Shown: positions 1-64,000 of the stretch, piece by piece
Numbering within the stretch: the first letter of the stretch is position 1
Layout: the number at the start of each line of letters is the position of its first letter
Notes under the pieces: model-generated
Databases searched by the model: none
What the model saw: the letters and a program-made list of their open reading frames with translations, nothing else
Told to the model about the DNA's origin: nothing
NCBI RefSeq assembly: GCF_036013525.1
Contig: NZ_CP107853.1
Location: 3,968,001 to 4,032,000, forward strand
Direction: 5' to 3'
Length of the DNA stretch: 64,000 nt
From: Nonomuraea sp. NBC_00507
GTDB taxonomy: Bacteria; Actinomycetota; Actinomycetes; Streptosporangiales; Streptosporangiaceae
Position numbers and translations under genes: made by a program

Positions 1-414
1 AGGGAGCTGGGCATGGCCGAGCCCGAGCTGCTCGAGTTGGAGTACGCCGCGCTCATGCACGACATCGGTCAGCTGTCGCTGCGTGACCCCATCCCCGGCG
101 GCGCCACCGTGCTCAGCGAGCCGGAGCAGGCGCGCCGCATCGCCGAGCTGGGCGCCGAGGTGATCAAGCAGACGGGCGTGCTGGACAGGGTGGCGGAGGT
201 GGTCAGACGCCAGTGCGACCCGATCGCCGCCGACCCGCCGCTGTCGAGCCGCATCATCAAGGTCGCCAACGCCTACGATGACCTGGTGGGGCCCTCGACC
301 GACCGCGACCGTGCGGGGGCCGCGCTGGAGCGGATCCGGTTCGCCCCCGGCGGCGCGTACGATCCGCACGCGCTGGAGGCGCTGGCCCGCGTGATCGACC
401 GAGGTCGTCTGTAG
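1..414 (+). CDS. HD-domain phosphohydrolase, C-terminal part (5' end outside window)
   Basis: The reading frame is open to the first base of the window, so this is the 3' portion of a longer gene; the first internal ATG is at 13. The visible protein has a histidine-aspartate pair in MHDIGQL (about residue 20 from base 1), as in HD and HD-GYP metal-dependent phosphohydrolases, followed by helices and an RIIKVANAYDDLV segment typical of the later HD-GYP helices. Known members hydrolyse nucleotides or cyclic di-GMP; the substrate here cannot be told from this fragment. The gene is followed by a 97-nt gap and an unrelated reductase gene on the same strand. Confidence 0.6.
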   Translation, partial: RELGMAEPELLELEYAALMHDIGQLSLRDPIPGGATVLSEPEQARRIAELGAEVIKQTGVLDRVAEVVRRQCDPIAADPPLSSRIIKVANAYDDLVGPSTDRDRAGAALERIRFAPGGAYDPHALEALARVIDRGRL

Positions 415-511
415 GACCACAGCCGTAGATCGCGCCGGTGCCGCAGCGATGAGTCTGCCGGCGCCCACAGGTCTACCTCCCGACCGAGACGACCACCTCA
501 GAGGAGTAGAC

Positions 512-1132
512 ATGGGCCTCATCCACATCGAGCTGTTCGCCACCCTCGACCTCGTCGGGCAGGCGCCCGGCGGCCCCGACGAGGACCCGGAGGGGTTCCC
601 GTTCGGCGGCTGGCAGGCGCCCCTGTGGGACGAGGTCGCCGGGGCGCAGGTCGGTGCCGCGTACGAGGGCACGGACGCCCTCCTGCTCGGCCGGCGGACG
701 TATGACATCTTCGCCGCCTTCTGGCCGCACCAGGAGGGCGGCCAGGACAACGAGATCGCCACGCTCTTCAACAGCGTCCCGAAGTATGTGGCCTCCCGCG
801 GCAGGCCCGACCTCTCGTGGGCCGGCTCCACGCAGCTCGGCCCGGACCTGGCCGGAGCGGTGCGCGAGATCCGTGACCGGCACGAGCACGTGAAGGTCGT
901 CGGGAGCCTGAACCTGGTGCAGACCCTCCTGCGCGAGAAGCTCTTCGACCGTCTCGACCTCTGGGTGCACCCGATCATGCTCGGCGTCGGGAAGAAGGTG
1001 TTCGACGGCGGCGCGGTGCCCACGAACGTCACACTCCTCGAACCGCCGGCAGCCGGTCCGAAGGGCACCGTGTACCTGCGCTACGGGCTCGCCGAGGGCA
1101 CGCCCGGGACGGGGGACATGAGCGCCCGCTGA
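512..1132 (+). CDS. Dihydrofolate reductase-like (RibD C-terminal domain) protein
   Basis: A 206-residue cytosolic protein of the RibD-C/DHFR superfamily. It shows the family's LLLGRRTYDIFAAFW segment near residues 70-85, a KVVGSLNLVQTLL segment near 130-143 that matches the nucleotide-binding GS.....L pattern, and the DLWVHPIMLGVGKKVFD strand pair near 151-168. The ATG at 512 was chosen because GAGGAG lies 5 bases upstream; an in-frame ATG at 449 has no such signal. Members are NADPH-dependent reductases of unknown substrate in most actinomycetes, so the function is set only at family level. Confidence 0.8.
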   Translation: MGLIHIELFATLDLVGQAPGGPDEDPEGFPFGGWQAPLWDEVAGAQVGAAYEGTDALLLGRRTYDIFAAFWPHQEGGQDNEIATLFNSVPKYVASRGRPDLSWAGSTQLGPDLAGAVREIRDRHEHVKVVGSLNLVQTLLREKLFDRLDLWVHPIMLGVGKKVFDGGAVPTNVTLLEPPAAGPKGTVYLRYGLAEGTPGTGDMSAR

Positions 1133-1157
1133 GCTGCGCGCCGCGATCTGATCGCCG

Positions 1158-1538
1158 TCATCGAGTGGCGCGGGCCAGGAACTTCGCGCGGTCGACCACG
1201 ACGCGCTCGATCGTGCCCCGGCCCACGACGGTGCTCTTGTCATGGGCCTCGAAGGAGAAGACCAGACGCCGGCCGTCGACCTCGGTCAGCTCGACGCCGA
1301 TCTGGACGTGCCTGCCCAGCGGGCTGGCGGCCAGGTGCTCGAGCTCGACCCGCGTGCCGACGGAGGTCTCGCCGGGCGCGAGGTGCTGCTCGATCGCGCG
1401 CAGGGTGGCCGCCTCGGCCAGCGCGAGCAGCCGGGGCGTGGCCAGCACGGGCACGTCGCCGCTGCCGGCCCGCTTCGCGGTGTCCTCCATCTCGACCATG
1501 ATGAGCAGCTGGGAGCGGAGACCCGGAGCAAGCGTCAT
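1158..1538 (-). CDS. FlK-like hotdog-fold thioesterase
   Basis: A 126-residue single-domain hotdog protein. Thr34, Glu42 and His68 reproduce the spacing (8 and 26 residues) of the Thr42/Glu50/His76 catalytic triad of the fluoroacetyl-CoA thioesterase FlK, and the surrounding LVFSFEAHD and GRGTIERVVV strands fit the same family. It probably hydrolyses a small acyl-CoA. Fluoroacetyl-CoA specificity is not implied, because this branch is widespread in organisms that do not make organofluorines. It is convergent with the preceding reductase gene, and its 5' side faces the promoter region of the PASTA kinase. Confidence 0.7.
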   Translation of the reverse strand: MTLAPGLRSQLLIMVEMEDTAKRAGSGDVPVLATPRLLALAEAATLRAIEQHLAPGETSVGTRVELEHLAASPLGRHVQIGVELTEVDGRRLVFSFEAHDKSTVVGRGTIERVVVDRAKFLARATR

Positions 1539-1789
1539 GGGATCAGCCTACGGGAGGCCGCACCAACCAAGAGGCCCCCTGACTTCCCGGAAACGCGGAC
1601 AAGTACGGTCGTAAGGCCGCAGGATAGGCTTTGTACGGCTTAAGACATATGAGTGGCATGTGAGACTAGTGAGTCGTACACTCTCTGAGTTCCGTGACCG
1701 CTGTGTTACCTCACCGCGACAAAGGTTCGCTTTGTTGGACAACTGCGGGGTTGAAGAGGTTACCGAGGTAGGGGGGTAGCGGGGGGATC

Positions 1790-3427
1790 ATGGTGGCCCA
1801 AGGGACGACACTGGCGGGGCGGTATCGGCTTGATACCCGCATCGGCGCCGGTGGCATGGGCGAGGTGTGGCGTGGCGAGGACATCGTCCTGGCGCGCACC
1901 GTCGCCGTGAAGGTGCTGCTTCCGGGCCGCATGGAAGATCCTGGCTTCGTCGCTCGCTTTCAGGGGGAAGCGCGGGCGATGGCCACGATCAACCACGCCG
2001 GCGTCGTCGACGTCTACGACTACGGCGTCAGCGGCGACACCGTCTACCTGGTGATGAAGTTCGTGGACGGCGAGCCGCTCGACCGGCTGCTGTCCAGGCT
2101 GGGCAGGATCCCGCCGCAGGCGGCCATGGAGCTGATCGCGCAGGCCGCGTCGGCGCTGCAGGCCGTGCACGACCAGGGCATCGTGCACCGCGACGTCAAG
2201 CCGGGCAACCTGCTCGTGCAGCGTGACGGCACGCTGGTGCTCACCGACTTCGGCATCGCCCGCTCCGACCTCGCCAACCGGCTCACCGACGCCGGCATGG
2301 TGCTCGGCACGGCCGCCTACTGCGCCCCGGAGCAGGCCGAGGGCGCGCCCGTCACGCCTGCGGTCGACATTTACGCGCTCGGCGTGGTCGCGTACGAGTG
2401 CCTCGTGGGGCAGCGGCCGTTCGACGGCGACAGCGCGGTCACGATCGCGCTCAAGCACATCCGCGAGGCCCCGCCGCCGCTGCCGCCCGGCATCCCGCCT
2501 GCCGTGCGCACGCTCGTTGAGATCGCCCTGTCGAAGGACCCGGCCAGGCGTTACCCGACGGCCAAGGCCATGAGCGAGGCGGCCCGCGCGATCGCCAGCG
2601 GCCAGGCCCCCGAACCCGTGCAGCCGCCGGTCACCGGGGCCACCATGGTGCCGCCGGCGGACTACCCGCCGCGTCAGACCGGACAATACGCCGCAAGCCC
2701 GCACCAGCCCGGTCAGTACGATGCGAGCTCGCACCAGACCGGTCAGTACGCCGCCGACCCGTACCAGACCGGCGTGCGCATGGCCGGCCCGGAGGAGACG
2801 ACGGTGGCCGAGCGGCGCGGCCGCCGCGCCGCCAAGGCCCCGCGCAGGACCGGCCTGATCGCCGGCATCGCCGCGGTGGTCGTGCTCGGCGCGGGCGCCA
2901 CCGCGGTCGCGCTGACCGGTATGACCACCGGTGACCCGACGCCGACGAACACCGCGGCTCCCGCCGCGGAGGAGAGCACGCCCAAGAACACGCCCAAGCC
3001 GTCCACCACGAAGCCCAAGCCCAAGACCACCCCGACACCGGATCCCAGGCCGACGACCACCCGGCCCAGGCCCACGAAGACCGAGGAAGAGGAGACCCCG
3101 ACTCCCACGCCGTCGAAGACGCCTACCTCGACACCGTCGAAGACGCCGTCCGGCACGCCCACGCCGAGCGTCAAGAAGGTGCTCGTGCCCAAGGTGGTCG
3201 GGATGCCGTTCCTGAAGGGCCAGGAGATGGTGGAGGCAGCCGGCTTCGTCACGCGAGTGTTCGACTCCACCAGCACCACCGACGGCATGCGCTGCGGCAA
3301 GATCCAGAAGACCAATCCGGCCGGCGGCACAGCCTACGACGTGACCAAACCGGTCTCGCTGGTCGTCATCGACGGCGTCTGCTCGACGCCGTCGGCGACT
3401 CCCGGCACATCCGCCACGCCGAAGTAG
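1790..3427 (+). CDS. PASTA-domain Ser/Thr protein kinase
   Basis: A 545-residue membrane-anchored Hanks-type kinase. The kinase domain (about 10-270) has the glycine loop IGAGGMGEV (18-26), Lys41 in AVKV, the catalytic HRDVKPGN (133-140) and DFG (153-155), all intact. A juxtamembrane linker with Tyr/Gln-rich repeats is followed by one transmembrane helix (about 354-378), a Pro/Thr/Lys-rich extracellular stalk and a single C-terminal PASTA domain (about 466-530) that contains two cysteines. PASTA kinases of the PknB class sense peptidoglycan fragments and control cell-wall growth; one PASTA unit is fewer than the four of PknB. The gene ends 3 nt from the convergent ThDP enzyme. The upstream 250 nt hold no gene and should contain its promoter. 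Confidence 0.9.
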   Translation: MVAQGTTLAGRYRLDTRIGAGGMGEVWRGEDIVLARTVAVKVLLPGRMEDPGFVARFQGEARAMATINHAGVVDVYDYGVSGDTVYLVMKFVDGEPLDRLLSRLGRIPPQAAMELIAQAASALQAVHDQGIVHRDVKPGNLLVQRDGTLVLTDFGIARSDLANRLTDAGMVLGTAAYCAPEQAEGAPVTPAVDIYALGVVAYECLVGQRPFDGDSAVTIALKHIREAPPPLPPGIPPAVRTLVEIALSKDPARRYPTAKAMSEAARAIASGQAPEPVQPPVTGATMVPPADYPPRQTGQYAASPHQPGQYDASSHQTGQYAADPYQTGVRMAGPEETTVAERRGRRAAKAPRRTGLIAGIAAVVVLGAGATAVALTGMTTGDPTPTNTAAPAAEESTPKNTPKPSTTKPKPKTTPTPDPRPTTTRPRPTKTEEEETPTPTPSKTPTSTPSKTPSGTPTPSVKKVLVPKVVGMPFLKGQEMVEAAGFVTRVFDSTSTTDGMRCGKIQKTNPAGGTAYDVTKPVSLVVIDGVCSTPSATPGTSATPK

Positions 3428-3430
3428 GGG

Positions 3431-5077
3431 CTACACGCCGGTGGTGCTGCGGGGGTAGGCGACCTGCGGGTCGGTGGCGATGTTCACCATGTACGGGATG
3501 CCCGAGTCGAACGCCCTGCGCAGCGCCGGGCCGATCTCCGACGGCTTGGTGACCAGCTCGCCTCCGCCGCCCAGCGCGGTCACGACCTGGTCGTAGCGGC
3601 ACTGCGGCTGCAGGTCGGCGGCCACGTCGTAGCCGTACAGCAGCTGCATGGGGTGCTTCTCCAGGCCCCACATGCCGTTGTTGCCGCAGATCATGACGAC
3701 CGGCAGCTTGTGGCGGACGAGGGTGTCGACGTCCATCAGCGAGAAGCCGGCCGCGCCGTCGCCGAGCAGCAGCACCACCTGGGAGGACGGCCGGGCCAGG
3801 CGGGCGGCGATGGAGTAGCCGAGGCCGGTGCCCAGACAGCCGTACGGGCCCGGGTCGAGCCAGTTGCCCGGCTGCTTGGGCTCGACGTATTTGCCCGCGT
3901 AGGAGACGAAGTCGCCGCCGTCGCCGATCACCACGGCGTCCTCGGCCAGCACCTTGCCCAGCTCGCCGTAGATGCGCATGGGGTGGATCGGGTCGGAGTC
4001 CGAGGCCAGGAGCTCGGCGTCGCCCGCGATGGCCGCGGCCGCCGCGTCGGACAGCTTGGACACCCACGGGGCGTACGCGTCCGGCTTGACCCCCGCGTCC
4101 CCGCAGGCCGTGCCGAGACTCCAGAACACCACCGACAGGTCGCCGGCGGCGGACGCGGCCGGCTGCATGTGCGTGGCCAGCTGCGACGGCGCGTCCACGA
4201 TGTGCACCACGCGGGCCAGCGGCGCGCCGTCCTTGCCACCGAACCACCCGTAGCCCAGGCGGAAGTCGAGCGGCGTGCCGACCACGATCACCAGGTCCGC
4301 CTGGGCGAAGGCCTGCCCGCGGGCCCGGGTGACCAGCAGCTCGTGCCCCGAGGGCAGGACACCCCGGCCCTGGCCGTTGGGGATGACCGGCAGCCGCCAC
4401 GTCTCGGCGAAGTCACGCGCGGCCTCCTCGGCCCGGTCCATCCACACGTCCGAGCCGTAGACCAGCACCGGGCGCTCGGCCTCGGCCAGCAGTCGCGCGA
4501 TCGCGGCCAGGTCGTCGGGGTCGGGCTCCAGCGGCGAGGGCGTCTGCGTCCGCACCTTGTGCACCGGCGAGGGGGAGAACAGGTGGTCCATGTAGAAGTC
4601 GACGAAGACCGGCCCGCGATGGGGGGCGACGGCCGTGCGGAAGGCCGACTCGACCTCCTGGCCGACCGACTCGGCGTCGCTCGCGGTGAACGACAGCTTG
4701 GTGATCGGGCCCAGCAGCGGCGGGTGGTCCATTTCCTGCAGCGCGCCGCTGCCCCAGCGCGACTGGGGCGCGCGCCCGCCCATGACGACCACCGGCGAGC
4801 CGTTGAAGTGGGCGGTCGCGATGCCGCTGACGCCGTTGGTGATGCCGGGGCCGGCGGTCAGCACGGCCAGTCCCGGCCTCCTGGTCAGCCTGGCCGTCGC
4901 CTCGGCGGCGAACACCGCGCTCTGCTCATGGCGTACGTCGAGGATGCGCATGTCCTCGTGCACGGCGCCGTCGTAGAGCGGGAAGACGTGCCCCCCGGAC
5001 AAGGTGAACATGGTCTCGACGCCATAGGCCTTGGACACGGCGACGGCGGCGTCACCGGCGTGCTTCGCAGACTCCAT
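3431..5077 (-). CDS. Thiamine diphosphate-dependent enzyme, acetolactate synthase-like
   Basis: A 548-residue three-domain ThDP enzyme. Glu51 in RHEQSA is the conserved N-terminal glutamate that activates the cofactor; the ThDP/Mg2+ motif runs from GDG (439-441) to NN (466-467). The central domain (about 190-320) matches the nucleotide/FAD-binding fold of acetohydroxyacid synthases. Length and sequence suit the acetolactate synthase, 2-hydroxyacyl-CoA lyase and oxalyl-CoA decarboxylase superfamily. No small regulatory subunit or other ilv gene is nearby, so it need not be the biosynthetic AHAS and the substrate is left open. It stands alone between the convergent kinase and a DUF4097 gene. 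Confidence 0.75.
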   Translation of the reverse strand: MESAKHAGDAAVAVSKAYGVETMFTLSGGHVFPLYDGAVHEDMRILDVRHEQSAVFAAEATARLTRRPGLAVLTAGPGITNGVSGIATAHFNGSPVVVMGGRAPQSRWGSGALQEMDHPPLLGPITKLSFTASDAESVGQEVESAFRTAVAPHRGPVFVDFYMDHLFSPSPVHKVRTQTPSPLEPDPDDLAAIARLLAEAERPVLVYGSDVWMDRAEEAARDFAETWRLPVIPNGQGRGVLPSGHELLVTRARGQAFAQADLVIVVGTPLDFRLGYGWFGGKDGAPLARVVHIVDAPSQLATHMQPAASAAGDLSVVFWSLGTACGDAGVKPDAYAPWVSKLSDAAAAAIAGDAELLASDSDPIHPMRIYGELGKVLAEDAVVIGDGGDFVSYAGKYVEPKQPGNWLDPGPYGCLGTGLGYSIAARLARPSSQVVLLLGDGAAGFSLMDVDTLVRHKLPVVMICGNNGMWGLEKHPMQLLYGYDVAADLQPQCRYDQVVTALGGGGELVTKPSEIGPALRRAFDSGIPYMVNIATDPQVAYPRSTTGV

Positions 5078-5118
5078 GCCGGGGAACTTACCAACCAGTC
5101 ACACGGGTAAACAGACCT

Positions 5119-5895
5119 TCAATGGTGGAACAAGGACACGGAGCCGTCTGTCGTCGTCGCGACGATCTTCCGCGGCGATTCCCTGTCCCGCTTGATGCCG
5201 ATGCTGGAGTTGGTGGCATCCACGGCCACGTTGTAGGTGCCGTCGGGCACGCCCACGGTGATGTCGCCTCTGGTCCTGACCACAGCCCTGACGGACGTCG
5301 GAGGGCTCGTGAACGACAGGTGCACCCGGCCTGAGCCGGCCTCCACGTCGGCCGCGTCGCCGTCGAGCCCCTCCCCCTCGATGCTTCCGGTGCCGGTCCT
5401 GGCCCACAGGGAGCCCGCGACGTCGTGGAGGCGGATGTCGCCGGAGACGGAGGTCAGGCGCAGGCTCCCGAAGGCCTCGTTCACGGCGAGCACGCCCTTG
5501 GTGGTGCCGGCCACGAGGTCGGTCTCCGGCGGCACGGTGATCACGTACTCGGCCCGGCAGATGGGGCCGTCCGGCTGGTCAGCGCGCGGGCAGACCGCCT
5601 CCAGCCGCAGGGCCGAGTCGGCGGCGTTCCAGTCCTCGGTGACGGTCGGCCGGTCCCTGGACCACCGGAGCGTTCTCTGGATCAGCAGCTCGCCGGCCTG
5701 GCCGGGCACGATGAACAGGTCCACCTGCCCCGAGGCCGCCGCGATCCTCACCTTGTCCTTCGTGAACGGGATCGACCGCAGCGCGGTGTCCACCGGCGTC
5801 CTGGCCCTGGCGAAGCCGCGCCAGATCAGCACCGAGGAGATGAGCAGCGCGACCACCGTCACCACGGCGCCGGCGGTGAGCCAAGCGGCTCTCAC
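5119..5895 (-). CDS. DUF4097 (adhesin-like beta-repeat) membrane-anchored protein
   Basis: A 258-residue protein with an N-terminal transmembrane segment (about 6-26) followed by repeated short beta-strands such as SVSGDIRL, TGTGSIEG and GSGRVHLS, the signature of DUF4097/putative adhesin proteins. It is the last gene of a three-gene operon: its start overlaps the stop of the response-regulator gene by 4 nt (ATGA). Proteins of this fold accompany envelope-stress two-component systems in many Gram-positives, so a sensory or feedback role at the membrane is likely; no biochemical activity is known to me. Confidence 0.75.
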   Translation of the reverse strand: MRAAWLTAGAVVTVVALLISSVLIWRGFARARTPVDTALRSIPFTKDKVRIAAASGQVDLFIVPGQAGELLIQRTLRWSRDRPTVTEDWNAADSALRLEAVCPRADQPDGPICRAEYVITVPPETDLVAGTTKGVLAVNEAFGSLRLTSVSGDIRLHDVAGSLWARTGTGSIEGEGLDGDAADVEAGSGRVHLSFTSPPTSVRAVVRTRGDITVGVPDGTYNVAVDATNSSIGIKRDRESPRKIVATTTDGSVSLFHH

Positions 5896-6548
5896 GGCAG
5901 GCTCCTGATCTTCAGGAACTGCAGCACGGCGAGCACCCGCCGGTGGTCGCCCTCGGCCGGGGACAGGTCGAGCTTGGCGAAGATGTTGCCGATGTGCTTG
6001 CCCACCGCGCCCTCGCTGAGCACGAGCGCCTGGCCGATGCCGGCGTTGGAGCGGCCCTCCGCCATCAGCCTGAGCACCTCGTGCTCCCTCGGCGTCAGAC
6101 GCTCCAGCGGGTCGCTGTTGCCGCGCAGCAGCAGCTGGGCCACCACCTCCGGGTCGAGCGCCGTGCCGCCGGAGGCCACCCTGCGCAGCGCGTCGATGAA
6201 CTCGGTCACGTCCGCCACCCGGTCCTTCAGCAGGTAGCCGACGCCGCCGTTCGCGGCCGAGGCGAGCAACTGGGCGGCGTAGCGCTCCTCGACGTACTGG
6301 GAGAGCACGAGCACCGGCAGGCCGGGCTGCTGGCGGCGGAGCACGAGCGCGGCCCGCAGCCCTTCGTCGGTGTGCGTGGGCGGCATCCGGACGTCGGTGA
6401 TGACCAGCTCAGGACGGTGCTCCTCGGCCGCCCGCAGCAGCCCCTCGGCCTCGTCCACGGCCGCCACGACCTCCATGCCCGAGGCATCGAGCAGCCGGAT
6501 CAGCCCTTCGCGCAGGAGCACGGAATCCTCGGCGAGCACTACTCGCAC
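5892..6548 (-). CDS. NarL/LuxR-family response regulator
   Basis: A 218-residue two-domain regulator. The receiver domain (1-120) has acidic pocket residues near Glu7-Asp8, the phosphoacceptor Asp52 in VITDVRMPP and the conserved lysine in YLLKDRV. The C-terminal LuxR-type helix-turn-helix (about 150-205) carries LTPREHEVLRLMAEGRSNAGIG. The gene overlaps the upstream histidine-kinase gene by 10 nt and the downstream DUF4097 gene by 4 nt, so the three are translationally coupled and the kinase is the evident partner. Confidence 0.92.
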   Translation of the reverse strand: MRVVLAEDSVLLREGLIRLLDASGMEVVAAVDEAEGLLRAAEEHRPELVITDVRMPPTHTDEGLRAALVLRRQQPGLPVLVLSQYVEERYAAQLLASAANGGVGYLLKDRVADVTEFIDALRRVASGGTALDPEVVAQLLLRGNSDPLERLTPREHEVLRLMAEGRSNAGIGQALVLSEGAVGKHIGNIFAKLDLSPAEGDHRRVLAVLQFLKIRSLP

Positions 6549-7699
6549 GGCAGGTCCACCTCGATCGTCGTCGGGCCGCCGAGCGGGCTGGACAGCCGGA
6601 GCGTCCCGTCGACGGAGTCGATGCGCTGCGCCAGGCCGCGCAGCCCGGTGCCGCCGTCCAGCCGGGCTCCGCCGCAGCCGTCGTCGTACACGAGCATGTG
6701 CAGCCGGTCGTGCTCGCGCCGCACGCGGATCTGGGCCTTGGTGGCGGCGGCGTGCTTGGCGATGTTGGTCAGTGCTTCGGACACGATGAAGAAGGCCACC
6801 GCCTCAATGGTCGGGGAGGCACGCCGATCGATGTCGACGTGCAGCTTCACGGGGAAGGGGGCGCGGGCGGCGACGCCGGACAGCGCCGCGTCGAGGCCCT
6901 GGTCGTTGAGCACGGCCGGATGCAGGCCGCGGACGAAGTCGCGCAGCTCCTTGAGCGCCTGCTTGGCCTCCTCGTGCGCCTGCGCGATGGCCTCCTTGGC
7001 CGGATCGGGCAGGTCGGTCAGGGTGGCCCTGGCCAGTCCCAGGTTCATGGCCAGGGAGACCAGGCGCTGCTGAGCGCCGTCGTGGAGGTCCCGCTCGATC
7101 CTGCGGCGCTCGGCGTCGGCCGCGTCGATCACGCCCGCCCGGCTCTCGGTCAGCGTCTCGATCCGCTGCCCCAGCTCCGACCGGCTGGGGCCGAGCAGTG
7201 TACGGGCCACCGACAGGTCCAGCGCCGCCATGCCCCGCGCCAGGACCGGCGCGAGCAGCAGCAGCACCAGACCGACCGCCATGAAGATCATCACCACCCG
7301 GTTGTCCCTGAGGTCGATCACGAACTCCAGCGGCGGGCGCTGCAGCTTCGGCGGCAGGAACGACAACAGCCCCACGATCGCCCCGCCCCACGCCACCGCC
7401 ACCAAGAACGCGGCGGCCATCCCCACGATCGGGGACAGCAGATGGTAGCCGATCTGCCGCCACGTGGCCGGGCTGCGCCACTGGCTCGGCGTGCGCACGG
7501 GCGGGATGCGCGCACCGAGGAACGCCTCGAACCGGGAGCGCTGCACCCGGGTGAACCACGGCAGCCCACGCCGCAGCAGGGGAGGCGCCACGATCAGGAC
7601 GAGCGTCAGCCCACCGAGCACGATGGCGACCGGCAGGCCGACCATCAGGTGCGCCGTGTCGAGCCAGGCCCGTGCCGACCATGGACGGGGGACTTTCAT
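6539..7699 (-). CDS. Sensor histidine kinase (HisKA_3 type)
   Basis: A 386-residue membrane kinase. Hydrophobic segments at about 17-45, 88-116 and 136-155 form the membrane sensor part. The dimerisation/phosphoacceptor helix has ERDLHDGAQQRL with His206, and the ATPase domain shows the N-box SEALTNIAKHA and the G-boxes DDGCGGA and GTGLRGLAQR. This is the NarX/DesK-type partner of LuxR-class regulators. It is the first gene of the kinase-regulator-DUF4097 operon; its promoter lies in the short gap to bioD. The signal sensed is unknown; the short extracytoplasmic loops suggest intramembrane sensing. Confidence 0.92.
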   Translation of the reverse strand: MKVPRPWSARAWLDTAHLMVGLPVAIVLGGLTLVLIVAPPLLRRGLPWFTRVQRSRFEAFLGARIPPVRTPSQWRSPATWRQIGYHLLSPIVGMAAAFLVAVAWGGAIVGLLSFLPPKLQRPPLEFVIDLRDNRVVMIFMAVGLVLLLLAPVLARGMAALDLSVARTLLGPSRSELGQRIETLTESRAGVIDAADAERRRIERDLHDGAQQRLVSLAMNLGLARATLTDLPDPAKEAIAQAHEEAKQALKELRDFVRGLHPAVLNDQGLDAALSGVAARAPFPVKLHVDIDRRASPTIEAVAFFIVSEALTNIAKHAAATKAQIRVRREHDRLHMLVYDDGCGGARLDGGTGLRGLAQRIDSVDGTLRLSSPLGGPTTIEVDLPCE

Positions 7700-7780
7700 G
7701 CCTCAACGGTATTGAGCAGTGGGGACGACGCGAAATAGGTCTGGTGTGCGGATGGATGGTGGGGCTAGCTCTACCTCTTG

Positions 7781-8494
7781 CTACAGCACCCGCTGCCGGA
7801 AGGCCACGGGATCGAAGACGCCACCCAGCATGGGGCCCAGCCCGCTGCGCGCCACCTCCGCGAAGGCCTCTCTCTCGAGGCCGCCCGCACCCTCCGGCAA
7901 CGCGCCCGCCAACGGCCGCGCGGCCAGCATCTCCAGATCCGCCACGTTGCTCCGCTCCACGACCCCGGGATCGTCCGGCCACCGCCCGATGACGAGCCCG
8001 GCGAGATCGAGCCCTCGATGCGCGAGGGCCTCCAGCGTGAGCGCCGCCTGATTGACGCTCCCGCCCCCGGCCCTGACGACCACGAGCACCTGCGCCCCCA
8101 ACGACCGTGCCAGGTCGGCGATGGTCGTGCCGTCCTCGTCATACCGCTCCAGCAGCCCTCCGGTGCCCTCCACGAGCACCAGTCGGTTGCTCTCACGCAG
8201 CTCCCGCACCAGCCGCACGGCATCAACCATCGACACGGGCGGCACCCCGGCGACCCGGGACGCCGCGGCAGGGGAGAGCGACTCGGCGAACCGGCACAAC
8301 TCAAACGTCGTGGTCACTCCGGCCAGCCGGATGACCGCATCCAGATCCCCGGCTTCACCGGGAGCCACGCCCGTCTGAGCAGGCTTGACCACGGCCACGG
8401 AAGCCCCACGCCCCCTGGCCAGCGCGGCCACGGCCGCCGCCACGACGGTCTTGCCAACCCCGGTGCCGGTCCCCGCGACCACAAGGATGCTCAT
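7781..8494 (-). CDS. bioD: Dethiobiotin synthetase
   Basis: A 237-residue P-loop enzyme that closes the ureido ring of dethiobiotin from 7,8-diaminopelargonate, CO2 and ATP, the penultimate step of biotin synthesis. The P-loop GTGTGVGKT is at residues 8-16, KPAQTGV follows at about 37, and VEGTGGLLERY near 108-118 matches the BioD substrate loop. The ATG at 8494 was chosen because family members begin directly with this strand-P-loop; an upstream in-frame extension to 8632 adds an unrelated leader. No bioF or bioA gene is present in the window, so bioD is either at the end of a cluster or isolated. Confidence 0.88.
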   Translation of the reverse strand: MSILVVAGTGTGVGKTVVAAAVAALARGRGASVAVVKPAQTGVAPGEAGDLDAVIRLAGVTTTFELCRFAESLSPAAASRVAGVPPVSMVDAVRLVRELRESNRLVLVEGTGGLLERYDEDGTTIADLARSLGAQVLVVVRAGGGSVNQAALTLEALAHRGLDLAGLVIGRWPDDPGVVERSNVADLEMLAARPLAGALPEGAGGLEREAFAEVARSGLGPMLGGVFDPVAFRQRVL

Positions 8495-8664
8495 AACCCC
8501 AGCGTAGGCACAGCCCCGTGGCCCAGATGAAACCACTTGGCCGGCCCACAAGACGCTCGTAACGGCGAGAACCACGTGAGCGTTCACGACCGGCGCTTGA
8601 ATGTCGCGCGCCAACGTCGGCGAGGCGGTCAAGCCGGCACCGCCGTAAAGAAAAAAGGGTTTTA

Positions 8665-8750
8665 GGGACGGCGAAGACAGGGGTCTCGAGGACGGCGAAG
8701 ACAGGGGTCTTGAGGACGGCGAAGTCGAGGAGCCTTAGGGACGGCGAAGA
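8665..8750. repeat. 24-bp tandem repeat copied from the 3' end of dasR
   Basis: The 11-mer GGACGGCGAAG starts at 8666, 8690, 8714 and 8739, giving three 24-25 bp units placed after the dasR stop codon plus the copy that is the end of dasR itself. In the coding copy it specifies the last residues (RLRRP, read on the minus strand). The repeats therefore look like downstream duplications of the gene's own tail. Confidence 0.8.
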
Positions 8751-9454
8751 CGCGTGACGAACTTGTACCGGTCACCGCGATACAACGATTGAGCCCATTC
8801 AACGGGGTTGCCGTCGGCGTCGAAGGCGTGGCGGGTGAGAAGGAGCATGGGCAGGCCGACGTCCACACCGAGCGCCTTGGCGTCGTACGGCGTCGCCAGC
8901 ACGGTCTCGATGATCTCCTCGGCGTCCGTGAGCCGCACGTTGTAGGCGTTGTGCAGCGTCTCGTACAGCGACGAGTGCACCTCCAGCTCTCGCCGCAGCC
9001 GCGGGAAGCGCCGCGCCGACAGGTGGGTGGTGTCGATGGACACGGGCTCACCGTTGGCCAGGCGGAGCCGGTGGATGCGCAGCACGCGCCCGCCCGGGTT
9101 GATGGCCAGCCGCCGCGCCAGGGCCTCGTCCGCGGTGATGTATCCCATCTCGAGGATCTTGGTATCCGGCTCCAGGCCGGCGGTGCGCAGGTCGCCGATG
9201 TAGGAGGTCAGCTGGAGCACCTGCGCGACCTTCGGCTGCGCCACGAACGTGCCCTTGCCCTGGATGCGCAGCAGCCGCCCCTCCACCACGAGCTCGGTGA
9301 GCGCCTGACGGACCGTGGTGCGCGAGGTCTCGAACCGCACGGCCAGCGTCCGCTCGGGCGGCAGCGCCGTGCCCGGCGGCAGGCTCTTGGTGAGCTCGAG
9401 CAGGCTGCGTTTGACGTCGTAGTACTTCGGTACGCGGGGGCTGTCGTCTGTCAC
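8735..9454 (-). CDS. dasR: GntR/HutC-family regulator DasR
   Basis: A 239-residue repressor with an N-terminal winged helix (about 8-75; [21 protein letters not shown]) and a C-terminal UTRA effector domain (about 95-235). Motifs such as VPKYY near the start, [14 protein letters not shown] and [12 protein letters not shown] closely follow Streptomyces DasR, the glucosamine-6-phosphate-responsive master regulator of chitin and N-acetylglucosamine use and of development and antibiotic onset. The assignment rests on recalled similarity rather than a search. The gene stands alone here, with no nag or pts gene beside it. Its last codons are repeated in tandem downstream. Confidence 0.85.
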
Positions 9455-9983
9455 GCGCTCACCTTCACTTCTGCCACGGCGGTGAGGCGTGTCTGATCAC
9501 CGCGAGATCATCGGAACTCACATTGGCCCGAACGGTCAACCGCGGGCGACAGCGGCCGACCGGCACCGGGCGCGGACGGTGCCTGGCACGCGCGAATCCG
9601 GGCTGCTCAGGCCGATGGTGAAGGATATCCTCAGCGGCGCGCACGCCCGCAACCGAGGCCGTGATGAGCGCCGCGCCCAGCGGCCCGCCGCAGGTCTCCG
9701 CATGTGCGAAGCCGTACCACCTGCCCGTGGGAATCACCTCCGGCTTCCCCCGCACAACCCCGTCCCGGGATCGGAGCGACTTTGGCAGTGTGACTGTTCT
9801 CACAATATGAGATTTCACAAAATGGCCAGTCGCGTGAACGATGCCGTATCCGTGTTCACTGCGCGAGTAGGCGGGCGTGCGGCGGCCTACTAGGGAGTAA
9901 TGCCCGCTCATCGGCGTCCTGACTCCCCGGGGCTCCACTGGGCCAGTTTGGCTCTGGGGGGAGAGAGCACGCATGATGCAATC
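9455..9983. other. Intergenic region between dasR and the pdtaS-type kinase
   Basis: About 530 nt between two divergent genes. Reading frames on both strands cross it but none has a credible start, ribosome-binding site or recognisable protein. The part near 9,790-9,830 is AT-richer than its surroundings and includes a TGTGAC...CTCACA inverted arrangement, so a promoter is likely there. I do not see a clear DasR operator. Confidence 0.4.
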
Positions 9984-11462
9984 GTGCCGACTCTCAGCGA
10001 CCTCGTCGCCCGCCACACCACTCTCGACGCGGCGGACCTCGATTGGCTGCACTCGCTGGTCTCCGACTGGCAGTTGCTGGCCGACCTGTCGTTCGCCGAC
10101 CTCATCCTGTGGGCGCCCCTGCTGGGGGAGAACGGCTGGATCGCGATCGCGCAGATGCGCCCCACGACGGGGCCCACCGTCTACCACGACGACATCGTCG
10201 GCAGCGTGGTGGCCAAAGGCGAGCGCCACCTCATCGACACGGCCTGGAACGAGCGCCGCATCTGCCGTGAGGGCGACCCCGACTGGTCCACGGGCGTTCC
10301 GGTCAGGGAGGAGACCATCCCGGTCCGGCGCGCGGTCGAGGGCGGCGAGGGCCGCTTCCTGGCGGTGATCCAGCGCTCCACGAACCTGTCCTCGGCCCGC
10401 ACGCCTTCCCGCCTGGAGCTGACCTACCTGCAGAGCGCCTCCGACCTGGCGCAGATGGTGGCCGAGGGCCGCTTCCCGTTCTCCGGCGAGGAGCCGATCC
10501 TGGTGCGTTCGCCGCGCGTCGGCGACGGCCTGCTCAGGCTCGACCGCGCCGGGCGCGTCACGTACGCCTCTCCGAACGCTCTGTCCGCCTACCGCCGCCT
10601 CGGCCTGCACGCCGACCTGGTCGGCGCCGAGCTGGGCCGGGTCACCGCCACCTTGTGCTACTCCGACGAGCCGATCAACGAAGACCTCATGATCGTGGCC
10701 AGCGGGCGCGCGGCCAAGGAGACCGAGGTCGAGTCCGGCGGCACGATCGTGCAGCTCAGAGCCATCCCGCTGATCGTCGGCGGGGGGCGCATCGGCGCGC
10801 TGGTGCTCATCAGGGACGTCACCGAGCTGCGGCGCCGCGAGCGCGAGCTGATGACCAAGGACGCCACCATCCGCGAGATCCACCACCGGGTGAAGAACAA
10901 CCTGCAGACCGTGGCCGCGCTGCTCCGCCTGCAGGCGCGCCGCCTGCAGGTCCCGGAGGGCCGTGAGGCGCTGGAGGAGGCCGTACGCCGGGTCGGGTCG
11001 ATCGCCATCGTGCACGAGACGCTGTCGCACGCGCCCGAGGAGTTCGTGAACTTCGACGAGATCGCCGACCGGGTGATCGCGATGGCCGGGGAGGTGTCCT
11101 CGCCGGAGGTGGCGGTCATGCCACGACGCGTCGGCGGGTTCGGCGTGCTGCCGTCGTTGATCGCCACGCCGCTCGCCATGGCGCTGACCGAGCTGCTGCA
11201 GAACGCGTTGCAGCATGGGCGGCCCAAGCGGCTGGAGGTGGTGGTGGAGCCGGCGCTCGACCGGCTCAACGTCACCGTGTGGGACGACGGGAGAGGTCTG
11301 CCCGAGGCCTTCGACCTCGACAGCTCCACCAGCCTGGGCCTGCAGATCGTCCGTACGCTCGTCGAAGGGGAGCTGTCGGGCAGGATCTGCATCCAGCCGC
11401 GTCTCGAAGGCGGCACGGAGGCCGTGCTGTCGATCCCGCTCCCGACGGGCGTGAGCCCCTGA
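9984..11462 (+). CDS. PdtaS-type sensor histidine kinase (GAF-PAS-HisKA_2)
   Basis: A 492-residue soluble histidine kinase. It has an N-terminal GAF-like domain (about 1-150), a PAS domain (about 180-280; RVTYASPNALSAYRRLG) and a HisKA_2 module with IREIHHRVKNNLQTV, in which His300 is the phosphoacceptor, followed by a HATPase_c domain (ELLQNALQHG; WDDGRGLPEAF). This is the architecture of mycobacterial PdtaS, whose partner PdtaR is an ANTAR antiterminator; no PdtaR gene is in the window. The GTG at 9984 was chosen because orthologues start with the PTLSDLVARHT segment; an in-frame ATG at 9900 would add 28 residues. It is convergent with whiB1, as in Mycobacterium tuberculosis (Rv3220c/Rv3219). 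Confidence 0.85.
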   Translation: MPTLSDLVARHTTLDAADLDWLHSLVSDWQLLADLSFADLILWAPLLGENGWIAIAQMRPTTGPTVYHDDIVGSVVAKGERHLIDTAWNERRICREGDPDWSTGVPVREETIPVRRAVEGGEGRFLAVIQRSTNLSSARTPSRLELTYLQSASDLAQMVAEGRFPFSGEEPILVRSPRVGDGLLRLDRAGRVTYASPNALSAYRRLGLHADLVGAELGRVTATLCYSDEPINEDLMIVASGRAAKETEVESGGTIVQLRAIPLIVGGGRIGALVLIRDVTELRRRERELMTKDATIREIHHRVKNNLQTVAALLRLQARRLQVPEGREALEEAVRRVGSIAIVHETLSHAPEEFVNFDEIADRVIAMAGEVSSPEVAVMPRRVGGFGVLPSLIATPLAMALTELLQNALQHGRPKRLEVVVEPALDRLNVTVWDDGRGLPEAFDLDSSTSLGLQIVRTLVEGELSGRICIQPRLEGGTEAVLSIPLPTGVSP

Positions 11463-11468
11463 ATCCAG

Positions 11469-11723
11469 TCAGGCGGTGGCGCGGGCGCGGGCCCGGGCGC
11501 TGCGGCGCTTGAGCGCGCGACGCTCGTCCTCGCTCAGACCGCCCCAGACGCCGGCGTCCTGTCCGGACTCCAGCGCCCACTTCAGGCACGCGTCGACGGC
11601 CGAGCATGACCGGCAGACCTGCTTGGCCTCTTCGATCTGCATGAGCGCAGGGCCGGTGTTTCCGATCGGGAAGAACAGCTCGGGGTCCACGTCACGGCAG
11701 GCAGCTCGGTGGCGCCAGTCCAT
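11469..11723 (-). CDS. whiB1: WhiB1/WblE-type iron-sulfur regulator
   Basis: An 84-residue WhiB-like protein. Cys9, Cys37, Cys40 and Cys46 are the four [4Fe-4S] ligands in the C-x27-C-x2-C-x5-C spacing of WhiB1, followed by the GVWGG turn (58-62) and a basic Arg/Lys/Ala tail. WhiB1 binds the housekeeping sigma factor, is nitric-oxide sensitive and is essential in mycobacteria. Its position convergent with the pdtaS-type gene (6-nt gap) matches mycobacterial synteny and supports the name. The 280 nt upstream contain no gene and should hold its promoter. Confidence 0.9.
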   Translation of the reverse strand: MDWRHRAACRDVDPELFFPIGNTGPALMQIEEAKQVCRSCSAVDACLKWALESGQDAGVWGGLSEDERRALKRRSARARARATA

Positions 11724-12001
11724 GCGTCCACTCCTTAGTAGATGGAGCCTTCGGTCGGCTCCGTGCGGCCACTACTTTGTGAAGAGTTTCACTAACTCGC
11801 GCGAACAAGTACCCCAAATCCCGCTCGGGACCGGGGGTTGCCCGCTGACGCCTCGGTAGGACCCCTGGGGTTGTTAAAGGTCCTACGTTCCGACGTCAGT
11901 AGTGAGCTTTTCAGCCACGGAGAGTGCACGCAAGGGGGTTGGGGCGAAGTTTTGGCCGTTATGGATGTCGGATGCGTCACACAATGACCGAATGTAACCG
12001 T

Positions 12002-12967
12002 CTAGACCAGAACTTGTAACGCGTTCGGTGTAGACCGAAATGTCACGATTTCGCGTTCTCCCAGGTAGTCCCCGTCCAGCTGAAAGGCCACGGGGCGCTC
12101 CGCGGTGAGCGTGAACTCGGCCTCGTCATGCAGCTGTACGAGGTGCCGGCCGGACGGAAGGGCATCACTCTCCGTGAGGATGTGCCGGATCACCGGAGTG
12201 AGCGTCATCAACCCCAGGCGGCGCAGTCCCAGCAGGTCGAGCCCCGTCTCGAAACTCGCCCACGGGGTCGGCCGCACCGGCCTGCCACCGACATATGTCC
12301 ACGGTGAGGTGTTGGAAACGATCGCCATGAACAAGCCCTTGGCGGTCGGGATCCCCGGACCGGTCAGCGTCATCGCCGGATGCCGCTTGTCCGTGGCCAG
12401 GTAGTGCCGTAGAGCCGTGTTCACATACCGGGTCGGGGTAGCTTTCCGGCCCGTCCCTCTCAGGCCCTCTACGGCCCGTACAACCTCGGCGTCGTACCCC
12501 ATCCCCGAGCAGAACGTGAAGTATCTGCTCTGCCCCTCCCAGAGGGCCTGCCCCAGGCCCACGGTCCTGCGCCGGCCCTCCCTGAGCGCCTCCAGCACCG
12601 CGCCCGTGGACTCCACCGGGTCGTTGGGCAGGCCGAGCGCGCGGGCGAACACGTTCGCACTGCCGCCCGGGATGACGATCAGCGCCGGCCGGGCGGCGCT
12701 GGGATCCTCCGGCAGCGGGGCGTCCTCGCCGTTGATGGGATTGAGCAGGCCGTTGACGGTCTCGTTGATCGTCCCGTCGCCGCCCAGCACCGCCACCACG
12801 TCGTATCCCTTGGCCCGGGCGGTGGCGGCCAGCGCCGCCGCGTGCCCCCGGTAGCGGGTCTCCTCGACGGTGAGCTCCACGGCCGCGCCGAGCGCGCGGA
12901 TCAGCACGTCCCGCGTGCGGGCGTTGGTCGTCGTGGCCTTGGGATTCACCAGCAACATCGCGCGCAT
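12002..12967 (-). CDS. Diacylglycerol/lipid kinase (DagK/YegS family)
   Basis: A 321-residue lipid kinase. The catalytic domain starts with LLVNPKA (5-11) and has the ATP-binding GGDGTINE (62-69); the C-terminal part includes the FQLDGDYLG segment characteristic of the family's beta-sandwich domain. It should phosphorylate diacylglycerol or a related lipid at the inner membrane face. It is transcribed toward whiB1 and separated from the next gene by about 290 nt without coding signal. Confidence 0.85.
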   Translation of the reverse strand: MRAMLLVNPKATTTNARTRDVLIRALGAAVELTVEETRYRGHAAALAATARAKGYDVVAVLGGDGTINETVNGLLNPINGEDAPLPEDPSAARPALIVIPGGSANVFARALGLPNDPVESTGAVLEALREGRRRTVGLGQALWEGQSRYFTFCSGMGYDAEVVRAVEGLRGTGRKATPTRYVNTALRHYLATDKRHPAMTLTGPGIPTAKGLFMAIVSNTSPWTYVGGRPVRPTPWASFETGLDLLGLRRLGLMTLTPVIRHILTESDALPSGRHLVQLHDEAEFTLTAERPVAFQLDGDYLGEREIVTFRSTPNALQVLV

Positions 12968-13264
12968 GATGCCAGCGTATCCACCGATCCCGGTTTATCT
13001 GATCGACCGAATGTCCGATTCTCGATGGGTTGGTTCGTCGATTGATCGGAAGTCTGCACGAGGTCATCCACCAGAACGGCGACAGACCCTGCGATGGTCA
13101 GAGGATCCGCCAGGACACCCACGGCTTTCCGCGGCCATGATCCGTTTCACTTTTCGGCCTGTTCCTTGTCACGTGGAACAGCTTGTTCTGTGGAACGAGC
13201 CGTACGGAGGACGTTCCGTGAAGGCACGCGGCTGACCAGAGGAGGGGATGGATAAGGTTTGCGT

Positions 13265-13651
13265 GTGTCGAAGCGTCCATGGACCCTGATCGTCGCCGCC
13301 GCCGTCGTGGCCCTGGAGGGCCTCGTCGCCCTCGGGCTAGGCGTCTTCGCCGCGGTGGAGGCGCTGATCGGGAAGCCCGGCGACATGACCTCGGCCCTGG
13401 CCGTGGCGGCGTTCGCCGCGCTGGTCGGGGCCGGGCTGCTCTGGGTGGCCTGGGGTGGGCTGTTCAAGATGGAGCGGTGGGGACGCGCGCCCGGCGTGCT
13501 GGCCCAGATCTTCATCGCGCCCGTCGCCGTCACGCTCATCCGGTCGGACCAGCCGCAGCTCGGGATCCCGCTGATCGTGATCGCCCTGGCCGGGCTGGTG
13601 ACGCTGCTGCTACCCCCCACCACCCGCGCGCTCGGTTACGGCGACGGTTAG
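13265..13651 (+). CDS. Small integral membrane protein, unknown function
   Basis: About 128 residues with four hydrophobic segments (roughly 6-30, 42-64, 78-95 and 100-118) and no recognised motif. The start is uncertain: a TTG at 13259 and a GTG at 13265 are both in frame with a GATAAGG ribosome-binding-like stretch just upstream; the GTG was taken. Its stop codon overlaps the 3' end of the convergent sigma-factor gene by 4 nt. Conserved membrane proteins of this size are common beside sigma-B-like loci in actinomycetes, but I cannot name the family. Confidence 0.65.
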   Translation: MSKRPWTLIVAAAVVALEGLVALGLGVFAAVEALIGKPGDMTSALAVAAFAALVGAGLLWVAWGGLFKMERWGRAPGVLAQIFIAPVAVTLIRSDQPQLGIPLIVIALAGLVTLLLPPTTRALGYGDG

Positions 13652-14448
13652 TCTTCGGCCGTCAGTCCCTCGCGCAGCTGCGCCAGCGTGCGGGCCAGCA
13701 GGCGTGAGACGTGCATCTGCGAGATGCCCAGCTCGGTGGCGATCTGCGATTGCGTCATGTTGCCGAAGAAGCGCAGCAGCAGGATGCGCTTCTCCCGCGG
13801 CGGCAGCCGCTCGAGCAGGGGTTTGAGCGACTCGCGGTATTCGACGCCCTCGAGCGACTCATCCACGATGCCGAGCGAGTCGGACACCGCAGGGGCGTCG
13901 TCGTCGCCGGAGTCCGGCGCGTCGAGCGAGACGGTGGAGTAGGCGTTGGCCGACTCCAGGCCCTCGAGCACCTCCTCCTCGGTCATCTTCAGGTAGGAGG
14001 CCAGCTCGGCCACCGTCGGGGCGCGGCCCTCGCGCTGCGACAGATCGCTGATGGCCTTGGTCAGCGAGAGCTTGAGCTCCTGCAGGCGGCGCGGCACGCG
14101 GACCGCCCAGCCCTTGTCGCGGAAGTGCCGCTTGATCTCGCCGACGATGGTCGGCGTCGCGTAGGTGGAGAACTCCACGCCGCGGTTGAGGTCGAAGCGG
14201 TCGATGGACTTGATCAGACCGATCGTGGCGACCTGGGTGAGGTCGTCGAGCCACTCGCCCCTGTTGCGGAAGCGGCGCGCGAGGTATTCGACCAGGGGAA
14301 GGTGAAGCTCGACCAGCTCGTCCCTGATGCGCTGGCGGCGCGGCTCCTCGGGCGCCAGCTCGGCCAGCTCGGCGAACAGCTGGCGGGCGCGCACCCTGTC
14401 GGGCACGGCGTGTTCGCTGGTGGCCATGGCTCCAGTCCCTTCCGTCAC
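13648..14448 (-). CDS. SigB/SigF-type RNA polymerase sigma factor
   Basis: A 266-residue group 3 sigma factor. Region 2 contains LDDLTQVATIGLIKSIDRFD and the FSTYATPTIVGEIKRHFRD stretch, region 3 is around 125-165, and region 4.2 ends with SQSQIATELGISQMHVSRLL-type helices near 225-250. This is the SigB/SigF stress and sporulation class of Gram-positives. The gene overlaps the upstream rsbW-like gene by 4 nt, so both are co-translated and the upstream product is the evident anti-sigma factor. A shorter start at residue 8 (14427) is possible. Confidence 0.92.
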   Translation of the reverse strand: MTEGTGAMATSEHAVPDRVRARQLFAELAELAPEEPRRQRIRDELVELHLPLVEYLARRFRNRGEWLDDLTQVATIGLIKSIDRFDLNRGVEFSTYATPTIVGEIKRHFRDKGWAVRVPRRLQELKLSLTKAISDLSQREGRAPTVAELASYLKMTEEEVLEGLESANAYSTVSLDAPDSGDDDAPAVSDSLGIVDESLEGVEYRESLKPLLERLPPREKRILLLRFFGNMTQSQIATELGISQMHVSRLLARTLAQLREGLTAED

Positions 14449-14870
14449 GCCGACCTCGCCGCGCCTCGGCGCTTACGCAGGACGATCGCCATGCGATCGG
14501 GGGAGTCGGTCACCGCGTCGACATCATCGGCCAGGGCGGTCAGGACCATCCAGGCGAAGTCGTCGCGCTTGGGCGCGGAGCTTCCGACCGTCGCGACCTC
14601 GACGCTGACGTGCATCTCGTGCCCGGTCAGCTCGAATTCGGCGGTCAGGTCGGTGCCGGGCACCGCCTCGCTCAGCAGCATGGCGCACGCCTCGTCGACC
14701 GCGATCCGCAGATCCTCGATCTCATCCAGCGTGAAGTCCAGCCGCGCCGCCAGTCCGGCGGTGGCCGTACGCAACACAGACAGGTAGGCGCTCGCGGCGG
14801 GGAGCCTGATGCTCACCACGTCACGGATGCCGGCCACGCCTTCCGCGCGCGTCTCGGTTTCCTCGGTCAC
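14445..14870 (-). CDS. RsbW-like anti-sigma factor (serine kinase)
   Basis: A 141-residue GHKL ATPase of the RsbW/SpoIIAB type. The N-box EDLRIAVDEACAML (about 51-64) and the later DDVDAVTDSPDRMAIVLRK region fit the family. It should bind and inhibit the sigma factor encoded immediately downstream (4-nt overlap) and phosphorylate an anti-anti-sigma factor; no RsbV gene is in the window. The intergenic space to the sodN terminator is short (about 75 nt) and should contain the promoter. Confidence 0.88.
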   Translation of the reverse strand: MTEETETRAEGVAGIRDVVSIRLPAASAYLSVLRTATAGLAARLDFTLDEIEDLRIAVDEACAMLLSEAVPGTDLTAEFELTGHEMHVSVEVATVGSSAPKRDDFAWMVLTALADDVDAVTDSPDRMAIVLRKRRGAARSA

Positions 14871-14950
14871 GTTCCTCCTCGCGAATCCGACGCCAACTGC
14901 AACTTACCGCCCCTGAGAGGTGCTTGGACGATTCAGACTCGCCATCGACG

Positions 14951-14988
14951 GAAAAGGCTCTGTGCGGCCTGTGACCACACAGAGCCTT
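14951..14988 (-). terminator. Rho-independent terminator of sodN
   Basis: A perfect 11-bp inverted repeat, AAGGCTCTGTG (14954-14964) with CACAGAGCCTT (14978-14988), loop 13 nt. It is located just after the sodN stop codon. On the minus strand the stem is followed directly by TTTTC, as expected of an intrinsic terminator. Confidence 0.8.
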
Positions 14989-14998
14989 ATGTGCCGAT

Positions 14999-15400
14999 TT
15001 AGGCGGCCTTGGTCTCCCAGAAGATCTTGGAGATTTCGTCGATCTTGCCCAGCAGGTCCTCGGCCTTGGAGACGTCGACCGTGCCCTTGGCGCCGGCGGC
15101 GCCCGCGAGCTTCGTGGCGTCCCAGAAAAGCTGGTGAAGCTGGGGGTACTGCTCGAGGTGCGGAGGCTTGAAGTAGTCGGTCCACAGCACCCACAGGTGG
15201 TGCTTGACGAGCTCGGCGCGCTCCTCCTTGATGGTCAGCGCGCGGGCACGGAAGACCGCGTCCTCGTTGGCCGCGTACTTTTCCATGATCGCCTTGACCG
15301 ACTCGGCCTCGATACGGGCCTGAGCGGGGTCGTAGACCCCACAGGGCAGGTCGCAGTGTGCGGAAGCGACATGCTTGGGTCGTAGCAGTCGTGCGAGCAT
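14999..15400 (-). CDS. sodN: Nickel superoxide dismutase
   Basis: A 133-residue NiSOD precursor that dismutes superoxide in the cytosol as a hexamer. The nickel hook HCDLPCGVY begins at residue 15, so a 14-residue leader (MLARLLRPKHVASA) must be removed to free His1, leaving a mature protein of 119 residues with Cys2 and Cys6. The ATG at 15400 has a GGAAGGAC ribosome-binding site close upstream; the open frame extends further to 15439 but that would not fit NiSOD precursors. The maturation protease gene sodX lies divergently about 2 kb away because a transposon has been inserted between them. Only 52 nt of original upstream DNA remain before the element, so promoter and Nur control may be changed. 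Confidence 0.95.
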   Translation of the reverse strand: MLARLLRPKHVASAHCDLPCGVYDPAQARIEAESVKAIMEKYAANEDAVFRARALTIKEERAELVKHHLWVLWTDYFKPPHLEQYPQLHQLFWDATKLAGAAGAKGTVDVSKAEDLLGKIDEISKIFWETKAA

Positions 15401-15540
15401 CAGAAAGTCCTTCCTGGATGCTGAATCAGCTTGGTCCACAACCGACCTTACCGAAGGTCCGCAGAAAGCCTCGTGCGGTCCCCCTCAGGGGGTGGCGGGC
15501 CGTCAGGCGGGGCATCCCGGAGCGCGGAACCCACAACCTG

Positions 15541-15957
15541 TCAGGCCGGACGGCGTTGCTGCTCAATGTAGGCCTTGATGATCGAGAGCGGCGGTCCGCC
15601 ACAGGAGGCGGCGAGGTAGCTGGGGGACCAGAAGGGGCCGTCCGTGATGGCTCGGTCGAGGCGGCCGGTGAATTCCTTGCGCAGGTAGTGGGAGGAGACT
15701 CCCTTCAGGGAGTTGACCAGTTTGCTGATGGCGACTTTGGGCGGGTAGCAGACCAGCAGGTGGACGTGATCGTCTTCGCCATTGAACTCGCGGAGCTCGG
15801 CCTGAAAGTCGTCGCACACCTCGATCATGATGTCTTCGCAGCGGCGCAGCATCTCCTCATCGAAGACGTTTCTACGATATTTAGTGACAAAGACCAGATG
15901 GACGTGCAGCACTGAAACTACATGTCTACCGGGCCGATATTCGGCTTCCTGGGTCAT
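15541..15957 (-). CDS. tnpA: IS200/IS605 transposase TnpA (Y1 HUH nuclease)
   Basis: A 138-residue single-strand transposase. The HUH motif is HVHLL (64-68) and the catalytic tyrosine is probably Tyr130 in IIKAYIEQQ. The N-terminal HLVFVTKYRR and central KLVNSLKGVSS segments are classic for the family. The ATG at 15957 starts a complete protein; a much longer upstream frame on this strand is the shadow of tnpB. All catalytic residues look intact, so the element may be mobile. Confidence 0.9.
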   Translation of the reverse strand: MTQEAEYRPGRHVVSVLHVHLVFVTKYRRNVFDEEMLRRCEDIMIEVCDDFQAELREFNGEDDHVHLLVCYPPKVAISKLVNSLKGVSSHYLRKEFTGRLDRAITDGPFWSPSYLAASCGGPPLSIIKAYIEQQRRPA

Positions 15958-16026
15958 AGACCAGATGATAATGTGTTCGAGTCCTGGGTGCTTGAGCACC
16001 AGCTGGGGCCAGGGAGGTGCCTGCGT

Positions 16027-17562
16027 ATGCTGACCGGGCGTAAGTACCGGCTGGAACTCGACTTCGGGCAGCGGCTGTTCGCCGAGCGGGTGGCCGGGAT
16101 CTGCCGGTCGGTGTGGAACACCGGGCTGGAGCAGCGTCGCGCCTACCGGCGCCGGGGTGCGTTCATCGGCTATGCCGAGCAGTGCGCGCAACTGGCCGAC
16201 GCCAAGGGCGAGTTCCCCTGGCTGGCGAAGGCTCCCGCTCAGGTGCTCCAGCAGACGCTCAAAGACCTGGACGAGGCGTGCCGCCGGCACGGCACCTGGA
16301 AGGTGCATTGGAAGAGCAAGGCGAGGTGGACGCCGTCGTTCCGGTTCCCGACCGCCAAGCAGATCCCGGTCGAGACGATCGACCGCAAGTGGGGGCGGGT
16401 GTTCCTGCCCAAGTTCGGGTGGGTGAAATTCCGGCTGTCCCGCCCGCTGGGCGGGACGGTCAAGTCGGCGACCGTCTCCCGCGACGGCAAGCACTGGTTC
16501 ATCAGCTTCCTCATCGACGACGGCCTGCAGACGCCGCTGGCGCACGCCTGCTCCGATGCGGTCGCCGGGGTGGACCGGGGTGTCGTCACCGCCGCCGTCA
16601 CCAGCGATGGGGAGTTCTTCGACCGCCGCCACGCCACCCAGGCCGGCGTCTCCAGCATGTGCCCCCCGGCTGAGCAGGATGAGCGGGCCACCCGGGTCGC
16701 CTATCTGACGCCCGGCGAGGCCGAACGCTATCTCCGCCTGCAGCGGCAACTGGCACGCACTGGCAAGGGCAGCCGCCGGCGCGGGCGCGTGGTGCGGGCG
16801 ATGGGCGCCGTCATGCGGCGGGCCCGCTACCGGCGCGCCGACTTCAACGCTCAGGCCGCGCACCGGCTCACCCGTGACTACGCCCACATCGTCCTGGAGG
16901 ATCTGGACGTGTCGGCCATGACCGCCTCGGCGTCCGGCACGCTGCAGGAGCCGGGTTCGCGGGTCGCGCAAAAGTCCGGCCTCAACCGGGCGATCTTGGA
17001 TAAAGGCTGGTACGGGCTGGAGGTCGCGTTGCGGTCCAAGAGCCGCTATACCGGCAGTGTCATCGAGAAGGTCCCTGCCGCGTACACGTCCCAGACGTGC
17101 TCGGCCCCAGCCTGCGGGAGGGTGGATGCGAAGAGCCGCGAGAACCAAGCCCTCTTCCGCTGCACCACCTGCGGGCATACCGAGCACGCCGACGTGAACG
17201 CGGCACAATGCATCAAAGCCAGAAGACAGGCGGCCGGGCCGGCCGTCTCAGGGCGTGGAGACTCAGGGGCTGCCCGGGTCGAAGAAGCGTCAAGCACCCC
17301 GTTCCAAAGCTTGCGGCGCGCCGCAAGCTGCCGCGTCAGCGGCACGGGAATCCCCGTCCCTTCAGCTTCAGGGCGGGGAGCAGGTCAATCGGGTCGCAAT
17401 GCCTGCGGAGTGGGGGGTCAGCGCGTATGCGAGTGCGTGTCGAGGGGGATTCCATGCGCCCAGGGCTGGTTCCCGGTGACTGGCTCCTTGTACGCAGGAA
17501 CGCCACCGTCCACCCGGGGGATCTCGTGGTGGCCAGGCTTCCCGGCGATCCCGATCAGCTGA
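16027..17562 (+). CDS. tnpB: TnpB RNA-guided nuclease of the IS605 element, frame open past the element's end
   Basis: TnpB, the transposon-encoded RuvC-like nuclease related to Cas12. The RuvC triad is visible as Asp183 (GVDRG), Glu291 (LEDLDV) and Asp389 (HADVNAAQ). The zinc finger near 360-385 is C-x4-C (CSAPAC) then C-x2-C, where the first pair is usually C-x2-C. The start at 16027 has AGGGAGG 9 nt upstream. No stop codon occurs before the right end of the element, so the frame runs through the hairpin and into sodX, giving 511 residues where about 400 are usual. The segment near 17307-17388 is where the guide (omega) RNA scaffold is expected. Confidence 0.8.
   Translation: MLTGRKYRLELDFGQRLFAERVAGICRSVWNTGLEQRRAYRRRGAFIGYAEQCAQLADAKGEFPWLAKAPAQVLQQTLKDLDEACRRHGTWKVHWKSKARWTPSFRFPTAKQIPVETIDRKWGRVFLPKFGWVKFRLSRPLGGTVKSATVSRDGKHWFISFLIDDGLQTPLAHACSDAVAGVDRGVVTAAVTSDGEFFDRRHATQAGVSSMCPPAEQDERATRVAYLTPGEAERYLRLQRQLARTGKGSRRRGRVVRAMGAVMRRARYRRADFNAQAAHRLTRDYAHIVLEDLDVSAMTASASGTLQEPGSRVAQKSGLNRAILDKGWYGLEVALRSKSRYTGSVIEKVPAAYTSQTCSAPACGRVDAKSRENQALFRCTTCGHTEHADVNAAQCIKARRQAAGPAVSGRGDSGAARVEEASSTPFQSLRRAASCRVSGTGIPVPSASGRGAGQSGRNACGVGGQRVCECVSRGIPCAQGWFPVTGSLYAGTPPSTRGISWWPGFPAIPIS
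17307..17388 (+). ncRNA. Probable omega RNA scaffold / right-end structure of the IS605 element
   Basis: The segment contains a long hairpin (AAGCTTGCGGC with GCCGCAAGCT, about 17307-17329) followed by the terminal hairpin at 17352-17378. In IS605 elements the TnpB guide RNA comes from the 3' part of the tnpB transcript and ends at the right end, so bases just downstream of 17388 would be the guide. Structure is seen; RNA function is inferred from the family. Confidence 0.5.
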
Positions 17563-17726
17563 TCGTGAAACGGGCCCAGTGGCACGGGGCGGACGGGTGG
17601 TGGCTGGAGAGCGACAACCAGCGGGCCAGCGGGCGGCGGGACAGCTGGGACTTCGGGCCGGTTCACGACATCGTGGGGCGTGTCGTGCTGCGCTACTGGC
17701 CGCTGATGAGGAGGTGGCGACGCTAG
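17427..17726 (+). CDS. sodX: Nickel SOD maturation protease SodX (S26 family)
   Basis: A 99-residue signal-peptidase-like protein that removes the leader of SodN. Ser9 in GDSMRPGL and Lys48 in LIVKRA form the expected Ser-Lys dyad, and the WWLESDN..S.DSW segment (58-74) is typical of S26 enzymes. The short length without a transmembrane anchor is usual for SodX. The ATG at 17427 has a GGGGGG stretch about 10 nt upstream. It starts only 38 nt after the predicted IS605 right end and lies within the extended tnpB frame, so its transcription could now depend on the element. Confidence 0.85.
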   Translation: MRVRVEGDSMRPGLVPGDWLLVRRNATVHPGDLVVARLPGDPDQLIVKRAQWHGADGWWLESDNQRASGRRDSWDFGPVHDIVGRVVLRYWPLMRRWRR

Positions 17727-17762
17727 GGGCCGTGGGCGCGGCCAGGGGCCCTCGGTTGCGGC

Positions 17763-17924
17763 CCAGGAGTCGTTCTTGCGGCCTGGGACGCTTAGGAGCC
17801 GCTCGTGGGGCCTGGGGCCATTGCTCGTGGGCCCTGGGGCCGTTGGGGCCGCTCGTGGGCTTCGGGCAGTTACCGCTCGTGGGGCCTCGGGCCGTTGGGG
17901 CCGCTCAGGAGTCGTTCTTGCGGC
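17763..17924. repeat. Degenerate tandem repeats with a copy of the CGNR gene's tail
   Basis: The 17-mer AGGAGTCGTTCTTGCGG occurs at 17765-17781 and again at about 17908-17924, where it encodes the last residues (RKNDS) of the downstream minus-strand CGNR gene. Between them lie about four degenerate 25-bp units built on GCTCGTGGGGCCTSGGGCC. The arrangement mirrors the tail repeats of dasR. Confidence 0.65.
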
Positions 17925-18330
17925 GGGCGCGGAAGGCGGCGACGTTGGCGCGACTGGCGCAGCGGGCCGAGCAGTAGCGGCGCGAGCGGTTGGACGAGGT
18001 GTCGAGGAAGGCCTGCCCGCAGTGGGGCTCACGGCAGCGGCCCAGCCGATCCACGCCCAGCTCCGCCACGACCGAGGCCAGTCCCATCACGGCGGTGGCG
18101 GCGGGGTCCTCGGCCAGGTGCAGGTGCCAGTCGTGGCCGTCGTGGTCCGACAGCTGCGGACGTACGGGATAACGCACGAGCAGGGCGTTGAGCAGCTCCG
18201 CCACGGCCCGCTCGTCACCGGCCGCGTCGAAGACCGCGGCCAACTCGTCCCGCAGCCGGATCAGGTCGGGCGGCGGCGCGGGGTCGTTGGCCAGGCGGAC
18301 CGCCCACTCGGCGTAAGAGGTCAGGTCCAT
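17905..18330 (-). CDS. CGNR zinc-finger protein
   Basis: A 141-residue protein with an N-terminal helical (ABATE-like) part and a C-terminal CGNR zinc finger, CREPHCGQAF followed by RRYCSARCASRANVAAFRARR. This finger occurs in actinobacterial proteins thought to bind DNA and act as regulators. The protein is shorter than the usual 170-200 residues because the N-terminal domain is abbreviated. It stands alone between sodX and the amino-acid transporter operon. Its 3' end is partially repeated downstream. Confidence 0.8.
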   Translation of the reverse strand: MDLTSYAEWAVRLANDPAPPPDLIRLRDELAAVFDAAGDERAVAELLNALLVRYPVRPQLSDHDGHDWHLHLAEDPAATAVMGLASVVAELGVDRLGRCREPHCGQAFLDTSSNRSRRYCSARCASRANVAAFRARRKNDS

Positions 18331-18430
18331 GCCGGAGTATTACATGAGCGGCGGGATGCCGGAGCACCCCGCCTGCTCGGTGTCACCCCGCGGGGTGGTC
18401 ACCCCGCCCGGTGGTCAGCCCTCGGGGCGG

Positions 18431-19174
18431 TCAGCCCTCCGGGTGCAGGACGCGCCGCAGGAACGCGCGGGTGCGCTCGTGGCTGGGGTTGCCGATCACC
18501 TTGGCCGGCTCGCCCTCCTCGACGATCACGCCGCCGTCCATGAACACCACGCGGTCGGCCACCTCCCGCGCGAACCCCATCTCGTGGGTGACCACGAGCA
18601 TGGTCATGCCCTCCTCCGCCAGCTTGCGCATGACGGTGAGCACGTCGCCGACCAGCTCCGGGTCCAGCGCCGAGGTCGGCTCGTCGAACAACATCAGATC
18701 CGGGTTCATGGCCAGCGCCCTGGCGATGGCCACCCGCTGCTGCTGCCCGCCGGAGAGCTGGCCGGGGTAGGCGTCGCTCTTTTCGGAGACCCCGACCTTG
18801 TTCAGGTTCTCCCTGGCGACGATCTCGGCCTCTTTCTTGCCCCTTCCCAGCACCCGCCGCTGCGCGACCATCACGTTCTGCAGCACGGTCAGGTGGGGGA
18901 ACAGGTTGAACTGCTGGAACACCATGCCGACGTGGCGCCGTGCGGCGTCGATGTCGGCGTCGGGATCGGTCAGCTCGGCTCCGTTCACGAAGACCTGGCC
19001 CTTGGTGGGGGTCTCCAGCAGGTTCACGCACCGCAGCAGCGTGGACTTGCCCGAGCCCGAGGGCCCGATGACGCAGACGACCTGTCCGGGATCGACCGTG
19101 AAGTCGATGCCCTTGAGCACCTCGTTGTCGCCGAAGTACTTGTGCAGATCCCTGATCTCTACGGCGTGCGTCAC
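18431..19174 (-). CDS. Polar amino-acid ABC transporter, ATP-binding protein
   Basis: A 247-residue ATPase with Walker [10 protein letters not shown] (37-45), signature LSGGQQQRV and Walker [15 protein letters not shown]. It closely matches the GlnQ/GluA class that energises glutamate, glutamine or other polar amino-acid uptake. It is the last gene of a three-gene operon and overlaps the permease gene by 4 nt. Confidence 0.92.
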
Positions 19175-20001
19175 CGCTTCCTCCCCTGGCGCGCTTCGAG
19201 GCGGCGGACCACGATGCCGAGCGGAATCGTGATGAGCAGGTAGGTAGCGCCCGCCACGATCAGCGGCGTGCTGTTGGCCTGCTCGATCGTCGTGTCGGAG
19301 CCGAACTTGGTCAGCTCGGTGGTCGCCGCCGTGACGCCCAGCGTGAAGACCAGCGAGGAGTCCTTGAACAGCAGGATCAGCTCGTTGGTCAGCGGCGGGA
19401 TCACGATCCTGATGGCCTGCGGCAGGATGATCGACAGCATGGCCCGGCCCGGCTTCATGCCGAGCGACCTGGCCGCCTCCATCTGCCCCTTGGGCACCGC
19501 CTGGATGCCGGCGCGGAACGACTCGGCCATGTAGGCCGCGGCGACCAGGCCGAGGGCCAGGGCCACCGTCCCGTAGATGTCGCCGGGGAGTCTGAAGCCG
19601 GGGAACGCGATCGGCAGACCGAACCCGAGCAGCAGGAAGATGATCAGCGCGGGCAGGCCGCGGAAGATCTCGATGTAGACCAGCGCCACCACCCGGTACG
19701 GCACCACGGACGACAGCCGCATGAGCGCCAGCACCAGGCCGAGCACGAAACCGATCACATAGCCGGCGATGGTGAAGATCAGCGTGTTCTTCAGCGCCAC
19801 CGTGAAGAGCGTGGGGAACATCCCCGCGGCAACGGAGCCGTTGAGGAAGTTCTCCGCGATCTTCGGCCAGTCGGCCAGCATGGCCACCGCCACCAGGACG
19901 GCGACGAAGACGGCGTACTGGACACCCAGGCTGATCTGTCGTCGTTTCCTGGGACTGAGCCCGCTGCGCGCGGGCTCAGTCGTGATGGGCGTGTCCGCCA
20001 T
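19171..20001 (-). CDS. Polar amino-acid ABC transporter, permease
   Basis: A 276-residue HisM/GlnP-type permease with about five transmembrane helices and the EAA-loop segment [23 protein letters not shown]. The ATG at 20001 (MADTPITT) lies 2 nt after the stop of the binding-protein gene and was preferred to a longer frame starting inside that gene. Only one permease gene is present, so a homodimeric pore is likely. Confidence 0.9.
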
Positions 20002-20003
20002 GA

Positions 20004-20873
20004 TCAGGAAGCAGGCGACGGGGTCGTGGCCGGAGCGGCGCCCATCCACTGCTCATAGAGCTTGGTCCAGGTGCCGTCCTTGATCGCCGTGGCCAGGGAC
20101 TCGTCGACGGCCTTGAGCAGCTCGGCGTTGCCCTTCTTGACCGCGAAGCCGTACTGGGCCTGGGTCGGGACCTGGCCGGACAGCTCGTACGCCGAGGAGA
20201 CGTTCGGCTTCTTCATCCACTCGACGACGACCGGCAGGTCCTGCACCACCAGGTCGACCTGGCCGGACTGGAGTGCGAGCAGGAGCTTGCCGGAGTCCTT
20301 GAACTCCTTAGCCTCGATGCCCTTGGACTTGGCCAGGTCGAGGGCCGTCGTGCCGGCCTGCACGCCGACGCTCACACCCTTGGCCTTGGCGTCCTCGAGC
20401 GTGGGGATGCCCGCGGCCTTCTTGGTGACGAGGCCGAGCACCTCGTCGAAGTACGGCGAAGAGAAGTCGAGGTTCTGCTTGCGCTCGTCGGTGATGGTCA
20501 TGCCGGCGGCAGCGACGTCGCACTTGCCGGCGTTCAGAGCGGCGCCACCCTTGATGGAGTCGAAGTCGATGTCGACGATCTCCTGGGTCACACCGAGCTT
20601 CTTGGCCACCAAGTCGATCATGTCGACGTCGAAGCCCACTATCTTGCCGCTGGCGTCCTTCGACTGGAACGGCGGGTACGGCAGGTTCGTGCACGTGGTC
20701 AGCTTGCCGGGGGAGACCAGCTGGACGCCGCCCGCGGCCGTGGCGCCCGCGGTCGACGTCGCGCCGGACTGCGTGCTCGGTGACTCGCTCCCGCATGCGG
20801 ACAGAGCGAAAACGGCGGTTAGCGCGAGCACGCCGGCGGCGTAGCCACGGCGGCCCTTAAGGGTCAGGGCCAT
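20004..20873 (-). CDS. Polar amino-acid ABC transporter, substrate-binding lipoprotein
   Basis: A 289-residue lipoprotein with a signal peptide and the lipobox LSAC (Cys27), a Ser/Thr/Ala linker and a SBP_bac_3 domain (YPPFQSKDASGKIVGFDVDM near 66; ITDERKQNLDFSSPYF; DSIKGG). It captures an amino acid outside the membrane for the permease and ATPase encoded downstream. First gene of the operon; the promoter lies in the gap shared with malic enzyme (20874-21145). Confidence 0.92.
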   Translation of the reverse strand: MALTLKGRRGYAAGVLALTAVFALSACGSESPSTQSGATSTAGATAAGGVQLVSPGKLTTCTNLPYPPFQSKDASGKIVGFDVDMIDLVAKKLGVTQEIVDIDFDSIKGGAALNAGKCDVAAAGMTITDERKQNLDFSSPYFDEVLGLVTKKAAGIPTLEDAKAKGVSVGVQAGTTALDLAKSKGIEAKEFKDSGKLLLALQSGQVDLVVQDLPVVVEWMKKPNVSSAYELSGQVPTQAQYGFAVKKGNAELLKAVDESLATAIKDGTWTKLYEQWMGAAPATTPSPAS

Positions 20874-21145
20874 GTACGGCCTCCTAGAAGTGAATCTGGG
20901 GTTTTGTGCAGTTTAAGTGGGTTTTTGCACCGCTCCGTCATCGGGGGTTTAACAATGCGTCAACGGAACGGCGACGGCGCCGACACCGAACCCCATCTCA
21001 CCATGTGGCACTATGGGGTCACGGGTGACCCCCGAACCCCCTCACGACGATGATCGCCGAGGGGATCCTGGCAGCTACCGAAGCCAGACCGCTCGCGCTC
21101 GTCCGCCGAAGGTTTCTTCCGCTACCAACGATTACAGGGGTCGCT

Positions 21146-22336
21146 GTGGCTGCCACGCCCGCTTCCGCATCCGTCGAAACACTCGATCTCGATCCGGCTT
21201 TCGCACTGCATCGCGGCGGCAAGATCGAGGTTCGCTCCACTGTTCCCGTCCGCGACGCGGACGACCTGGCGCTCGCCTACACGCCCGGCGTCGCCCGGGT
21301 GTGCACCGCCATCGCCGAGACGCCCGCGCTGGTCCACGACTACACCTGGGTCTCCAGAGTGGTCGCCGTCGTCACCGACGGCACCGCCGTGCTCGGCCTG
21401 GGCGACATAGGCCCTTCGGCCGCCATGCCGGTCATGGAGGGCAAGGCACTGCTGTTCAAGGAGTTCGCGAACGTCGACGCCGTCCCCCTCTGCCTCGACT
21501 GCACCGACGTGGACGCCCTCGTGGAGACCGTCGTGCGGCTGGCGCCGTCCTTCGGCGGCATCAACCTCGAGGACATCAGCGCACCCCGCTGCTTCGAGAT
21601 CGAGGCCCGCCTGCGCGACCTGCTCGACATCCCCGTCTTCCACGACGACCAGCACGGCACCGCCATCGTCGTGCTCGCCGCACTCCAGAACGCCGCCCGC
21701 CTGACCGGCCGCCCGCTCGGCGACCTGCGCGCGGTCGTGGCCGGCGCCGGCGCCTCCGGCGTCGCGGTCACCCGCATCCTCCTGGAGGCCGGCATCGGCG
21801 ACATCGCGGTCTCCGACTCCAAGGGCATGATCTACGAAGGCAGGGAGGGCCTCAACCCGTTCAAGGAGGCGCTGGCCCGCGACACCAACAGGTCCGGCCA
21901 CACCGGCTCCACTGAGGAGGCCCTGGCGGGCGCCGACGTGTTCGTGGGCCTGTCCGGGTCCACCGTGTCCGAGCAGGCCATCGCGTCGATGTCCGAGGAC
22001 GCGATCGTGTTCGCGCTGTCCAACCCGACCCCCGAGGTCCACCCTGAGGCGGCCGCCAAGCACGCCGCGGTCGTCGCCACCGGCCGCTCCGACTTCCCCA
22101 ACCAGATCAACAACGTGCTGGCCTTCCCCGGCGTGTTCAGGGGCGCGCTGGACGTGCGGGCCTCCACCATCACCGAAAACATGAAGGTGGCCGCGGCCGG
22201 CGCCCTGGCCGGCGTCGTCGGCGACGACGTCACGCCCGCGTACGTCATCCCGAGCCCCTTCGACGAGCGCGTCGCCCCCGCCGTCACCGCCGCGGTCGCC
22301 GCCCAGGCCCGCGCCGACGGCGTCGCCCGCATCTAA
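21146..22336 (+). CDS. Malic enzyme (malate oxidoreductase, decarboxylating)
   Basis: A 396-residue enzyme converting malate to pyruvate and CO2 with NAD(P)+. The N-terminal malic domain has the LAYTPGVARVC and VTDGTAVLGLGDIG segments, DCTDVDALV and the metal-binding HDDQHGT; the Rossmann domain has VVAGAGASGVAV. Length fits the short bacterial form without a phosphotransacetylase domain. The GTG at 21146 was chosen by comparison with Streptomyces orthologues and a nearby AGGGG; an in-frame ATG at 21050 would add 32 unconserved residues. Confidence 0.88.
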   Translation: MAATPASASVETLDLDPAFALHRGGKIEVRSTVPVRDADDLALAYTPGVARVCTAIAETPALVHDYTWVSRVVAVVTDGTAVLGLGDIGPSAAMPVMEGKALLFKEFANVDAVPLCLDCTDVDALVETVVRLAPSFGGINLEDISAPRCFEIEARLRDLLDIPVFHDDQHGTAIVVLAALQNAARLTGRPLGDLRAVVAGAGASGVAVTRILLEAGIGDIAVSDSKGMIYEGREGLNPFKEALARDTNRSGHTGSTEEALAGADVFVGLSGSTVSEQAIASMSEDAIVFALSNPTPEVHPEAAAKHAAVVATGRSDFPNQINNVLAFPGVFRGALDVRASTITENMKVAAAGALAGVVGDDVTPAYVIPSPFDERVAPAVTAAVAAQARADGVARI

Positions 22337-22404
22337 GCAGCTCAAGACCGCTTGACGATTGCTTGCCGTTCCCTTGGGTAAGTGAGGTCCTCGCCGAGAC
22401 CGAG

Positions 22405-22445
22405 GCGCCGCCGGCGATCCGCAGCACACGCGGAGCCGGCGGCGC
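22405..22445 (+). terminator. Terminator-like hairpin after malic enzyme
   Basis: An 11-bp perfect inverted repeat GCGCCGCCGGC / GCCGGCGGCGC with an inner CCGC/GCGG stem. It has no T-run, as is common in high-GC actinomycetes. Confidence 0.6.
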
Positions 22446-22559
22446 AAGCGAAACGAGCGGGGACATCCTTTGAGAACTGCCATAAATCCTTTACGCAAGG
22501 TGCTATAACTGTAGCTCGCTGTAATGATGTGGGCGGCGGCTCCTGCGACAAGGAGAGCA

Positions 22560-23918
22560 ATGGTACGCGAGCCGAATCGACTGCTGCAGCAGCTCATCGC
22601 GGAGGCGGGTTTTTCTCACAAGGGACTGGCCAGGCGCCTCAACGATCTGGGCGCCGCACGCGGAACCCCCGGTCTGAAGTATGACCACAGCTCGGTATTG
22701 CGCTGGATCGGTGGCCAGCGCCCGAGAGATCCGGTGCCCTGCCTGCTCACGGAGCTGTTCGCGCTCCGGCTCGGCAGGCAGGTCACCTCGGAGGACCTCG
22801 GAATGCCGGCCATCATTACACCCCTCGATCTCGGGCAAGAGTTCATGCACACGTGGCAGGAGGGGGTCTCGACTGTGACCGCGCTGTGGCGGGCCGATGT
22901 TGAGAGACGGAGGTTTCTGATCGACTCGACGTTCGCTTTAGGAGCAGGCTCCATCGGAGCCATGCGCTGGCTGACGTCCCCATTAGAGGGACGCCTGGGC
23001 GGCACCGGAACGCGGCGCGTGGGCCGCGCCGAGATCGCCGCCATCCACGAGGTCACCCGATCTTTCGGTGAGCTCGACAACCGTTTCGGCAGCGGCCACG
23101 TCCGCACGTCCGTGGTCAAATACCTCGACGGCGCCGTCTCCCCCCTGCTCAAGGACGGCTCGTACAGCGACGCGACCGGCCGCCAGCTGGCCGCCGCGGC
23201 CGCCGAGCTGACCCGGCTGGCCGGCTGGATGGCGTACGACATGGAGCAGCACGGCCTGGCCCAGCGTTACCTCATCCAGGCCCTGCGCCTGGCCAGGGGC
23301 GCCGACGACCACACCCTCGGCGGCGAGATCCTGGCCGGCATGGCCCACCAGGCCATCTACGTGGGCCAGCCGGCTCACGCCTTGGACCTGGCGCGGGCCG
23401 CCCAGCTCGCGGCCCGTGGAGCAGGCGTGAACACCCTCCTGGCCTCCGCCTATGTCCTGGAGGCCCACGCCCACGCCGGCCGCGGCGACGCCCGCTCCTG
23501 CGGCGCCTCGCTCCACGCGGCCGAACGCGCCTTCGACGCCCGCAAACCCTCCGAAGAACCCCGGTGGCTGAGTTACTTCGACGAGGCGTACCTGTCCGCC
23601 AAGTTCGCCCATTGCTTCCGTGATCTGGGGGAGGGGGAGCGGGCGGTGCGGTACGCGCGTCGCTCGCTCGACATGGACTCCCGCTACGTGCGGGGGCGGA
23701 TGTTCAACCTGTCCCTGCTGGCGGCGGGGCTGGTGCAGTGTGGGGAGCTTGAGGAGGCGTGCTCCACCGCCGGCAAGGCTATGGCGATGGCGGGGGAGTT
23801 GCAGTCGGTGCGGTCGCGGTCGTATGCGGAGGATCTGCGCAGGCGGCTGCAGCCTTATAAGAACGAGCGGGTGGTGAAGGTGCTGCGCGAGCGCACCCGG
23901 GAGCTCACCTCGGCATAG
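22560..23918 (+). CDS. NsdA-like TPR regulator
   Basis: A 452-residue protein with an N-terminal cryptic helix-turn-helix region (LLQQLIAEAGFSHKGLARRLNDLG, and HSSVLRWIGGQRPRDPVP) followed by TPR-like helices from about residue 180 to the end. The layout and N-terminal sequence resemble Streptomyces NsdA, a negative regulator of antibiotic production and sporulation; the name is an analogy from memory. The ATG at 22560 follows AAGGAGAGCA; a frame extending to 22524 lacks a ribosome-binding site. Candidate -10 TATAAC at 22504-22509. Confidence 0.7.
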   Translation: MVREPNRLLQQLIAEAGFSHKGLARRLNDLGAARGTPGLKYDHSSVLRWIGGQRPRDPVPCLLTELFALRLGRQVTSEDLGMPAIITPLDLGQEFMHTWQEGVSTVTALWRADVERRRFLIDSTFALGAGSIGAMRWLTSPLEGRLGGTGTRRVGRAEIAAIHEVTRSFGELDNRFGSGHVRTSVVKYLDGAVSPLLKDGSYSDATGRQLAAAAAELTRLAGWMAYDMEQHGLAQRYLIQALRLARGADDHTLGGEILAGMAHQAIYVGQPAHALDLARAAQLAARGAGVNTLLASAYVLEAHAHAGRGDARSCGASLHAAERAFDARKPSEEPRWLSYFDEAYLSAKFAHCFRDLGEGERAVRYARRSLDMDSRYVRGRMFNLSLLAAGLVQCGELEEACSTAGKAMAMAGELQSVRSRSYAEDLRRRLQPYKNERVVKVLRERTRELTSA

Positions 23919-23993
23919 GCGAGGCCTGTTGGAACTCCGGATACTTTCGGTGACCTCCGGAAAGTATCCGGAGCCTCGGCGCATGCTGAGGTC

Positions 23994-24263
23994 ATGAGCC
24001 CACTTCCAGCAGATCCGGTTCCCTCCGCGCCGGTGGGAATCGCGGAAGTCGGCAAAAGTCTGTCTCGGTTGATCGACCGTGTGGAGACGGGCGAGCAGAT
24101 CACCATCACGCGTGGTGGGCGTCGCGTCGCGGTGCTGACGCCTGTCCCGAGACCGGTGATTCCGGACGCGCCGACCGGACACCTCCTCCTGCAATGGTTC
24201 GAGGAGTTCGGGCCGGACGAAGAATTCGCCGCCGACATCGACGAAGTCGTCCAAGAGCGGTGA
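23994..24263 (+). CDS. Phd/YefM-type antitoxin
   Basis: An 89-residue antitoxin with the PhdYeFM core VGIAEVGKSLSRLIDRVETGE...ITRGGRRVAVLTPV at about 13-50 and an acidic C-terminal toxin-binding tail. Its stop codon overlaps the GTG start of the PIN-domain gene, the usual coupling of vapBC operons. The toxin partner is shortened, so the antitoxin may be a relic or still bind other VapC proteins. Confidence 0.85.
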   Translation: MSPLPADPVPSAPVGIAEVGKSLSRLIDRVETGEQITITRGGRRVAVLTPVPRPVIPDAPTGHLLLQWFEEFGPDEEFAADIDEVVQER

Positions 24264-24565
24264 CGGGCAATCGAGCCATCGTGCTCGACACCCGCGTCGT
24301 GGCGGACATCGAGCGCGGCACCTTCGACCCACGCAGGCTTTTGGGCTACACGCCCGGGATTTCGGTCATCACTCTCGGGGAGCTCGTGACCGGGGTGGCC
24401 AAGGCAAAGGACCGTGTCCAGCGCAAGCGCCGGGCCGACAACCTCGCGGCCCTGATCAGCCGGCTCTTCGTCCTCGGGTTCACGACGCGCACGGTCGTCG
24501 CCTACTCCATTGGTTTGGCGAATGAGTTCGAGCGCCAAGTTCGCATGAGTTTCGGTGCCAGTTGA
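24260..24565 (+). pseudogene. VapC-like PIN-domain toxin, C-terminally truncated
   Basis: A 101-residue PIN protein starting with GTG overlapping the antitoxin stop. The first acidic residue (VLDTR) and the glutamate (LGELVTG) are present, but the protein ends just after ANEFERQ, before the later DxxIAA..HG..LLTRN region that supplies the other catalytic acids. Full-length VapC toxins are about 130 residues. I could not find the missing half in another frame downstream, so deletion is more likely than a simple frameshift. It is probably inactive as an RNase. Confidence 0.7.
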
Positions 24566-24658
24566 CGATCTTCGGGGGGCTGTCGGCGAACGAGTTTTGG
24601 TACCATTCCCGCTGCTGGCAGGTGGCGCTTGCGTCAGTGGTTCTCGACTGTGGTGCTG

Positions 24659-25219
24659 TCAGTCGTCAGCTGCGATGATCAGAGTCAGGTTTCTGCTAGC
24701 CCGGTCCACGACGATGAGTTCATGGAATTCGGTGTGGACGCCACCCCAGTCGTGGAACTCAGACCGGCCAAGCCCTTTGAGGCGATATCGGCTCGTGGCC
24801 GCCCGGATGAGCGCATAGACCTCGTGGTTCAAGACCTCTTCCACCTGTCTGGGCAGACCTCCATACTGGCTGGCCCAGCTTCTCAGGACATCGATCGCGG
24901 TCATTTCGTCCACCGGTTCGTAGGCGTCGGTGGTGATATTGCTCAGCCAGTAGGGACCGTGTCGAGTGCCCAACGGGTCGACGCCGCCACCGGCGTAGTC
25001 ATCTCGAAACTGGTCATGCTTGATCAAGGCGTCCAGGAGCAGCGTGTCGTCACAAGAGGGCGAGAGCAGCTCGAATCGCTTGAGATCGATCCACCGGTAG
25101 CCGTGAGTGCTGTGGTCGTTGAACGGATAGTGACGGAGGTTGATGAAAAGCTGATCACGGAAGTTGAGCGCCTGTTGCACGATCACTAACCGTAGACGCA
25201 GGCCGAGCCTGCTGACCAA
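24659..25219 (-). CDS. Hypothetical protein
   Basis: A 186-residue protein I do not recognise. It is rich in aromatic and charged residues (LRHYPFNDHSTHGYRWIDL; YWLSNITTDAYEPVDEM), has no signal peptide or membrane segment, and codon use fits real coding DNA. The start is uncertain. It is convergent with the vapC remnant and lies downstream of the protease triplet, separated from it by a strong hairpin. Confidence 0.55.
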   Translation of the reverse strand: MVSRLGLRLRLVIVQQALNFRDQLFINLRHYPFNDHSTHGYRWIDLKRFELLSPSCDDTLLLDALIKHDQFRDDYAGGGVDPLGTRHGPYWLSNITTDAYEPVDEMTAIDVLRSWASQYGGLPRQVEEVLNHEVYALIRAATSRYRLKGLGRSEFHDWGGVHTEFHELIVVDRASRNLTLIIAADD

Positions 25220-25259
25220 CGACCGGGATCCCGCCCGGCTTCAAGAGGTCAGCAGGCTC
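25205..25259 (-). terminator. Terminator after protease paralogue 1
   Basis: Perfect 13-bp inverted repeat GAGCCTGCTGACC (25205-25217) with GGTCAGCAGGCTC (25247-25259); the 29-nt loop contains a smaller CCGGG/CCCGG stem. It lies 30 nt beyond the stop codon of the minus-strand protease gene. Confidence 0.65.
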
Positions 25260-25287
25260 AGCGTCCTGTGTCCTGAGGATTTGTGGA

Positions 25288-26868
25288 CTACTGGAGCATC
25301 TCGCCCTTCGGGCTGACGATCACCTTGGTCTCCGCGTAGTTGGCCTTGTTGTAGACATCGGCCACTTCGCCGTTGAAGTAGGTGGAGCTGATGAAGTCGA
25401 CCCGGTCGTTGCCGTCCTGGTCGTGGAACATGCTCGTAATGCCGTTGACGTAGCCCGTGCGCTTGTTGTTGTCGTACTTCAGCATCCAGGGACCGCCGTC
25501 GGCGCCGCCGGTCATGGAGCACTTGAGCACCTGGTGCTCTTCGACCTTGAACGTATTGGCCTGGTAGAGCTTCTGGGCGGTCTTGCCCGCGCACCACTTG
25601 GGCGTGAGCCCGCTGTACGGCTTGTCGCCGTCGGGGTGCGGGTCGGCCGGGTAGCCGAAGGCGATCACGCGCTGGCCCCTCGGCTGGTTCCACGCCAGTC
25701 CCTGCCCGCCCACGTTGTCGCCAAGACGGCCCATGTCCTTGGCCTTGCCAGCGCCGGGGTAGATGAAGAAGGAGTCGTGGAAGTACTTGGTCGACTTGGT
25801 GACCTTGTACCACTGGATCAGGTAGAACTGCTTGAGCCAGTAGTCGCCTCGGTCGTCCTTGAAGACCTTGCCCTTGACCTTACCGATGGCCTTCTCGTCG
25901 AGCAGCTTCTTGTACTCGGCCTCGGTGAGCGGGGTCAGCTTGGTCGCGCCCTGGTCACCGTTCTTCCACAGCTTCGGGTCCTCGTTCGCCTTGGGAGCGT
26001 TGCTCCACTGCAACTCAGTGACCTCGACCTCATCCGTTGTCGGAACTGAGTCCACGAAGTTGCCGCCGGCCGGTTCCTTGGAGGTCACGTCCTCGGCGCG
26101 GAAGCCGCCGTTGGGGCCGTACTTGTCCAGCCCCTCCTTGTACTGCTGCTCAGCGGTCTTGCCGCCAGGAATGTCCTTCAGTTCTGTGGACTTGACGTCC
26201 TTCTTGCCCTCGAAGCTGTCGAACTCCGACTTCAGGACCTGCTTCTCGGCCACCTTATCGACGAGGGAGAAGCCGTTGTGGACGGCCACGAAGGCGAAGT
26301 CGCCGTCGTAGTCGTCGTAGGTGTCGAGGTCGTAGGCGGTGAAGGCGTACGCGCCGACGTAGACACCCCAGGGAGCTCTGCCCTTGTAGTAACCCGGCAC
26401 GAAGATCCACTTGCTGAAGACGTCCTTGCCGCTCTCGTACACGCAGTGGCCGGCGGTGGCGACCAGGTTGCGGTGGCGGGACTGGATCGACGTGGCCGAG
26501 CACCAGCGGTAGCGGCCGGCCCGGTCGATGAAGAAGACCTTGCCGATGGTCTTGGGGAGGTTGACGTTCTTACTGGCGGTCGGCTTGGCGGTGGACCCTG
26601 TCGGGGCGGTCAAGCTTGGCTTGCCATCAGGGGCTCCCTGGCTTTGGGTGGCGACCAGCTTGGACACGTTTTTGGCGTCCCAGTGGTATTGGGTCGCCTT
26701 GTGCAGAGCCGCGCCGTTGGCGTCGAGCCAGAAATTGGCGACGCCATATGCGTCTGCGGGCTTGGGCATGAGGTTGTCAGAGGCCCAGTTGGGCTCGGCG
26801 CTGGCGGGTTGGACAAGGACGGCGGCGCTCAAGCCGGCGACGGCGAGGGGGATGAGCAGGCGCTTCAA
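25288..26868 (-). CDS. Secreted trypsin-like protein, paralogue 1, catalytic Ser replaced by Asp
   Basis: A 526-residue secreted protein with a signal peptide ending in PASA (about 1-24). The chymotrypsin-fold half has SATSIQ...LVATAGHCVY with His141, a DYDGDFAFV strand supplying the Asp, and a later CSMTGGADGGPW region in which Asp457 occupies the place where proteases have Ser (GGxSGGP). About 150 residues are inserted between the His/Asp half and the Ser region (TELKDIPGGKTAEQQY to FGYPADPHPDGDKPY). The TTG start at 26868 was chosen because all three paralogues share a ribosome-binding site followed by TTGAAGCGC. By sequence it is a pseudoprotease unless Asp works otherwise. Confidence 0.8.
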   Translation of the reverse strand: MKRLLIPLAVAGLSAAVLVQPASAEPNWASDNLMPKPADAYGVANFWLDANGAALHKATQYHWDAKNVSKLVATQSQGAPDGKPSLTAPTGSTAKPTASKNVNLPKTIGKVFFIDRAGRYRWCSATSIQSRHRNLVATAGHCVYESGKDVFSKWIFVPGYYKGRAPWGVYVGAYAFTAYDLDTYDDYDGDFAFVAVHNGFSLVDKVAEKQVLKSEFDSFEGKKDVKSTELKDIPGGKTAEQQYKEGLDKYGPNGGFRAEDVTSKEPAGGNFVDSVPTTDEVEVTELQWSNAPKANEDPKLWKNGDQGATKLTPLTEAEYKKLLDEKAIGKVKGKVFKDDRGDYWLKQFYLIQWYKVTKSTKYFHDSFFIYPGAGKAKDMGRLGDNVGGQGLAWNQPRGQRVIAFGYPADPHPDGDKPYSGLTPKWCAGKTAQKLYQANTFKVEEHQVLKCSMTGGADGGPWMLKYDNNKRTGYVNGITSMFHDQDGNDRVDFISSTYFNGEVADVYNKANYAETKVIVSPKGEMLQ

Positions 26869-26967
26869 GGGAGGCTCCACGGGCGGTTGTCAAGAAAGAT
26901 GTAAAGACCCTATCGACCCATTAGTCACTCTGGTAAGGGTTCTTCTCAGATTTCTCACCAAACAGGC

Positions 26968-26999
26968 CGAAGGGCCCGGCAGAAGCCGAGCCCTTCGGG
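26968..26999 (-). terminator. Terminator after protease paralogue 2
   Basis: Inverted repeat CCGAAGGGC (26968-26976) / GCCCTTCGG (26991-26999) with a 14-nt loop, placed about 50 nt after the stop codon. The segment GCCGAGCCCTTCG is also found in the hairpin after paralogue 3. Confidence 0.65.
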
Positions 27000-27050
27000 T
27001 AAAGCGGTTGGTCTGAGGTTTGGACCCCCAGCTCCAGGGATGTCCCAGAA

Positions 27051-28631
27051 TTAGGACATCTTGCCGGACCACAGGTTGGCGGCAGCCTTGTACACCATGG
27101 CCGTCTCCCCGTCGAAGTACGACGAGTAGATGGTGTCGTTGCGGTTGTTGCTGTCGCTGTCGCCGAACACAGCGGTGGTGACACCGTTGACGTAGCCAAG
27201 ACGCTTGGCGTTGCTGTACTTGAGCAGCCACGCCGAGCCGTTGTAGCCCGGGGTGACGGCGCACTTCAGGGCAACGAGCTCCTCAGCCTTGAGAGGCGCG
27301 TAGACGTTGACCTTGGACGACGTCTTGCCGTAGCACCACTTCGGCGTGACACCCGTGTAGGGCTTGCTGCCGTCGGGGTGCTCGCCACCCGGGTACCCGA
27401 AGGTACGGACGTACTTGCCGGTCGGCTGGTTCCACGCGAAGCCCTGGCCGCCGACGTTGTCGCCGAGGCGACCAGCGTCCTTGACGGTCAGGTCCCCACC
27501 CGTGTAGATGAAGAACGAGTCGTGGTAGTACTTGGTCGCCGAGGAGACCTTGTACCACTGGATCACGTAGAACTGACGGAGCCAGTAGTCGCCCAGGTCG
27601 TCGATGAAGACCTTGCCCTTGACCTTGCCGGCGGCCTTCTCGTCGAGCAGCTTCTTGTACTGGGCCTCGGTGAGCGGGGTGTCCTTGACGGCACCCTTGT
27701 CACCGTTCTTCCACCCCGACGGGCTCTCGCTCGGGGCCGGAGCGTTGTTGTACTGCAGCTCCGTGACCTCGACCTCGTCCACGGTGGGAACGGAGTCCTC
27801 GAAGTTGCCGCCAGCCGGCTCCTTGGAGGTCACGTTCTCGGAGCGGAAGCCGCCGTTGGGGCCGTACTGGTCCAGCCCCTCCTTGTACTGCTGCTCGGCG
27901 GTCTTGCCACCGGGGATGTCCTTGAGCTCGGTGCTCTTGACTTCCTTCTTGCCCTCGTAGGCGTCGTACTCCGACTTGAGGACCTGCTTGCCCTCAACCT
28001 TGCTGAAGTTGAGGTTGATGCCGTTGTAGACCGTGACGAACGCGTAGTCGCGGTCGTAGTCCTCGTAGTTGGCGAAGTCGTAGTGGGTGAAGGCCTGCTT
28101 ACCCACGTAGATGCCCCAAGGAGCCCTGCCCTGGTAGTAACCGGGGACGAAGACCCACTTGTCGAGGACCGCCCCGTTCTGCTTCGTCTGGAAGACGCAG
28201 TGACCGGCGGTGGCAACCAGGTTGCGGTACTTCGCCTGGATGGAGGTGGCGGAGCACCAGTACAGCTTGCCGTCGACGCCCTCGAAGAACACCTTGCCGA
28301 TGGTCTTCGGCAGGTTCACGTTCTGAACCTTGGCGGTGACCTTCTTCTCTTCACCGATGGGGGCGGTGGAGCCCGGCTTGGTGTCCGCGGTATAGCCACC
28401 CGCGGTCTTGAGCTTGTCGACTTCCTTGTAGTCGAAGCGGTAGTAGGACGCGGCCCGCAGGGCAGCGCCGTTCGCCTTGAACCAGAAGTCGACGGTCTCG
28501 GCGACCTTGTTGTTCGGCGTCAGCGGAGTGTCGATGATCTCGCCGGACGCGGAAGCCGTGCCGGCCAGACCAGCAGCCAGCAGACCGGTGGCCAGGATGG
28601 CACCACCGGCGGGGAGGAGGATGCGCTTCAA
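27051..28631 (-). CDS. Secreted trypsin-like protein, paralogue 2, catalytic Ser replaced by Asn
   Basis: A 526-residue paralogue of the neighbouring genes, with signal peptide LKRILLPAGG...GTASA. The His motif TAGHCVF and the DYDRDYAFV strand are intact, but the serine region reads VTPGYNGSAW, with Asn464 at the serine place and the following GGP also changed, so this is the most divergent of the three at the active site. It shares the large central insert. TTG start at 28631 with AAGGAG 7 nt upstream; an ATG at 28673 in frame would give a 14-residue longer basic leader. Extracellular, function unknown. Confidence 0.8.
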   Translation of the reverse strand: MKRILLPAGGAILATGLLAAGLAGTASASGEIIDTPLTPNNKVAETVDFWFKANGAALRAASYYRFDYKEVDKLKTAGGYTADTKPGSTAPIGEEKKVTAKVQNVNLPKTIGKVFFEGVDGKLYWCSATSIQAKYRNLVATAGHCVFQTKQNGAVLDKWVFVPGYYQGRAPWGIYVGKQAFTHYDFANYEDYDRDYAFVTVYNGINLNFSKVEGKQVLKSEYDAYEGKKEVKSTELKDIPGGKTAEQQYKEGLDQYGPNGGFRSENVTSKEPAGGNFEDSVPTVDEVEVTELQYNNAPAPSESPSGWKNGDKGAVKDTPLTEAQYKKLLDEKAAGKVKGKVFIDDLGDYWLRQFYVIQWYKVSSATKYYHDSFFIYTGGDLTVKDAGRLGDNVGGQGFAWNQPTGKYVRTFGYPGGEHPDGSKPYTGVTPKWCYGKTSSKVNVYAPLKAEELVALKCAVTPGYNGSAWLLKYSNAKRLGYVNGVTTAVFGDSDSNNRNDTIYSSYFDGETAMVYKAAANLWSGKMS

Positions 28632-28664
28632 GGTAACTCCTTGCGCTGTCGTGGAACGCCTCTT

Positions 28665-28702
28665 GCGTCCCATGCGTCAGTAAAGGGATAGCCAGGAACA
28701 TA
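28665..28702 (-). promoter_or_regulatory. Conserved 38-bp leader/promoter block of protease paralogue 2
   Basis: This block matches 30687-30724 upstream of paralogue 3 at 37 of 38 positions, while the sequence further upstream differs. It lies 34-71 nt before the TTG start. It includes GCGTCCCATGCGTC (two TGCGTC-like half-sites) and CTATCCC on the minus strand, which could be a -10 element or an operator. Confidence 0.55.
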
Positions 28703-28906
28703 CAGTGTCGATCTTGAACTCGGGTAGTCGCTTTGAGAGGAAAAGATGCGACAAGCCGGGCGTGATCGTTCTGTGATGTTTAAGTGGCTGATGCGCAGGA
28801 GTTGAGAGAAGCTCTCCCTGTGGCCGTTTGCCCTGATCAACATAAGGAAGTTGTCAGTGTGGCCAGCGGGGCGAAGGTGTCGCGTTGATCCTCCTCCGCC
28901 CGGCGA

Positions 28907-28922
28907 TGTGACGCAGATCACA
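28907..28922. promoter_or_regulatory. Crp-like palindrome upstream of protease paralogue 2
   Basis: TGTGACGCAGATCACA fits TGTGA-N6-TCACA, the consensus of Crp/GlxR-type regulators, without mismatch. It is 276 nt before the TTG start of paralogue 2. Confidence 0.55.
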
Positions 28923-28989
28923 TTAGATTGATGGCACCGTATGGGCGCGCCATGCGTCCAAAAGCCTTCACTTTCGGGGGCTGAACGCG

Positions 28990-29017
28990 GAAGGGCTCGG
29001 CGGATGCCGAGCCCTTC
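28990..29017 (-). terminator. Terminator after protease paralogue 3
   Basis: Perfect 12-bp stem built on AAGGGCTCGGC / GCCGAGCCCTT with a 4-nt GGAT loop, 50 nt after the stop codon. No T-run. Confidence 0.65.
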
Positions 29018-29066
29018 GCTTGCGACGGTTTACGAACGGTTCATCGCCGTTCGCTCTGCGTCAACT

Positions 29067-30650
29067 TCACACAACCTTGCCGGACCACACGGTCGCGGCG
29101 GCCTTGTAGACGACGTTGGTCTCACCGTCGAAGTACGGCGAGGAGATGTAGTCCACGCGGCCGTTGCCGTCCTGGTCGTTGAAGGTGCTGGTGACACCGT
29201 TCACGTAGCCGAGACGCTTGGCGTTGCTGTACTTGTACAGCCACGGGCCACCGTCGGCGCCCTCGGTCATGGCGCACTTGAGGGCGACGTGCTCCTCGAT
29301 CTTCTTGGCGGCAGAGCCGACCAGCTTGCCCGAAGTCTTGCCGTAGCACCACTTCGGCGTGATGCCGGTGTAGGCCTTGTTGCCGTCAGGGTGCGGCGCG
29401 GCCGGGTAGCCGAACACGCGGACGTACTTGCCGGTGGGCTGGTTCCAGGCGAAGCCCTGCCCGCCGACGTTGTCGCCCAGGCGGCCAGCGTCCTTAACCG
29501 TGATGTCCCCACCCGTGAAGATGAAGAAGGAGTCGTGGAAGTACTTGGTCGACTTGGTGACCTTGTACCACTGGATCAGGTAGAACTGCTTGAGCCAGTA
29601 GTCGCCTCGGTCGTCCTTGAAGACCTTGCCCTTGACCTTGCCAGCGGCCTTCTCGTCGAGCAGCTTCTTGTACTCGGCCTCGGTGAGCGGGGTCAGCTTG
29701 GTCGCGCCCTGGTCACCGTTCTTCCACTGCTTGGGGTCCTCGCTCGCCTTGGGAGCGTTGGTCCACTGCAGCTCGGTGACCTCGACCTCGTCCGTGGTCG
29801 CAACCGAGTCCTTGAAGTTGCCGCCGGCGGCCTCCTTCGTGGTCACGTTCTCGGCGCGGAAGCCACCGTTGGGGCCGTACTTGTCCAGCCCCTCCAGGTA
29901 CTGCTGCTCCGCGGTCTTGCCGCCAGGGATGTCCTTGAGCTCGGTGCTCTTGACTTCCTTCTTGCCCTCGTAGGCGTCGTACTCCGACTTGAGGACCTGC
30001 TTGCTGTTCACACGGCTCGCGGTGATCGAGACACCGTTGTAAACGGTCACGAACGCGTAATCGCGGTCGTAGTCCTCGTAGACGTCGAAGTCGTAGTGGG
30101 TGAAGGCCTGCTTACCCACGTAGATGCCCCAAGGAGCCCTGCCCTGGTAGTAGCCGGGGACGAAGACCCACTTGGACATGACGTCCGAGTTCGCGGCGGT
30201 GTCGTACACGCAGTGGCCGGCAGTGGCGACCAGGTTGCGGTACTTGGACTGGATCGAAGTGGCGGAGCACCACTTCTTCTCGCCCTTGCTGTTGACGAAG
30301 AACACCTTGCCGATGGTCTTCGGCAGGTTCACGTTCTGAACCTTGGCGGTGGTCTTCTTCTCTTCGCCGATCGGAGCGGTCGAACCCGGCTTGGTGTCCG
30401 AGCTGTAACCGCCCTTGCTCTGCAGCTTGGCGACGTCGGCCTTGTCCCAGACGTTGGACTCGGTAGCGGCCTTGAGGGCAGCACCGTTGCTCTCCGCCCA
30501 GTAGTCGACGATCGCCTTGGCGTTGGCCGCACTCGTCGCCATCGGGTCCTTGGCGATGTCGCTGTCGGCCTGGGCCGTACCGGCCAGGCCGGCGGCCAGA
30601 AGGCCGGTAGCCATAAGGGCGCCACCGGCGGGGATGAGGATGCGCTTCAA
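29067..30650 (-). CDS. Secreted trypsin-like protein, paralogue 3, catalytic Ser replaced by Asp
   Basis: A 527-residue paralogue with signal peptide ending GTAQA. TAGHCVY and DYDRDYAFV are intact; the serine region is MTEGADGGPW with Asp466 in the Ser place, as in paralogue 1. The central insert is nearly identical to paralogue 1 at the DNA level (about 29,520-29,730 against 25,765-25,970), while the N-terminal third is closer to paralogue 2, so the copies look mosaic. TTG start at 30650 with AAGGAG upstream; ATG at 30695 is the in-frame alternative. Confidence 0.8.
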   Translation of the reverse strand: MKRILIPAGGALMATGLLAAGLAGTAQADSDIAKDPMATSAANAKAIVDYWAESNGAALKAATESNVWDKADVAKLQSKGGYSSDTKPGSTAPIGEEKKTTAKVQNVNLPKTIGKVFFVNSKGEKKWCSATSIQSKYRNLVATAGHCVYDTAANSDVMSKWVFVPGYYQGRAPWGIYVGKQAFTHYDFDVYEDYDRDYAFVTVYNGVSITASRVNSKQVLKSEYDAYEGKKEVKSTELKDIPGGKTAEQQYLEGLDKYGPNGGFRAENVTTKEAAGGNFKDSVATTDEVEVTELQWTNAPKASEDPKQWKNGDQGATKLTPLTEAEYKKLLDEKAAGKVKGKVFKDDRGDYWLKQFYLIQWYKVTKSTKYFHDSFFIFTGGDITVKDAGRLGDNVGGQGFAWNQPTGKYVRVFGYPAAPHPDGNKAYTGITPKWCYGKTSGKLVGSAAKKIEEHVALKCAMTEGADGGPWLYKYSNAKRLGYVNGVTSTFNDQDGNGRVDYISSPYFDGETNVVYKAAATVWSGKVV

Positions 30651-30686
30651 GGGAACTGCTCCTTGCTCTGTCGTGGGTCGCAACAT

Positions 30687-30724
30687 GCGTCCCATGCGTC
30701 AGTAAAGGGATAGCAAGGAACATA
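30687..30724 (-). promoter_or_regulatory. Conserved 38-bp leader/promoter block of protease paralogue 3
   Basis: Counterpart of the block at 28665-28702 (one mismatch), located 37-74 nt upstream of the TTG start. Confidence 0.55.
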
Positions 30725-30919
30725 GCGTGGTGATCTCCGCAGGTGGAACCCGGTTTGGGGCATCTGGTAGGCGCCGTTTCCCGTGTGACCGTGCCGTTAC
30801 CTGTCAGAGGCCTTTCCGTGTTGTTATGTGAAAGAGATGTTTTCGCAGGGTGTGCAGGGGATGTGGCGGATGGGACGAAAGTTCCGTTAGAGCGATGTTG
30901 CATAGAGTAGTCGCTTGAT

Positions 30920-30935
30920 TGTGCCTTAGATCACA
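30920..30935. promoter_or_regulatory. Crp-like palindrome upstream of protease paralogue 3
   Basis: TGTGCCTTAGATCACA matches TGTGA-N6-TCACA with one mismatch and stands 270 nt before the start codon, nearly the same distance as the site of paralogue 2 (276 nt). Confidence 0.5.
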
Positions 30936-31329
30936 GGAACCAGATTCAGCCCTGCTCCGTCTAACATGGCCAGGTCCTCACAGGTGATCTTCAGGTATCG
31001 CCCGGAAATATCCGTATTCATGTCATATGCCCTGTTCTTGGCTGTGTCGGGAGCGCCTCGGCTGAGTCCGGAACGGAGACGAGCTGTGTCTGTCACCCGG
31101 GCGTATGTGGCGCGCTCCATATATAGGTGCGTTCCTCCTGGCGCCCACCTGTGATGTCGGCCGCGACAGTGGGACTGGTGAAGGTCCGCGCCAGCCCGAT
31201 CAACGGCTGCGAGTGGGCGGCGCTGACATATACACCGAGACGCACCGCGTACAGCGGGGAGTCCGCGGTGCGTTTCAACTGGTGGCGACTTGACGGGAAG
31301 CTCTCGGTCCGCCGACGCCGAACGCGCTG
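30936..31329. other. Gene-free stretch
   Basis: Nearly 400 nt with only short, unsupported frames on both strands. I recognise nothing in it. It marks the passage from the protease triplet into the decayed accessory region. Confidence 0.4.
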
Positions 31330-31478
31330 CGCCACTGTTGTCGAATGCTTGGCTCGCTGGAAGGAGCCTGAGAATCTGGTGCAGGAGACGTTCCTGCGGA
31401 CGTGGCGTCGACGCGCGACCTACCGGGGCGACTCCAGCTCAGGGCGTGGCTCTACCGCACCGCGACTAGGACTGGCCC
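31330..31478 (+). pseudogene. ECF sigma factor remnant (region 2)
   Basis: Translated with one frameshift, this fragment reads EPENLVQETFLRTWRRRATY then LRAWLYRTAT, which is the region 2 signature of ECF sigma factors (DAEDLVQETFLRAW...LRTWLYRIATN). No start, region 4 or remaining parts are present. It abuts an IS481 fragment directly on its right, suggesting that the sigma gene was broken by transposition and later deletion. Confidence 0.65.
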
Positions 31479-31479
31479 G

Positions 31480-31901
31480 AGACGGCACCGGCTCGACCCC
31501 GCGCTCGGCCAGCTCCCAGCCCAGCGTGCGCGGCCCCCACCGCGGATGAGCTCGTCGCAGCTCACAGATCATCGCCTCGATGCTCGGGAGAATCTGCATC
31601 GGGTGGGCTTTGACCCGATGGGAGCGGTCGGCCAACGCGCCCAGCCCACCCTCGCGATACCGGCGCACCCAGGTATGCACCGACTGCCGCGACACCCCGT
31701 ACCGGCCAGCCACGTCGGTGACCTTCGCCCCGATAACACCTCGATCACCGCGTGATAGCGCTGCTCCACGACGCTCAACGCCACCAATGTCACCTGAGCC
31801 TCCCCTGAAGCGTCGATAACGCCACGGGTAGGCACAGAAAGCGATCAAGGTGTCAAGCGTCAAGCGAGGCCAGAGTGTCAACCATCAAGCGAGACAGGAC
31901 A
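31480..31901 (-). pseudogene. IS481-family transposase fragment with its outer terminus
   Basis: On the minus strand the end TGTCCTGTCTCGCTTGATGG (from 31901) begins an IS481-like terminus, with a second TGTCAAG-type motif near 31850. The coding part then reads VEQRYHAVIEVLSG and, after a frameshift, VAGRYGVSRQSVHTWVRRY, ALADRSHR and RRAHPRWGPRTL, the N-terminal helix-turn-helix of IS481 transposases. The DDE catalytic domain is absent because the fragment ends at the sigma-factor remnant. Confidence 0.75.
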
Positions 31902-32040
31902 TCGGCCACGCCTCTTACCCGGCCGAATTGTTCTTGTAGAGATCAAGGCGGCGGGCCGTTCTCGCCCGCGCCCGCCACTCGGGCCGCGGGGAGGGACCCG
32001 CATGGCGCGCATACACCGACCGCAGCAGAGCTCGTCCGAT

Positions 32041-32496
32041 CTACTTCCGCGTACTCACGATCGCCGACCAGATGACCATCGTGATCATTAGCACGAACAT
32101 GACTCCGGTGGTGGCGTAAGCAGCCAGGTCAAGCGGACCGGCGGTATAGGGATCATCGCCCTCGGTCGCCGCGAACATGTAGACGATGGAGGAGAGAAGC
32201 GGAATCGTCACGGAGCCCATCGCCACCGCGCCCTGACGCTGACGTTGCCGAGGACCATCAACAGGCTCCCCTGGGATAGGCGCTGGATACTCGCCCCGCC
32301 GTGATCGTCGAATCCCCTCCAGCGCTGCTCTCGCCGCCAGGACGATCGCAATCACCTTGACCCCTAGAAGGAGCCAGAAGAACGGTCCACGTACATACGC
32401 GTCAGCGCCGCTCAGCCACCTCGCGAGATATAGCACTCCCAGCAGCCCACATACGCCTAGAACAACCTTGTACGATGCGGGCACTCTCGACAGCAT
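32041..32496 (-). CDS. Putative four-helix membrane protein, unknown
   Basis: About 151 residues from the ATG at 32496 with hydrophobic segments near 10-30, 38-62, 95-113 and 122-147 and a basic, proline-rich cytoplasmic loop (RRSRRGEYPAPIPGEP). A longer frame to 32571 exists. No family is recognised. It sits among insertion-sequence fragments. Confidence 0.5.
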   Translation of the reverse strand: MLSRVPASYKVVLGVCGLLGVLYLARWLSGADAYVRGPFFWLLLGVKVIAIVLAARAALEGIRRSRRGEYPAPIPGEPVDGPRQRQRQGAVAMGSVTIPLLSSIVYMFAATEGDDPYTAGPLDLAAYATTGVMFVLMITMVIWSAIVSTRK

Positions 32497-32591
32497 TTCG
32501 GAATTGTGGCGGGAACAACCCTGTGGTGCAAGACCAGCCTCCGGCGGGGCCTCGGTCTCCAGGATGATCACCGGCGCAGGGCCGGGGTTCG

Positions 32592-33140
32592 TTGATGGCT
32601 GAGGTGGAAGTCCCCGCCACCGCCTGGCCCCCGGCCTACGACGACGAACGCCAGGTACGACCCGGCGCGTGGGTCGCCGAGATCACCGGCCTGCTCGACC
32701 TGACCCGCTGGCCCAAAGGGATGCGGGTCATCGTCCGCAAAGAACGTCCGCACCCCGGCGCCCAATTGCGCTTCACCGACATCGACGGACACCGCTTCAC
32801 CTAATGAGAGCTATCGGCACCCCCGCCGGCCAGCTCGCCGACCTCGAATTACGCCACCGCCGTCGCGCCCGCGCAGAAGACCGCCTGCGCCTCCGCATCC
32901 CACAGCAATGGCCCTGGGCCAGGTAAATCGTCACCACCCTGACCCGGCTGCACGCCCTGCAGGAACCGACCTGACCATCACCAGCCCACCCCTACGAGCA
33001 GAAAGGCACCCCGCGGGCCCGTGGAACCCCGCCCACCCGGCGCGACAGCCGGGCAATCCCGCTGACCACAGCGAGGAAATCGACCTCCAGCCGGACCCAT
33101 CAGCTGACCAGATCAACATCGAGAAAGATCGAGGCTAACC
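32592..33140 (+). pseudogene. IS1380-family transposase remnant
   Basis: The first frame contains LDLTRWPKGMRVIVRKERPHPGAQ and LRFTDIDGHRFT, then out of frame GQLADLELRHRRRARAEDRLR, both hallmarks of IS1380 transposases. The last residues before the stop at about 33138 (INIEKDRG) match the family's C-terminus. The gene has lost its 5' half and most of its 3' half and is frameshifted. Confidence 0.75.
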
Positions 33141-33201
33141 CCCACTTCCACGTACAGCATGTATGCCTGCTACGTACTGAAACGGCCGTCCCGCTGGACC
33201 G

Positions 33202-33801
33202 TCACCAGATGGGATCGTCGATGATGACGGCCGGCCTCGGTGCGTGCGGCCAGTTAATATCCATGCGTACGCCGCTGCCGATGTCGATCACGGCCATAAG
33301 CGCGGCAAGGCCGAAGCGGATGTTGGCTTCCCTGCAGACATCCAGGACGAACGAAAGATCTTCATCCACGGGGTCGTGCGCGATCGGCCGGTCGCCGTGT
33401 GGGATTGCCCTCCACTTCAATCGGATTTCGCCGTCTACGGCATATGTAAATTTATGCTTATAGAGTATGGAGGTAAGGCTCCATGCTCGTTCGTCTTTCT
33501 CACTGAGTTCCTGTAGAACGGCGGGCTCATCGACCCCGCAGTCCTGGTTTTGGAAGAGGAAATACCCCTCCTTTTGCCTGTCCACTGACACCGCCGATCT
33601 GGGAATGAAATGATCTGCGCCTGCCGCGACGTCGACCTCTTCCTCGACGCCGGCTTCGGCCGATCGTGACAGTCTCGCGCCGATCTCCTCAATGGATGGA
33701 GGCAGGGTACCGGTCCGAGCCACTGTCCAGTGGAATCCGTCCTGCATCCACGCGTGCTCGTCTAAGAGTCGCTCATAGTGGTTGATTACTTGGAGGGACA
33801 T
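33202..33801 (-). CDS. Hypothetical protein
   Basis: A 199-residue soluble protein (start ATG 33801; another ATG at 33807) with alternating charged and hydrophobic stretches, no signal peptide and no recognised motif. Base composition is lower in GC than the housekeeping genes. It lies between an IS1380 remnant and a toxin-like tip, a position often taken by immunity proteins of polymorphic toxins, but this is only a contextual guess. Confidence 0.5.
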   Translation of the reverse strand: MSLQVINHYERLLDEHAWMQDGFHWTVARTGTLPPSIEEIGARLSRSAEAGVEEEVDVAAGADHFIPRSAVSVDRQKEGYFLFQNQDCGVDEPAVLQELSEKDERAWSLTSILYKHKFTYAVDGEIRLKWRAIPHGDRPIAHDPVDEDLSFVLDVCREANIRFGLAALMAVIDIGSGVRMDINWPHAPRPAVIIDDPIW

Positions 33802-33865
33802 GACCATATCCTGGCATATTTTTGCGGTGGGTAGGAAACGATGCCGCCCGGTAGGACTGCCGTAA

Positions 33866-34294
33866 ATGAATCGAGCGTGTCCTGGCCGGGCGGCATTGTG
33901 GCGTCAGCTAACTAGTTGGCCGCCGATGGGATACCACAGAGTTGCTCCCGCGTTGGGGGCAGATTGCCGGATGGGAGTACGAACCTGTTTGAGAACTTAT
34001 CGCCGAACAGTACTCTGTCGGCATGGTAGTAGCGCTTTGGGAAATAATGTCAGATGCGATCGAGACGCCCAAACAGGGCTCATCGTGTGCGGCGGCAGCG
34101 GACTCAGGTCGGGGTACCACTTCGGCAAATGCGGCACAACCCTCGGTGGAGTGACGTTGACGGACAAACCCTTGGCACAGAAGGATCGCAAGTTCATCGA
34201 GCATGAGGCCGAGCACATGAGACAGTTTAACCACTATTACAAGTACACCGGGTTCTGGCTGGCGTTCCTCGTCTATTATCTCGCCGAGCCCTAG
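33866..34294 (+). CDS. Orphan polymorphic-toxin-like tip with HExxH motif
   Basis: Up to 142 residues; the 5' part has no convincing start and may be a relic of a larger protein. The C-terminal 75 residues contain GLIVCGGSGL, GTTLGGVTLT and IEHEAEHMRQF, where HEAEH fits the HExxH zinc-metallopeptidase motif, ending in an aromatic hydrophobic segment. Domains of this kind occur as C-terminal tips of actinobacterial RHS and related toxins. It is followed after 73 nt by a lipoprotein gene. Function is inferred by resemblance only. Confidence 0.45.
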   Translation: MNRACPGRAALWRQLTSWPPMGYHRVAPALGADCRMGVRTCLRTYRRTVLCRHGSSALGNNVRCDRDAQTGLIVCGGSGLRSGYHFGKCGTTLGGVTLTDKPLAQKDRKFIEHEAEHMRQFNHYYKYTGFWLAFLVYYLAEP

Positions 34295-34367
34295 GCCCCA
34301 TGCGAAAACACCTATGAACTACAAGCCGAGGCAAAGGATGAGACCTATTACTGCTGATGAGCAATCG

Positions 34368-34868
34368 ATGGCTTCCCAATGGAAGCTTCGATGGCAATGC
34401 GTAGCTTGTTCGGCTGCGCTAATGACGCTGGTGGCAGCATGCAATGTGCCATTGAGTCATCCCTCCCCTAGGCCTATAGGGATCGGCCGTACTGCCGAGG
34501 GGCAACTCATGTTCATTATTCCTTTGTGCGATGGAGAGTCTTTGTCCACCTTCGATGTGCGGGAGCACCAGACGACACGCCCAGTGTGGAAGGTGTCACA
34601 ACCGATCCAGCCAGAGACGCGAAGGGGAACCGTCGTCCTAGGAGAAGCGAAAGGATTCGCAAACGAACAAGTAGCCTTAAAGCTACCAATTCCATCCCAT
34701 CTCAGCGTGTCGGCAGACCTGTCGAGCGGCACTTACGCTGGCCGTGGCTTTCTGTTGAGTGACGCGCCGAAATACTCCGCAGGTGCCACCACCCAGGTGC
34801 GCAATACCGAAGGAGAATTGGTCTCAGAGCACGACTTTCGTGAGCAAATAGTCGCCGAATTTTGCTAA
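34368..34868 (+). CDS. Putative lipoprotein, unknown
   Basis: 166 residues from the ATG at 34368 (a longer frame begins at 34314). It has a basic N-terminus, a hydrophobic stretch and a lipobox-like LVAAC, then about 140 extracytoplasmic residues without recognised domain. It follows the HExxH tip in the same direction, so it could be its surface-bound partner or immunity protein; no direct evidence. Confidence 0.55.
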   Translation: MASQWKLRWQCVACSAALMTLVAACNVPLSHPSPRPIGIGRTAEGQLMFIIPLCDGESLSTFDVREHQTTRPVWKVSQPIQPETRRGTVVLGEAKGFANEQVALKLPIPSHLSVSADLSSGTYAGRGFLLSDAPKYSAGATTQVRNTEGELVSEHDFREQIVAEFC

Positions 34869-34956
34869 GTAAATACTTCAACTCCTCAATGATCGTTTGA
34901 TATCGCGTCGGGGCCCCGTGTTCCGGACGTGATCCGACTGCGGCAGAATCGCCACC

Positions 34957-35754
34957 ATGAGACACATGATCACAGCATTGGCGGCTTGTAGTGCTTTACT
35001 AGTGGCCAGCGCTCCCTCGCAGGCCACAACCGAGGACCCCGTCCGGGCACTCAAGGCCGTCCTGGCCTCCGGGCAGGGGGTGCACTTCACCGAGACGGCC
35101 ACCCTCCTGGATGGCACCGACGAGAGGGCAGAACGCCGACGCACGGGTGTCTTCGAAACTCGCGAGAAGGGCGGCGTCAAGGCCCTGGACGTCACCACCA
35201 CCGGGAGCGAGCACGGCCGCGAGCGCGCCATCGGCTTCAACCATGACATCGGCGGTACCAGTTACCGATCCGGTGGCCTGGTCGGGAAATGGCTGCCGAA
35301 GGGCAAGACCTGGTGGAAGAACAGCCACCAGCTACATCTCTGGCACACTGAACTGCTCGGCAACGACGAGCAGCTCATCAATCCGACAGAGCTCGCGACC
35401 CTAGCCGCCCTGCTGGAGAACGGGCAGGTGAGCGGGGATGCCGTGACCGGCGCGATCACCTTCAAGGAACTCGAGAAAGTCTCTCCCTGGTTGGACCACT
35501 CGACCCACAGCAGCTGGGAGGACAACACAAAGCTCTCCTACACCCTCACTCTTACCCCGGCGGGCCTGGTCAGCAGGGTGCAGAGCACCTACACGGCTAC
35601 CGACGGTCCCGGTGAGCTGGCGGGCAGGACCCTCCACGTCGACACCCGCTACACCCAATGGGGTGGCAAGGTCTCGATCAAGGTGCCGGACCCCCGCAAA
35701 ACGACCACCGAGTTGTGCGCTCAGAAGATCTGCAAACTGCGCCTTCCAGGCTGA
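34957..35754 (+). CDS. Secreted protein, LppX/LolA-like fold suspected
   Basis: 265 residues with a signal peptide ending in PSQA (about residue 23). The mature part has beta-rich segments (HFTETATLLDG, ERRRTGVFETREKGGVKALDV, YTLTLTPAGLVSRVQSTYT, VSIKVPDP) reminiscent of actinobacterial LppX/LprG-type lipid-carrier proteins, though without a lipobox cysteine. Two cysteines near the C-terminus (ELCAQKICKL) may pair. GC content and codon use are those of native coding DNA. Confidence 0.65.
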   Translation: MRHMITALAACSALLVASAPSQATTEDPVRALKAVLASGQGVHFTETATLLDGTDERAERRRTGVFETREKGGVKALDVTTTGSEHGRERAIGFNHDIGGTSYRSGGLVGKWLPKGKTWWKNSHQLHLWHTELLGNDEQLINPTELATLAALLENGQVSGDAVTGAITFKELEKVSPWLDHSTHSSWEDNTKLSYTLTLTPAGLVSRVQSTYTATDGPGELAGRTLHVDTRYTQWGGKVSIKVPDPRKTTTELCAQKICKLRLPG

Positions 35755-35956
35755 CAACGCGAGGACGAGTGAGGATTGCTCGTGCGACCTGGGCGCGGCG
35801 TTCGCGTGCTGGTCATCGCGGAATCATGCCCGGTTGAAATCTGGCGCCGCTGACACCGGCAATGTCCGGGTTGAAATTGAGGATGATGCCCCGCCGAGGT
35901 CGACGCAAATGCAGGCCCAGGTATTGGGCCTCGCTGATCGGCACCTCGCTCATATC

Positions 35957-36075
35957 GCGAATTCTGCAACTCGGCTGATTGGCAGTTTGGGCTCCGGTCA
36001 GCGGGGCGTTGCCGTGTTCAGGCGCCTAGCTGCGGATGCTGCGGCTTCGACCGGCCGTACAGTTTCGCGATAGAC
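35957..36075 (-). pseudogene. Duplicated 3' tail of the XRE/TPR regulator gene at 48545-49777
   Basis: About 115 nt that align with 48493-48610 at roughly 80% identity, including GCGGGGCGTTGCCGTGTTCAGGC-type and CTTCGACCGGCCGTACAG stretches. In the intact locus this is the end of an XRE/TPR regulator plus its flank. Here no upstream part of the gene remains. Confidence 0.7.
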
Positions 36076-36105
36076 CTCGGAGTACTGCACTGGGCCGCGG
36101 CGGTT

Positions 36106-36372
36106 GTGCAGATCACGTCAACCCGCGTAACGGAGAATTCGGCCGATCCGGGGACGCCGAAGAAGGACATCAAGGCGCCGAAGCAGGCGTTGCGGGAGGA
36201 AGAGGCTGCGGGTCTTGTCGCGGTCCAGCGGAACCAGCGAAGTACGGATCCTGTTCATCTCGATCCCCTCCGCAACGCGGTCCTGCTGATCGCGGGCGAC
36301 AAGTCCGGGCAATGAAACCAGTGGTACCGACAAGCCATCCCGCTGGCCGAGCAGTGGTCTGAAGGAGTTGCC
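36106..36372 (+). pseudogene. RelE/HigB-like toxin remnant
   Basis: The frame ends with RNAVLLIAGDKSGQ then a stop, and after a one-base shift continues as NQWYRQAIPLAEQW. This matches the end of HigB/RelE-family proteins (VFLVGGDK..G.W..WY..AIP.AE..Y). The 5' part is too degraded to recognise. The product would be inactive. Confidence 0.5.
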
Positions 36373-36663
36373 ATGAGCACCGAGTTTCACTCCTATACGC
36401 GTGAGGAGTTCTCACCGAGTTCGTCCACCCCGACTGTCGACGACCGCCAGGCGTTGGAGGAGGCACGGGAGCGCCGGGTTGTCCAGGTGCGCGGGAGTTT
36501 CTGGCGGACATGCGTCAGCCTGGCTGGCGCCGAAGACAAGCTCGCTCAGCTCGACAAACGAGCTCGCCGCGCTACCACCATCAACTTCGGCATGCCCGCC
36601 TTCTCCGGCATCGCCGACCGCGCCGCTCCCCTTCCCGACGCTCGGCCAGGAGCCCTGTCCTAA
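36373..36663 (+). CDS. Hypothetical protein, possible relic of an antitoxin
   Basis: 96 residues starting with MSTEFHSYTREEF directly after the toxin remnant, with GGAG at the expected distance. The middle (RQALEEARERRVVQVRG) could be the start of an XRE-type antitoxin, but no helix-turn-helix follows. Either a decayed antitoxin or a chance frame. Confidence 0.35.
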   Translation: MSTEFHSYTREEFSPSSSTPTVDDRQALEEARERRVVQVRGSFWRTCVSLAGAEDKLAQLDKRARRATTINFGMPAFSGIADRAAPLPDARPGALS

Positions 36664-36746
36664 CCATGCTCGAACGGACGCTGACGTCTTCGCTTACGCG
36701 AACGAGATACCATTCGGCTACGTCATCCATCAGCAGAGAGTCCTAC

Positions 36747-36965
36747 GTGAGACAAAACCGGAAGATAAAATTTGCGCTCTTAGCACTCAATGTCGTCGGC
36801 TTGGCCATGACGGTCGCTTCCATCGCCGTCTGGATATCCACTGGCACCAATTCCACTGCCCCGGGCCAGTTACTGCTCAATGGAGGGCTGCTCATTCTGT
36901 TACCGACTTCGGTGGTCACCCTTGTTCTGGTCATCCGGGACAACCAGAATTCGAGTCGTCGCTGA
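36747..36965 (+). CDS. Small two-helix membrane protein
   Basis: 72 residues from a GTG at 36747 with two hydrophobic helices (about 8-31 and 42-63) and a polar C-terminal tail (IRDNQNSSRR). No family recognised. It belongs to a group of very small membrane proteins scattered in this accessory region. Confidence 0.5.
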   Translation: MRQNRKIKFALLALNVVGLAMTVASIAVWISTGTNSTAPGQLLLNGGLLILLPTSVVTLVLVIRDNQNSSRR

Positions 36966-37206
36966 TTTCAGCGAATCCTTCTTATGTCTTCGACAGCTGT
37001 AAGGATCGCGGAGCGGCCGCCCTCATGTCACATCGATCTTCCCTAACGGGCATCAAGATGACGAGTAGAGTCAAACCCGTATACCGTTCCCGTGGACGCT
37101 AACCGAAAAGGATGATCAAGGAGAAACTCCGCCACGCAGATTGCCCAGCTGACACGATCGCAGCGTAGATCATCGAGGTTAGCTCGCCGTAGGTTCCCGA
37201 AGGTAC

Positions 37207-37251
37207 GCATCAGGTGTTCCACATAGAAGATCTATGTGGAACACCTGATGC
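37207..37251. terminator. Perfect 20-bp inverted repeat (strong hairpin)
   Basis: GCATCAGGTGTTCCACATAG (37207-37226) pairs with its exact complement at 37232-37251 across an AAGAT loop. It lies 6 nt beyond the stop of the minus-strand small membrane protein, so it may be its terminator, but no T-run follows on either strand and the perfection is unusual. Confidence 0.6.
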
Positions 37252-37256
37252 CGTAA

Positions 37257-37457
37257 TCACATGTGGCGGTCCCGATCCCGCTTGATGAGGCGGTCAATCT
37301 GATAGAGCACGATCGCTACCGTGCCTATCGCGATTCCCACGGAAGTGAAGATGCCGCCCAATAAGCTTACTTCCGGATTATCGCTTGTCTTTGCGATGAG
37401 CGAAATGGCGACGACGATGGTTGCAAAGCCGCCGAGGGCGAAGGATGCGTATTTCAT
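37257..37457 (-). CDS. Small two-helix membrane protein
   Basis: 66 residues: MKYASFALGGFATIVVAIS forms the first helix, IFTSVGIAIGTVAIVLYQI the second, followed by a basic tail (RLIKRDRDRHM). The ATG has a GCAGGGA upstream. Unknown function; its 3' end runs into the 20-bp perfect hairpin. Confidence 0.55.
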   Translation of the reverse strand: MKYASFALGGFATIVVAISLIAKTSDNPEVSLLGGIFTSVGIAIGTVAIVLYQIDRLIKRDRDRHM

Positions 37458-38219
37458 TCCCTGCGAGTCCTCCCTATGCTGCCATTACCTTTTTCTTTTG
37501 GGTCCGCGTGAACTCGCATCTGTGGCTCCACGGGCTATTCCAGTAGTGTTAGCCGATGCCTACCCCGTTGCTTTTTGTTCGCATAGTCGATTTGTGATGG
37601 ATAGTATTGTGCAGTCCCGGCCACCGCTCCACGGAACGTTGTGATGAACGGCGCTGCCGGGGTCGGCGGCAGCACACATAATGCCACCGAATGACAAATC
37701 ATTTAAGGAATCGATCACATCGTCGACGTCTTCGCTGGCGATATGCCCGGTGCAGTCCCAGTCGTATCCTCAATAAGTGGACTTGCAAGTTTACCAGCTC
37801 TTACCGCCAACCGATTTAGGCGTCTTAAGCTTCTTTGCGGTTTTTGGGATTTTCTTCGAGGTTTACTTTGTGCCGTCAAGGTCTAGATTGTTGACGGGAT
37901 CTTGGGAAGTCTACTCGTAGGGGTTGTCGCTGCCTCCCAAGACTGGCAGATGGCCGCTCCGTAGCCCGGTTCCACGTGCACCAGTCGCTACACAGCCGGA
38001 CGTCCCCTTCGGCTGCGGGCCGCGCCTAGCGTGCAGGCGTGGGCGCTGGACCTGGCCGCGCAAGAGAAACCGGATGCACGCCATCGGCCTTCCAACATCA
38101 CCCTTATGCTGTGCCCGGTCAACCACCCGCGTGACACGGCCGAGCGGAGCGAGGCAGACCAGGTGCGCGGCCTTGCCGCGGCCGTCCTACAAGTCCACAC
38201 GACCTTCGAACAGGGACGA
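37458..38219. other. Gene-free stretch with one open, GC3-rich fragment
   Basis: About 760 nt. The first 500 are AT-richer and hold nothing I can support. From about 38031 a plus-strand frame (ALDLAAQEKPDARH to QVHTTFEQG) has good third-position GC but no start and no known domain; it may be the end of a deleted gene, running head-on into the AfsR-like gene. Confidence 0.35.
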
Positions 38220-41132
38220 CTACGCCTGCAACTCTCTCTCGGCGAGCGCCTGGGCCAGCCCGCTCTGTGCGGCCGCCAGCTCATATGGATCGTTGATCTT
38301 CTCCGCGATCTCCAGCGCCGCACCGAAGAACTCTCTGGCCTTCGAATGATTGCCGCACATCGCATAAGTACGCCCCAGGCCGTTGCGCACCCTGCACTCG
38401 GTCAGACGCCCGGGCACCTGCTGCGCAAGATCGAAAGCCTCCTCTTGAAGTCGAAGAGCCTCCGGGAAACGGCCCTGCTTCAACTCGACCTCGCCAAGAT
38501 GGCACAACGCCTGCGCTTCTAGCGTGCGATCTTCGAGCTCGCGAGCGATCCGCAGAGCCAGCGCAAAGTTTTCGAGGGCTGATGTCAGGTGCCCCAAGCC
38601 GACGTTGGCCATACCGACGTAGAACAGGATGTCCGCCTCGTCGTGCCGCCTGCCGCGTTCCTGGCAATACGCCAGAGCAATATCCAAGTCCTCCAGCGCA
38701 CGCTGCATCCTGCCCAGCTTGACGTTGATCTGCCCAGCCAGGTAGATAGCGGCTAGCTCGCCAGGCCAATCATCGATTTCGCGGTACAGGTCTCGCGCCT
38801 GCGCGTTCGCATCGAGGGCATCGCCGAGCCCACCGGTACGGAAGAGTCCGAAGGCCACGTAGTACTGGGCCTCGGCATGCATGCGCTTGTCCTTCGTGGC
38901 CACGGCCAACTCGACTGCCCTTCGCTGGCAGACCAGGAACTCGCCGTACAGGTCGACTTCTATGAGAGCGTGCCCCAGAGTGGTGAGGATCTTCGCCTCC
39001 CCGTTGAGGTCGCCCACCTGCCGTACGGCCTCCAGGGCCGCACGTTGCACGGTGATCCAGTCGTCGATGCGCCTGGTCAGATAGAAGTGGTACGCCGTGA
39101 TGTAGGCGAGCTCCCAGGAGTGGATGGGCAACCCGTTGCTGGCGGCATGGGTGATCAGAGCGACCGTGTTATGGAATTCACTGTTCAACCATGCCTGAGC
39201 GCTCTCTTGGTCGGCGAATTCCTGCACCCCGCCCGCAGGTCCGGGAACGCTCGGATGCATTAACCGGCCGTCGGGGTCGACGTAGCTCATCGCGGCGCGC
39301 GCGGTGTGGGTGTGCCAGCCGAGCAAACGAGTCCACGCCTCCCGTCGCTCGCCCTCCGTGTCCGCGAGCTCCCGGGCGTATTCACGTATGAGGTCGTGCA
39401 TAGTTACGCGCTGGTTCGAACTGTGAGCTAGGTGGGCACGTACGAGCATGTCCACGGCCTGGCGTGTGGTCTCCAGGCTCTCCCCCAACATGGCCGCAAG
39501 TGCGCCGAGGCTTACGTCGCGGCCCGGGTGGAGGCTCGCGATGCGGAACGCCGATCGTGCCAGCTCTGGCAGTGTTTGATAGGACAACGCGAATGCGGAG
39601 CGGACGCCTATGTGAGGGTCCTCGACAAGGTCGAGTGTTCTCAGACGGCTTCCTTCACGTAGCCGCGCCACCAAGTCGGCCGCCGGCTCTCGCTCACCGT
39701 GGACCTGCGCGGCGGCCAGGCGCAGAGCGAGGGGCAGGTAGCCGCACAAGGCGGCGAGCTCGCCGATCGACTCCTTGTCCTGCTCGTCGCTCAGAAGGGC
39801 GAACAGTAGCGCCTGTGCTTCTTCTGGTGAGAGGACGTCCAACTGGACGATGTCGACTTCATGAGTAACGGCAAGGCTCCGCAGCGAGTCTCTGCTGGTG
39901 ATCAGGACCCTGCTTGCTGAGGAGCCCGGGAGCAACGGCCTGACTTGTTCGGCGGTGGCCGCGTTGTCCAGCACGATGAGCAGACGTTTGTCCGCGACGG
40001 CCGAACGGTACATTGCAGCTCGCTCGTCCGTCTCGTGAGGGATTTCCTCCAACGGAATGCCGAGTCCCCGCAGTAACTGCCGCAACGCCTGTGTCGCAGT
40101 GACCGGGGCGTTGCGAGAGTAGCCGTGGAGGTTCACATACAGCTGGCCGTCGGGGAATTGGTCGGCCCGAAGGTGCCCCCAGTGGGTCGCCAGGGCGGTT
40201 TTGCCGACGCCTCCTGCACCCGCGATGGCGGAGATCACCAGTGCCTTGGCAGGATTCGCGATCAAGAGGGCATTGAGCGTGTCGAGGTGCTCGTCTCGGC
40301 CGGTGAACCGGGCGACATCGGTTGGCAATTGCCGCGGAACCAACTTCGGCCGTGGTGGTCGCGCCTCGACTGGTCGTACGGGATCGTTCAGCCTGAAGAG
40401 GTCCGGGTCCGCGCTGAGAATCGCCTGATGTAGCCGCTGGAGCTCGTCGCTTGGCTCCAGCCCGAGCTCGTCGCGGAAGCATTGACGCGCCAGCCTGTAC
40501 TGTTCGAGGGCGTCTGCGCGTCGCCCGTCACGATACAGCGCGACCATCAGCTGGCTGCGGAAGCGCTCGCGCAGGGGAGCGGTGGAAGTGAGCTGTCGGA
40601 GCTCGCCGATCAGCTCGGCATGACGGCCAAGCGCGAGATCCGCCTCGATGCGGTCGGTGAGCGCGGCGAATCGCAACTCCTCCAGTGCATGACCTTCGGT
40701 GGTCTGGAATTCCGGGCGCGTTCCTGTCAGCGCGGGCCCTCGCCACAGATCCAACGCGGCGTGCAGCCGTTCAGCGGCTCGCGGAAGATCGTTAGCGGCT
40801 CGGGCGGCGTTCGCGGCGGCGACCTCAGCGTGGAAAACGGCAAGGTCCGAAGCGGTTGCGGAGACCCTCAGCGAATACCCACCGGGGCTGGTGGAAATCT
40901 CACCCTCCTTGGTGAGGAGACGGCGCAGGGACCACAGATGGTTGTGCAGAGCGCGGCGCCCAGCAGCCGGCCGATCGTCGCCCCAGAGCGCCTCGAGCAG
41001 GTGGTCATGGGGCACCACATGGTTAGCCCGAAGGACGAGAAGCGCGATCAACGTCCGCTGCTTCTCGCCGACAATCGGCACTGCGCCTCCGTCGCGCCAG
41101 ATCTCAACCGGCCCTAAGACGCGAAACTCCAC
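38220..41132 (-). CDS. AfsR/SARP-family regulator (OmpR-DBD, BTAD, NB-ARC, TPR)
   Basis: A 970-residue pleiotropic transcription activator. Order: OmpR-type winged helix (1-95; FRVLGPVEIWRDG), bacterial transcriptional activation domain (about 100-245), NB-ARC ATPase (about 275-540) with Walker A GAGGVGKT near 303-311 and LLIVLDNAATAEQVRPLLPG, a winged-helix part (SFRIASLHPG), and TPR helices (about 650-960). AfsR-type proteins control secondary metabolism and are phosphorylated by Ser/Thr kinases in Streptomyces. The GTG at 41132 (VEFRVLGP) was preferred to a longer frame. No biosynthetic cluster lies beside it; a fragment matching part of its TPR region is found near 51,340. Confidence 0.88.
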   Translation of the reverse strand: MEFRVLGPVEIWRDGGAVPIVGEKQRTLIALLVLRANHVVPHDHLLEALWGDDRPAAGRRALHNHLWSLRRLLTKEGEISTSPGGYSLRVSATASDLAVFHAEVAAANAARAANDLPRAAERLHAALDLWRGPALTGTRPEFQTTEGHALEELRFAALTDRIEADLALGRHAELIGELRQLTSTAPLRERFRSQLMVALYRDGRRADALEQYRLARQCFRDELGLEPSDELQRLHQAILSADPDLFRLNDPVRPVEARPPRPKLVPRQLPTDVARFTGRDEHLDTLNALLIANPAKALVISAIAGAGGVGKTALATHWGHLRADQFPDGQLYVNLHGYSRNAPVTATQALRQLLRGLGIPLEEIPHETDERAAMYRSAVADKRLLIVLDNAATAEQVRPLLPGSSASRVLITSRDSLRSLAVTHEVDIVQLDVLSPEEAQALLFALLSDEQDKESIGELAALCGYLPLALRLAAAQVHGEREPAADLVARLREGSRLRTLDLVEDPHIGVRSAFALSYQTLPELARSAFRIASLHPGRDVSLGALAAMLGESLETTRQAVDMLVRAHLAHSSNQRVTMHDLIREYARELADTEGERREAWTRLLGWHTHTARAAMSYVDPDGRLMHPSVPGPAGGVQEFADQESAQAWLNSEFHNTVALITHAASNGLPIHSWELAYITAYHFYLTRRIDDWITVQRAALEAVRQVGDLNGEAKILTTLGHALIEVDLYGEFLVCQRRAVELAVATKDKRMHAEAQYYVAFGLFRTGGLGDALDANAQARDLYREIDDWPGELAAIYLAGQINVKLGRMQRALEDLDIALAYCQERGRRHDEADILFYVGMANVGLGHLTSALENFALALRIARELEDRTLEAQALCHLGEVELKQGRFPEALRLQEEAFDLAQQVPGRLTECRVRNGLGRTYAMCGNHSKAREFFGAALEIAEKINDPYELAAAQSGLAQALAERELQA

Positions 41133-41628
41133 CCGACCCCCTTGAGCGCGGTGATCTAGTCCCGAACTTCCCCGAGCCTCCATCGTGGTTCAGGTCTGTC
41201 TCGGGCACCACAACATGCGATAACAGATCAGCATGACAAGATCGTGACAATGTGGAGAGAACCTCCACAGCACCCTCGTCCATGCTCGTGGAGGTAGTCC
41301 CGGGTCGCATCGGTCGTCAGCATGTTCCGCGACCAGGGAGTCTCTGACTTAGATGGAGGAATGGGTGTCCCTCTTTCCCCGATCCCGGCTGTGACCACTT
41401 CTTACCGGGAGATCGCCTTCTGGCAATGCCGGGTCGGCCGGCGTACCCGCCAATTCCGAGAAGGCTGATTACCACTTTTCGGGCCGTAGCAGATTTATCG
41501 GCTCCCACAGGCGGGGCGTTACAGCCTTTCCTATGAGACTTGATGTGCCCTTTCTCATATTGCCGATTGATCTTGCCCAAGGTAAAGGTTATTTGCTATT
41601 CCAAACACACAGCAGATTGAGGGTGTTA
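41133..41628. other. Divergent intergenic region, AfsR-like / LamG gene
   Basis: About 500 nt without a supported gene. It must carry the promoters of both flanking giant genes. I see no clear paired operator. Confidence 0.4.
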
Positions 41629-44600
41629 GTGAACAAGTTAGTTAGCACGGCGAGGCGGAACTTGCCGCCTCGCCGTCACATCGCGACCGCGACGGTGCTT
41701 ACGGTGGCAGCATCGCTGCTGGTAGCAGGTGTTTCAGGCGCGGCACAGGCGGATCCGGAGCCAAACCCGACGCCGCCCTCTCCTTCCGTAACCACCTTTC
41801 CGCGGCCGGAGGATCCCGACGCCCCGCTACGTGCGGCTATCGAGGAAGCCAAAAAGCAGAACAAAGCGGTGGCCGTCGAGGCGGCATTCACCGAGACGTC
41901 GCGGATCTGGGCTTATCCCGACGGACATCTGACCACGCACTCCTATGGGGGGCCTGCCCAGCTGAAACAGGCCGACGGCTCCTGGGTATGGCTGGACCCT
42001 ACGCTCGTCGAGCAGGACGGGATTCTCAAGCCCAAGCTGGCCAAGGCGAACGTGCAGTTCTCGCTCGGCGGTGATAAGCCGTTCGTGTCCATGGAGCGCG
42101 CCAAGGGGCAGAAGTTCGCCCTGTCGTGGCCCACCGCTCTCCCGCGCCCGCAAATCAACGGCAACGTCGCCCGGTACGCCGACGTTGCGGGCAAGGGCGC
42201 CGACTTGGTCGTGACCGCCTTACCCACCGGATTCCAGCATGACGTGGTGCTGCGCGAGCGCCCTACGGGCCCGCTGGAGTTCCGTTTCCCGGTGCAGACC
42301 ACGGGGATGGAGCTCGATGTGACCAAGTCTGGCGGGCTGTCGCTGGTCAGCCCGAAGGGCAAGACGGTGATGTCGGCTCCGACGCCGCGGATGTGGGACA
42401 GCGTCGATCCCGCTGTCAGTCTGCCTCGGCGCGAGGCCAAGGTGAAGACCGCAGTCGAGAGCGTAGGCGGCCAGAAGGTGCTGGTGCTCAAGCCGGACAC
42501 CAAGTGGCTGGCCGATCCTGCGACCCAGTACCCGGTCACGATCGATCCCACCACCACGCTCGGCGTCACTCAGGAAGTGTCGATCGGATACCCCAACAGC
42601 CAGACAAGCCCTGGCTATGTATCGCGGTGGAACCCCCGGACCTGCCCCACCCCGACTACCTGCGGCTACACGAAAGAGCGGGCTACCCGGGCGCTGCTGG
42701 CCTTCGACACCGCACCGATCAACGGCCGACAGGTGGTCAAGGCCACCATGCAGCTGGCTCTCAGGGCCGAGGTCACCAGCTGCACCGCCTTCCAATCGAT
42801 CATTGCGCACCGCATCACCCAACCCTGGGTCGCCGACAACACCTACTGGAGCAACCAGCCGGCCACCACGCCCGAGGAGCGCTCCTCCATCGACGCGTGT
42901 GCCCAGGTCCGCACCAATGGGGCAGTGTGGAGTTGGGACCTGACCGCAATGACCAGCCTGTGGGCCTCTGGCACCCCCAACCACGGGTTGATGCTGCGCC
43001 TGGGCTCGGAACTGCCGGTGCCCAAGGACGTTTCAGAGGACTTCACGTTCTGGGCGCAACTGTGGGGCACGAATGTCCCCAAGCTGAGCGTGGACTGGGT
43101 GCTCCCGCCGGAGATCCCCACGGTGACCGCCGAGTCGATCGACTCCATCAGCGGCAACGACGCCATCGCGCGCAGCACCAACGTCAAGGTGACTTACAAG
43201 TCCAGCGTTCCCGAGGCAAGGCCCCTGGACTATACAGTCACCGTCAACGACTCCACCATGCCCCCTCCACCGGTCCAGCTCCCCGCTGGCGAGGCCGCCT
43301 CGTGGAAGCTCGATGAAGAATCTGGCGCCACCGCAGCCGACTCTTCCGGCAATGGGAACACCGGCACTGTCACGGGAACCTACAACCGCGTCCCTGGCCA
43401 GCTCGGCGGGGCGGTCAACCTCGCCCCCGGCGCCTTGCTCAGCGCCGGTAAACCGCTAATCAACACCGACCAGACCTACACCGTGGCCACCTGGGTGCGC
43501 CTCAACAGCAGCACCAACGACCAGGCGGTGCTGTCCCAGATGGGCACCCACATGCCTGCTTTTACCCTGGGCTACAAGGTTTCCAGCGCGGCGGAATTCG
43601 ACCGACGCTGGATGTTCTCCGTCATTACGCAGGACAACCCCGACCGCATCCAAGAGATCCTCATGCAGTCGGAGAAGCCCGCCAAGATCGGCCAATGGAC
43701 CCACCTAGCCGTGCAACATGACCAGCCTGCACACAAGTTCCGGCTGTATGTGGACGGCGAACTGGCCGGCGAACGCGACTACACCATCGGCTGGAACGCC
43801 CAGGGCGACTTCCAGGTCGGCACCGGTAGAGTCCTCGGCAACCTGGCAAGCCTGAACGGCGCAGTGGACGACCTGCGCGTCTACCAGCGGGCACTCACCA
43901 GCCAGGAGATCCGCTCACTGGTGGTCTCGCCCAACACCACCACGCACAGCAACATGCCCTCCGGCCAGGTGATCGATAAGACCTTCGCGCTGGACAACCC
44001 GGCCAGCCTCAAATTCGTCGTCAAAGCCTGCCGCACCGGTGTCACTCCGCCCTCCTGCAACGAGAGCCCGGCCTACCGGATCACCTCCGACGCGCCGATG
44101 CTCCCGACCGACACCGAGACCGGCATGGCCGAACCCTCTCAGCCGATTCTGTCCGGCATGGTCAACCGCCCCTCCGGCGGCCCGGTGACCGCGAAGTACT
44201 ACCTGTACGACAACAACGGGGCACCGGTCGGGGCTGTGCCGCTCGGCGTTCGCGGCGTCAACGGCGGCGAACGCGCTTCCTTCCAGATCCCCGCCAACAC
44301 CGTGCAGCCCGGAACCACGTACAAGTGGCAGATGGTGGCGTGCGCCGTTGGCCAAGCCGGCGAGACCACGCCTCCGGACCCGACGCCAACTCCCACACCC
44401 ACGCCGCTACCAGAGGGTCTCGTCGCGGCCTACGGCATGGACGAAGGCAGCGGAACCACCATCGCCGACACCACCGGCAAGGTCGGCCCAGGCACAACGA
44501 CTGACACCAGCTGGGCTGCAGGTAAGCATGGCAAGGCACTGTCCTTCAACGGCAGCACGAGCACGGTCACGATCCCCCATAGCAGTGTGCTCCGGCTCAC

Positions 44601-47166
44601 CACGGGGATGACCCTCTCGGCTTGGGTCAACCCCACCACCGTGTCCATCTGGCGAACCGTGGCGATGAAGGGCCACACCGCCGGATCCGCGTACGGGCTG
44701 TACGCCTCCAACGGCACCGTGCCATCGGCCTGGTTGCTCAAGCCCGACACCACCGGTCACCAGACGGTCAACGGCACCACCGCTCTGCCGGCGGCCGCCT
44801 GGAGCCACCTCGCCGTCACCTATGACGGCAGCGTCGCCAAGCTGTACGTCAACGGCACCCAAGCCGGACAACTCGCCATGACCGGCAGCCTGGTCGACGA
44901 CGGCGGCGCGCTCCGTATCGGGAGCAACGCCAAATGGGGCGAATACTTCAGTGGCGCTATCGATGAAGTACGCGTCTACAACCGCGCACAAGCCGCAGCC
45001 GAGATCAAGGCCGACATGGAAACCCCGGTCAACGTCCCGGTCCCGACCGCGAGTCCCACACCCACACCCACACCCACACCCACACCCACACCCACACAGA
45101 CAACCCCGCCCGCGAGCCCAAGCGCCATCGAAGAGATCTGCACCTCTAAGACGGCTGTTGTCGCCTTCACAACGCCCGGCACACCTCCGCCGCCCCCCAC
45201 TGGGGACGTCCGGTACCTGACGCTGGGCAAGGACAGCTTCGTCATCAAGACCGCCAAGACCGACCCCACCGCCTGCGGTGGGTCACCATGTTCAGTGACT
45301 GATGACTCGGTGATACGGATCGGCGGCGGCGGTGCCGACAAGACCGCCGCGATGATCGGATTCAGGTTGGACGGACTTCCAGACGACGCCGTTCCGGTCG
45401 AGGCGCTGTTGGATCTCGGCACACCGACGTGTTCCGGCGGTTCGTGTCCTCAGGACACACCGATAACGATCACGCGCCTGGACTCGCCGGTCACCAGTGA
45501 GACCACGATCGGCACTGTCGTCGAAACCACGAACGATGCCTCAAGGTATTCCGTGGCCATCGCTCAGCCCAAGGTTGACATCATCGGAGATCAGTATTCG
45601 TGGCTGCTGGTGAAGACCGACAATCCGACAACGGTCACTTTTTCGGAGCCTACTGCTTCGACGCCACCTAGCTTGAAGATTGGCTACACGCCCGCTGGTC
45701 CGCCGAGTAATGTCCAAGATCTCTCCGGTCAGTCCGGTGACGGGGGTGTCATTGTCTCTTGGGCTATCCCGTCCAGCACTGGCTCTCTCGCGCTGCTGGA
45801 AGGCTACGATGTGGAGGCGGTCTCATCCGCGGGCGAGAGCGTGCGCTCCGTCCAGACCACGATGCCCTCGGCCACCATCACCGGCTTGACGAATGGTGAG
45901 ACTTACACGATCAAAGTCGCTGCGAAGACGCGTTTCGGCAGAGGAGAGTGGGAAAGTATCTCGCTGACTCCACGGGCTCTGCCCGCTCCCCCCGCAGAAT
46001 GCGAATCGGCGGTCAGCCAGGGGTCTCTCAAGATGACGGTGCAGGAATACTATCTGCGACAGAGCGGTGTCGTGGAAGGCACCTATCCGGATGTCTGGTC
46101 AAGCAGCGTGAGCACGGCGAACGCACAAAAACAGTTGGCCGACTTAGATCCGCGCAGCCCGGTCACAGCGAAGCTTTCGCTCACCAACCCGATTCTGCTC
46201 GCAGAGAGGGAAGGTCTGGAGAAGAGCAACATAGAGCGGACGGGCACGTCCGTTTCTCTCAGTAATACGCTTGCCTACACGTCGCCGGACGGAAGTCCCA
46301 CGCTTCGGGCCACCGTCAGCCGGAGTTGGACCGACGTTACGACGGATAAAGACGGCAATCAAGTGTCGAAGCCGAGTGAGCTGACCGACACGTTCGACTA
46401 TTCATTCACGGACTGTGGTGCCGTTAGGCTCATATCCGTGGTCGTCGACGTCGACGTTAGTGACATGGACATGATCCTCGAGGGTCCGGGACCGGACGGG
46501 TGCGGAAGCACTTCCGCTGTCGCACAAGGCATGGCTGCGGCAGCGTCGGCGCAGGAATGGTGCGGTAAGGGCAAGAACGGCGAGACTGTTTTCGGCTACA
46601 CGCTCAACTGCGACTTCGGGCAGGACATCTGCCGCTTCGACACTTACGGCAAGCAAAACGTCATGTCTGGTATGAGCTTCGAGTCGGGCGGAGTCCTGCG
46701 CTGGTCGGGGGTGCACAATTACACGCTGGGTGGTCCGACGAGCGTGCGGGTCGAGGAACTTCAGGGCTGGAGCCGTGTCAAGATGACGTCGCGCTTCAAA
46801 GCCGCGAACAAGAATCTAGTGAAAAACATCAAAGTAAAACTCGCCACCACCGCAAAATTCTCGATGATGGTGGGAAGCATCAGCATCGACACGGGAGTGG
46901 GTGGAGTCGGATTCAGTAAGACAAGCGACTCCGTTTCGTACTCAGCAGACGGCGAAGCAGGAAACCTGTGGGTGCAAATACCAGTTCCCGGCAAGATCAG
47001 GCCGTTCACAGTGGACTGTGAGGGAATACTAGGTCTTTGCTGGTTCGAAAGCATCCGACACATCATGAATGTCACTGTTCAATTCCCGATGAAGGGTGGT
47101 CCGCTGGCTGCCGACCCGATGAACCTGCAGAGTTGCTGGTTCAGGGCATCAACGAAATACTTCTAA
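41629..47166 (+). CDS. Giant secreted LamG/DNRLRE-domain protein
   Basis: A 1,845-residue exported protein (GTG at 41629 with GAGGG upstream; the frame extends to 41533). Signal peptide (about 20-45, ending AAQA); an N-terminal region shared with actinobacterial RHS-associated proteins; a DNRLRE-like domain (VSIGYPNSQTS...TRALLAFDTAPINGRQV; about 330-510); a first LamG/concanavalin jellyroll (about 565-770, SWKLDEESGATAADSSGNGN); a second LamG (about 930-1130, LVAAYGMDEGSG); a Thr-Pro linker; a second DNRLRE-like segment; a fibronectin type III domain (about 1390-1480); and a C-terminal region of unknown fold with several cysteines. Such proteins commonly neighbour RHS proteins and may bind glycans or form part of a surface toxin system. 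Confidence 0.75.
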   Translation: MNKLVSTARRNLPPRRHIATATVLTVAASLLVAGVSGAAQADPEPNPTPPSPSVTTFPRPEDPDAPLRAAIEEAKKQNKAVAVEAAFTETSRIWAYPDGHLTTHSYGGPAQLKQADGSWVWLDPTLVEQDGILKPKLAKANVQFSLGGDKPFVSMERAKGQKFALSWPTALPRPQINGNVARYADVAGKGADLVVTALPTGFQHDVVLRERPTGPLEFRFPVQTTGMELDVTKSGGLSLVSPKGKTVMSAPTPRMWDSVDPAVSLPRREAKVKTAVESVGGQKVLVLKPDTKWLADPATQYPVTIDPTTTLGVTQEVSIGYPNSQTSPGYVSRWNPRTCPTPTTCGYTKERATRALLAFDTAPINGRQVVKATMQLALRAEVTSCTAFQSIIAHRITQPWVADNTYWSNQPATTPEERSSIDACAQVRTNGAVWSWDLTAMTSLWASGTPNHGLMLRLGSELPVPKDVSEDFTFWAQLWGTNVPKLSVDWVLPPEIPTVTAESIDSISGNDAIARSTNVKVTYKSSVPEARPLDYTVTVNDSTMPPPPVQLPAGEAASWKLDEESGATAADSSGNGNTGTVTGTYNRVPGQLGGAVNLAPGALLSAGKPLINTDQTYTVATWVRLNSSTNDQAVLSQMGTHMPAFTLGYKVSSAAEFDRRWMFSVITQDNPDRIQEILMQSEKPAKIGQWTHLAVQHDQPAHKFRLYVDGELAGERDYTIGWNAQGDFQVGTGRVLGNLASLNGAVDDLRVYQRALTSQEIRSLVVSPNTTTHSNMPSGQVIDKTFALDNPASLKFVVKACRTGVTPPSCNESPAYRITSDAPMLPTDTETGMAEPSQPILSGMVNRPSGGPVTAKYYLYDNNGAPVGAVPLGVRGVNGGERASFQIPANTVQPGTTYKWQMVACAVGQAGETTPPDPTPTPTPTPLPEGLVAAYGMDEGSGTTIADTTGKVGPGTTTDTSWAAGKHGKALSFNGSTSTVTIPHSSVLRLTTGMTLSAWVNPTTVSIWRTVAMKGHTAGSAYGLYASNGTVPSAWLLKPDTTGHQTVNGTTALPAAAWSHLAVTYDGSVAKLYVNGTQAGQLAMTGSLVDDGGALRIGSNAKWGEYFSGAIDEVRVYNRAQAAAEIKADMETPVNVPVPTASPTPTPTPTPTPTPTQTTPPASPSAIEEICTSKTAVVAFTTPGTPPPPPTGDVRYLTLGKDSFVIKTAKTDPTACGGSPCSVTDDSVIRIGGGGADKTAAMIGFRLDGLPDDAVPVEALLDLGTPTCSGGSCPQDTPITITRLDSPVTSETTIGTVVETTNDASRYSVAIAQPKVDIIGDQYSWLLVKTDNPTTVTFSEPTASTPPSLKIGYTPAGPPSNVQDLSGQSGDGGVIVSWAIPSSTGSLALLEGYDVEAVSSAGESVRSVQTTMPSATITGLTNGETYTIKVAAKTRFGRGEWESISLTPRALPAPPAECESAVSQGSLKMTVQEYYLRQSGVVEGTYPDVWSSSVSTANAQKQLADLDPRSPVTAKLSLTNPILLAEREGLEKSNIERTGTSVSLSNTLAYTSPDGSPTLRATVSRSWTDVTTDKDGNQVSKPSELTDTFDYSFTDCGAVRLISVVVDVDVSDMDMILEGPGPDGCGSTSAVAQGMAAAASAQEWCGKGKNGETVFGYTLNCDFGQDICRFDTYGKQNVMSGMSFESGGVLRWSGVHNYTLGGPTSVRVEELQGWSRVKMTSRFKAANKNLVKNIKVKLATTAKFSMMVGSISIDTGVGGVGFSKTSDSVSYSADGEAGNLWVQIPVPGKIRPFTVDCEGILGLCWFESIRHIMNVTVQFPMKGGPLAADPMNLQSCWFRASTKYF
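45055..45096 (+). repeat. (CCCACA)7 hexanucleotide repeat in the LamG gene
   Basis: Seven exact CCCACA units encoding a Pro-Thr linker between domains. Being six bases long, changes in copy number would alter linker length but not the reading frame. Confidence 0.85.
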
Positions 47167-47174
47167 GGATGTAG

Positions 47175-47209
47175 GAGCCGCCGGTGGCCTCGCAGTCCAC
47201 CGGCGGCTC
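47175..47209 (+). terminator. Terminator of the LamG gene
   Basis: Perfect 13-bp inverted repeat GAGCCGCCGGTGG / CCACCGGCGGCTC with a 9-nt loop, 8 nt after the stop codon. Its position also argues against the GTG at 47184 as the start of the next gene. Confidence 0.75.
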
Positions 47210-47234
47210 TGCGATTGAGGGAGAGGCGTATCCA

Positions 47235-47624
47235 GTGAGACTCAATGATCGCACAGCACGGCTTGTCCGTGCTCTCATGCTGTTGCAGTCCGCCATCGCG
47301 CTGGCCGGTCTCACGGTCAAGATCGTCCTGATCGTCAATGGATATACCGTTGACTGGGAGATGGTCGCGCTGCCGCCTCTGTCGATCTTTGTTTTAGCGA
47401 GCGGATTTTTTCCGGCTGTGCTGAGCTTCGCGGTCGTGCGGCGAATCCGTTGGGGGAGAGGTGTTGCCATTGGCGTTGAGGTCGTCATATCGGCCTATTC
47501 CCTCCTTGCGAGCTTAAATAGGTTAAATATTTTCCTAATGGTGAATTTGGTCATAGCTGTACTTGTCGTGATCCTTTTGGCGCGCCACACTGAAGGCGAT
47601 GCGACGCGGGCGCCTGTAGGCTGA
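47235..47624 (+). CDS. Four-helix membrane protein downstream of the LamG gene
   Basis: 129 residues from the GTG at 47235, which has GAGGGAGAGG about 9 nt upstream. Four hydrophobic segments (about 12-35, 42-66, 75-92 and 100-120). No family recognised. Its place after a giant secreted protein suggests an associated membrane or immunity protein, though the hairpin between the two genes implies separate or attenuated transcription. Confidence 0.6.
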   Translation: MRLNDRTARLVRALMLLQSAIALAGLTVKIVLIVNGYTVDWEMVALPPLSIFVLASGFFPAVLSFAVVRRIRWGRGVAIGVEVVISAYSLLASLNRLNIFLMVNLVIAVLVVILLARHTEGDATRAPVG

Positions 47625-48028
47625 AATGGAAGGACTAAAAACCGCCTGATGGCGGAAGGGTTCGCGGAACGCGTATCGATCGCTACATCGAAAACGGTGC
47701 AAGCGGCAGGAATCTACATGGAGGCCTTTGCTGGGCTGACACGTCTGCTTAGGGTCAGCAAGGAATTCTGTCCAAAGTCGAAGTAATTGCAATGGAGCGC
47801 AAAGTCAATTTGGCATTTCCAGCCGATTATGGAAGATGGATTGCTGCTTACGGGGAGGTGACTCGGCATCCCAAGCAGCAGGCCATCCCTGCCAGACCTG
47901 CGCCACGAAGATCGTTAGTTCAAAGCACCAGGAGGATTATCTCTGCGCAAATGAACTGCTCGTGATCCGTGAGGGCACCACATAAAGATCGCCAGAGCCG
48001 AAATCAAAGAGCGTCATCACCCAAATGG
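47625..48028. other. Gene-free stretch
   Basis: About 400 nt of mixed composition with no supported frame; a short CCGCC/GGCGG hairpin at 47642-47655 may end the upstream transcript. Probably decayed sequence. Confidence 0.4.
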
Positions 48029-48361
48029 TCACATTGCGGCGGTCGCGTCGCCCATGCGGTAGGTGCTGTCATCAGACGTGGCGGTCAGCTCCAATCGCCC
48101 TCCGATGGCCTCGACGTAGCGGACAAGCACTTCTACCGAGGTCACATCGCCGTTCTCAATCTGGGATACGCGCATCTTTGTCACGCACATCTTCTCGGCC
48201 ACGTCGGACTGCGTGAGCCCGGCGTTCTTTCGCCGTTCGGCCAGGTGCCAGGCATGTACATAAGCCTCGATCATGCCCCGGGTCTCGGCCAGCGCCTGCT
48301 CTCCTCCGGCGCGCTCGATATGCTCCTCACGGACATCGCTCCACTTCTTGAAACTTGTCAT
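48029..48361 (-). CDS. XRE-family antitoxin (HigA-like)
   Basis: 110 residues with a helix-turn-helix (AERRKNAGLTQSDVAEKMCVTKMRVSQIENG, about 41-71) preceded by a helical arm. This is the antitoxin of RelE/HigB modules where the toxin gene comes first. The toxin gene just upstream on the same strand survives only as its last codons, so this antitoxin is orphaned. Confidence 0.8.
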   Translation of the reverse strand: MTSFKKWSDVREEHIERAGGEQALAETRGMIEAYVHAWHLAERRKNAGLTQSDVAEKMCVTKMRVSQIENGDVTSVEVLVRYVEAIGGRLELTATSDDSTYRMGDATAAM

Positions 48362-48432
48362 CGGCTCTCCTCCTCGGCCCGTTCAATCAGGTAGACCTGG
48401 TACAGCTCTTCGGTTTGTTGGATGGCCTTGTT
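48358..48432 (-). pseudogene. C-terminal remnant of a HigB/RelE-like toxin
   Basis: The last codons read QQTEELYQVYLIERAEEESR and the stop overlaps the antitoxin ATG (ATGA), the typical coupling of such modules. Everything upstream has been replaced by sequence flanking the XRE/TPR regulator gene. The second such broken toxin in the window. Confidence 0.6.
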
Positions 48433-48544
48433 TTACCAGCGGTCGGGGCTGGCGGGCTGCTCGTGGATCTTGTCTCCGGCGATTCGCAGGGTACAGCTCG
48501 GCTGATTGGCGGTCTCTGCTCCGGTTAGCGGGGCGTTGCCGTGT

Positions 48545-49777
48545 TCAGGCACCCAGTTGCGGAGGCTCTGGCTTCGACCGGCCGTACAGTTCGCGATAGA
48601 CCTCGCGTAGTTCGACGGCTTCTGCCAGGCCGTGTTCCTCGACCCCCGCGATGACCTCTTTGGCCCGCCAGTAGTTCGAGGGCACGAGCAGGCCGCTCTC
48701 CACCGCTTGAAGGGCGACATGACCGGCCTCGCCCGGCTCATCAGTCTCGAGCAGCGCCAATGCCAGATCGAGGCGCGCCGAGGCGGCCCTGCGGGGGCGT
48801 GGCCCGCCGTCCTCGGTGGACTCCAGCCGCGCAAGTACCTGCCGCGCGTAGCCGACGGCAGCGGGATCATCCAGCCATGAGAGTGTCGTCGCGGTGTAGG
48901 CGTCGCTCTTGGCGGGGTCGTACCGGAAGTGGTGCTCTGGCCGGTCCGGCATGGGCAGCGGAGCGACCATCCGCTGAATGCGGGTGAGCGCCGCCCGCGT
49001 CTCTGCACCCTTGCCCATGCGGGCCCAGGCCCGGCCTTCCTGCCCGGTCGCCTGGATGTACGCCGAGCTCTTGCGGGGGGCGACGTCTTGCGCGGCTTGG
49101 GCGAGGATCATCGCGTGCTGGAACTCGCCCTCGGTGAGGGCCTGCCACGCCTCGGTCTCAAGGCACCACGCCCTGATCTCAGGGTGCTCGGCGTGGTCGG
49201 CCAACTGGCCGGCGGTCCGTAGCCGGGCCGCGGCGGCCGGGTGCTGCCGGAGGTCGATATGGCAGGTGGCCGCAAGCAGCGAGAGCCATCCGCCGGCCAC
49301 GAGCAGACGGCGATGCTCGGTGAGGGTCTTCTTGCCGTCGAGGAGTCGCGCGACGTACTCCAGGTGCCGCCGTACCCTCCCGAGCAGCTCGCTCGGGGGT
49401 GTGCGGGGGTAGGCCGACGCGAGATCATCCACGGCGAGCTCAAGCCGTTCCAACGTCTCTTGGCCGACGTCGCTCGCTCCTGCGCGGCGGGCGAGTTCGA
49501 TCGCGTCGATCTCGTTGCCGAGGTACGTCTCGTCGTCCTCGTCGTTGAAGAGGGCGTGTTCGCTCGACCCGTACAAGCGGCAGTACAGCTCGGCGTACTC
49601 ATCGTCAGGCCGGTGCCTGCCGCACTCGTGGTCCCGGATCCGGCGCACCATGCTCTCGGCCTCGGGCATGGCCCTGTCGGCCACCTTGGACAACTGCACG
49701 GCGAGATCCCGTTGAGACCAGCCTCGCCTGGTCCGCTCGGCGCGTAGCCGACCTGCCCAGGCCGGAACCTTGCTCAT
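48545..49777 (-). CDS. XRE-family regulator with TPR-like C-terminal domain
   Basis: 410 residues: helix-turn-helix (about 8-65; LRAERTRRGWSQRDLAVQLS, VRRIRDHECGRHRP) followed by about 300 residues of helical TPR-like repeats (QHAMILAQAAQDVAPRKSS; ALALLETDEPGEAGHVALQAVESG). The ATG at 49777 is where the DNA-binding domain begins. It is divergent from a small gene and a DUF397 gene. XRE/DUF397 pairs act as regulator and small modulator in actinomycete development and antibiotic control (BldB/WhiJ-type systems). Its 3' tail is duplicated near 36,000. Confidence 0.8.
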   Translation of the reverse strand: MSKVPAWAGRLRAERTRRGWSQRDLAVQLSKVADRAMPEAESMVRRIRDHECGRHRPDDEYAELYCRLYGSSEHALFNDEDDETYLGNEIDAIELARRAGASDVGQETLERLELAVDDLASAYPRTPPSELLGRVRRHLEYVARLLDGKKTLTEHRRLLVAGGWLSLLAATCHIDLRQHPAAAARLRTAGQLADHAEHPEIRAWCLETEAWQALTEGEFQHAMILAQAAQDVAPRKSSAYIQATGQEGRAWARMGKGAETRAALTRIQRMVAPLPMPDRPEHHFRYDPAKSDAYTATTLSWLDDPAAVGYARQVLARLESTEDGGPRPRRAASARLDLALALLETDEPGEAGHVALQAVESGLLVPSNYWRAKEVIAGVEEHGLAEAVELREVYRELYGRSKPEPPQLGA

Positions 49778-49878
49778 CGCGTGCACACCTCCGGGGGACG
49801 GGCGGACACGGGCGGACGTCCGGGTGCGCCTCCAGTGTCCTCTCCCGCAGTCGTACCACGCGCGATTGTGATGGAACC

Positions 49879-50232
49879 GTGCACTGGGACACGGACGACC
49901 ACGACGCCATGCAGCAGCAGGAGCTCGTGCGAGCCGCCGAACACAACGCTCGGCAGGCCATGGCACAGGCGGCCCTCCTTCAGGATGTGGCAGGCCGTCA
50001 GCTCTTGGTGCTCCGCAACACCTACCCGGCATGGGACATCGACTGCGAGCGGGACGCGACCGGGAACGTGTCGTGGACGGCCAGGCTCCATCCCGATCTA
50101 ACTCCCGCCATGGTGGCGGCCGGTGTCCTGCAGACCGTGCGGCGGCTGGACGCCATCGCGCTCGCGTCCACCCTGGCCTGGCAGTCGGCGCTTCTCCATC
50201 ACGGAGGACGATCCGGCACTGGGCCGATATGA
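49879..50232 (+). CDS. Small conserved hypothetical protein in an XRE/DUF397 locus
   Basis: 117 residues from a GTG, mainly helical, with an N-terminal Gln/Ala-rich stretch and PAMVAAGVLQTVRRLDAIALAS near the end. Divergent from the XRE/TPR regulator gene with 101 nt between starts. No domain recognised, but such small genes regularly precede DUF397 genes. Confidence 0.55.
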   Translation: MHWDTDDHDAMQQQELVRAAEHNARQAMAQAALLQDVAGRQLLVLRNTYPAWDIDCERDATGNVSWTARLHPDLTPAMVAAGVLQTVRRLDAIALASTLAWQSALLHHGGRSGTGPI

Positions 50233-50350
50233 GCAGCCTTGGCCCGCCGAGTGCCGGTGCCGCAGGCGGCGGGCTGAGGTCCAACCCCCCAGGTGCAACA
50301 CCGCGCTTTGGGAAGTCGCCCCGATCCGGGGCCAGGCGAGAGGAGATCCC

Positions 50351-50566
50351 ATGAGGGATCTATACGGCCAACCGCTCGGCGAGGTGCCGTTCACCAAGCT
50401 ATGCGGCGGCAATCAGCGGGAGGAGGACATGGAGTCCTGTGTTCTGATCGCCCCGATTCCGGGCGTCGAGGATGCCTACGCGGTGCGTGACTCGAAGAAC
50501 CCGGACGCCGGGACCCTCCGGTTCACCGGTGCGGAACTTCGCGCCGCTGGCGTGACCACCATCTAG
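50351..50566 (+). CDS. DUF397 domain protein
   Basis: 71 residues with the DUF397 pattern: GGNQREEDMESCVLIAPI (one Cys, followed by strands), AVRDSKNPDAGTLRFT and a closing AELRAAGV helix. The ATG at 50351 has AGGAGAT directly upstream. DUF397 proteins are small partners of XRE regulators, here most likely of the divergent XRE/TPR gene. A strong terminator follows. Confidence 0.85.
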   Translation: MRDLYGQPLGEVPFTKLCGGNQREEDMESCVLIAPIPGVEDAYAVRDSKNPDAGTLRFTGAELRAAGVTTI

Positions 50567-50578
50567 CACGGCCGGAAG

Positions 50579-50617
50579 GGGCGGCCCCTGCCTGATCACA
50601 GCAAGCAGGGGCCGCCC
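50579..50617 (+). terminator. Terminator after the DUF397 gene
   Basis: Perfect 13-bp inverted repeat GGGCGGCCCCTGC / GCAGGGGCCGCCC with a 13-nt loop, 13 nt after the stop codon. Confidence 0.75.
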
Positions 50618-50749
50618 TCAGCACTCTACGGGAGCATCCTGATCACGCACTGGCACGCCTACCACTGGACCGGCAACGGCGCCGACCGCGCCAACGAGGC
50701 CGAGCGCCGCACCAGCTCGCCCGACTTCGCCGCCTCAGCGTTGCCGCCC

Positions 50750-51058
50750 ATGCGGACCGGTGACTGGCTGGCCAAACCGGCGTCCCGGGTCGCGGCCACA
50801 TTCCATGACGTTGGCGAGGCGGCCGACTGGCTGGCGGCCGAGTACGGCAAGGTTCGTGGAGCGTTGCCCTTGCCGGAGCGCATCCTCTTGGGCGATCGGC
50901 TGGAGTACGCGTGTGACGCGCTGCTCCGAGGCGTGGACGTGCAATGGAGCGAGTGGCTCCAAGGCGGCCGATTCGCCACGATCGGCATGATCTGCTGCCC
51001 GAACCGGCACGTCTCCCATTCCTGCCCGATTGGGCGGCGCGCCGAGGTGGGCAGTTGA
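50750..51058 (+). CDS. Hypothetical protein
   Basis: 102 residues from the ATG at 50750 (a TTG at 50741 is also possible, and the frame stays open upstream without a clear start). Segments FHDVGEAADWLAAEYGKVRG and LLRGVDVQWSEWLQGGRFATIGMICCPNRHVSH look like genuine protein, with a Cys-Cys/His cluster near the end. No family recognised. Confidence 0.5.
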   Translation: MRTGDWLAKPASRVAATFHDVGEAADWLAAEYGKVRGALPLPERILLGDRLEYACDALLRGVDVQWSEWLQGGRFATIGMICCPNRHVSHSCPIGRRAEVGS

Positions 51059-51080
51059 TGAGCGGGCGGAAGTGATCCAC

Positions 51081-51305
51081 ATGCACCGATGGGAGCCCTT
51101 CATCCCGCGCGCCCCGCGACTGCGGATCTCTCGCACGTCCTGCTGTGGCGAGTATGAGCTGGCCGCCGAGGGCGGTCAGTACTTCGTCCTGCACCCGACC
51201 GGCGACGGCGGATACGAGGAGACCGCCAGAGGCGTGTACGCCCATGCCCTCGAGGCATGGGCGAGGCTCGCTTCCCTTCACCGCTGCAGTAGGAAAGCTT
51301 CGTGA
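51081..51305 (+). CDS. Small hypothetical protein
   Basis: 74 residues with two adjacent cysteines (RTSCCGEYEL) and beta-like strands (GGQYFVLHPTGDGGYEET). It follows the previous small gene by 22 nt, so the two may be co-transcribed. Unknown function. Confidence 0.45.
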   Translation: MHRWEPFIPRAPRLRISRTSCCGEYELAAEGGQYFVLHPTGDGGYEETARGVYAHALEAWARLASLHRCSRKAS

Positions 51306-51697
51306 TCTCCTCCGCCGTCATACACGTCTGGGCAGTGATGGGGCCAATCGTCGATGTGTCTGGTCAGGTAGAAGTAATCAAGTGCACTGAAAGGCTTCGT
51401 GGGGCGGTGCAGACTGCGGGCGAGCTATGGACGCCCCGTTCTGATCAGGTACAACTGCTTACCAATGTGACCTTAGTCACAGGCATGAGGCATGTGCGCT
51501 CTGCAAGCTGCGCCTATATCAAGTCGCGTTTGTTCCGTTCCAGCCAGTAGGGATCGGCGTTCGCTACGGGATCTATGCGGCGATTGACTGCTCGGCTATA
51601 CAAGAGGTGATCTTCTTTATGTCGATCTTACGGTGAGCATCGGAGCGCGTTCGCCTCTTCTTTCGGGTGCGCCCCTTCACAGCAGGAGCAGTGACGC
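51306..51697. other. Gene-free region upstream of the RHS gene, with an AfsR-like fragment
   Basis: About 390 nt. On the minus strand 51335-51380 reads FYLTRHIDDWPHH, matching FYLTRRIDDWITV in the TPR part of the AfsR-like protein, so a small gene fragment has been left here. The rest is AT-richer and should include the RHS promoter. Confidence 0.45.
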
Positions 51698-54600
51698 ATG
51701 ACGTTTTGGCGTGCGCGAAATCGGTCGAGTGCCGTGATGGGGCGCAGTGGTTTTGGGCTGAAGCCGAAGGGCCGCCTGCGAGCCAGGATCACCGTGGTCT
51801 TGGCTGCCGCACTCATTCCGAGCCTGATCCAGTTACAGATAGAGCCTGCGGCGGCCGATCCGCTCCGTACGCGCCTCGATATTCCGCAGTCGCCTACCAA
51901 CGGCGCGTCAAGCAGCGTTCCGGTCCAGCAGACGGGCACCGCCAAGAACCTGCCCCACCTGGTCGGCCCCGAGGCCACCCAGACCAGCATTGACACCGCC
52001 ACCGTGAAAGGCGGCAAGCGGCCCAAGGGCGCGTTACTGCTGGACGAGCCGCACGAACTCGCCGATTCGTCCATCGAAGGCCTGAAGACCCCGCCACCCC
52101 TCCCTGAAGGGTCTGAGCCGGAGCCCGCCAGTCCTCCAACCGGGAATGCGCCAGCCGCTGTACCTCCCGCTCGGAACGCATCGGCCACCGCTCCGCTGCC
52201 CCGCCCGGCCGTGGTCCGGTCCGGTGTCAAAGAACGCGCCCGAGATGCACAAGTGGCGGTTACCTTGGCGGGGCCGACGGTGTCGAACCTGTCGTCGTCC
52301 GGGCAGTTGTCATCGGGGTTGTGGACGTTCTCGACGTTGACGCCGACGTTTTCGGCGTACGTGTCCGATGCCGAATGCCGAGAACTGCTGCTCAAAGTTG
52401 AGGTGGAGCATGACCCATCGGCTGCGGGTCAAGGCAGTGGGCTGATCTGGTCGGGGCAAAGCTCCTACAACACCGGAGCCTGCGGCATCACCCTCACCAG
52501 CTCAGCGGTGGCATCCGGGAAGCTTCAGGATGGGTGGCTCATTCGCTGGCGGGTTCGGGGGCAGGCGGGTGGCGTGGACGGTCCTTGGTCGGAATGGCAG
52601 GCTGGCAGGGTCGACACCACGAAGCCGACGGTGTCGAACCTGTCGTCGTCGGGGCAGTTGGCGTCGGGGTTGTGGACGTTCTCGACGTTGACGCCAACGT
52701 TTTCGGCATATGTAGACGACCCCGAGTGCCGGGAGTTCATGCTGAAGGTCGAAGTTGAGCACGACCCGTCGGCCGCTGGCCAGGGCAGTGGGTTGATCTG
52801 GACGGGGCAAAGCCCCTTTATGACCGGAGCCTGCGGCAGCACCCTCAGCAGTTCAGCGGTGCCAACCGGCACTCTTCAAGACGGGTGGCTCATCCGGTGG
52901 CGTGTCCGAGGGCAAGCCGGAAACGCCACAGGACCCTGGTCAGAGTGGCAGGCCGGGAGAATCGACACCACGAAGCCGACGGTGTCGAACCTGTCGTCGT
53001 CGGGGCAGTTGGCGTCGGGGTTGTGGACGTTCTCGACGTTGACGCCAACGTTTTCGGCATATGTAGACGACCCCGAGTGCCGGGAGTTCATGCTGAAGGT
53101 CGAAGTTGAGCACGACCCGTCGGCCGCTGGCCAGGGCAGTGGGTTGATCTGGACGGGGCAAAGCCCCTTTATGACCGGAGCCTGCGGCAGCACCCTCAGC
53201 AGTTCAGCGGTGCCAACCGGCACTCTTCAAGACGGGTGGCTCATCCGGTGGCGTGTCCGAGGGCAAGCCGGAAACGCCACAGGACCCTGGTCAGAGTGGC
53301 AGGCCGGGAGAATCGACACCACGAAGCCGACGGTGTCGAACCTGTCGTCGTCGGGGCAGTTGGCGTCGGGGTTGTGGACGTTCTCGACGTTGACGCCAAC
53401 GTTTTCGGCATATGTAGACGACCCCGGATGCCGGGAGTTCATGCTGAAGGTCGAAGTTGAGCACGACCCGTCGGCCGGCGCTCAGGGCAGTGGGTTGATC
53501 TGGACGGGGCAAAGCCCGTACACCACCGGAGCCTGCGCTACCACTCTGACCAGCTCAGCAGTCGCATCCAGCACCCTCCAGGATGGATGGCTCATCCGCT
53601 GGCGCGTCCGAGGGCAAGCCGGAAACGCCACAGGACCCTGGTCAGAGTGGCAGGCCGGGAGAATCGACACCACGAAGCCGACGGTGTCGAACCTGTCGTC
53701 GTCGGGGCAGTTGGCGTCGGGGTTGTGGACGTTCTCGACGTTGACGCCGACGTTTTCGGCATATGTAGACGACCCCGGATGCCGTGAGCTCCTGCTGAAA
53801 GTCGAAGTTGAGCACGACCCGTCGGCCGGCGCTCAGGGCAGTGGGTTGATCTGGACGGGGCAAAGCCCGTACACCACCGGAGCCTGCGCTACCACTCTGA
53901 CCAGCTCAGCAGTCGCATCCAGCACCCTCCAGGATGGATGGCTCATCCGCTGGCGCGTCCGAGGGCAAGCCGGAAACGCCACAGGACCCTGGTCAGAATG
54001 GCAAGCCGGGAAAGTGGAGGTGAACAAACCGGCAGGAAGCGGGCTCGGGGCCTTGCCCGCGACTCAAGGTTCGGGCACATGGGTTCTGTCCTCGTTAACG
54101 CCTTGGCTGTTTATGAAGGTGACCGATCCCGGCGGTTCCGCGTCGTACCTTGACGCGGAGATCGAGCATGATCCATTGTCGTCAGGGCAGGGTAGCGGGC
54201 TTATCTGGGCCGGTAGGGGACAAACCTCGTATGCGTCGGGCTCCAACGCCTGGCTGCAAGTGCCTGCTGGGAAACTCGCCGACGGGTGGTTGATCCGCTG
54301 GCGAGTGCGAGGGGTCACCACAACGGGCACCAGCGGCGTGTGGTCGGAGTGGCAATTGGCCACAGTTGACCTGAAGAAACCTTCGGTCGCCGGACTGGGA
54401 GTCACGCCAGGTACGCAGGGCTCAGGTTTATGGACGGTCCCATCACTGACGCCGTGGGTGTACGCGAAAGTGAGCGATCCCGAGTCGCGTGGGTCCTATC
54501 TGAGCATTGAGATCGAGCACGATCCCGCAGCGGCCAGTCAGGGCACAGGGCCAATCTGGGCGGGCAAGGGATCGAAGGCGTACGACTCGGGCTCGAATGC

Positions 54601-57600
54601 GTGGGTGCAGATTCCCGGTGGCAAATTGAGTGACGGCTGGCTGGTTCGATGGCGGGTCCGTGGCGAGACCACGTCTGGTGTCGCAGGGCCGTGGTCAGAT
54701 TGGCAGTTGACCAGGGTTGACCTGAATAAGCCGTCGATCGAAGGGTTGGGGATGGACCCAGCTGTGCGTGGTACGGCGTCGTGGACGGCTGCCACCTTGA
54801 CGCCGTGGCTGTACGCGAAGGTCACCGACCCGGAGAATCGCAGGTCCGTCCTCGATGTCGAGGTGGAACACGATCCGATCGTGGCGGAACAGGGATCGGG
54901 TGTGATCTGGGCAGGCTCGTCGGCGACCTCGTATGCGTCTGGCACGAACGCGTGGGCCGTGGTGCCCGCCGAAAAGTTGAAGGACGGCTGGCTGGTTCGC
55001 TGGCGGGTCCGGGCCACCACGATCTCGGGCATGAGCAGCCCGTGGTCAGACTGGCAATCGGCCAAGGTGAGCGCGTTGCCCTTCGAGACGTTCTCGCCTG
55101 CCAACAACTCCCAGGTCAGCACACTGACACCGGTGCTGTCGGCGAACGCTCGCCCGCTGAACGAGGCTCCGGTCAAGTATTGGTTCCAGGTGTGTGAGGG
55201 CACTGCCCCGAACTGGACCTGGTGCGAAAGCTCGCCCGAGTGGAGCACTACCGGCGCCTGGCAGGTGCCGGACAAGAAACTTGCTTGGGGCAAGACGTAC
55301 TCGTGGATGGCCAAGGCCGCCACCACTTTCACGACGGTGACCTCCGCTTGGCGTACCCTCACCCCGGCGGTGGAGCAGGGCAACATCAACTCCCTGCTGG
55401 CGGGCGGCACGCAGGGCCGCGAATTCAACCATGTCTCGGGCAATTACGGCCACACCGCAACCGATGCCTCGGTGGCGGTCGTCGGTCCGCCGATGTCGGT
55501 GACCCGTACCTACAACAGCCTGGACCCGCGCACTGATGGCGCCTTTGGCGCGGGCTGGACCACCCGGTGGGACATGCGGATCGACGTGGAGCCTCAGGGA
55601 AGTCTCCTGGTGACGTACCCGGCGGGCGAGCAGATGCGGTTCGCACCCAAGGGGGACGGCACTTTCGCCGCCCCGTCTGGCACATTCGCCACGCTCGCCG
55701 CCGAGTCTGGGGGCGGCTGGCGGCTGATGGACAAGTCGGCCACCTCCTACTGGTTCGACGCAGCCGGCAAGCTCACCAAGATCACCGACCATCGGGGCCG
55801 GTCCCAGGAGCTCGCCCGCGGCACCGACGGCAAGCTGACGAAGGTGACCGCGACCGGAGGCCGGTCACTGACGTTCACCTGGACCAGCAACCACGTCACG
55901 AGCGTGTCCACTGACCCGGTCGACGGTAAGCCGTTGACCTGGACCTACGCCTACGACGGTGACCAGCTGGTGAAGGTGTGCCCGCCCACCTCGGCTACCG
56001 CGTGCACCGCCTACAGCTACACGGCTGCCTCCCGTTACAAGAGCGTGGTGCTGGACTCGGCCCCGGAGTACTACTACCGGCTGAACGAGACTGCCACCAC
56101 GACCGGGACGAAAGTCGCTTCCTCGGCGGGTTGGAACATCACCGAGGAACAGGCCAAGCTCACCGGCACCACCCCGGCCGACCTTGGCGTGGGTGTGGCG
56201 GGTGCGTTAGGCGGATCGCCGGATACGGCGATGAGGTTCAAGGGCGCGGCCACCTCTACCTTCGTTCAGCTGCCCCGCTCGACGATCAGCGGGCAGGGCG
56301 GCGAGTTGGCGGTGGAGGCATGGTTCAAGACCACCGCCTCCGGCACGATCATCGGGATGCAGAATTCGGCCGATAACACCCCATCGGCGTTCACCCCCGT
56401 GGTGTATGTCGGCACTGACGGCAAGCTGCGCGGCCAGTTCTACACCGGCGCGCACACCCCGATCACCTCCACCGCGGCGGTGAACGACGGCACCTGGCAT
56501 CACGTGGTGCTGTCAGGCCGCAAGGACACGCAGACTCTGTTCCTGGACGGCGCCCAGATCGGCACCCTGTCCGGCGAGATCAAGCACGGCGATCAGTGGG
56601 AGACCCGGATCGGGTCCGGCTACGGCAGTACGGCGTGGCCCTCCACGACCACCTCGACCAAGGTGTTCCCATTCAACGGCGACATCGACGAGGTCGCGGT
56701 ATACGGCAAGCCGCTCGGTGCGCCGACGGTGCAGCGGCATTATGTAGCGCGTACCGCCCAGCCGCAACTGACCAAGGTCACGATGCCGTCGGGACGGGTA
56801 GACGCGGACAACACCTACGCCGCTGACGGCGGACGCCTGGTGACCCATGTCGATGCCAACGGTGGTAAGTGGACGTTGTCGGAGCCGGTATATGCCAAGC
56901 AGACGACCATCTCCACCTTCGCCACCGTGACGGTCACGGATCCGCACAATGGCGTCGTCACGTACGTCAGCGATGCACAGCGTGGTAACCGGCCGGTATC
57001 GGAGAGCGACCAGGTGGGGGCGACTACGAAGTGGGCCTATGACGTCGGCGGATACCCGGCCAAGGTGTTCGACGCCAATAACAACGTGGTCGAGGTCGCC
57101 TACGACGCGCGCGGGAACTTGCTGTCGAAGAAGACCTGTCGTACGGCTGGCGCCAGCTGTTCGACGGAGTACTACAGCTATTTCATCGACGCCGACAAGC
57201 CGTTCGACCCGCGTAACGATGTGAAGATTGCTGAGCGTGACGGACGGTCGGCTTCGGCGACGGACGAGACCTACAGGACCTCCTGGGCGCACAACGCTTT
57301 CGGCGAGGAGATCAAGGTCACCACCCCGGCGACAGAGGACTTCCCCGTCGGCCGTACCGCAACCAAGACCTACACCGACGGCACGGAAGCGGCGGTCGGT
57401 GGCGGCTCCATGCCCGCGGGCCTGGTGAAGTCGGCCAAGGATTACAAGGGGAACGAGACCACCTACGCCTACACCGCTGCCGGTGATCTCGCGACCGAGA
57501 CCATACCGTCGGGGTTGGTGAAGAAGTACGCTCACGACACGATCGGCCGGGTGATCTCCACCACTGAGATCTCCACAGTGCACCCGGAGGGCGTCACCAC

Positions 57601-60600
57601 CACCATCACCTATGACGGCCTGGGCAGGGTGCTGACCAAGACCGGGCCGGGCGTGAAGAACGAGGTCACCGGCAAGACGCATACGTTGCGCTGGTCGGCC
57701 ACCTACGACGCCGACGGCCTGGTACTGACCGAGATCAACGAGGACCTGACCGGCGGGGATGCGGCTCGCACCACGACCTACACCCACGACACCTACGGGC
57801 GGCAGGAGACGGTCACCGACGCCGAAGGCGGGGTCACGAGGTTCGGCTACGACGCCAGGGGCCTGAAGGTCACGTCCACCGACGCGCGCGGTGCCACGCT
57901 GGCCTATACCTACACGCCGCGCGGAGAGCCGGCCACCACGGTGTTGAAGGGATGGACGGGCAGCCCGCTCGCCCCCCAGCTGGCCACCGATGTGGTGATG
58001 GAGTCCATCGCGTACGACCCCGCGGGCCGCGTCGCGTCCAAGACCGACGCGATGGGCCGCACCACCGCCTACACCTACTACGCTGACGGCCTACCATTCG
58101 AGCAGGTCGCCAAGGGCGCCAAGCTGAACGGCTCCGCCACCGGCCGCGACGTCGTGCTGGACTCGCGGGCGTACGACGCGGCAGGGCAGCTGACCCAGCA
58201 GATCATCGATGGCGGCACGCTGCGCATCGATGCCGCCTACGACGCCGCCGGGCGGATCACCACGCAGGTGGTCGACCCGGAGAAGCTGGCGCGCAAGACC
58301 AGCCTCACCTACGACGCGAACAACAACGTGACCAGGGCGACGCGCACCGGCGCGGGTGCCGGCCGGAGCGAGGTTTCCGAGTATCAGTACGACGTGCTCG
58401 ACCAGCCGACCAAGCAGATCGTCCGCAACGACGGCGCCGACCTGATCACCACGCTCACCATGGATGATCGGGGACTGGTGACCGCGATGACCGACCCGCG
58501 CGGCAACGCCACAGGCGCCAACGCGGCCGACTTCACCACCAGCGTGACCTACAACGAGGCCGGGCGGCCGGTGCTGCTGCAGCTGCCCGCCGTGCAGGTG
58601 GAACGCAACGGTGGCACCGCCGTCGGCGAACGGCCTGCCTCCAAACTGGGCTACAACACCTTCGGCCAGCGTACTGAGCAGATCGACGCCGAAGGTCGTA
58701 CCACCACGACGACCTACGACCGGGCCGGGCGCGTCACCAAGCAGACCTTCCCGCCCTACACTCCGCCCGGCGGGCAGCCGATCACCCCGACCACTACCAC
58801 GGAATACGACGCCGCCGGCCAGGTGATCAAGGCCATCAACCAGCGCGGCCAGATCACCACCGCCCTCTATGACGCGCTGGGCCGCAAGGTGAAGGTCACC
58901 GACCCACCCGCCAACGGCGCCGCCGCCGGGACATGGACGTTCGGTTACGACCTGCTCGGTGAATCGCTGTGGACCGTAGACCCGAACGGAGCCCGCTCCG
59001 AGGCCACCTACGACGACCTCGGGCGGCAGATCACGCTCTCCACGATCGAGCGTAAGCCGACCCCCGGCATCTACGTCACCAAGGTGGACTACGACGACGC
59101 GGGCAGACTGACCAAGACCACCCGTCCCACCGGCGATGTCTCTACCCGCGCCTACGACGCGGCCGGTGCGATGGTCAAGCACACCGACGCGCTCGGGAAC
59201 ACGACCACGTTCGGTTACGACCTGGCCGGACGCGCGACCACGACCACGAACGCACTCGGGCTCACCTCCCAGGCCGTCTACGACCTGGCCGGCCGCATGA
59301 CCGAGAGCCGCGAGCTGGATGCGAACGGGAAGGTGCTGCGTACCCGGAAGGTCGGCTACGACCTGGCCGGCAACCCGATCAGCAGCACCTCAGGTGAGGG
59401 TCACACCGTCACCCGCTCCTTCGACGCGGCCAACCGCATGACCCAGCTGGTCGAGCCGGTCTCCGCGTCCGAGCAGATCACCAGCACCTTCGGGTACGAC
59501 GCCACCGGCGCGCAGACCCGCGCCACCAACGGGCGCGGTCACTCCACCTACACCACTTACAACAGCCTCGGCCTGGTGGAGACAGTGATCGAACCGCCCA
59601 CCGCGCAGCACCCGGACCTGAAGGACCGCACCTGGACCGCCACCTACGACGCAGGCGGCAACCCGACCGTCACCCTGGCCCCCGGCGGGGTACGGGTCGA
59701 GCGTACGTTCGACGAGCTCAACCGGCTCATCAAGCAGACCGGCAGCGGCGCCGAGGCCGAGACCGAGGCCAAGACGTTCGGCTATGACCAGGCCGGACGA
59801 CTGATCACTGCCAACGATCTGACCTTCACCCTCAACGACCGCGGCCAGTTGCTGAAGTCCAGCAGCGCCACGGCCGGCGACCTGAACGTCTACGCCTATG
59901 ACGCCAACACGCGGCTCGTCCAGCGCACCGACGGGACCGGAACCTCCACCTTCTCGTGGGATGACGGCGACCGGCTCACCCAGGCGGTGGACCCCGTCTC
60001 GGCCACCACCATCGGGTACAGCTACGACAAGGCCAACCGGCTTACCGGCATGGCCTACGGCACGAACGGCGTTCGTCGCACCTACGCCTACGACGACCTG
60101 AATCGGCTCACCACGGACAGCCTCGCCACATCGTCGGCCGCGCCGATCGCGTCCATCGAGTACGGCTACGACCTGGACGACAACATGACGTTCAAGACCA
60201 CTGCCGGTACGGCAGGCGCAGGGAAGAACACCTACACCTACGACTGGGCCAACCGGCTCATCTCCTGGACCGACCCTGGCGGGGTCAAGACCGACTACGG
60301 CTGGGACGCGGCAGGCAACCGCGTCAAGGCCGGGAGCAAGACCTACGCCTATGACGAACGCAACCGCCTCACCTCCGGCGACGGCCGGACCTACACCTAC
60401 ACCGCCCGCGGCACCCTCGCGGAAGAGGGCGGCGGCCTGGTCCGCATCGCCAAGTCCGACGCCTTCGACCACATGGTCAGCGACGACGGCGTGACTTACG
60501 ACTACGACGCCCTCGACCGGGTCGAAACCCGCACCTACAGTGGGAAGACCACGCGGATGACCTACGACGGCCAGACCAACAACCTGATCGCCGCCACCGA

Positions 60601-62092
60601 CACCTCCACCGGCGCCCAGGCGACGTTCGGCCGGGATCCGTCCGGTCACACGCTCAGCCTGTCTGATGGAGCCGGCGCGCAGTTCGCCTTCTGCGACCTT
60701 CGGGGGGACCTGATCGGTACGTTCACCAACGCAGGGACCGCGCTGGCGGACTCCATCGCCTACAACCCCTTCGGCGAGGTGACCTCCCGTAGCGGTGCCG
60801 CGCACATGCTCGGCTATCAGGGCGGTTACACCGATCCCGACACCGGCAAGGTCAACATGGCGGCGCGCTGGTACCAGCCGGCCACCGGCAGCTTCATCAG
60901 CCGCGACACTCTCCTCCAGAACCCGGATCCCAGTGTCCAGCTCAACCGCTACACCTACGCCAACGACAATCCTCTGACCAATACCGACCCCACCGGCCAC
61001 GCCTCCTGCGCGAAGAAGCCCAACCAGAAGAAGTGCAAGACGGCCCTGGTGACACTCCAGGGCGAGAAGACCGGCTCGAAGAAGTGGAAGGCCGCCTGCT
61101 CGACGCTGGGAGTCACCACAACCGAATGCAAGGGCCTGGACAAGCAATACACGCACTGCGTCTATCCCAAGAAAACAACGTCTGCCTGTGTCGACATGGC
61201 GGGCGACTACATCACGTGCAGGAGGGATAACAGCACCACGGCGAAACAGTGCAACGAATCGGCGAGCAACTACATGGCCTGCCGGCACCAGAACATCGAC
61301 AAGAAGACATGCTCTGGCGCCGAACGATCCTGGCGCGACTGCCTCAACGACTATGGGGCGAAAGACACCCGACAGTGCGGTGGTACCCGGGATCACTTCT
61401 ACGGATGTATGAAGAAGCTCGGAAAAAACGGGGACAACTGGGACGGCAACGATTCGAAGTGCGCGAACTACGCGGAACTCGGGTATCGATGTGACGCGTC
61501 CAACTTGCTGAAGCCGGATGACTGCAGGACAACTCTGAGGGGATATATGTCGTGCCTGGATAACGCAAGTTCATCGATATACGCCTGCTCGTTCGGCAGT
61601 CTGCAGAGGATGTATTGCCTCAGGGATGTAAGGACCGGATGGTTCGAGGACGAAGACATATGCACGGCAGCCTGGAAGGGATCTCAGAAGTGTTCGAAGA
61701 CGTGCTCGGGAGGGAAAGACTGGAGGAACCAGAGTTCGGCCATATGCGAGACAAAAAAGGATGGCAAGGATATTTTTGCGAGCACGCATACCAAGTGCAG
61801 TTACTATGTCAGCGCGAAAGACCTGGAGAATTACAAGACCGAAGGTTACAAGACGCCGAACCCGGTCGATGCCGGCCTCACAATGTGTACAGCAATATGG
61901 GGATTCCCGGAACTGGCTGGGTCCTGCGCTGTGATGCAAGGGCTCTCAAAGATGTTCGAAGGCGCCGGCGCGGACAAGATCAGGGAAAATTTGAGCGAGT
62001 TCGGAATTCTTATACACAGGAAGGGGTACCACAACCCCCTTACTCCGCCACCATACGAAACTCCGGATCTGTTCACGTATCTGCCGCTCTAG
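51698..62092 (+). CDS. Giant secreted RHS-repeat protein with cysteine-rich C-terminal tip
   Basis: A 3,464-residue polymorphic-toxin-type protein. Signal/anchor region (about 28-53, ending PAAA); proline-rich linker to about 194; eight N-terminal repeats of about 117 residues (195-1128), the first five with two cysteines each; a DUF6531-like entry to the RHS shell (SGNYGHTATDASV...TRTYNSLDP, about 1250); a LamG jellyroll (about 1450-1680); YD repeats (about 1690-3030, e.g. YDAAGRITTQV, FGYDLAGRATT); and the RHS core end GYQGGYTDPDTGKVNMAARW (from 3039) to TNTDPTGHA (about 3102). The last 362 residues are a Cys-rich tip unlike the rest, with lower GC. RHS shells encapsulate and deliver such tips, usually toxins. 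Confidence 0.9.
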   Translation: MTFWRARNRSSAVMGRSGFGLKPKGRLRARITVVLAAALIPSLIQLQIEPAAADPLRTRLDIPQSPTNGASSSVPVQQTGTAKNLPHLVGPEATQTSIDTATVKGGKRPKGALLLDEPHELADSSIEGLKTPPPLPEGSEPEPASPPTGNAPAAVPPARNASATAPLPRPAVVRSGVKERARDAQVAVTLAGPTVSNLSSSGQLSSGLWTFSTLTPTFSAYVSDAECRELLLKVEVEHDPSAAGQGSGLIWSGQSSYNTGACGITLTSSAVASGKLQDGWLIRWRVRGQAGGVDGPWSEWQAGRVDTTKPTVSNLSSSGQLASGLWTFSTLTPTFSAYVDDPECREFMLKVEVEHDPSAAGQGSGLIWTGQSPFMTGACGSTLSSSAVPTGTLQDGWLIRWRVRGQAGNATGPWSEWQAGRIDTTKPTVSNLSSSGQLASGLWTFSTLTPTFSAYVDDPECREFMLKVEVEHDPSAAGQGSGLIWTGQSPFMTGACGSTLSSSAVPTGTLQDGWLIRWRVRGQAGNATGPWSEWQAGRIDTTKPTVSNLSSSGQLASGLWTFSTLTPTFSAYVDDPGCREFMLKVEVEHDPSAGAQGSGLIWTGQSPYTTGACATTLTSSAVASSTLQDGWLIRWRVRGQAGNATGPWSEWQAGRIDTTKPTVSNLSSSGQLASGLWTFSTLTPTFSAYVDDPGCRELLLKVEVEHDPSAGAQGSGLIWTGQSPYTTGACATTLTSSAVASSTLQDGWLIRWRVRGQAGNATGPWSEWQAGKVEVNKPAGSGLGALPATQGSGTWVLSSLTPWLFMKVTDPGGSASYLDAEIEHDPLSSGQGSGLIWAGRGQTSYASGSNAWLQVPAGKLADGWLIRWRVRGVTTTGTSGVWSEWQLATVDLKKPSVAGLGVTPGTQGSGLWTVPSLTPWVYAKVSDPESRGSYLSIEIEHDPAAASQGTGPIWAGKGSKAYDSGSNAWVQIPGGKLSDGWLVRWRVRGETTSGVAGPWSDWQLTRVDLNKPSIEGLGMDPAVRGTASWTAATLTPWLYAKVTDPENRRSVLDVEVEHDPIVAEQGSGVIWAGSSATSYASGTNAWAVVPAEKLKDGWLVRWRVRATTISGMSSPWSDWQSAKVSALPFETFSPANNSQVSTLTPVLSANARPLNEAPVKYWFQVCEGTAPNWTWCESSPEWSTTGAWQVPDKKLAWGKTYSWMAKAATTFTTVTSAWRTLTPAVEQGNINSLLAGGTQGREFNHVSGNYGHTATDASVAVVGPPMSVTRTYNSLDPRTDGAFGAGWTTRWDMRIDVEPQGSLLVTYPAGEQMRFAPKGDGTFAAPSGTFATLAAESGGGWRLMDKSATSYWFDAAGKLTKITDHRGRSQELARGTDGKLTKVTATGGRSLTFTWTSNHVTSVSTDPVDGKPLTWTYAYDGDQLVKVCPPTSATACTAYSYTAASRYKSVVLDSAPEYYYRLNETATTTGTKVASSAGWNITEEQAKLTGTTPADLGVGVAGALGGSPDTAMRFKGAATSTFVQLPRSTISGQGGELAVEAWFKTTASGTIIGMQNSADNTPSAFTPVVYVGTDGKLRGQFYTGAHTPITSTAAVNDGTWHHVVLSGRKDTQTLFLDGAQIGTLSGEIKHGDQWETRIGSGYGSTAWPSTTTSTKVFPFNGDIDEVAVYGKPLGAPTVQRHYVARTAQPQLTKVTMPSGRVDADNTYAADGGRLVTHVDANGGKWTLSEPVYAKQTTISTFATVTVTDPHNGVVTYVSDAQRGNRPVSESDQVGATTKWAYDVGGYPAKVFDANNNVVEVAYDARGNLLSKKTCRTAGASCSTEYYSYFIDADKPFDPRNDVKIAERDGRSASATDETYRTSWAHNAFGEEIKVTTPATEDFPVGRTATKTYTDGTEAAVGGGSMPAGLVKSAKDYKGNETTYAYTAAGDLATETIPSGLVKKYAHDTIGRVISTTEISTVHPEGVTTTITYDGLGRVLTKTGPGVKNEVTGKTHTLRWSATYDADGLVLTEINEDLTGGDAARTTTYTHDTYGRQETVTDAEGGVTRFGYDARGLKVTSTDARGATLAYTYTPRGEPATTVLKGWTGSPLAPQLATDVVMESIAYDPAGRVASKTDAMGRTTAYTYYADGLPFEQVAKGAKLNGSATGRDVVLDSRAYDAAGQLTQQIIDGGTLRIDAAYDAAGRITTQVVDPEKLARKTSLTYDANNNVTRATRTGAGAGRSEVSEYQYDVLDQPTKQIVRNDGADLITTLTMDDRGLVTAMTDPRGNATGANAADFTTSVTYNEAGRPVLLQLPAVQVERNGGTAVGERPASKLGYNTFGQRTEQIDAEGRTTTTTYDRAGRVTKQTFPPYTPPGGQPITPTTTTEYDAAGQVIKAINQRGQITTALYDALGRKVKVTDPPANGAAAGTWTFGYDLLGESLWTVDPNGARSEATYDDLGRQITLSTIERKPTPGIYVTKVDYDDAGRLTKTTRPTGDVSTRAYDAAGAMVKHTDALGNTTTFGYDLAGRATTTTNALGLTSQAVYDLAGRMTESRELDANGKVLRTRKVGYDLAGNPISSTSGEGHTVTRSFDAANRMTQLVEPVSASEQITSTFGYDATGAQTRATNGRGHSTYTTYNSLGLVETVIEPPTAQHPDLKDRTWTATYDAGGNPTVTLAPGGVRVERTFDELNRLIKQTGSGAEAETEAKTFGYDQAGRLITANDLTFTLNDRGQLLKSSSATAGDLNVYAYDANTRLVQRTDGTGTSTFSWDDGDRLTQAVDPVSATTIGYSYDKANRLTGMAYGTNGVRRTYAYDDLNRLTTDSLATSSAAPIASIEYGYDLDDNMTFKTTAGTAGAGKNTYTYDWANRLISWTDPGGVKTDYGWDAAGNRVKAGSKTYAYDERNRLTSGDGRTYTYTARGTLAEEGGGLVRIAKSDAFDHMVSDDGVTYDYDALDRVETRTYSGKTTRMTYDGQTNNLIAATDTSTGAQATFGRDPSGHTLSLSDGAGAQFAFCDLRGDLIGTFTNAGTALADSIAYNPFGEVTSRSGAAHMLGYQGGYTDPDTGKVNMAARWYQPATGSFISRDTLLQNPDPSVQLNRYTYANDNPLTNTDPTGHASCAKKPNQKKCKTALVTLQGEKTGSKKWKAACSTLGVTTTECKGLDKQYTHCVYPKKTTSACVDMAGDYITCRRDNSTTAKQCNESASNYMACRHQNIDKKTCSGAERSWRDCLNDYGAKDTRQCGGTRDHFYGCMKKLGKNGDNWDGNDSKCANYAELGYRCDASNLLKPDDCRTTLRGYMSCLDNASSSIYACSFGSLQRMYCLRDVRTGWFEDEDICTAAWKGSQKCSKTCSGGKDWRNQSSAICETKKDGKDIFASTHTKCSYYVSAKDLENYKTEGYKTPNPVDAGLTMCTAIWGFPELAGSCAVMQGLSKMFEGAGADKIRENLSEFGILIHRKGYHNPLTPPPYETPDLFTYLPL
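52280..54034 (+). repeat. Five tandem 351-bp repeats in the RHS gene
   Basis: Units start at 52280, 52631, 52982, 53333 and 53684, an exact 351-bp (117-residue) period. By reading, units 2 and 3 are identical and units 4 and 5 almost identical, while unit 1 is more distant. Three further diverged protein repeats follow up to about 55,080. Confidence 0.9.
61127..61693 (+). repeat. Nine tandem C-x9-C motifs in the RHS tip
   Basis: Residues 3144-3332 contain nine successive motifs with exactly nine residues between the cysteines, separated by linkers of 9-17 residues. In six of nine the seventh residue is aromatic (Tyr, Trp or Phe). Examples: CKGLDKQYTHC, CVDMAGDYITC, CSGAERSWRDC, CRTTLRGYMSC. 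See findings. Confidence 0.85.
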
Positions 62093-62144
62093 TTTTCGCT
62101 GCTCGCGCTGATCGAGGCTGCTGCCTCGGTTGGGAGGCATGGAG

Positions 62145-63320
62145 ATGACTCTCCCTGCAGACCTGCGGGGGAACGCCACGTCGGACCGGAAGGCAAGGAT
62201 CGCTTCGATCCTTGCGGTTGCTCTGCCAATGGCCGTGTTCAGCGCCATACTCACCGGGCAGGCGACCACGCATGTCTCTCCACGCGAAGGTGTTGCCTGG
62301 GACATGGGCGCAGCGGACGTGCGCATCTTTGACTCCGAGTCGACGGTGCCAGTCGAGCAGGACAGCAATGGTTATGAGCTCTACCCGCTGAGAGACCGCT
62401 CCGAGACGCGAAAGCCCTACACTCGTGCACAGATCGAGGCCGTGTTGCCCGAAGGCGGCAGGGCGATACCTTTCAGCGTCGATGACGGGCCCTGGCCGGG
62501 ATGGCCCGGCGCAGTCGCGGAGCTGGATCTGAGAGATCCGATAACGCGCGGCATGTATCCGCTGGTACGCGGACGATACCCGCAGGCCAAAGGCGAGCTC
62601 CTGGTCACCGAGGGTAAATATGACGCCGTTCATGCGGCACTGGCCAACTTCAAGCCCGGGAGCAGATTCGCTGAAACGGTGAAGATAGTCGGGGTCGCCG
62701 TCGACATCCGGCGCGACCGGATTCCCCCCACTGTCTCCTTCCCCGGAACGGGGTTGGTGGAAAATGGAGGACTCTGGCGGGAGTGGTTGGTGGACACGTC
62801 TGGGCCCATTGGCTCGGAGCAGGTCAACGAGCTGAACAAGAAGGGGCTCTACGTCAGATCGCGGTCAGTCATCGATGGCCCTCCACTGCCGGATCAGCGA
62901 TCTGACAGCTTGGACAGGGAACACCATCTGACGGAGCCGGATTTCTCGAACACTCTCGTCTGGTGCGTGGTGGTCTGTCTGGCGCTGGTGTACCCGTGTC
63001 TGGTTTTTCTCGTGCATCGCCGCGTGCGAGGCCGGCGGAAGCGCCTGGCAATCAGGCTGATACTGGCAATCCCGGTAAGCATCGGATTCGGGCTCATGTG
63101 CGCAGCGTGGCTGACGCCACACATTGCGGAATCGGCCACAGGCCCGTACGAAGTTCCTGTGGAGCCGATTCTGGCCGTAGCCGCTATGGGCGAAGGCGTC
63201 ATCGCGTTCGCCCTCCCTAGGGCGCTCTACTTCCACGCGACAACCCGCAGTACCAGGGCTGGCTCGTCACCGGTCGGCGTCGATGACCCAGATGACGCAA
63301 GGGATGGTCGTCCCTCCTAA
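62145..63320 (+). CDS. Membrane protein with MacB-like extracytoplasmic domain, RHS neighbour
   Basis: 391 residues from the ATG at 62145 (GGGAGG 7 nt upstream; an ATG at 62139 is too close to it). One helix near 20-38, a long extracytoplasmic domain (about 40-265; includes GELLVTEGKYDAVHAALANFKPGSRF, reminiscent of MacB/FtsX permease periplasmic domains), then three helices (about 275-295, 310-332 and 340-362) and a polar tail. No ABC ATPase is nearby. It follows the toxin-like RHS gene by 52 nt in the same direction, the classic place of an immunity gene, but a decayed FtsX-type permease is equally possible. Confidence 0.6.
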   Translation: MTLPADLRGNATSDRKARIASILAVALPMAVFSAILTGQATTHVSPREGVAWDMGAADVRIFDSESTVPVEQDSNGYELYPLRDRSETRKPYTRAQIEAVLPEGGRAIPFSVDDGPWPGWPGAVAELDLRDPITRGMYPLVRGRYPQAKGELLVTEGKYDAVHAALANFKPGSRFAETVKIVGVAVDIRRDRIPPTVSFPGTGLVENGGLWREWLVDTSGPIGSEQVNELNKKGLYVRSRSVIDGPPLPDQRSDSLDREHHLTEPDFSNTLVWCVVVCLALVYPCLVFLVHRRVRGRRKRLAIRLILAIPVSIGFGLMCAAWLTPHIAESATGPYEVPVEPILAVAAMGEGVIAFALPRALYFHATTRSTRAGSSPVGVDDPDDARDGRPS

Positions 63321-63740
63321 TCGGCTTCGGCTGATGGAGGTTTGCGTGGGATCATCCCGTTCGCTGCGGGCGGACGGCATGGCGGTCTCCCGAGACGCTC
63401 GGGCGACGGTGATTCCACGAACCGCGATGGGAACCGTTCCGGGTTGTCGTGCATGCCGAGCAGGCGAGGGCCCGATGAGGCTTGTCTCTTCTCGATCATG
63501 TGACGTTCGAATATGGTGGGCGGCAGTCCGTCGTTGGCGCTGTGCTGCCGGGTGGTGACCAACCCCCTCACCGGTCAAATGTCGTCCGCGTGCTGCAGTT
63601 CCGCTAACACCCAAGTTGGCTCAGATTAGTGCGCACCTTGCCGGCGCGCGTAGGTCGGTGGCTCGAACCTCATGCCGGCGTCTAGCTTATTATCAGCTTG
63701 ACCAGAGCATTGTCTACTAATCAGTGAAGCGGAGTCATTG
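63321..63740. other. Gene-free stretch
   Basis: About 420 nt; frames on both strands are present but without start signals or recognisable domains. Confidence 0.4.
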
Positions 63741-63947
63741 ATGCCTATTAAAAGATTCAAACGCTTGATTTGGTGGAAGGTGGCACTGCTTAGCCTAATT
63801 CTGCTCCCCCTTCGCATCGCGCTCTCCATTGCTGATGGAAAGAGAGGTGTGGATATACTTGCCCCGTCTGTCGCGATTATTGTGATTCTGGTGCTTGCGA
63901 GCGTTCTAGCAGTCCGCGAGTATCGCAAGAACCGCCATGGGGAATAG
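63741..63947 (+). CDS. Small two-helix membrane protein
   Basis: 68 residues with a basic N-terminus (MPIKRFKRLIWWK), two hydrophobic helices (about 14-30 and 42-58) and a basic tail. ATG at 63741 with GCGGAG about 8 nt upstream. Similar in size and layout to the other tiny membrane proteins in the accessory region; function unknown. Confidence 0.5.
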   Translation: MPIKRFKRLIWWKVALLSLILLPLRIALSIADGKRGVDILAPSVAIIVILVLASVLAVREYRKNRHGE

Positions 63948-64000
63948 CTGAACTCGCGTGGTGCAGACAGGGGCTGGTGTTGCTTTCCTGTAATGGCATG

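Follow-up and report, generated by a model that had tools for sequence, protein, structure and literature searches.

The window, a 64,000-nt stretch of the forward strand of Nonomuraea sp. NBC_00507, carries on the plus strand, at positions 51698 to 62092, an open reading frame for an RHS protein of 3464 aa. This protein has an N-terminal signal-like stretch followed by repeats, a LamG-like domain, RHS repeats and a C-terminal tip. The RHS repeats (PF05593) score 269 bits against a cut-off of 22 and fall in 22 stretches, and the RHS repeat-associated core end (TIGR03696) lies at residues 3022-3101 (positions 60761 to 61000, plus strand; E 1.7e-18, 66.8 bits against a cut-off of 32.5). The protein therefore has both the repeats and the core end of an RHS/YD-repeat protein above curated cut-offs. 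The signal-like stretch, at residues 31-47, is hydrophobic, suggesting that the protein is probably secreted. Weak matches to LEA_6, EntA and others all fell under cut-off, and a protein search with the full-length RHS protein as query matched only itself.

Beyond the core end the protein changes to a cysteine-rich tip of 362 aa (residues 3103-3464; positions 61004 to 62089, plus strand). The tip contains 26 Cys against 17 in the 3102-aa core, and its GC content is 0.555 against 0.660. Within it, a motif scan, an AlphaFold2 model and an alignment place an array at positions 61127 to 61693 (residues 3144-3332, plus strand), with nine non-overlapping C-x9-C units that start at 61127, 61187, 61250, 61310, 61376, 61460, 61523, 61586 and 61661. 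The units are joined, in order, by linkers of 9, 10, 9, 11, 17, 10, 10 and 14 residues, and position 7 is aromatic in six of the nine (counted by eye). With overlaps included, the tip has 12 CX9C matches, a count that none of 20000 shuffles reached (mean 1.75, maximum 9), and 43 members of the array family have 402 against 62.8 +/- 7.5; the array is far above chance. The original prediction, made from the window, had described the linker range of 9-17 residues, the mostly aromatic position 7 and the lower GC correctly. It was also right to place a Cys-rich tip after the RHS core, which ends at residue 3101, but the last ~130 of the 362 residues fall outside the array and resemble a separate segment.

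The predicted count of nine units holds for the window, but not for its relatives. In an alignment of the window's tip with 14 other members (A4), six of the nine units keep their two Cys at spacing 9 in all 15 sequences, one further unit has this spacing in 14 of the 14 members with both Cys, and another has it in 13 of 15. The first unit is x15 in two of the 15. The ninth is C-x9-C in the window alone and C-x10-C in all 14 other members, so that eight units make up the conserved set. Linkers range from 6 to 24 residues (153 linkers), and the unit consensus, drawn from a chosen subset of the 43 members, is C-x2-A-x3-Y-x2-C-R. The window's tip is divergent, on a long branch of a tree from which p_G098b and lipo_G166 were excluded; L087, which has an internal stop, was excluded from alignments A6 and A10.

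CX9C pairs are best known from proteins of the mitochondrial intermembrane space, usually with one pair each. Two CHCH domains are found in about 8% of CHCH proteins, according to PMC10653836. Like the mitochondrial CHCH or twin CX9C proteins, such as COX17, COX19, NDUFA8 and CHCHD5, the array has its C-x9-C units in predicted helices and an aromatic or hydrophobic residue at position 7, and it would reside in an oxidising, extracytoplasmic setting. Unlike the two units of those proteins, the RHS tips read have seven to eleven exact units, and the array family is bacterial, sits on RHS proteins or lipoproteins and stays under Pfam cut-offs. The paired C-x9-C units by which CHCH proteins are recognised number nine in the window, with eight kept in relatives. 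The helices that the original prediction expected are present in the AlphaFold2 model: in units one to eight, the two Cys of each lie within a single helix, and a helix also covers the first part of the ninth; confidence in the model (pTM 0.59) and in its hairpin packing is moderate. A four-unit model likewise has predicted helices over the CX9C units.

The best matches of the family profiles are mitochondrial CX9C proteins, namely NDUFA8 (E 4.3e-6) and CHCHD5 (E 8.5e-5). Matches named as mitochondrial complex I, CHCH, COA6 or ATP-synthase proteins account for 37 of the 39 obtained with profile A2 and 26 of the 28 obtained with profile A4, and the remaining two in each case have uninformative names. 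The window's tip falls under the cut-offs of Pfam CHCH-type models (Pet191_N, 16.4 bits against 24.4; COX6B, 15.0 against 26), as does one further member (14.1 bits against 27.2), and the best match to CHCH itself (PF06747) has an E of 0.0087, with matches in two of 13 members. Because these cut-offs were missed, the array is called CHCH-like rather than a CHCH member. Scrambled controls that keep only Cys spacing and composition still rank NDUFA8 first (E 0.057 and 0.0028), and the profile signal thus arises largely from the cysteine lattice. This result would suit a helical cysteine repeat with some other disulfide topology, for instance one in which the linkers are clamped by bonds from the second Cys of one helix to the first of the next, the CHCH likeness then being convergence. 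The true profiles, whose scores exceed those of their scrambled versions by about 13 and 8 bits (one scramble each), speak against such a topology, as does the Y at position 7, which is reminiscent of the CX6YLXC motif in yeast COX19 (PMC7909247). The commonest linkers, of 8-10 residues (89 of 153), would permit the loop-closing bonds, the anchored partner proteins used alone as query matched no CHCH protein, and a Foldseek search with the whole model gave generic helical proteins with no significant fold match (best E 0.23). The alternative topology has a sizeable chance of being correct, if one short of even. The originally predicted CHCH likeness stands as to the best profile matches, but owes much to the lattice and drew no significant match in the whole-model fold search.

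Acquisition by tip exchange, as originally predicted, is supported by a conspecific genome (G098). At the same locus, the core has 87.7% DNA identity with the window up to position 61040 and a different tip lies beyond; the downstream gene is 80% identical and the far flank 92%, and between core and downstream gene are another array tip and an anchored array partner. Tip cassettes are exchanged within the species, with a conserved core and a variable, exchangeable C-terminus. RHS/YD-repeat toxins such as the bacterial teneurin-like proteins likewise join an RHS core to a variable C-terminal module, as described in PMC13018210, and they resemble the present family in the small genes directly behind its other tip types. 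In the same paper, one C-terminal domain of the teneurin-like proteins moves to the membrane in simulations and arrests growth once it is exported; in one tested case a downstream gene confers immunity. Unlike the known toxins of this kind, the present tip consists of CX9C units in tandem, an arrangement not found described in the literature searched. In keeping with the original view of the tip as an unusual one, searches of Pfam, NCBIfam, PHROGs and PADLOC gave it no match above cut-off to a described toxin family.

Behind the RHS gene, at positions 62142 to 63320 (plus strand), sequence and locus comparison identify a gene whose product is a membrane protein akin to part of FtsX-like permeases. 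It has matches in 51 of 54 genomes and is common to the window and to the G098 locus with another tip, so it is not clearly the partner of the window's tip. The 396-aa membrane gene was rejected as a private immunity gene because it follows another tip in G098; in addition, the DNA just upstream resembles the 3' end of the G098 partner gene, and a 67% identical copy in genome G015 showed no array ORF within the 4 kb that were read. The window's tip is without a clear partner gene. Behind seven of eight type I tips, at -55 to +16 nt, lies a gene for a protein of 62-96 aa with two predicted TM helices, against a background of 1 in 145 long open frames (seven loci). Behind seven of nine type II tips, at -34 to +32 nt, the gene encodes an anchored CX9C protein. 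The type I arrangement, with a small two-TM protein right behind a hydrophobic-helix tip, is similar by description to that of the CdiI-type two-TM immunity proteins tabulated in PMC3482391; the window's tip, unlike these, has no two-TM protein behind it.

The segment after the array (positions 61694 to 62089, plus strand) has five further Cys and is a putative effector or cap, defined from the sequence and modelled with pLDDT mostly below 50. It is only mildly hydrophobic in the window (best 19-residue mean 1.18), and hydrophobic hairpins are present in type I tips. The match L028 in genome G043 was rejected as an array member, given that only its hydrophobic C-terminal module matches and the array is absent. 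Since that module occurs on an RHS protein without the array, array and effector are separable.

Among 345 genomes from the order, the array family was found in 32, all of them Streptosporangiaceae, and two wider samples held no member outside the Streptosporangiaceae. Its forms are RHS tips of three types (labels I-III, coined in this analysis) and lipoproteins or anchored proteins, and other RHS proteins carry the window's tip type as well. A first scan of genome contigs with the tip as query gave no match, the match L031 in genome G032 was judged to be chance on reading the sequence, and VKOR was looked for in the window's own genome and not found. Stand-alone array lipoproteins occur in Nonomuraea, Microtetraspora, Microbispora and Streptosporangium; in the five loci that were read, no RHS gene was flagged close to them, and two pairs are under purifying selection (dN/dS 0.20 and 0.23). 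Together with the want of an evident private partner for the window's tip, these lipoproteins suggest a surface module and not a toxin: a binding or spacer domain resistant to proteases, with which RHS proteins and lipoproteins would adhere to a target or bridge the cell wall. Such a role is rather unlikely, given that the tightly linked small membrane genes behind other tips, the exchange of whole cassettes and the type I hydrophobic hairpins look like toxin-immunity organisation, and that some lipoprotein copies are broken and therefore dispensable there. That the array is truly homologous to the eukaryotic CHCH family, through transfer or a bacterial root of the fold, is improbable, even with the NDUFA8 and CHCHD5 profile matches and with at least four chains of NDUFA8 among the 29 matches listed for the four-unit model.

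The reading that we favour, with moderate confidence, is that the window encodes the variable tip of a polymorphic, probably secreted RHS protein, composed of a disulfide-stapled, CHCH-like helix array and a C-terminal effector segment. The array helices, each with two cysteines ten positions apart, would most likely form CHCH-like antiparallel, disulfide-stapled hairpins after export. The tip may be carried unfolded and reduced inside the RHS shell and become a rigid rod on extracellular oxidation, and the rod could then present or insert the C-terminal segment at the envelope of a neighbour. Anchored array paralogues on the producer may bind or mask the tip, either for immunity or for tethering. 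More speculatively, the Streptosporangiaceae may have evolved a poly-CHCH fold that lies outside the cytoplasm, has as many as about eleven stapled helices and serves as a delivery rod for secreted RHS toxins, with anchored array copies as immunity in some producers, based on one common fold and array-to-array recognition.

The CX9C array adds a new kind of tip to those of RHS proteins. A bacterial family of tandem CX9C proteins on exchangeable RHS tips would be an example, convergent or shared, of disulfide-driven folding outside the eukaryotes. In some loci anchored array paralogues adjoin the RHS tips, suggesting a possible principle of immunity in which the protector would be a copy of part of the tip.

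The RHS protein of the window (3464 aa; ORF at 51698..62092, plus strand) contains 22 RHS_repeat (PF05593) stretches, a LamG-like domain and DUF6531, and its RHS-associated core end lies at residues 3022-3101. A hydrophobic stretch at residues 31-47 is compatible with a signal peptide, which suggests that the protein is secreted. The tip begins at residue 3103 and has 26 Cys in 362 aa, against 17 Cys in the 3102 aa of the core, and its GC is indeed the lower of the two (0.555 versus 0.660). Nine C-x9-C units follow one another, separated by linkers of 9-17 residues; with overlaps counted there are 12 CX9C matches, more than in any of 20000 shuffles (mean 1.75, maximum 9). An aromatic residue, described in the original prediction as mostly at position 7, is found there by eye in six of the nine units. 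The N-terminal part of the gene (window 52273-53975) contains several nearly identical repeats, each about 351 bases long.

Across 43 members of the family, 402 CX9C matches (overlaps counted) were found, compared with 62.8 +/- 7.5 in shuffles, and the gaps mostly alternate between 9 and a linker of varying length, 8 or 10 replacing 9 in some units. Individual RHS tips contain 7-11 exact non-overlapping units (19 tips counted). In A4, an alignment of 15 members, both Cys stand at spacing 9 in all 15 for six of the window's nine units, and a further unit keeps this spacing in 14/14 members having both Cys. The first unit widens to x15 in two members, and at the ninth unit each of the other 14 members has x10. 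Therefore, the conserved core consists of eight units: the nine units first proposed are present in the window's tip, but the ninth CX9C is a trait of the window alone. Among 199 units from a chosen subset of members, 58% have Tyr and 68% an aromatic residue at position 7, 33% have Ala at position 3, and Arg is the first residue of 85 of 153 linkers. The Tyr preference resembles the CX6YLXC motif present in both helices of yeast COX19, as given in an excerpt of PMC7909247.

Whether the tip occurs on other scaffolds, a check proposed with the original prediction, was addressed by searches with the tip and with a family profile, which found the array also on other RHS proteins, on lipoproteins and on anchored or secreted proteins. 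We classed 20 RHS tips or tip fragments into three types. Type I tips (n=8) join the array to a hydrophobic C-terminus with predicted TM stretches (two in 7/8, one in 1/8), type II tips (n=9) join it to a different C-terminal domain, and type III (n=3) comprises the tips of the window and of genomes G050 and G038. Stand-alone array proteins are of two kinds: partners, which are TM-anchored, lipidated or secreted, and lipoproteins of ~340 aa, which match type III tips both in the array and in the CAFG..CLRD region. A tree built from 41 arrays groups the partners with type II tips (99/97) and joins the lipoproteins to type III tips (100/100); the window's array sits on a long branch, which leaves its exact place unsure. 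At locus L028 (genome G043), an RHS C-terminus bears the type I hydrophobic module without any CX9C array. Broken or fragmentary lipoprotein copies occur at L070, L071, L087 and G176:C56, the last two of which may be one copy.

Relatives of the tip were found in 8 of 98 genomes, the window's own counted, all in its genus, Nonomuraea. Broader searches used A2, a 13-member profile, and scored 5-6 candidates per genome, such that their counts are lower bounds: within the order, at least 32 of 345 genomes in 6 of 70 genera; in the class sample, at least 5 of 394; and in the phylum sample, at least 1 of 396, the window's own genome. All positives belong to the Streptosporangiaceae, the window's family. 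The array lipoprotein is carried by Nonomuraea basaltis, N. zeae, Microtetraspora glauca, M. fusca, Microtetraspora sp. NBRC 16547, Microbispora sp. H13382 and Streptosporangium carneum, and RHS proteins with the window's tip type by N. polychroma, N. dietziae and Streptosporangium vulgare.

The proposed acquisition by tip exchange is supported by the same locus in G098, a conspecific genome. DNA identity is 87.7% over the core to window 61040, 80% over the downstream membrane gene and 92% over the far flank; the place of the window's tip is taken by a tip of type II with its anchored CX9C partner, and by a further CX9C partner, seemingly frame-broken. The junction lies within the first codons of the tip. 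In genome G021, a short broken array fragment lies ~2 kb behind an intact tip, as expected for displaced tips.

Most other tips are tightly linked to anchored or membrane genes. Behind type I tips, an ORF of 62-96 aa with two predicted TM helices begins at -55 to +16 nt in 7/8 cases, against a two-TM background of 1/145 open frames >300 codons, coding or not, at seven loci. In 7/9 cases, the gene behind a type II tip, at -34 to +32 nt, encodes an anchored CX9C protein; three of these seven pairs are closely related to one another. Of the remaining two type II tips, one precedes an anchored WD40-like protein and the other no clear candidate. Anchored WD40-like proteins also stand behind the type III tips of G038 (-14 nt) and G050 (+148 nt). 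These two are 36-38% identical, and either is 33-36% identical to that behind the type II tip, in G048; Pfam called WD40 in the G050 protein alone among the three (L021 7505-8908, L064 and L074). Behind the window's tip lies an unrelated membrane gene, which is present at the G098 locus too and has a dN/dS of 0.29. Its product resembles part of longer proteins in 51/54 genomes; Pfam identifies two of these proteins as FtsX-like permeases. The gene is probably a resident of the locus rather than a partner of the tip.

Three protease-like genes, trypsin-like by eye, lie in tandem at window 25288-30695 (minus strand, 530-542 aa). In G050 and G041, similar genes are found at most ~10 kb from RHS genes with array tips, and similar DNA occurs near the G038 tip; the protease-like proteins might process RHS proteins.

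The suggested likeness to CHCH proteins is supported in part. The best PDB match of A2 is 7zm7_U (E 4.3e-6), which we read as NDUFA8 from its alignment, its PDB name being only NADH-ubiquinone oxidoreductase; CHCHD5 follows at E 8.5e-5, and 37 of 39 matches are named as mitochondrial complex I, CHCH, COA6 or ATP-synthase proteins, the other two names being uninformative. A3, another family profile, reaches E 7.3e-6, and A4 reaches E 1.6e-4, with 26 of 28 names of the same kinds. A submodel-region profile gives a best E of 3.1e-4, with fructose bisphosphatases as 4 of 30 matches (E 0.58). As a control, array columns were shuffled within each inter-Cys block with Cys spacing kept, once per alignment. 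NDUFA8 still ranks first (E 0.057 for A2, 0.0028 for A3), and residue order contributes about 13 bits (A2) and 8 bits (A3) over these single scrambles, so the signal is mostly Cys lattice and composition. The partners' own profile found no CHCH protein, and all Pfam scores for the array fall under cut-off. Therefore, the array is best called CHCH-like, or said to work like such proteins, in preference to being named a member. No description of a CX9C-array RHS tip was found in titles and abstract openings of the open-licence PMC papers retrieved on CX9C/CHCH in bacteria, actinobacteria included, on the origin of CHCH proteins, or on RHS tips and immunity, and a term search of the main text of Zhang et al. 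2012 (PMC3482391) returned neither 'CHCH' nor 'disulfide'.

The array is conserved, recurs on RHS cores and is exchanged as a cassette, and helices are predicted over its units. In a possible mechanism, the RHS tip would be exported from the producer, the array would be oxidised outside the cell into a stapled rod, and the rod would present the C-terminal segment to the target envelope; anchored arrays on the producer would mask the tip. PMC11930124 describes COX17 and COX19 as disordered in their reduced state, and the disulfides of TRIAP1 as a nested pair, one inner and one outer. By analogy, the tip may be kept reduced inside the RHS shell and fold upon release. A search of the window's own genome for VKOR (PF07884) gave no match. 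Extracytoplasmic oxidation seems to be required by the array-tipped RHS protein.
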